From positions 1-21,582 of the IMG/VR virus record IMGVR_UViG_3300042477_000141: a stretch of DNA of 21,582 nt. One strand, given 5' to 3'. The first letter of the stretch is position 1. Each line of letters opens with the position of its first letter. This document shows positions 1 through 21,582 of this stretch, in pieces. Both the position numbers and the translations under genes were made by a program. The DNA comes from a virus. A model generated the notes under the pieces. The model did not search any database and had not been told where the DNA came from. It was given only the letters and a program-made list of their open reading frames with translations.

Positions 1-102
1 AATGTATACGAGGACATCCACGAGGTAATAATGTCGGCAGGAATGAATCTCCTCGTGGCGATTGGATTCGTGTTAGGATATATTGATGAACTAAAAAAAT
101 AA
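1..102 (+). CDS. C-terminal fragment of an unidentified small protein
   Basis: An open frame runs in from the left edge and stops with TAA at 100-102, leaving 33 visible codons. The visible part contains one short hydrophobic stretch (MNLLVAIGFVLGYI) and a charged end (DELKK), which would fit a C-terminal membrane anchor or the hydrophobic face of a helix. The start lies outside the window and no family is recognised. The next ATG follows 4 nt after the stop, the tight spacing seen throughout this strand, which supports a real gene in the same operon. Confidence 0.5.
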   Translation, partial: NVYEDIHEVIMSAGMNLLVAIGFVLGYIDELKK

Positions 103-106
103 CACA

Positions 107-262
107 ATGAGAGATTTATTTTTATGGACTCTATGTTGGGCAGTCTCGTACATACTATCCATCAAGAGCATACACATTTCAGGTAAGCTAACACTAGTTT
201 TTCTTCTGGTTACAACCATATGTACGTTTGGAATTATTATATCATTTAGTAAACTATTTTAA
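107..262 (+). CDS. Small membrane protein (51 aa), hypothetical
   Basis: ATG at 107 follows the preceding stop by 4 nt and the frame ends with TAA at 260-262, one base before the next gene's ATG at 264. The 51-residue product has two hydrophobic segments, about residues 4-18 (LFLWTLCWAVSYIL) and 29-46 (TLVFLLVTTICTFGIIIS), separated by a short polar stretch with Lys and His, so it could be a two-pass inner-membrane hairpin. No family is recognised. Small membrane proteins beside exported proteins in phage early regions are often host-takeover or superinfection-exclusion factors, but nothing in the sequence proves that here. Its length makes the call moderate; tight spacing on both sides is the main support. 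Confidence 0.5.
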   Translation: MRDLFLWTLCWAVSYILSIKSIHISGKLTLVFLLVTTICTFGIIISFSKLF

Positions 263-263
263 C

Positions 264-719
264 ATGAAAAATCTAATTTTATCGCTAGCACTATCGCTAG
301 CAACAACACAAGCCATGTCCCAGTGGAAATTTCAAATGGTAGACAACGGTATTGACGATCCGTACAAGATAGCGTACAACTCAGGAACAGGTAGCTCCAT
401 ACTCAAGATGGAGAACATCAACGGAGACGTAGTTCTTTACATAACCAACGTATACGTTTGTGACGAGCAGTCTCTCGTTGAGATGGCACTCGTGGTCAAT
501 GGTTCTTACAAGAAGTACCAGTCTGCATCGATGGTATCAAAGGACCACAAGTCTGTATACATATTTCTAGATATGAACAGCAAGGAGGGCTTTGTTGATG
601 ACTTCCACAAGTCAACCAAGATGATTATCAGGACGGGAGACATCACGTGCGAGTCTGACACATACGAGTTCAATATGTCTGGCAGTAAGTCTGCACACAC
701 ATTTATGTTAAACGATTAA
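264..719 (+). CDS. Exported protein with signal peptide, hypothetical (151 aa)
   Basis: I chose the ATG at 264, not an in-frame ATG at 228, because 264 starts a textbook signal peptide: MKNL, a hydrophobic core LILSLALSLA, and a signal-peptidase I type region TTQAMSQ with cleavage near residues 17-20. The mature part is polar and probably beta-rich, with two isolated Cys (in YVCDEQ and ITCESD) that could form a disulphide in the periplasm. No family is recognised. The signal-peptide codons contain an 11-nt direct repeat (280-290 and 292-302) that encodes the repeated Leu-Ala core. It sits between a small membrane protein and a second exported protein, so the group looks like a host-envelope module. 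Codons favour AAG, GAG, GAC and TAC. Confidence 0.75.
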   Translation: MKNLILSLALSLATTQAMSQWKFQMVDNGIDDPYKIAYNSGTGSSILKMENINGDVVLYITNVYVCDEQSLVEMALVVNGSYKKYQSASMVSKDHKSVYIFLDMNSKEGFVDDFHKSTKMIIRTGDITCESDTYEFNMSGSKSAHTFMLND

Positions 720-729
720 AAAAAAAGTA

Positions 730-1158
730 ATGAGAACAATTAAATTAATTCTACCGATGTTACTTATAAGTTACATTGGTAATGCTCAGTTAAAACTTCC
801 GTCAGGATACCAGTCTGTTGAGATGGGAGAGAACGGAATAGAGAGGGAGTACCACAAGGAGTTTGACAACGTTTACGATGCAATCAGGGCTCACAAGGTT
901 GCCCTGTACATGAACGGAGTCGATACAACAAAGACCGTAGTCAACTACAAGAAGTTTCCAAACACTCCGATATTCTCATTCTTCTACAAGAAAGAAAATA
1001 CTGACAACGTTTATGTAACATTAGTAACGAGAGGCGTTACTGGTTACGAGAGTGTGTTCTTGGTATGCTACATTGAGTACATTGACTTCTTTGTTAGTGA
1101 CGGATACATGCTGTACTTTGACCCTGAAAAAAATAAAAGAAAGAATCATGAGTACTGA
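730..1158 (+). CDS. Exported protein with signal peptide, hypothetical (142 aa)
   Basis: The start at 730 follows an A-rich spacer after the previous stop. Residues 1-19 form a signal peptide (hydrophobic LILPMLLISYIG) with a probable signal-peptidase I site after GNA, leaving a mature N-terminal Gln, a pattern very common in Bacteroidota. The mature part is charged, with a predicted mixed alpha/beta pattern and the aromatic run FFYKKENTDNVYVTLVTRG. One Cys (VCYIEY) lies in a hydrophobic strand. No family is recognised, and apart from the phrase 'NGI' and similar size it is not clearly related to the exported protein upstream. Its last 11 nt overlap the next gene's start at 1148, suggesting translational coupling. 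Confidence 0.7.
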   Translation: MRTIKLILPMLLISYIGNAQLKLPSGYQSVEMGENGIEREYHKEFDNVYDAIRAHKVALYMNGVDTTKTVVNYKKFPNTPIFSFFYKKENTDNVYVTLVTRGVTGYESVFLVCYIEYIDFFVSDGYMLYFDPEKNKRKNHEY

Positions 1159-1552
1159 GAAAGTATGGGACAGAATAGTCTCCGACCCTGAGAATAGAAT
1201 ATTCAGAACACTAGATAGTTCTTGGTTCATTGACAACGGAGTGAAGATAGAGAAGTTTGACAAGGACGGATCCGTTAGGATAATGAACACGATGACGGCA
1301 TCTGATTTTTACGAGCCGATAACTGGTGAGCAGTCTTTGTTCTTTGAGAATATAGGGTGGGAGGCTGGTTGTCTTAAGGTTAACATTGACGTATGTGACA
1401 GGAAGTTGGGCATCATAAACAATATGATTCGCATATCTGAGTTCAACCCAGGGTCTTACGATATTGAGAGCCTTAAGCGTAGGAGTTTAAAACTTTCTGT
1501 AAAAAAAGAAAGTTTTTTTGTGAGATTAGAGAAAATTTTAAAATCTTTGTAA
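1148..1552 (+). CDS. Hypothetical cytoplasmic protein (134 aa)
   Basis: The frame is open upstream to 1052, but that extension lies entirely inside the previous gene. I choose ATG 1148 (MSTEKVWDRIVSDPENRIF), which overlaps the previous stop by 11 nt. The product has no signal peptide or membrane segment. It is acidic in the first two thirds and ends in a basic helix (ESLKRRSLKLSVKKESFFVRLEKILKSL). No family is recognised. Near its 3' end the DNA holds A7 and T7 runs inside a 10-bp hairpin (1489-1519). That might act as a weak terminator or attenuator in the last codons of the gene. Confidence 0.6.
   Translation: MSTEKVWDRIVSDPENRIFRTLDSSWFIDNGVKIEKFDKDGSVRIMNTMTASDFYEPITGEQSLFFENIGWEAGCLKVNIDVCDRKLGIINNMIRISEFNPGSYDIESLKRRSLKLSVKKESFFVRLEKILKSL
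1489..1519 (+). other. A/T-rich hairpin followed by T run, inside the end of a gene
   Basis: Arms 1489-1498 (AAAACTTTCT) and 1507-1516 (AGAAAGTTTT) are perfectly complementary over 10 bp with an 8-nt A-rich loop, followed by three more Ts. The layout is like an intrinsic terminator, but the stem has only two G-C pairs and sits about 35 nt before the stop codon of the 1148-1552 gene. It could be a weak or leaky terminator before the recombination module, or a by-product of Lys/Phe codons. Confidence 0.25.
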
Positions 1553-1567
1553 TCAATTAAATATAAT

Positions 1568-2047
1568 ATGGCACACTGGAGAAATCTAATGAAAGACAAC
1601 AAGTACATGGGAGCATGGGACTTGGAGGTCAACGGCAAGTATGAGCCGAAAGAAGTAACAATTGACAAAATCTATCAAGACACGTTTGTGGGAGAGATGG
1701 GCAAGGAGGACAAGGTGTTCGTCAAGCTCAAAGAGTTTGAGAAGCCCATGGTATGCAATCGCTCAAACTTCAAGAGGCTTGAGACATTCTTTAACTCTTT
1801 TGACCCAAACGATTACGTTGGCAAGACAATCGTAATAACAACTGAGAAGGTCAAGAGTCCTCAAGGACTGGTCGATGCGCTGAGATTCAGCACTCGTCCG
1901 TTGCCAAAGAAGGAGCTACCTAGTCTAACTGACGAGCAGTTGGTAAAGGCTGTTGACGCTGTGAAGTCTGGGCGAACAACGATTGAGAAGATTAAGAAGC
2001 AGTACAGCATTACTGAGGACCAACTAAAAATGTTTAGCAATGATTAA
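1568..2047 (+). CDS. Phage protein beside the recombination nuclease, OB-fold-like (159 aa)
   Basis: The opening (MAHWRNLMKDNKYMGAWDL) and the central block (VGKTIVITTEKVKSPQ...DALRFSTRP, about residues 83-112) match a family I recall from Bacteroidota phages. Those members start with a similar MAH(W/Y)R...KY(I/M)GAWDL and end their core with WxGKxIxL followed by a (V/L)R(V/F) segment, and they sit next to recombination or replication nucleases. The strand-rich core suggests a small beta-barrel; an OB-like fold is inference. After it comes a helical tail (LTDEQLVKAVDAVKSG, then TIEKIKKQYSITEDQL) that looks like a small HTH. The stop overlaps the nuclease ATG by 8 nt, so the two are probably made together. 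A role in single-strand handling or as a nuclease accessory is plausible; the biochemical function is unknown to me. Confidence 0.65.
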   Translation: MAHWRNLMKDNKYMGAWDLEVNGKYEPKEVTIDKIYQDTFVGEMGKEDKVFVKLKEFEKPMVCNRSNFKRLETFFNSFDPNDYVGKTIVITTEKVKSPQGLVDALRFSTRPLPKKELPSLTDEQLVKAVDAVKSGRTTIEKIKKQYSITEDQLKMFSND

Positions 2048-2825
2048 TGTAAGATCATCAAGTTGTCACCCACTCTTCTCTGGAAAACGGGGAGGACTGA
2101 CAGACAAGCAGAAAGAAAAGTTAGACATGTTGAAAGCTAAGGAAGACAGAACGTTCAAGCAGACCGAGGAGATGAACGGACTAACTGACAGGATGAACAG
2201 GATAGATGAGTTGAGCGATGGTGCTAAGACGTACATAGAGGATATGATTGACGAGAGGGTGTACGACTTTAGAACTACCGTGAATACCAGAGAGATGACC
2301 AAGGGTACAATGGTTGAGGACGAGTCTATCAACGTGTACAACAGGGTCATGTTCACAGACTATGAGAAGCTAATGCCAATTGACGAGTATGGATTCTTAT
2401 CATACGGAATATCTACTGGTCACCCTGACATTGTTGACCCTATCTTACGCAAGGTAATTGACATAAAGAGTCCGTGGTCTAAGAAGACAATGCCTAAGAG
2501 CGATGTCAAGGCACTAAAAAAAGTTAAAGAAAGTGGTTACGATTGGCAAGTAAAACACTATCTTTACATGCTTGAAAAAACAACGGGCCAAAAATGGAGA
2601 GACGGAGAGGTTGCGTTTGTGTTGAGCAACACGCCAGAGGAGTTCATTCCAGACAACGAGACAGATGTTTTGCACTACATGGATGAGTTGAGTGATAACT
2701 TGAGAGTGACGATTGTGAAAGTAGAGCTAACAGACGATGACATTGTTTGGATGGATGGTCAGTTGAGGTTGGCTGAGGAGTATGCAAAAATGTATTTTAA
2801 TTACCTAAATAATAAAAACAAATGA
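2040..2825 (+). CDS. PD-(D/E)XK exonuclease, YqaJ/lambda-exonuclease-like
   Basis: This 261-aa protein has the layout of YqaJ/lambda-exo recombination nucleases. The N-terminus carries RSSSCHPLF, comparable to the 'R.SS.' substrate-binding segment of the family. Glu93/Glu95 lie in MVEDESINVYNRV. Asp130 lies in TGHPDIVD. The catalytic D-x-K is Asp141-Ile-Lys143 in VIDIKSPWS. The helix YDWQVKHYLYMLE (about 167-179) matches the typical 'WQ...YM' segment. Such enzymes resect a strand of double-stranded DNA 5' to 3' to leave an overhang for an annealing protein. The ATG overlaps the upstream gene by 8 nt and the last 4 nt (ATGA) overlap the SSB-like gene, making a three-gene recombination operon. 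No RecT, Erf or Redbeta-type annealase is recognisable beside it. Family confidence is good; polarity is inferred from the family. Confidence 0.85.
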   Translation: MINVRSSSCHPLFSGKRGGLTDKQKEKLDMLKAKEDRTFKQTEEMNGLTDRMNRIDELSDGAKTYIEDMIDERVYDFRTTVNTREMTKGTMVEDESINVYNRVMFTDYEKLMPIDEYGFLSYGISTGHPDIVDPILRKVIDIKSPWSKKTMPKSDVKALKKVKESGYDWQVKHYLYMLEKTTGQKWRDGEVAFVLSNTPEEFIPDNETDVLHYMDELSDNLRVTIVKVELTDDDIVWMDGQLRLAEEYAKMYFNYLNNKNK

Positions 2826-3142
2826 GTGATTTTAAAATGAAGGGGGTTTTAAAGGTTATAAACCCATCAGTACAAGTGAGCGAGAAGTTCACAAAGAGAG
2901 AGTTCGTATTGAACGAGCCACACGATCAGTATCCACAGGATATTTTGTTTCAGCTAACTCAAAAGAATGTTGACGTTCTTGACAAGTTTGTGGAGGGACA
3001 AGAGGTTGAGGTATCGTTTAGAATTCGTGGACGAGAGTATAACGGCAAATACTTTAACAACATTGAGGCTTGGAGAGTTGAGTCTCTAGGTGAAGCCCCA
3101 AAGGCAACACCAGTAAACGAGGAGGAGCCGTTACCGTTTTAA
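2822..3142 (+). CDS. SSB-like DUF3127 protein
   Basis: The 106-aa product matches the DUF3127 pattern of Bacteroidota: an N-terminal strand (MKGVLKVINPSVQVSEKF), the basic KREFVL strand, the QYPQDILFQL segment, then VDVLDKFVEGQEVEVSFRIRGREYNGKYF and the closing NIEAWRVESL. The order is compatible with an OB fold binding single-stranded DNA. After residue 90 there is a disordered acidic tail ending NEEEPLPF. It resembles the DDDIPF tip by which bacterial SSBs recruit partner proteins, which strengthens the SSB reading. It begins inside the nuclease stop (ATGA overlap) and is followed by a strong terminator, so it closes the recombination operon. The role is inferred from fold, tail and neighbours. 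Confidence 0.8.
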   Translation: MSDFKMKGVLKVINPSVQVSEKFTKREFVLNEPHDQYPQDILFQLTQKNVDVLDKFVEGQEVEVSFRIRGREYNGKYFNNIEAWRVESLGEAPKATPVNEEEPLPF

Positions 3143-3155
3143 TCTGCTGCTAATC

Positions 3156-3190
3156 AAGGTGGGTAGTCATGCTACCCACTTTAATTTAAT
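3156..3190 (+). terminator. Intrinsic terminator after the recombination operon
   Basis: GTGGGTAG (3159-3166) and CTACCCAC (3172-3179) form a perfect 8-bp, GC-rich stem around the 5-nt loop TCATG. A G-U and two A-U pairs extend it (3156-3182). A T-rich run (TTTAATTTAAT) follows at once. It begins 14 nt after the SSB-like gene stop and ends just before the lipoprotein start at 3195. It is the clearest rho-independent terminator in the window. Confidence 0.8.
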
Positions 3191-3194
3191 CAAT

Positions 3195-3449
3195 ATGAAG
3201 TACGTAACAATAATACTATCTGCGTTACTTGTGTCTTGCAGTACTGCAAAAAAGTGTGACGCATATTCAATTAATCTAGGCGTTGAGTACGACTCAATAG
3301 CTGTGTACAGATATAGTAAGATGTACATTCCAAAGATACCATTAGACAGCGCAAGTGTAATATACTTTCACGACATAGTGACTGGTAGCTACAGAGTTGA
3401 GCTATACTGCAAGGGTAAAGTAGAAACAAGAAAATTTAAATTAAAATGA
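3195..3449 (+). CDS. Small lipoprotein, hypothetical (84 aa)
   Basis: An in-frame ATG at 3159 lies inside the terminator hairpin. The ATG at 3195 is preferred because it starts a lipoprotein signal directly: MKY, hydrophobic VTIILSALLV, and lipobox Leu-Val-Ser-Cys15. After Cys15 the sequence is STAKK, then a short, probably beta-rich domain (LGVEYDSIAVYRYS, SASVIYFHDIVTGSYRVELYCKGK) with two further Cys. Signal peptidase II processing and anchoring in the host envelope are expected. No family is recognised. It starts a new transcription unit after the terminator and overlaps the next gene by ATGA (3446-3449). Phage lipoproteins are often superinfection-exclusion factors; that is only a possibility here. 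Confidence 0.7.
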   Translation: MKYVTIILSALLVSCSTAKKCDAYSINLGVEYDSIAVYRYSKMYIPKIPLDSASVIYFHDIVTGSYRVELYCKGKVETRKFKLK

Positions 3450-3715
3450 GCGATATAACAATGTGTCCTGGGATTGACTGCCCATTAAAGTCAGCGTGTA
3501 AAAGATACACGACAAAGCCCCATGAGTTTAGGCAGGCATACTTTCTAGAACCACCATTTCATATAAATGATGGAGGATTTTCTTGCGATATGTATTGGGG
3601 AGAGAATGCTGAGAACATATATAATTCTTTAAAAGAAGCAGTAGGTTTGTTTATACCAAACTTAAATGACGCTGTTGATTCTGTCAATGAACAGAATAAA
3701 GATCACAATTTGTGA
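3446..3715 (+). CDS. Small four-cysteine protein (89 aa)
   Basis: Cys7, Cys12, Cys18 and Cys47 (CPGIDCPLKSAC ... FSCDMYW) give a C-x4-C-x5-C-x28-C spacing that would suit a bound zinc ion or an Fe-S cluster. The pattern of a Cys-rich start, then YFLEPPF, then a single Cys before an aromatic pair is one I recall from small unannotated proteins in Bacteroidota phages and prophages. I know no function for them. The C-terminus (NIYNSLKEAVGLFIPNLNDAVDSVNEQ) is helical. It starts in the stop codon of the lipoprotein gene, so the two are probably co-translated. Metal binding is inference. Confidence 0.6.
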   Translation: MSDITMCPGIDCPLKSACKRYTTKPHEFRQAYFLEPPFHINDGGFSCDMYWGENAENIYNSLKEAVGLFIPNLNDAVDSVNEQNKDHNL

Positions 3716-3744
3716 TATCAAGTAAGTTATTTAATTATATAGTT

Positions 3745-3969
3745 ATGACACCAAGAGAGAAAGCAAAAGAACTATTTAGGAAGTTTATTCCCCCAACACA
3801 GCAATGGGATGATATAGATGGTTACATTACTGATGAGTATAACGCCAAACAATGTTCCTTAATTGCAGTTGATGAAATATTAGAAATGGACTTGCCTATT
3901 CTAGAAGAAGATGCGGATACATTTTATGACTATTGGGAAGAAGTAAAACAAGAAATAGAAAAATTATGA
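3745..3969 (+). CDS. Small Flavobacterium-phage-type protein MTPREKAKEL (74 aa)
   Basis: The frame is open from a GTG at 3712, but ATG 3745 gives the start MTPREKAKELFRKFIPP, typical of a family recalled from Flavobacterium phages and prophages. Members have MTPKEKAKELV(D/E)KF, a middle AKQCALIAVDEIL and an end YWxEVKxEIEKL. All three blocks are here: NAKQCSLIAVDEILEMD and YDYWEEVKQEIEKL. The protein is small, acidic and helical. Its function is unknown. It ends in an ATGA overlap with the next start. Codons are AAA/GAA-rich, unlike the AAG/GAG-rich genes to the left. Confidence 0.65.
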   Translation: MTPREKAKELFRKFIPPTQQWDDIDGYITDEYNAKQCSLIAVDEILEMDLPILEEDADTFYDYWEEVKQEIEKL

Positions 3970-4100
3970 AACAAACAGCAGTAGAGTGGTTGGAAGATAA
4001 CGGTTGGGTATATACGAAGTACCATAAGCACAAACTTAAAAATTTAATAAAAACCTTAATAGGGTATTTCGTATATACCTTGTTAGCAAACGTATTTTAA
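3966..4100 (+). CDS. Short MKQTAVE-type protein, probably a shortened paralogue (44 aa)
   Basis: ATG 3966 overlaps the previous stop (ATGA) and the frame ends with TAA at 4098-4100, one base before the next ATG. It opens with MKQTAVEWLEDNGW, the usual start of a Flavobacterium-phage family. The later gene at 4378 shares its first 22 nt exactly and then continues in the usual way with an EQAKEMEKEQI motif. Here that helical part is missing. It is replaced by WVYTKYHKHKLKNLIKTLIGYFVYTLLANVF, largely encoded by a 17-bp hairpin. It may be a remnant after recombination or a real small basic protein with a hydrophobic end. Translation is plausible; function is unknown. Confidence 0.45.
   Translation: MKQTAVEWLEDNGWVYTKYHKHKLKNLIKTLIGYFVYTLLANVF
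4007..4079 (+). repeat. 17-bp inverted repeat (large hairpin)
   Basis: Arms 4007-4023 and 4063-4079 pair over 17 bp with 16 Watson-Crick pairs and one G-U. The outer 12 nt (GGTATATACGAA / TTCGTATATACC) are perfect. The loop is 39 nt and A/T-rich. The hairpin lies inside the doubtful 44-codon gene and ends 23 nt before the ATG at 4102. It could be an RNA structure, a protein-binding palindrome or the folded end of a small mobile cassette. Confidence 0.7.
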
Positions 4101-4304
4101 TATGAAAATAGAAGTAAATGAACACGGAACAATAGTTCTAAAAGAAGTTTTCAATCCGATAAAACTACAAACAAAGGATGGTGAAACCTTAATAATTACA
4201 ATGAGAGATAGTGGTTACGAAGTTTGTTATGAAAACGAATTTTATGAACTAAAACAAGGTAAGGTATCTAAATATAGCAGACAATCTTAATATGTTTGCT
4301 AACA
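4081..4304 (+). repeat. Inverted 11-bp boxes flanking one small gene
   Basis: TGTTAGCAAAC (4081-4091) and its exact reverse complement GTTTGCTAACA (4294-4304) bracket the 4102-4290 gene. A third partial copy, TTAGCAA, lies at 4332-4338. The first box begins 2 nt after the 4007-4079 hairpin. Boxes at both ends of a single small gene give a cassette-like look. No terminal repeats of a known insertion sequence and no transposase are present. Confidence 0.55.
4102..4290 (+). CDS. Small Flavobacterium-phage-type protein MKIEVNE (62 aa)
   Basis: The sequence MKIEVNEHGTIVLKEVFNPIKLQTKDGETLIITMRDSGYEVCYENEFYELKQGKV follows a family recalled from Flavobacteriia phages: a beta-hairpin start (GTIVLKEV), a 'TKDGE.L.I.MRDSG.E' centre and a short 'Y.L..G.V' end. 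It looks like a small all-beta domain. No function is known to me. It starts 1 nt after the preceding stop and is flanked by 11-bp inverted boxes. Codons are strongly AAA/GAA-biased, unlike the recombination genes at 1568-3142. Confidence 0.65.
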   Translation: MKIEVNEHGTIVLKEVFNPIKLQTKDGETLIITMRDSGYEVCYENEFYELKQGKVSKYSRQS

Positions 4305-4377
4305 CAAAGCTAAATGACGTTTTAATGTCTTTTAGCAACTGTTATGCGGAATGTAAAACCTTTAAACAACAAGAACT
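4291..4377 (+). other. Structured spacer with hairpin; possible 29-aa ORF
   Basis: This spacer holds a hairpin at 4309-4336 (GCTAAA-T-GAC, loop GTTTTAAT, GTC-T-TTTAGC; 9 bp and one T-T mismatch), one arm of the inverted boxes around the gene at 4102, and a GTTATGC at 4341-4347. A 29-codon frame also runs from ATG 4292 to a TGA at 4379-4381, overlapping the next ATG. Its product (MFANTKLNDVLMSFSNCYAECK...) matches nothing I know, so I do not call it a gene. The hairpin lacks a T run and is not a clear terminator. Confidence 0.4.
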
Positions 4378-4593
4378 ATGAAACAAACAGCAGTAGAGTA
4401 TATTAAAGAGAAATTAATGTGCAATGAATATTGGTATGAAAATATGACCTTTGACCAAATATTTGAACAAGCCAAAGAAATGGAGAAGGAGCAGATAATT
4501 AGAGCGCATTTAATGGCGAGATGTTATGACAATCCTAACTCACATAATGAAGCAGAACAATATTACAACGAAATATATGAAAGCAACACTTGA
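4378..4593 (+). CDS. Small MKQTAVE / EQAKEMEKEQI protein (71 aa)
   Basis: The protein begins MKQTAVEYIKEKL, continues through a Trp/Tyr segment (NEYWYENMTFDQIF) and carries EQAKEMEKEQIIRAH before an Asn-rich end (NPNSHNEAEQYYNEIYES). This is the normal layout of a very common small family in Flavobacterium phages and prophages. It is a helical, acidic cytoplasmic protein of unknown function. Its first 22 nt are identical to the start of the gene at 3966. The last 17 nt overlap the next gene, whose start is at 4577. Confidence 0.65.
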   Translation: MKQTAVEYIKEKLMCNEYWYENMTFDQIFEQAKEMEKEQIIRAHLMARCYDNPNSHNEAEQYYNEIYESNT

Positions 4594-4798
4594 ATTTAAC
4601 CTACCCGATGACCAGCATGAATTTGACCTTGCTATACAAGGTAGCAAGATGTACTTAGCTCTATGGGATATATCTCAGGAGATCAGAACACTATGGAAGT
4701 ATGAGGAGCTAAGTGAGGAGGAGTGGAATATGGTTGAGAGAATCAGAGACAAGTTCTATGAGATACTTGACGATAATCAGATTAAACTAGATAAATAA
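4577..4798 (+). CDS. MKATLEFNLPDDQ-type small phage protein (73 aa)
   Basis: The frame is open from 4526, but ATG 4577 gives MKATLEFNLPDDQHEFDLAIQGSKMYLALWDISQEIRTLWKYEE. It matches a widespread small phage family with the consensus start MKATLEFNLP(D/E)(D/E)..EF..A..G......L.D....LR...KY. The second half (EEEWNMVERIRDKFYEIL) is a helix that closes such proteins. The fold is thought to be a strand followed by helices; its role is unknown. It overlaps the previous gene by 17 nt. The first part uses GAA/AAT-type codons and the second part GAG/AAG-type, so the gene may cross a recombination junction near 4680. Confidence 0.7.
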   Translation: MKATLEFNLPDDQHEFDLAIQGSKMYLALWDISQEIRTLWKYEELSEEEWNMVERIRDKFYEILDDNQIKLDK

Positions 4799-4884
4799 TG
4801 AATGGATTTCTTTTAGGTCTAGTGTACGGAATATTATTAGGAATAATGATAGGAATTGCTCTGACACTAAATGCAATACTTTAA
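4798..4884 (+). CDS. Tiny single-span membrane protein (28 aa)
   Basis: ATG 4798 overlaps the previous stop (TAATG) and the frame ends at 4884, two bases before the tRNA. The product MNGFLLGLVYGILLGIMIGIALTLNAIL is one hydrophobic helix with a G-x3/6-G pattern (Gly3, 7, 11, 15, 19) that would favour helix packing. It could be a small membrane effector; there is no evidence that it is a holin. At 28 codons the call rests on translational coupling and the regular glycine spacing. Confidence 0.4.
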   Translation: MNGFLLGLVYGILLGIMIGIALTLNAIL

Positions 4885-4886
4885 TT

Positions 4887-4960
<74 letters not shown>

Positions 4961-4980
4961 CTAACCTTAATTTATACAAC

Positions 4981-5214
4981 ATGATAGATAGACAATTAAT
5001 CAAATCTGTTCTTGGATTTAATTTTAAAACAATTGTAACCGATCAGAAAAATCAGGTTATTAAGTTCGGAATTGCGAGAACAATAAGTCCATTGGTCAAT
5101 GAACGACCAGTGTATAAGAATAGGATAATAGACAAAAAATTTTGGACAAACTACAACGAAAATTTGTTGAACAAAATTCTAGACTACAGAAGAAACAACA
5201 TTGATTACAGTTAG
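4981..5214 (+). CDS. Hypothetical protein (77 aa)
   Basis: The first gene after the tRNA starts at ATG 4981 (MIDRQLIKSVLGFNFKTIVTDQKNQVIKFGIAR) and ends with TAG at 5212-5214. It is a basic protein with no signal peptide, membrane segment or recognisable motif. The first half looks alpha-beta-beta and the second half helical (KKFWTNYNENLLNKILDYRRNN). I do not recognise a family. It is followed by an 85-nt leader with a terminator-like hairpin, so it probably closes its transcription unit. Confidence 0.55.
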   Translation: MIDRQLIKSVLGFNFKTIVTDQKNQVIKFGIARTISPLVNERPVYKNRIIDKKFWTNYNENLLNKILDYRRNNIDYS

Positions 5215-5228
5215 GGTTCTGTGGTTAG

Positions 5229-5283
5229 CCTCCATACGGGTAAAAACTCTACGCACACTGGTATGGCAGGTGTGTGTTTTTAA
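5229..5283 (+). promoter_or_regulatory. Structured leader: intrinsic terminator with competing or pseudoknot pairing
   Basis: Hairpin B: 5251-5260 (ACGCACACTG) pairs with 5267-5277 (CAGGTGTGTGT) over 10 bp with one G-U and one bulged G. It closes a 6-nt loop GTATGG (5261-5266) and is followed by T5 (5277-5281), giving a normal intrinsic terminator. Hairpin A: upstream CCTCCATAC (5229-5237) pairs with GTATGGCAGG (5261-5270) over 9 bp with one bulged C. So the terminator loop is complementary to an upstream strand. A and B are either mutually exclusive, as in an attenuator, or coexist as an H-type pseudoknot. The element lies 17 nt before the replication module. Confidence 0.6.
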
Positions 5284-5299
5284 ATCTAAAATCAATATT

Positions 5300-5515
5300 A
5301 TGAAATGGGAATCAACGTCAACTGCCGACATTGTTGTCGATAGTGTAGTAGAGAGTGTTATCTCTAAGATTAGGTCAAGATCTTTAGTTGGAATAAAGAA
5401 GTACAACACAACCATGGACAGAAATGATTTATCAACTATCCAGTGGCTTAACCATCTACAGGAAGAATTAATGGATGCTATAATATATGTAGAAAAATTA
5501 AAAGGTGAAATATGA
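5300..5515 (+). CDS. Small MazG-like (all-alpha NTP pyrophosphohydrolase-like) phage protein
   Basis: I choose ATG 5300 over an upstream in-frame start at 5201 because the extension is encoded by the structured leader. The 71-aa product has an amphipathic start (ADIVVDSVVESVISKI), then GIKKYNTTMDRNDLSTIQWLNHLQEELMDAIIYVEKLKGEI. The block 'G..KYG.T..R.DL....WL.H..EELMDA..Y.EKL' is common in small phage proteins. Its E55-E56...D59 helix resembles half of the metal site of MazG/dUTPase-like pyrophosphohydrolases, which clean or adjust nucleotide pools during phage replication. Activity is inferred. It overlaps the primase start by 4 nt (ATGA), so it leads the replication operon. Confidence 0.65.
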   Translation: MKWESTSTADIVVDSVVESVISKIRSRSLVGIKKYNTTMDRNDLSTIQWLNHLQEELMDAIIYVEKLKGEI

Positions 5516-7866
5516 TAACCTACTTTAAATCAATCAATGAAACAGATAAGCCATTCTATGTTGATGTTGATGTTGCCATTGAAAGGATAAAATTCGGCAA
5601 GTCAAAAGATATAGTAAAAAAGATTCGTTCTGCTGAAACAAAGGAAGAACGAAACAACATAAAGAAACAGCTACCATCAATACTATTTTCTGGTGAGTTC
5701 TCAAGGAGGGCTGACAATGCTATCATAAATCATAGCGGACTGATATGTATAGACTTTGATGGGTTCAAAGACGATGATGAGCTACAGGAGATGAGAATGC
5801 ACTTGTTTAACGATAAGTACACGTACTGCCTATTCATATCTCCGTCTGGAGATGGTCTCAAGTTATTGGTAAGAATTCCAAGCGATGCATCAAACCACAA
5901 GAAGTATTTTTTAGCACTTGAGAAGTACTATAACTGCCCACAGTTTGACAAGTCATGCAAGAATATATCTCGTGTATGTTACGAGAGCTTTGACCCTGAC
6001 ATATATGTAAACGAGCTGTCTGAGGTATGGTCTGAGATGGTTAACACAAATGATAACATCAAGCCTCCACCTATGATACGAATCAGTGACTCAAACGAAG
6101 TTATAAAAAGGCTTTGTATGTGGTGGGAGAAGAAGCATGGTATGGTTGTAGGATACAGGAACAACAATCTATTTATCTTAGCATCAGCACTCAATCAATA
6201 CGGAATCAATAAAGATGAGGCTCTAAATGTGTTGTTGTCATACGATGACGGGTCAATGGCTTCTGAGATGAAGACGATAGTATGGTCTGCATACAAGAAC
6301 GTATCTGACCATGGCACTAAGTTCTACGAGGATATTGACAAGACTATATCTATAAAGAACGATATCAAGAAAGGTGTTCCAATAAGAGACATAAAGAACT
6401 ACTACTCAGACATTGACGAGAACGCAATAAACGACATGGTTGAGACGCAGGAGTACAACACGTTTTGGTCTAAGAGTAGCAAAGGAAAGATAGACCTTAT
6501 ACCACACTTATTCAGAGACTATTTAAAAGGTAATGGGTTTTATAAGTACTATCCCAACGGATCAAACAACTTTGTGTTTGTAAGGATAATCGACAATATA
6601 ATCAGTGACACAAATGAGGACATGATAAAGGACTTTGTGTTGGAGTATCTCATGCATGTAGATGACATGAGCGTTTATAATTTCTTTGCAATGAATACGA
6701 AGTTCTTCCAGGAGTCATTCCTAAACTATGTAGCAAAGATTGACCCCGTATTTATGGTTGATACCATTAATGAGTCTTACCTGTATTACAAGAATTGTGC
6801 TGTAAAGGTAACGTCAGACAGCATCGACATGATTGATTACAGAGACCTTGGTGGATACGTTTGGGAGAAGCAGAAGATTGACAGAGACTTTAGAGTCACA
6901 AAGTTTGATGATTGTGAGTTTAAGAGATTCGTATCAAACATAAGCGGAAATAATTCGGGAAGGATAAAATCAATGGAGTCAACGATTGGTTTTTTGTTGC
7001 ACAGCTACAAACCAGCGAGCTATTGTCCTGCCGTTATTTTAAACGATGAGGTCATTAGTGACAACCCAGAGGGAGGCACTGGAAAGGGTATATTCGTTAA
7101 GTCTATATCATACATAAAGAAGATGGTTATCATTGATGGTAAGGGATTCAGTTTTCAGAAATCTTTTCCGTACCAACGTGTACAGGTAGATACACAAACG
7201 CTAGTGTTTGATGACGTTGCCAAGAACTTTGACTTCGAGAGGTTGTTTAGCGTAATTACTGAAGGAATAACATTGGAGAAGAAAAATAAAGATGAAATAC
7301 ATATATCATTTGAGAACTCTCCAAAGATTGTTATAACCACCAACTACGCAATCAAGGGTGCAGGTAATAGTTTTGAGAGAAGAAAGTGGGACCTTGAGTT
7401 CAAGCAGTACTACTCCAAGATGTTTACTCCAGAGACAGAGTTTGGTCACATGTTGTTTGTCGGATGGGACCGAGATGAGTGGTCTAGGTTTGACAACTAT
7501 ATGATATCAAATCTACAGAACTATCTTTCAATGGGTCTTGTAAAGTGTGACTTTATGAACCTCAAGACACGTAAGTTCATTGCTGAGACATCTACTGAGT
7601 TTTGGGAGTGGGCCACATCAAGTGACAATGACTTCATGAAGATTAACGTTGCTGTTCCAGGAATGTCCATGTACAACAGATTCGTTGAAGAGTTCCCAGA
7701 CTATGGAACGTATGGTAGATGGAAGTTATCACACAACAGGTTCTACAGATGGCTTGATTCTTTGGGAGAGTTTAAATACAAGAGCAGACCTAAGATATAC
7801 AGAGGAGCCATGGGCAAGATGGTAGAATTTATAACAGAAGAAAAGAAACCCGATTTATTATTTTAA
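5512..7866 (+). CDS. Primase-helicase: VirE-N/primase domain fused to SF3-like helicase
   Basis: The 784-aa protein has two enzymatic parts. Residues about 15-170 look like the BT4734-like/VirE-N primase family: Asp81-Phe-Asp83 in LICIDFDGF is the metal-binding DxD, followed by SPSGDGLKLLVRI (110-122) and NISRVCYESFDPDIY (151-165). A helical PriCT-like linker follows (about 200-270). Residues about 500-680 are a DUF5906/D5-like helicase: Walker A PEGGTGKG (519-526), Walker B LVFDDV (564-569), sensor KIVITTNY (605-612) and a likely arginine finger in RRKWDLEF. It would make RNA or DNA primers and unwind the fork. It starts in the stop of the MazG-like gene and ends 2 nt before the next. All key residues are present, so it should be active. 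Confidence 0.88.
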   Translation: MITYFKSINETDKPFYVDVDVAIERIKFGKSKDIVKKIRSAETKEERNNIKKQLPSILFSGEFSRRADNAIINHSGLICIDFDGFKDDDELQEMRMHLFNDKYTYCLFISPSGDGLKLLVRIPSDASNHKKYFLALEKYYNCPQFDKSCKNISRVCYESFDPDIYVNELSEVWSEMVNTNDNIKPPPMIRISDSNEVIKRLCMWWEKKHGMVVGYRNNNLFILASALNQYGINKDEALNVLLSYDDGSMASEMKTIVWSAYKNVSDHGTKFYEDIDKTISIKNDIKKGVPIRDIKNYYSDIDENAINDMVETQEYNTFWSKSSKGKIDLIPHLFRDYLKGNGFYKYYPNGSNNFVFVRIIDNIISDTNEDMIKDFVLEYLMHVDDMSVYNFFAMNTKFFQESFLNYVAKIDPVFMVDTINESYLYYKNCAVKVTSDSIDMIDYRDLGGYVWEKQKIDRDFRVTKFDDCEFKRFVSNISGNNSGRIKSMESTIGFLLHSYKPASYCPAVILNDEVISDNPEGGTGKGIFVKSISYIKKMVIIDGKGFSFQKSFPYQRVQVDTQTLVFDDVAKNFDFERLFSVITEGITLEKKNKDEIHISFENSPKIVITTNYAIKGAGNSFERRKWDLEFKQYYSKMFTPETEFGHMLFVGWDRDEWSRFDNYMISNLQNYLSMGLVKCDFMNLKTRKFIAETSTEFWEWATSSDNDFMKINVAVPGMSMYNRFVEEFPDYGTYGRWKLSHNRFYRWLDSLGEFKYKSRPKIYRGAMGKMVEFITEEKKPDLLF

Positions 7867-7868
7867 TT

Positions 7869-8162
7869 ATGAGTGAAATCTGCAAATCAATTTTAGAAGA
7901 AAAGATAGTGTTCTTTGAGATAGTCCTAAAGATCACTAAAAAAGATGACAAGGCTTACGGGCAAATACTTGACAAGATGCAAGACCTACACAACACCATA
8001 CTATTCATTGATGGTGTTATTGACAAGTTTAGTTACAAGACTGACGTGGCGGTGGAGCTGCTAGAGTTCCAGAAATATAAAAAGAGTATGATTACGTTTT
8101 ATAAGGATGATGTTGATGAGATGACCGAGTGCATCAAAAACATATGTGATGCAACTGCGTGA
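7869..8162 (+). CDS. Hypothetical helical protein between primase and helicase (97 aa)
   Basis: ATG 7869 is 2 nt after the primase-helicase stop. The product is almost wholly helical with heptad-like spacing (ILEEKIVFFEIVLKITKK, YGQILDKMQDLHNTILFIDGVID, KKSMITFYKDDVDEMTECIKNICD). It has no membrane segment or recognised motif and carries three Cys. Its end overlaps the helicase ATG at 8149 by 14 nt. Its place between two replication enzymes suggests a small accessory or loading protein; that is inference from position only. Confidence 0.6.
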   Translation: MSEICKSILEEKIVFFEIVLKITKKDDKAYGQILDKMQDLHNTILFIDGVIDKFSYKTDVAVELLEFQKYKKSMITFYKDDVDEMTECIKNICDATA

Positions 8163-9384
8163 TTATCAGATAGATATATCTTCAAGGGGTGCACAGATAC
8201 TTAAGGATAACTACATACTTTGTTTAGCTATGGAGGTTAGGCTAGGTAAAACGTTTACATCCCTTGAGATATGTCGCAAGCTTGGTTATGAGTCAATACT
8301 ATTTTTAACTAAGAAAAAGGCAATATCTTCCATAGAGTCTGATGCCCAAAAGATAGTGCCAAACTCTGACATTGTTATAATTAACTACGAGAGCATACAC
8401 AAGGTCAATCGAAGTAACTTTGATGTAATAATATGTGACGAGTCACACACCATGAGCGCATTCCCCAAGCCCAGCTTAAGAACAAAGCAGGTTAGGAATC
8501 TAGTTGTAAAGTGTGGCATGCCAAGGGTTATACTATTAAGTGGAACAATAACTCCAGAGTCTTACTCTCAGATATACCATCAGTTCTGGGTGCACCCTAT
8601 TAATCCATTTAACGGGTTTACAAACTTCTACAGGTGGGCAGATGTTTATGTCAACAAGTTCCAGAAGAAGATAAATGGTTTGATGGTAAATGACTATTCT
8701 TATGGCAAGGAGAGAGAGATAATGTCCGTTGTGTCTCCATATATAATAACATACACACAGAAAGAGGCTGGGTTCTCAACAGAGATTGAGGAGGAAATAC
8801 TAACTGTGGAGATGCCTGATATAATAAAAAAGATAAGCGACAAACTTGAGAAAGACCTAGTGGTTGAGGGCAACAATGATGTAATACTAGCAGATACTCC
8901 TGCCAAGTTAATGCAGAAGATGCACCAGCTAGCAGGTGGAACGATAAAGTTTGAGAGTGGTCGATCTATGGTTTTGTCAACCTTTAAGGCTGAATTCTTG
9001 AAGTCGCAATTTGCGACCACAAAAATAGGGGTGTTCTATAAGTTCAAGGAGGAGCTAAATGCACTAAAGCAGGTATACGGAGATGACATGACCACAGAAT
9101 TGGATGAGTTTAACACTGGTAATTTTAAGGTTATTGCCTTACAAATCGTATCTGGTCGTGAGGGTATAAGCTTAAAAAATGCTGACTACCTAGTTTTTTA
9201 TAGCATTGACTTTAGTGCCGTTAGCTACTGGCAAGCTAGGGATAGGATGACAACTATGGACAGGCTTTACAATAAAGTTTACTGGATTTTTACAGAGGGT
9301 AGCATAGAGGAGAAGATATACAAGGCAGTTAAATCAAAAAAGAGTTACACGTTAAATATATTTAAGAAAGATTATGGAAGATAA
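8149..9384 (+). CDS. SF2 helicase/ATPase, SNF2-like
   Basis: The frame also has a GTG at 8146, but ATG 8149 (MQLRDYQIDIS, the usual 'L..YQ' Q-motif start) is preferred. Motif I is EVRLGKT (29-35), a phage variant of GxGKT with Arg for the first Gly. Motif II is DESH (97-100), motif III LLSGT (129-133). Motif V lies in IALQIVSGREGISLKNAD and motif VI is QARDRM (362-367). At 411 aa it is a minimal two-RecA-lobe enzyme without extra domains. Such phage SNF2-like proteins are typical of replication modules and probably remodel forks or strip proteins. In motif VI the second Arg of the QxxxRxxR pattern is Thr369. It overlaps the preceding gene by 14 nt and the next by 11 nt. Confidence 0.85.
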   Translation: MQLRDYQIDISSRGAQILKDNYILCLAMEVRLGKTFTSLEICRKLGYESILFLTKKKAISSIESDAQKIVPNSDIVIINYESIHKVNRSNFDVIICDESHTMSAFPKPSLRTKQVRNLVVKCGMPRVILLSGTITPESYSQIYHQFWVHPINPFNGFTNFYRWADVYVNKFQKKINGLMVNDYSYGKEREIMSVVSPYIITYTQKEAGFSTEIEEEILTVEMPDIIKKISDKLEKDLVVEGNNDVILADTPAKLMQKMHQLAGGTIKFESGRSMVLSTFKAEFLKSQFATTKIGVFYKFKEELNALKQVYGDDMTTELDEFNTGNFKVIALQIVSGREGISLKNADYLVFYSIDFSAVSYWQARDRMTTMDRLYNKVYWIFTEGSIEEKIYKAVKSKKSYTLNIFKKDYGR

Positions 9385-9490
9385 AATGTTTTTTTTATTG
9401 CCAGTTTTAGCATACACTAAAATTAAAGGAGAAAGATTATTAGTTATTGGATGGTTGAATAAGTCTATAATAATAAAAATTGTAACGTAA
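9374..9490 (+). CDS. Tiny hypothetical protein (38 aa)
   Basis: ATG 9374 lies inside the end of the helicase gene and the frame stops with TAA at 9488-9490, sharing one base with the next ATG (TAATG). The product MEDKMFFLLPVLAYTKIKGERLLVIGWLNKS... has a hydrophobic start and a basic end. Without it a gap of about 105 nt would separate the helicase from the next gene, which is unusual for this strand. The double overlap suggests real, coupled translation. No family is recognised. Confidence 0.4.
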   Translation: MEDKMFFLLPVLAYTKIKGERLLVIGWLNKSIIIKIVT

Positions 9491-9750
9491 TGAAAATAAT
9501 GAACGACCCAATGATCAAGCTGTTGATTGACAAGTTTGATCTTGAAACACCAGAACAGAACATACTTGAGATAAGTAAGTACGGATATGAGAATGGTGCA
9601 ATTGTAATAAAAGAGATAAAAGTTTTGGATTCTGATTTTAATTTTGTTAGATTTGCGAATCTTGAGAAGGTAACAAAGTACCTTAGCAGGTACTATTGCA
9701 ACTTCAATGACAGAGCAGAAGATACAAACGAAGATAATAAAGAAGCTTGA
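9490..9750 (+). CDS. Hypothetical protein (86 aa)
   Basis: It starts at ATG 9490, with an alternative ATG at 9499 (MNDPMIKLLIDKF). The product has a helical start and then an alternating strand pattern (AIVIKEIKVLDSDFNFVRFANLEKVTKYL), ending in an acidic tail (NDRAEDTNEDNKEA). No motif or family is recognised. Its last 44 nt overlap the VRR-NUC gene in another frame, so its acidic tail is encoded in DNA that also encodes the nuclease N-terminus. Confidence 0.5.
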   Translation: MKIMNDPMIKLLIDKFDLETPEQNILEISKYGYENGAIVIKEIKVLDSDFNFVRFANLEKVTKYLSRYYCNFNDRAEDTNEDNKEA

Positions 9751-9952
9751 GTCTAAAGGATATTACGTAATAAAACTAATACAAACAAATAAACCTGGAA
9801 TTCCTGACTTGGTGGCAATACCCAAAAACTCTAACGTTGAATTTATTGAAGTAAAAAGACCTGGTAATAAACCGTCACCACTTCAGGAGTACAGGATGAA
9901 GGAACTAAACGAGCATGGAATTAAAACTTCGGTACAAGAAAGCGATGGATAA
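9707..9952 (+). CDS. VRR-NUC domain nuclease (81 aa)
   Basis: This is a compact VRR-NUC protein of the PD-(D/E)XK superfamily. The basic N-terminal helix is TEQKIQTKIIKKLESKGYYVIK. The metal site is Asp34 in GIPDLVAI and Glu48-Val-Lys50 in FIEVKRPGNKPSPLQ, followed by Gln60 and the helix EYRMKELNEHGI. Stand-alone phage VRR-NUC proteins are thought to be structure-specific nucleases, possibly resolving branched DNA after replication or before packaging. It is slightly short: it ends soon after the last helix, without the final strand ('V.VV.S..E') seen in many members. It overlaps the previous gene by 44 nt and the next by 8 nt. Confidence 0.85.
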   Translation: MTEQKIQTKIIKKLESKGYYVIKLIQTNKPGIPDLVAIPKNSNVEFIEVKRPGNKPSPLQEYRMKELNEHGIKTSVQESDG

Positions 9953-10274
9953 GAGCTTGTACATACAAGACAACCATCAATTTATAATGTCTCTTATACT
10001 AAAGGGTACACCAATTGAAAATATACTAAGAACTCTTGGTGTAGACTCATCAAGATTTAACTCATTCTTCACAAACAAACCTGTTCAAACAATCTTAGGT
10101 AACAAGGATGAAACTTATTTTAACGAAGAAGATTTACTAACTGAAAACTATAATTTTAATTTTAATGACTTAAGCTATGACGAACAACAAATCTATCTCG
10201 AAAGAGAAAAAGCTGGCGTGCTTGGTAGGTATTTTGCCAGTTCTGATGGACTACATGGAGGATATAAAGGATGA
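9945..10274 (+). CDS. Hypothetical protein with possible HTH (109 aa)
   Basis: The frame is open from 9915, but ATG 9945 (MDKSLYIQDNHQF) is preferred because it overlaps the VRR-NUC stop by only 8 nt. The segment FIMSLILKGTPIENILRTLGVDSSRFNSFF looks like a helix-turn-helix ('I..IL..LGV..S.F'), so DNA binding is possible. The C-terminal half is acidic and Asn-rich (NEEDLLTENYNFNFNDLSYDEQQIY). Its last 98 nt overlap the next gene in another frame, so its end or the next start may differ in reality. No named family is recognised. Confidence 0.5.
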   Translation: MDKSLYIQDNHQFIMSLILKGTPIENILRTLGVDSSRFNSFFTNKPVQTILGNKDETYFNEEDLLTENYNFNFNDLSYDEQQIYLEREKAGVLGRYFASSDGLHGGYKG

Positions 10275-10458
10275 CTTTCCACAACTCTATAGAAAACAAA
10301 TTAAAAAAGCAGGCAATGATTTTGTGAGTGAGGTATACAAGCTTGGAGATACCATATACGCAAAGATTGATGAAGAGAACGACCAAGAGGTAAGAGAATT
10401 CTATAACGAGGTAATCAATATGGGAAGAATTTTTAATAATTGGATGTCTGAGTTGTAG
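10177..10458 (+). CDS. Hypothetical helical protein (93 aa)
   Basis: Starting at ATG 10177 the product begins MTNNKSISKEKKLACLVGILPVLMDYMEDIKDDFPQLYRKQIKKAGNDFVSEVYKL and is helical throughout. The region before a possible later ATG at 10246 (MDYMEDIKDDF) reads as a sensible basic and then hydrophobic helix, so I keep the longer form. That makes a 98-nt out-of-frame overlap with the preceding gene; the shorter form would leave 29 nt. No motif is recognised. It resembles small helical proteins in Bacteroidota phage early regions, but I cannot assign a family. Confidence 0.5.
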   Translation: MTNNKSISKEKKLACLVGILPVLMDYMEDIKDDFPQLYRKQIKKAGNDFVSEVYKLGDTIYAKIDEENDQEVREFYNEVINMGRIFNNWMSEL

Positions 10459-10484
10459 AAATTAGTCTTATATTTGTCTTGTAC

Positions 10485-10670
10485 ATGAGTAGACTAACAT
10501 ACATAAACGTATTAATGGCCGACATAAACGACCTAACAGATACATTGTACGAGTCGTTAGTGGACAACGACACAGATGAATTAAATAAAAGCATAGATAT
10601 TTTAATCAAAATTTTAAAGGATGTTAAGAAGAGCCACGGAACATTTCAACAAGATCCTGGACTTATATAA
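10485..10670 (+). CDS. Hypothetical acidic helical protein (61 aa)
   Basis: An in-frame TTG at 10479 exists, but ATG 10485 (MSRLTYINVLMADINDLTDTLYESLVDNDTDELNK) is the likely start. The product is a short acidic two-helix protein ending in basic ILIKILKDVKKSHGTF. It overlaps the metallophosphoesterase gene by 50 nt, so the two are probably coupled. No family is recognised. A TATATTTG resembling the Bacteroidota -7 element lies at 10469-10476, but no well-spaced -33 element is seen. Confidence 0.5.
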   Translation: MSRLTYINVLMADINDLTDTLYESLVDNDTDELNKSIDILIKILKDVKKSHGTFQQDPGLI

Positions 10671-11742
10671 GTCTGGAGTAACCAACAAGACAGAGATAGC
10701 CAGAAGGATTTTGGGTAGTGGTGATGAGAACTCAAGGGCAGTAGTGAAGAGGGCTATAAGGAGATATGAGAAAAATAGGGCCTTATATGATGAGTGTGAA
10801 AGAGTAGGTATAGATTCTGACAAAGTAAAAAACTATTGGTACAAAGGAAAGCACTATAGCATCAACGTTAATGGTGACACTGAAGAGTTTAACTTTGATG
10901 ATTTTAAGACTGAACTCATATCTGAGATAAAAAAATGGTCACCTAACTATAGCTCAATAAAAAGAGAAAAGAGTAAGGACCCACACTGTCTAGTTTTTGA
11001 CCCAGCAGACATACATATTGGTAAGCTGTCATCATCATTCGAAACGGGAGAAGATTATAATCAACAGATAGCTGTTAACAGAGTTATGGATGGTCTTCAT
11101 GGTATAATTGGAAGAACGTCAGGTTACAACATAGATAAGATAATATTCATTGCAGGAAACGACATACTCCACATAGACAATCCAAAAAGACAAACAACCG
11201 CAGGAACTCCACAGGATACTGACGGCATGTGGTATGACAACTTTATAATGGCTAAAAAGCTCTTAGTAAATGTCATCGAAACACTCATGTCAGTTGCTGA
11301 CGTTCATGTTGTATACAATCCAAGTAATCATGATTTTATGTCTGGATTTATGTTGTTGCAGTGTGTAGAGGCATGGTTCAATAATTGTAATAATGTAACG
11401 TTTGACAATGACATGAAGCACAGGAAGTATACTGTGTATGGAAAAAATTTAATAGGATCAACTCACATGGACGGGGCTAGGGTAGAAAATCTTCCATTAC
11501 TTATGGCACACGAGGCAAGCGATAAGTGGCACAACTGTAAGTACAGATATATTTATGGTCACCACATACATCACAAATCATCGAAAGACTACATGTCTGT
11601 CAATGTAGAGACATTAAGATCTCCTTCAGCTGCTGATAGTTGGCACCACAGAAATGGGTACCAGTATTCTCCAAAGGCAGTTGAGGGGTTTATACATCAC
11701 CCAGAGAATGGTCAAGTTGCTAGGTTAACTCATTTGTTTTAA
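10621..11742 (+). CDS. HTH domain fused to calcineurin-like metallophosphoesterase
   Basis: The 373-aa protein has an N-terminal HTH-like part (residues about 8-50: ILDLYKSGVTNKTEIARRIL...AVVKRAIRRYE). A metallophosphoesterase core follows with all family motifs: DIH (130-132), GND (179-181), SNHD (235-238), a His in GSTHMDG (near 282) and GHHIH (313-317). In phages such proteins resemble SbcD/Mre11-type nucleases. A DNA phosphodiesterase guided by the HTH is the likely activity, though the natural substrate is not known. Asn for Asp in GND is seen in this phage group. It is the last plus-strand gene, and its TAA (11740-11742) overlaps the stop of the giant minus-strand gene. Confidence 0.82.
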   Translation: MLRRATEHFNKILDLYKSGVTNKTEIARRILGSGDENSRAVVKRAIRRYEKNRALYDECERVGIDSDKVKNYWYKGKHYSINVNGDTEEFNFDDFKTELISEIKKWSPNYSSIKREKSKDPHCLVFDPADIHIGKLSSSFETGEDYNQQIAVNRVMDGLHGIIGRTSGYNIDKIIFIAGNDILHIDNPKRQTTAGTPQDTDGMWYDNFIMAKKLLVNVIETLMSVADVHVVYNPSNHDFMSGFMLLQCVEAWFNNCNNVTFDNDMKHRKYTVYGKNLIGSTHMDGARVENLPLLMAHEASDKWHNCKYRYIYGHHIHHKSSKDYMSVNVETLRSPSAADSWHHRNGYQYSPKAVEGFIHHPENGQVARLTHLF

Positions 11743-14700
11743 AGAGGAGGAGGAACAAAGTTTTTAATTGCTTTTTGTTGCTCCATTTCTAGTTGTTTTA
11801 ATTTTTTATCTTCCTCTTCTTGCTTTTTAATGGCTTCTTTTCTTATTTTTAAACTATAGTTTAGCAAGTCTTCGTATTTTTTACCAGACTTAATCATTTT
11901 ATAGTATTGATTCCAGTCATAACTTTCAGTTATTTTCCCTAAAGCTTTTACAAATTCTTTTCCTTCTTTGTTTGTAAAACCACCTAAATCTTTTATGTAA
12001 TCAACTACCTCCGTAATGCTTTTCTTAGATTGTTCGGTAGGAAGGAAATTAATATTTTCTCTAATTAACATACTCTCCCATGCTTGTGGTTCTCTGTTAT
12101 ATCTTTTCTTAAATTCTTTGTAAACTCCATACTGCTCATACGTGTATGAATTTTTTTCAATCTTTTTGTAAATCTTATTTGATATTTGAGAACCTTCTTT
12201 AAATGATCCACCAATTATTGCTGGCAAATCTCCCATAAAGTATGTTAACTTTACTAAATTTTTATCTTGATCGCCAAGATATTTTTTTGTTGTGTTTCCA
12301 AACTGATCAGTTTCTAAATACTCTCCAGTTGTAGCCATATCATATCTATCTACGAATCTTTTCCACTGATCATATCCTACTGAGAATAATCCGTATCTTC
12401 CTGATTCTTTAGCTCCTGGATAGTCATTTCCTAATTTATATGAATTATCTCTTAAATATTTTTCTCTAAACTTCCTTTCCTCTTCTGGATTCATTTTAAA
12501 CTTTAAAGCAACATTACCTGTATAATTTAAAGCTCTTCTTTCATTTTCTTTATTTACGGCATCATTAACTTCTTTTTCCGTTGGAGATACTAAATCTTTT
12601 ATGAAAGGTGTGTCATCAGAAAACATATCAAACACATTAACTAAAATTTCATCTACAATTGGAGCAGGAGATACTAAGTCTCCTATCAATGATTTTATAG
12701 GAAACTTTGATGCATCTTTCATTCTCTTTTTTCTTTCTTCTTCATTTTCATCGTCATCATCTCCATATATTAGACTTGCTATCGTACCTAGTAAAAATAG
12801 TCTAGTCATATTTAGACCATGAAAAACAGCCTGTTCAGAAAGTGTACCAGCTAGTGATTTTCCAGCTATAGTTCTGTCTTCAGAAGATACTTGTTTCCAG
12901 TTGTATATTGTAGCTATATCGGTAGCAATTTTAGCTCTTGAATTTATACTAAAAGAAGCGTAAGGAAACAATGTCTTTCTAATTATTTTCATTACTTCAT
13001 CTTGGGATGAAAGTAATTCACCAGCCAATCTTTCGTCAGACACGTTTTGATTTCTATTAACCATATTGTCTGCATATAGTATGGCTTCTTTATTTATATT
13101 TTCTAATCCATTGTCTTTTATTTCTTGATTCCAAGTATCCCAGTTTATTTTTGAGCTATCAACATTATTCATTTCTAGATACTGTTTATAGTAAGAAAGA
13201 AATGCACCACGGGCCACCCATATATCTGGCTTGGATAGTAAATATTTTAGTTTTAAATTAAAAAATTTAGATATCCCATCTGATATTTTATCAGTATAAT
13301 TTTCAAATGTTTTTATTTTACTATCAGCAGACTCAATAGCTGTTACGGCTTCCTGACCTCTATTAGAAACAGCGGCCCCAGACTTATTAATCCATTGTTG
13401 AAATGCACTTCCAGTTCTAAATAAATCTATAAAACTAGTTGGTCCTGCCTGTAATGCTGTGTTTGTAATAACTGGAATTGTTTGCATTATTGGCTGAAAA
13501 ACACTTCCTAACCCAAGACTATATCCTATTTTACCTAAAAAGTTTAAACCAATCTTTTTTTGTATATCTCTTAGTACTTTTTGATATTGTTTGTTGCTTA
13601 TTACAGATCTATTTTTAATAGAAGCAATGTATTTAGATACCTTTCCTTTGATTATTTCTAAATCTCCAGGGTCTGTTATGACTTTAGATAGATAATTAGA
13701 GTTCATAAATGCGTCAACCCTTCTAACGGCAGCAGCTGTCTCTATATCTACCAATGCGCCTTCCATTGCTGAGAAGTTATTCATCTCAAAGCTAAGGTCT
13801 ATATATCTTCCTTGACCTTCTATTGTTGATACACTTGGTTTAGTGTTTGGCATCAAAACTCCAGTCTCTGTTTTGTTTATTAGAGTATCAGAGTTCATCA
13901 TATATGATGACCTTGTAGTAGGTATTTCTTCAGCACCTGTTATAGAGCTAGACATTTCAGTTTTCCTGTACCTATCTGTAGTATAGTTTAGATCTCTTGA
14001 TAACATTGTGTTATACACTGACAGTGAAACAAAAGACAGGTCTCCATATATATTTGCCCACTTGTCAATCATCCATACAACAGCCTCTCTGTTCATTAGT
14101 TTTGAATTATTATATATAGTTTCAATGTCAAAGCTATTTATATTCAATCTATCTGCAACCTTTTGATATGTTTTTGCTAGTTTTTGCTCTTCTTTTGTTC
14201 CCTTTTTAAGTGTTTCAATGGCTGAGTTTATCATATCAACCCTTCTATTTAGTTCTGATTGAATGTTTTCTTGCTTGTCATATCTTGCCAAGAATGCAAC
14301 CATTCCTCTTTCTATTGTGTTGTCTATATTCCAGAAGTTCTTTTGCTTTCCAAATTTTTCTGCGTATTCATTTTCTAGAGCATTTTTTGTATTTCTTGCC
14401 TTGTTTGCGCCTAGTATTACTTTACCAAACCCAGCTCTGTCCATTACCTTAGTCCCTGCCACTACACCATTAAAAACTAAGTTAAACATCTCTGGAGCCG
14501 TAACTAATGCTATTGATCTTAGATTACCTGCAATTTTACTAAAAAAGTATTTTATTGGTCTTGATTTTTTACCTGATTCGTATAGTGATTTAGCCTGGTT
14601 ATTACCTTCTATTACCTCAAGGACTGAATCAAGACCACCAACAGCAAAGTTGACCAAAAAGTTGTCAAGCATCTCCACTAGTTTTGCCTTGTCTTTTATA

Positions 14701-17700
14701 GACATTCCATCTATATTAGCTTTCTGTATCCTACTTATTATTCCATTAGGGTCAGTTACACCCATATCGGATATTTCTTGAACCTTGTCGTTAAACATTG
14801 AATCCAACAAGTTATTTACATCATCTTCGTTATATCCTTCAACAAGCTCGTCTTGCTTTATCTTATTAATTATATCTTGCATTTCTTTGTATGTCATATC
14901 TCCAGATATAACACCTTGGTCTACGAGATCTTTATAAGAGTTCATCATTGCATTCTTCATTAACTTTTCTTGCTCTGAAAGCATGTAGTCAATCTTGTTG
15001 TTTAATGATGTAAATTCAGCAGGTACTTTTAATTTTGGCTCACCTTTAACTATTCTTGATGGAGCGATTGATGCCATTATTTCATATGCCATTGCGTTGT
15101 ATCCATCAATATCATCTACCATAGATGGGTCAATCCCAAGGAATCTTTTAGCAAGAACTTTGTTTTCTGCTTGTGCATTTTTTAAATTCCTTCTTATCTG
15201 TCTTTTAGTTTTTTCAGCTTTGTTTACTTTTTCAGCATAGTCTGCTCTCTGTGCAACCCTTTCAACGTAGTTTATAAACTGATCAATCTTTCCAGGATTA
15301 AGCAGGTTTAATGTGTTTGATCTGTTTAATATTGCTCTTGCTTGTGCTAGTGATATCTTTCCTTTGTATTGTCTTAGTATTTCTTTTACTGACTCATTAA
15401 CTGATTTTCTTGAGTCGTATATTGCTTTCTTGGCCTCTCTAGCTATCCTTGCTGCATCTCTAAGTTGATCTCTTAGTGCCTTTCCTAAATCACTTACAGA
15501 GAAAGTAGCAGGTTGAGGCTTCTTACCAAGTACCTTTTCTACAGATGGAGCAGACTTTAATTTTTCTCCGAAGAACTTCTTTAGTTCTCTTTCTGCATTT
15601 TCTCTTTGAGTATCGTCAGATGATTTATACCAGTCTGACTTTCTTAAATCATTTAGAGCGGCATCTACACCTTGTTGATGTGGGTTTCGTCTTCTAGTTA
15701 CAGACAAATCATACTTGGCCTTTGCATCATCTATTGCATTCTGCCTAGTATTTTCTTTCTGGAATTTTATACCTACTCCTTTTATTTCATCACTAGTTAT
15801 TTCTTCTCCTTTTAATAAAGATTTTAAAGCTCCATCTACAAAATCATTTAGTGTTATGTTTTGAAATTCTTCTGGTGATAATTCATCAAATGACTTAAAT
15901 TTTGATTTTACATAATTAAATAAAGCATTTAGCCAATTTTTAAATTTAGATTTTTTCCCTGCTTCAATTATAGTTTCTCCTCTGTTAGCTATTAATTCAG
16001 CCATTGCCTCTTCCCTAGCTAATTCATTGTCTCCAAATTCTTTTATTTTTTCTTTTAATATAGATGTTCCTTCTAAAAGACTATATCCTTTTTTTAGTAA
16101 TTCTGGATTATTTTTCTTTAAAAATCCCATCCAAACATGAGAAAATTCATGAATTGCAGTATTAGTATTTGCTTTTTCTGGATTTAAAAATATTTTACCA
16201 TCTTTAGTAAATCCATAAATTACATCACCATCTTTTACGAATTTCTTTACATTTTCATCTTCAAGAGCTTTTTGAAACTCTTCTTGAGTATCTACTATTA
16301 CTACACTAGGAAAAGCAAGTTTTAATTTTCCAAGTAATTTTTGTAATTCAGTAATCTTTGTAGATAACTTAGATCCTCTAAATGCCTTTGTTGTTGCAAC
16401 AGCACCGCTAGATGCCACTGTCTGACTAATTACCTGTCCTACTGATGGTAATTTACCTGATTTATTTTCTTTGTTTAAATAAAAAGATTTACTGTACATT
16501 TCAGGAAATACATCAGCCGCATGAACTGGAGATTCAATAATTCCAATCAATCCCCCTTTAACACCATATGGATAATTTGCATGGTTTGGTTTTGTTATTT
16601 CTGGATTTAATACATCAACGCCAACTAATCCAATAACATGATTGGGGGGTATTGTTTTTGTTGATTCATCTTGTATAGAATTATTTATAGTGTTTAAATG
16701 TATGTATTTATAATATGAAGAATCTTTATTACCAATCAAAGCTAATCCAGCATTGCTTTTTGGCTTACCTGCTTTAACTTGTTTATTTAATTCTACTGAC
16801 CCAGTAAATAAAAATCTAGTTATAATAGCTCTTTCTCCTAGTTTTAATTTATTTACATTGTCAAGAAGTTCATCAATTGTTTTAAAATTATTTTCTTTTA
16901 TGAAATTAATTACTTTACTATTAGGATCAACAGATTCAATATCTTTTATTAAACCATTTAAAGAATTTGTACGTTCTGTTTTATTGAATTTTTTCTTTAT
17001 TGTATCTGAAGCAAATCTAAATAACGCCTCATTTGTTTGTATAGATTCTTGACCCATTTTAATAACTGCCATTGGTACTTGACCTTTTGGCAATTTACCT
17101 TCTCTCCAAAGCCTATCAAATAAATCTTTATTGTTGTTATATAATTCTTGTGCTCTAGAAAGCATTTTGTTTGCCTCGGATTCTGTAGTATTTGCCCAAG
17201 CATTATTTTCATTACCCTCTGTTAGATTAAAATTTATGCCCCCATTTATATCTATTGTTGAACCAGTAAATTCATTTTTTACTTTACCAGCACCTAATTG
17301 ATCTGATATAGTAAATATCATTGGTATTCCGCTATAGTCAGAAATATTTTTTATAATACCACCCTTCCATGCTTTTTTTAATTTATCAGAAAACCTTGAT
17401 ATTATTGATTTAATATTATTTTTGTTTTTGGTTGTTAAACCTGAAGGCACATCAAAATTTGCAATTTCATCTGGCATTTGATTCATTTCCTCTTTTATGC
17501 CATCTATTTGTTGCTCAAACTCTTTTTCTGTTGTTGGCTCTTTTTGAAATTTAGGTATGTTATCAATTTCACCTTCTGTGGCAACTTGAGTAGGAGCAGA
17601 AGTCATTTCAATAGTTTGATTATTATCAAAATAATCATTCAATTCTTGCTGAGTAAATTCTGTTTTTACTTCTCCATCTATAATTGGTTTATAACCATCA

Positions 17701-20700
17701 GCAAATAATTCATCAGCTCTAGATTGTTTTACTTCAATGGATTTTTGTTGTAATGATTCTGGTTTAAAAACAACAATATTTTGTACACCTTCCTTTTCTA
17801 ATCCTGTAATATCTTCATCTCTAAATTGAACAGCATCAAAACCTTTTTCTTGAAGAGTATTTATCAAGTTGTTTTTTGCCTCATCACCAATATATGTATC
17901 TTCAAACCTGGGGTCTATTGCTTCATATAATCTAACTTCGTCTGATATTTCAACACCATTTTCTTTTAGAGTTTCTTTTACTGTTTGCTCATCAGCTATT
18001 TTAGATTTAGGTATTTCAAACTTAGTTACGTCACCTTTGTTTTCATTTGCGTATGCCCTAGCTTGATTAACATCTTCAGAAACATATAGATTACCTTCTT
18101 GTTGTGTTAAATCACCTCCATGATATACAGGTACTACTTCTTCTGCTTTGGTTTCGGCTGTGGCTTCACCTTCTTGGGTAACTTCTTGCCCTTGGACGAT
18201 TGGTTCCACTCCTCCACGTTCACCCCCTGTTTCTGTAACTCCTTCTTGTTGGCGTTGAAGTACGCCCTCTGTGCTTGGCTTTTGTACGGCATTTCCTATA
18301 GTTTTTATTTGTTCATCAATCTCTTTTATTCTAGCTTGCTGAGGCAAGGTAAGTAGTGGGTCCTTTCCTGATATTTCTTTACCAATAACCTCCTTCTCTG
18401 TCATCAAGTCCAAAACAACGGCCTTCTGATCTAAAGGCATATTGTCTGGCATTGAGTTTATTTTGGTCTTTACTTGTTTCCAGTTGTCAAGTATTTCTTG
18501 ACCCTGAGCTTTGGTATACTTACCATCAATTATCTCTGCCTTTATTTTTGATACAAGAAGTGGGTCAAAGTTTTCCATTCTTGCAGCAGCATCAATTTGT
18601 TCAAGCAGTTCTTTATTTTCAGATAACTTTATTTCTCTATTAATTATTTTTGATGATTGTGATGCTCCACTCATGACAGCCCCCCCAATTGCGCCTAACG
18701 CAAGTGTTTCTGTTGCTTCAGAAACATACTCCCAAGCTGTTTTGTCTTCAAAAAAGTCTTTTCCCTTTGCTTCATTGTATGCGTCATCTAAAAATTTTAT
18801 TGCTTCTAAAGCACCATATTGAATTAATTCAGTACCACCTTCTGATTTTGCAGATTGAATCATTGTAGGAACGGCCATCGCCATAAATGCTTTTGTTTCA
18901 GTGGCAATCACACCATCAATAAATTCTTTTGATGCGCCTTTAGGAATATTTTTAATGACATTTTTTACAACTAAATTCTTAGCATAGTCAGATGCTTGAC
19001 CCTTAAATACTGCATCAAGACCAATCTTTTCAAGAGCGGAACTAACTACTCCGTAGATACCAGACATTAGGAACTTCTCACTATCACTCATTCCAGGTAT
19101 TTGATCTAGCTGATCCTTCATTTCATAGTACCCAAGGCTATATAATGAAGTTAATCCACCAACAAGTCCACCAGTAGGTCCTCCAACTAGCGTTCCTATT
19201 GTTTGACCAGCAGTCATTGCTGCTACGGATTCAACAACACCAAATATGCTACGATAAAGCATATTTGCATCTTGCATGTACGCTTTTTTATTTGCGTCAC
19301 CTATTATTAATTTTATAGTTTCTTCTTGCTCCTTTTTAGATTGCCCAGATATTAATCTAACACCAGTAGCTATACCATTTAATGCTGAATATGTAAGTGC
19401 ACCTAAAAATGTACCCTGATTTTTTTCCCACTCTAAGTTTATTCCTACAGCCTTATCTATAACACCATTTAATGATTGAATTTGAGATTTACTTACATTT
19501 AATTCTTTCTGTTCTTGATCTAATGTTTTAGCTCTTTCTTCTAGCTGTTTAATATACTCTGGAGTAAACTTTGAATACCTAGATTCAATATCTGATATTA
19601 TTTTATTTCGTTGATTTTGATAGTACTCAAAACTTATTTCTCCTCTATTAACCTGGTCTTCTAAGCTATTTATACTTTTTTTTGCAGTTTCCAAAACACC
19701 AGCATAAGAGTTGTATTCATTTATTTCTTGTGAAAATGCTTTTTGTTTTTCATTAAATATTTTTATTTCTTCTGCGTTGGTATTTAATTGTCTATCTATA
19801 TCTTTAGTTAATTTTGGAGTATTGGGGGCTAAAAAAGCCACTCTATCTGGATTTTTTTCAGCTTCTACAGCTCTTATACCAATATCTTTTAAATATGTTT
19901 CTCTAGCCTTTTTACCTTCTGGTGTTTGAGATTCAAATTCTTCTTTTTCTTTTTGTTCAGAAGCAAACTCTTGCTGTTTTAACATAGTTGTTTGACCAGC
20001 TAATGTTTCTCCTAAATTTAATCTTCGTTGGTCTTCAAATGATAATTCATCTAATTCTTTTTGCTGTTTTTCTTTTTCAGATAATTTATTTTTAGCATCA
20101 ATCATATGATACTTATTATCCATCATCAAATCAATAGCATGCTGATCATTAGCTAGTAATAATGACTTTATTTTTTTATATAAATCAGGATCTTCTGCTA
20201 AAAATTGTTGTTGATCAATAATTTTTTCGCCTCTTTTAAAATTTACAAAAATTGTCTGATCAGTTATACCTGCGACATCAGTTATAGTTCCAACTACAGG
20301 TATGTTTCCAACAAGAGATTTGTCTGCTATTCCAAACGTGATACCGTACTTATTAAATCTATTATTTAATAATTCTAAATATGAACTAAATCTTTTTCCA
20401 TACCCAATAGACTCTCTTTCTTTTTTATCACCTACAGTATTAACATCATTTATATAAGAATTAAGAACTAAATTTTTATCTTCTATTATTTGCTTATTGT
20501 CCTTTGTTATATAATTTCCTTCTTTTTGATATGTATAATTTAATCCCTTTATTATTTTTTGATCTGTTACATATTCAAACTTTCCATTTTTATTTAATTT
20601 TTTCCATTGATTATTTTCAGTATCTAGTGTATATTGATTTCCATCTTGATCTGGAAACACCTCTGCTGTTTCACTAGTTGATGCAGATAAACCATTTTTA

Positions 20701-21509
20701 ATATTTAATTTAAAAACTGTTAATGGGTCTGTCTCTGTAATTGTTGTCCATATTGAAGTTCCTTGTGGTATAAACTCTCCAGTTGCCGCAGCAGGATTTG
20801 GTATCTTTTTTTCCCATACGTTTTTTTGCACATTGTATATATAGTCTCTTTTCCCAGACGCATATTCTTTTTCAAATTTTTGATTTTGTTTTTGAGTTTC
20901 ATAGTCTGGAGATGAACCATACCCAAATGTTTGACTTACTGGGACTTGTTGACCAGTTATAGGGTCATATATAGTTTGTTCTGCTGGAATATTTGGCGTA
21001 ATTGGTATGCCAGCTTCTAAAGACATAAGAGTTTGAAGTCCTTCTAATGCTTTTGGATCTTCTCTATAAATTCTACCAGCCCTTTTAAGTATATCTATGC
21101 TCTCTGGAGATAGTTTTTGAAATTTTTCAAATGCAAGTGGGTCATTCCAATCTATAATTGGATTAGACATTAAAATTAAAACAGGATCGACATTTTTTGT
21201 CTTCATTTCCTGTATTAATTTTTTTTGTAGTATATTTTCTGGTTTAACGGTAGTTTTATCTTTCTTTTTTTTTGGTTTTAAAAAGCTACCGCTTATTAAT
21301 TCCTCTTCAGTTATTTGATCTGTAGATTTTTCTTTTTTAATTCCTCCAGGAGGAATAGGAGATAATAATGGTCGTGCAGTAAAAGCAGAAATAGAAAAAG
21401 GATTTCTAGTTGTAGTAGTAGTTACTCTATCTGCATATACCTCTTCAGGAACAACCTCTTGGTCTATAGTCTCATCTATGGGCAGGTTTGTGTCTAGTTC
21501 TTCAGCCAT
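11739..21509 (-). CDS. Giant multidomain protein (3256 aa), large polyvalent-type virion protein
   Basis: One unbroken frame. In order: a low-complexity N-terminus (Thr run at 30-34, Pro and Lys); long charged coiled coils (about 455-690); a Gly-rich hydrophobic region (about 760-845) and another at 934-950; a Gln/Glu/Gly linker (about 1077-1126); an ADP-ribosyltransferase-like domain (about 1127-1255, starting VYHGG); a large alpha/beta region (about 1350-1710); a zincin domain with H1787-E-F-S-H1791 and a likely third ligand Glu1838 in AELIANR; helical LPD-like regions (1880-2900); a hydrophobic segment at 2903-2916 followed by DDDDENEEE; and a K/E-rich C-terminus ending FVPPPL. The mix of ART, peptidase and structural parts is typical of phage large polyvalent proteins, thought to be packaged and ejected with DNA. 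It lies 3 nt after another minus-strand gene. Virion location is inferred. Confidence 0.85.
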   Translation of the reverse strand: MAEELDTNLPIDETIDQEVVPEEVYADRVTTTTTRNPFSISAFTARPLLSPIPPGGIKKEKSTDQITEEELISGSFLKPKKKKDKTTVKPENILQKKLIQEMKTKNVDPVLILMSNPIIDWNDPLAFEKFQKLSPESIDILKRAGRIYREDPKALEGLQTLMSLEAGIPITPNIPAEQTIYDPITGQQVPVSQTFGYGSSPDYETQKQNQKFEKEYASGKRDYIYNVQKNVWEKKIPNPAAATGEFIPQGTSIWTTITETDPLTVFKLNIKNGLSASTSETAEVFPDQDGNQYTLDTENNQWKKLNKNGKFEYVTDQKIIKGLNYTYQKEGNYITKDNKQIIEDKNLVLNSYINDVNTVGDKKERESIGYGKRFSSYLELLNNRFNKYGITFGIADKSLVGNIPVVGTITDVAGITDQTIFVNFKRGEKIIDQQQFLAEDPDLYKKIKSLLLANDQHAIDLMMDNKYHMIDAKNKLSEKEKQQKELDELSFEDQRRLNLGETLAGQTTMLKQQEFASEQKEKEEFESQTPEGKKARETYLKDIGIRAVEAEKNPDRVAFLAPNTPKLTKDIDRQLNTNAEEIKIFNEKQKAFSQEINEYNSYAGVLETAKKSINSLEDQVNRGEISFEYYQNQRNKIISDIESRYSKFTPEYIKQLEERAKTLDQEQKELNVSKSQIQSLNGVIDKAVGINLEWEKNQGTFLGALTYSALNGIATGVRLISGQSKKEQEETIKLIIGDANKKAYMQDANMLYRSIFGVVESVAAMTAGQTIGTLVGGPTGGLVGGLTSLYSLGYYEMKDQLDQIPGMSDSEKFLMSGIYGVVSSALEKIGLDAVFKGQASDYAKNLVVKNVIKNIPKGASKEFIDGVIATETKAFMAMAVPTMIQSAKSEGGTELIQYGALEAIKFLDDAYNEAKGKDFFEDKTAWEYVSEATETLALGAIGGAVMSGASQSSKIINREIKLSENKELLEQIDAAARMENFDPLLVSKIKAEIIDGKYTKAQGQEILDNWKQVKTKINSMPDNMPLDQKAVVLDLMTEKEVIGKEISGKDPLLTLPQQARIKEIDEQIKTIGNAVQKPSTEGVLQRQQEGVTETGGERGGVEPIVQGQEVTQEGEATAETKAEEVVPVYHGGDLTQQEGNLYVSEDVNQARAYANENKGDVTKFEIPKSKIADEQTVKETLKENGVEISDEVRLYEAIDPRFEDTYIGDEAKNNLINTLQEKGFDAVQFRDEDITGLEKEGVQNIVVFKPESLQQKSIEVKQSRADELFADGYKPIIDGEVKTEFTQQELNDYFDNNQTIEMTSAPTQVATEGEIDNIPKFQKEPTTEKEFEQQIDGIKEEMNQMPDEIANFDVPSGLTTKNKNNIKSIISRFSDKLKKAWKGGIIKNISDYSGIPMIFTISDQLGAGKVKNEFTGSTIDINGGINFNLTEGNENNAWANTTESEANKMLSRAQELYNNNKDLFDRLWREGKLPKGQVPMAVIKMGQESIQTNEALFRFASDTIKKKFNKTERTNSLNGLIKDIESVDPNSKVINFIKENNFKTIDELLDNVNKLKLGERAIITRFLFTGSVELNKQVKAGKPKSNAGLALIGNKDSSYYKYIHLNTINNSIQDESTKTIPPNHVIGLVGVDVLNPEITKPNHANYPYGVKGGLIGIIESPVHAADVFPEMYSKSFYLNKENKSGKLPSVGQVISQTVASSGAVATTKAFRGSKLSTKITELQKLLGKLKLAFPSVVIVDTQEEFQKALEDENVKKFVKDGDVIYGFTKDGKIFLNPEKANTNTAIHEFSHVWMGFLKKNNPELLKKGYSLLEGTSILKEKIKEFGDNELAREEAMAELIANRGETIIEAGKKSKFKNWLNALFNYVKSKFKSFDELSPEEFQNITLNDFVDGALKSLLKGEEITSDEIKGVGIKFQKENTRQNAIDDAKAKYDLSVTRRRNPHQQGVDAALNDLRKSDWYKSSDDTQRENAERELKKFFGEKLKSAPSVEKVLGKKPQPATFSVSDLGKALRDQLRDAARIAREAKKAIYDSRKSVNESVKEILRQYKGKISLAQARAILNRSNTLNLLNPGKIDQFINYVERVAQRADYAEKVNKAEKTKRQIRRNLKNAQAENKVLAKRFLGIDPSMVDDIDGYNAMAYEIMASIAPSRIVKGEPKLKVPAEFTSLNNKIDYMLSEQEKLMKNAMMNSYKDLVDQGVISGDMTYKEMQDIINKIKQDELVEGYNEDDVNNLLDSMFNDKVQEISDMGVTDPNGIISRIQKANIDGMSIKDKAKLVEMLDNFLVNFAVGGLDSVLEVIEGNNQAKSLYESGKKSRPIKYFFSKIAGNLRSIALVTAPEMFNLVFNGVVAGTKVMDRAGFGKVILGANKARNTKNALENEYAEKFGKQKNFWNIDNTIERGMVAFLARYDKQENIQSELNRRVDMINSAIETLKKGTKEEQKLAKTYQKVADRLNINSFDIETIYNNSKLMNREAVVWMIDKWANIYGDLSFVSLSVYNTMLSRDLNYTTDRYRKTEMSSSITGAEEIPTTRSSYMMNSDTLINKTETGVLMPNTKPSVSTIEGQGRYIDLSFEMNNFSAMEGALVDIETAAAVRRVDAFMNSNYLSKVITDPGDLEIIKGKVSKYIASIKNRSVISNKQYQKVLRDIQKKIGLNFLGKIGYSLGLGSVFQPIMQTIPVITNTALQAGPTSFIDLFRTGSAFQQWINKSGAAVSNRGQEAVTAIESADSKIKTFENYTDKISDGISKFFNLKLKYLLSKPDIWVARGAFLSYYKQYLEMNNVDSSKINWDTWNQEIKDNGLENINKEAILYADNMVNRNQNVSDERLAGELLSSQDEVMKIIRKTLFPYASFSINSRAKIATDIATIYNWKQVSSEDRTIAGKSLAGTLSEQAVFHGLNMTRLFLLGTIASLIYGDDDDENEEERKKRMKDASKFPIKSLIGDLVSPAPIVDEILVNVFDMFSDDTPFIKDLVSPTEKEVNDAVNKENERRALNYTGNVALKFKMNPEEERKFREKYLRDNSYKLGNDYPGAKESGRYGLFSVGYDQWKRFVDRYDMATTGEYLETDQFGNTTKKYLGDQDKNLVKLTYFMGDLPAIIGGSFKEGSQISNKIYKKIEKNSYTYEQYGVYKEFKKRYNREPQAWESMLIRENINFLPTEQSKKSITEVVDYIKDLGGFTNKEGKEFVKALGKITESYDWNQYYKMIKSGKKYEDLLNYSLKIRKEAIKKQEEEDKKLKQLEMEQQKAIKNFVPPPL

Positions 21510-21512
21510 GTT

Positions 21513-21582
21513 TTATCTAATAAGTTGCCAGTATGTTTCATTTGCACCTAATAGTTTTCCTAAATCTTTTACACCATTTATA
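21513..21582 (-). CDS. C-terminal end of an unidentified minus-strand gene
   Basis: Reading leftward from the right edge, an open frame gives INGVKDLGKLLGANETYWQLIR and stops with TAA (21515-21513), 3 nt before the ATG of the giant gene. The other frames stop or read less sensibly. The tight spacing indicates that both belong to one late operon. The visible 22 residues do not identify a family. Confidence 0.55.
   Translation of the reverse strand, partial: INGVKDLGKLLGANETYWQLIR

Follow-up and report, generated by a model that had tools for sequence, protein, structure and literature searches.

Comparison with related phages makes it nearly certain that positions 5207–5281 on the plus strand of the window (the whole stretch of viral DNA analysed here, 21,582 nt long) form a conserved structured RNA, previously undescribed, whose stems P1, P2 and P4 and two tertiary pairings, a pseudoknot and a loop-loop kiss, are kept together. 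Its structure and its cis position are established by this comparison. On balance, we favor the reading that the element is a cis-acting leader RNA of the replication operon which acts as a transcription attenuator. The element, 75–85 nt long across relatives, and the genes behind it are laid out in the window as follows:

5207–5281, plus strand: whole structured leader RNA, scored at 88.9 bits by covariance model R1.
5207–5222, plus strand: P1 hairpin, ACAG (5207–5210) pairing with CTGT (5219–5222) around the loop TTAGGGTT; supported by compensatory branch events.
5213–5218, plus strand: 5′ strand of the H-type pseudoknot, AGGGTT, whose partner is 5245–5250; supported by compensatory branch events.
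5223–5229, plus strand: GGTTARC motif between P1 and P2, conserved and mostly unpaired in the alignments; its final C is the first base of the P2 stem.
5229–5240, plus strand: P2 hairpin, CCT(CCATAC)GGG, with stem covariation among relatives (CTGA/TCAG, CCCA/TGGG, CCAA/TTGG, CCCT/AGGG).
5232–5237, plus strand: P2 loop CCATAC, which kisses 5261–5266; supported by compensatory branch events.
5241–5246, plus strand: A-rich linker TAAAAA, of which columns 43–46 are invariant in alignment A1 and the last two A are also paired in the pseudoknot.
5245–5250, plus strand: 3′ strand of the H-type pseudoknot, AACTCT, directly adjoining the terminator hairpin; supported by covariation and the helix scan.
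5251–5277, plus strand: P4, a terminator-like hairpin with a bulged G5270 and the 6-nt loop GTATGG (5261–5266); supported by compensatory branch events.
5277–5281, plus strand: U-tract, with at least five T among the first eight bases in 61 of 62 distinct relatives.
5300–5515, plus strand: first gene 3′ of the leader, 71 aa, start codon at 5300.
5512–7866, plus strand: primase (BT4734-like_N, DUF5906), a label supported by domain match.
8146–9384, plus strand: SNF2/ResIII-type helicase, a label likewise supported.

The loop of P1 pairs with a strand 3′ of P1 (pairs 10–51 to 15–46 of alignment A1), giving an H-type pseudoknot with an L1 of 2–3 nt, no L2 and a long third loop that holds the hairpin P2. 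P2 and P4 have complementary 6-nt loops and both of their stems covary, as in a kissing-loop pair. P4 contains GC pairs and is followed directly by the U-tract, as in the sequence of an intrinsic terminator; because the T-run covers 5277–5281 and the hairpin 5251–5277, the first T of the run is able to pair with A5251. The preliminary description, which spanned 5229–5283 and thus only part of the element, had correctly drawn the 10-bp terminator hairpin with its T-run, in which the ten pairs are interrupted by one bulged G, and had recognized that the P4 loop is the perfect complement of CCATAC. It had also raised the possibility of an H-type pseudoknot, and one does exist, although it is a different one, between 5213–5218 and 5245–5250, which had been missed.

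The relatives compared here are 80 loci in viral contigs, found by a search with the downstream primase and so chosen by protein rather than by RNA, and among these loci the region 5′ of the 71-aa gene is alignable. Covariance model R1, built from 34 distinct sequences, detects one copy in the window and one in each of 77 of the 80 loci, at E < 1e-10; it obtains no match in L055 (a fragment), L065 or L066. With filters off, a search found no member in MW202828, L065 or L066, and a copy was likewise absent from two phage records and from five viral records that are more distant. All 12 records of 50–64 kb that carry the element have exactly one copy, always before the primase operon. The invariance of AGTT and of GGTTARC is perhaps somewhat overstated in these data, since the pattern used to collect seed sequences fixed those letters. 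The carriers are uncultured aquatic phages that probably infect Flavobacteria and kin: named phages related to them by primase infect Bacteroidota where the host is known, and therefore the host phylum is probably Bacteroidota.

Searched against Rfam 15 (including preQ1, SAM-II and fluoride) at the gathering score, the window yields only the tRNA at 4887, and over 5207–5281 there are two chance-level matches up to E 10, far below the cut-offs. BLAST of the element against named phages and plasmids gave nothing relevant, and a pattern scan of bacterial genomes gave 11 matches, which the covariance model scored weakly (best E 0.011) and which we do not regard as members. No matching family is described in the open-licence papers that were searched. 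A leader with a terminator is of a known kind, but we could not match the kissing arrangement to any described family.

The structure is supported by covariation in every part. The 27 pairs of alignment A1 are 89% paired, a figure that falls to 78% when partners are shuffled and to no more than 53% when they are slid, and 125 cells are changed on both sides versus 36 in the control. Because there are too few sequences for an R-scape-like test over every pair of columns to reach single-pair significance (best E 0.2, none significant alone), events were counted on a tree, with substitutions reconstructed on it and reshuffled along the same branches in 1000 simulations. Against this tree-preserving null, the five helices together have 38.9 compensatory branch events, whereas the simulations average 1.5 and never exceed 7, and every one of the helices lies above all simulations (P1, 5 events versus 0.27 expected; pseudoknot, 7 versus 0.28; P2 stem, 3.1 versus 0.16; kissing helix, 6 versus 0.41; P4, 17.8 versus 0.43). 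The preliminary description had proposed as its own test that compensatory changes should preserve both pairings, that of the terminator stem and that of the loop, and this is borne out. A scan over all possible helices was clearly positive only for P1, the pseudoknot, the kiss and P4, and RNAalifold, a program unable to represent pseudoknots, selected the kissing helix unprompted. The single-sequence fold of the window is not unusual (z −1.0) and misses the tertiary pairs. Departures from Watson-Crick pairing within the structure comprise 48 G-U versus one A-C, and therefore the folding molecule is RNA of the plus strand; the same excess of G-U over A-C disfavors a structure of single-stranded DNA, such as an origin.

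The 6-nt complementarity between the two loops is found in nearly all relatives with differing letters (CCATGC/GCATGG, CCATGT/ACATGG, CCATAA/TTATGG, ACATAC/GTATGT, CCACAT/GTGTGG and CTACAT/ATGTAG), which agrees with the earlier suggestion that this pairing is under selection rather than neutral; one or two pairs at the end of the kissing helix are lost in the variants CCATTT, CCATAT and CCACTT. For the window alone, the complementarity could be explained by chance, and it is the comparison that is decisive. A true 6-nt complement is present for 40 of the 283 terminator-like hairpins in the relatives' loci, while the mirror control, which gives the chance level, is matched by 15 (~5%). In nearly every clade the six-base complement consists of exactly the P2 loop and exactly the P4 loop, for example in ctga(CCATAC)tcag, ccca(ACATAC)tggg and ccaa(CCATAA)ttgg, where the flanking stem letters of P2 covary. 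The distances are also nearly fixed, at 8–10 nt from GGTTARC to the P2 loop, 29–32 nt from the P2 loop to the P4 loop and 15–19 nt from the P4 loop to the U-tract (the latter two in 61 of 62), as a rigid tertiary fold would require.

The loop pairing had further been described as reaching 9 bp with one bulge and as possibly exchanging the terminator for an antiterminator. The longer pairing is indeed present in the window (CCT/AGG, with a bulged C5267), but it is not conserved, being largely confined to the window's own clade with a partial extension in the L019 clade, and the scan of all possible helices found no conserved helix that opens the terminator. Since CCATAC is the loop of a covarying P2, the extension is unconserved and no rival helix is present, the contact is best described as a loop-loop kiss compatible with the terminator, and the exchange finds no support.

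Sister phages, whose primase is ~60% identical, have neither P1 nor the pseudoknot. Their loci carry a hairpin and a terminator with complementary loops (CTAGGA/TCCTAG, CTAGTC/GACTAG, CTAGTC/GGCTAG), mostly right after the ssb stop and ~20–25 nt before the next ATG:

L294:3334–3415, L299:3071–3152, L361, L366 and L380: sister-clade kissing terminators, at the same genomic site and ahead of the next small gene.

The recurrence of a kissing terminator at this site suggests that selection maintains the kiss of the terminator loop. In more distant relatives, the primase region is preceded by plain terminators, and these also lie close 5′ of a gene. Another, larger structured RNA was observed in elemo phages and their relatives, between a tRNA, which it follows directly, and the replication genes:

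L336:7551–7700 (Flavobacterium phage elemo, MT497078), L337:2250–2420, L341:1985–2200 and L343:2370–2520: larger elemo-type RNA.

This RNA has a long closing stem, GGCAGAAT/ATTCTGTC, TTTTCTTAT/ATAAGAAAA or TTAGTAGAC/GTCTACTAA, and two further covarying pairings, e.g., TATCGG/CCGATA and AGAGTGTT/AACACTCT; its L336 copy has no Rfam match. It contains GGTTAAC at the same syntenic spot and was considered as a distant member of the present family, but the motif is unconserved among elemo relatives and the fold is different. Elemo phages also have an 11-kb structural-protein gene at the position matching that of a 3256-aa ORF in the window (11739–21509, minus strand), which follows the replication genes and in which no Pfam domain was found.

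With regard to genomic context, the preliminary description had placed MazG-like, primase and helicase genes behind the leader. The latter two labels stand, whereas the 71-aa gene has no Pfam match (E 0.01) and no PDB-sequence support for MazG, and matches only PHROGs without assigned function. The first gene behind the leader varies among relatives (a protein of 71, 114–120 or 175–181 aa, or the primase), but the spacing is preserved, the U-tract starting 16–31 nt before the ATG in nearly all of them, and there is no room for a promoter in between. The element is preceded by the ssb stop codon, by the 3′ end of a tRNA or by some other small gene, and in several clades it comes directly after such a stop codon or tRNA end. 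The Bacteroidota-type promoter TAnnTTTG is usually absent within 700 nt 5′ of the RNA and inside it; with no consistent host-type promoter, the downstream genes would therefore be expressed by reading through the terminator or from a promoter at the element itself.

Several further observations concern the 5′ side. In several relatives (L004, L006, L008, L009, L044), a tRNA-Arg(TCT) or tRNA-Tyr ends 8–15 nt before the RNA, and tRNA processing could therefore set the RNA 5′ end; the tRNA of the window is at 4887–4961, and a 77-aa ORF lies between it and the RNA, with its stop codon inside the P1 loop. Of 51 distinct relatives, 34 have a TTCATRG-like motif ~5–20 nt 5′ of P1 despite differing upstream genes, and the motif is also found in L294 and L303. 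This region forms a tiny hairpin, GTTCA TGG TGAAC, in some clades, and may be a promoter, an extension of the RNA or a start signal. A leader peptide was considered and rejected, as the upstream ATG is ATA in many relatives and the frame that is open through the window RNA is closed in others.

The place of the element in the leader of the replication operon is attenuator geometry, as had been noted before, and it is this leader position, together with the U-tract and the absence of space for a promoter, that argues for attenuation. In the mechanism that we propose, RNA polymerase arriving from the upstream genes or tRNA would transcribe the leader RNA, the kiss and the pseudoknot would set how well the terminator forms and releases the polymerase, and the fraction of polymerase that reads through would express the primase and helicase genes. 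The element may be tuned by a ligand, a phage protein or temperature, or by nothing at all; it is plausible that a factor is bound, given the conserved GGTTARC, UU and AAAA bases. On the other hand, the short distance to the ATG could be explained by gene packing alone, since the simpler terminators of distant relatives also adjoin genes; the U-tract of one clade is the weaker TTTATT; and L065 and L066 are without the RNA. More specifically, the element may represent a class of regulated terminators, in which a pseudoknotted and possibly ligand- or protein-binding domain grips the terminator loop and times the replication genes, with at least two shapes at this site, although we propose this class only tentatively.

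Alternatively, the RNA may be a constitutive boundary, a stable knotted terminator that ends the exonuclease/SSB/tRNA transcript and guards its 3′ end, with a fixed fraction of read-through that would keep SSB abundant and primase scarce, and no regulation. Consistent with such a role, the RNA sits right behind the ssb stop or a tRNA 3′ end in several clades, and more distant relatives carry plain terminators ahead of the primase region. However, plain terminators in general serve this purpose without the conserved unpaired bases, the pseudoknot and the kiss, all of which are under selection here, and we therefore regard the constitutive boundary as rather unlikely.

A device like the put RNA of phage HK022, acting on RNA polymerase as nascent RNA, or a riboswitch whose pseudoknot reads a metabolite (e.g., a nucleotide), would account for the conserved unpaired GGTTARC, UU and AAAA around a small pseudoknot ahead of early replication genes. 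HK022 put, a phage leader RNA of ~70 nt ahead of early genes and thus of about the same length, consists of two stem-loops that act on the polymerase to suppress distant terminators (PMC9378689). As described, put is not itself a terminator, whereas the present element has its own terminator-like hairpin and a different architecture, and no riboswitch of Rfam matches it, which makes such a device improbable.

It is more doubtful still that the element is a free small RNA acting in trans, whose 3′ end would be the U-tract and whose 5′ end would come from a promoter or from tRNA processing. The compact 75–85-nt unit with its terminator and the tRNA 3′ ends just upstream in several genomes would suit such a molecule, as would a promoter of the phage's own inside or just before the RNA, of which the conserved TTCATRG could be the trace. 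However, the element is never found away from the operon start, its distance to the following start codon is maintained, and no conserved free seed is left because the P2 and P4 loops, which vary, are taken up in pairing with one another. Least credible, and largely refuted by the comparison already, is an exclusive switch in which CCATAC pairs with the terminator loop and its flanks to open the terminator, since the 9-bp extension that suggested it in the window's own clade is absent from most clades and the P2 stem, which such an extension would break up, is maintained by compensatory changes.

Structured RNAs of phages are poorly catalogued, and the attenuator that we favor resembles several known systems in part. 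Intrinsic terminators and leader attenuators likewise have a stable hairpin and a U-tract in a 5′ leader near the start codon, but here the terminator loop kisses an upstream hairpin, the terminator adjoins a pseudoknot and no antiterminator was found. Loop-loop helices between complementary hairpin loops are known from ColE1 RNA I/II and guanidine-II riboswitches, whereas in the present RNA one partner is a terminator loop and both lie in the same leader. The leader of T4 gene 32 contains a pseudoknot through which SSB autoregulates translation; it is similar in being the leader of a phage replication gene, and different in that here ssb lies upstream of the element and a terminator is present. 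The preQ1-I riboswitches (PMC11625349) share a small H-type pseudoknot whose third loop is A-rich and which lies just ahead of a terminator or start site. Unlike them, the present RNA lacks an L2, carries an entire hairpin in its third loop, kisses the terminator and has no Rfam match, and no queuosine genes were identified among the neighbors examined.

The element thus constitutes a compact and well-supported RNA family without an Rfam match, carried on many environmental phage contigs whose hosts are probably Bacteroidota, and it suggests that intrinsic terminators may be controlled by clamping the loop instead of melting the stem.
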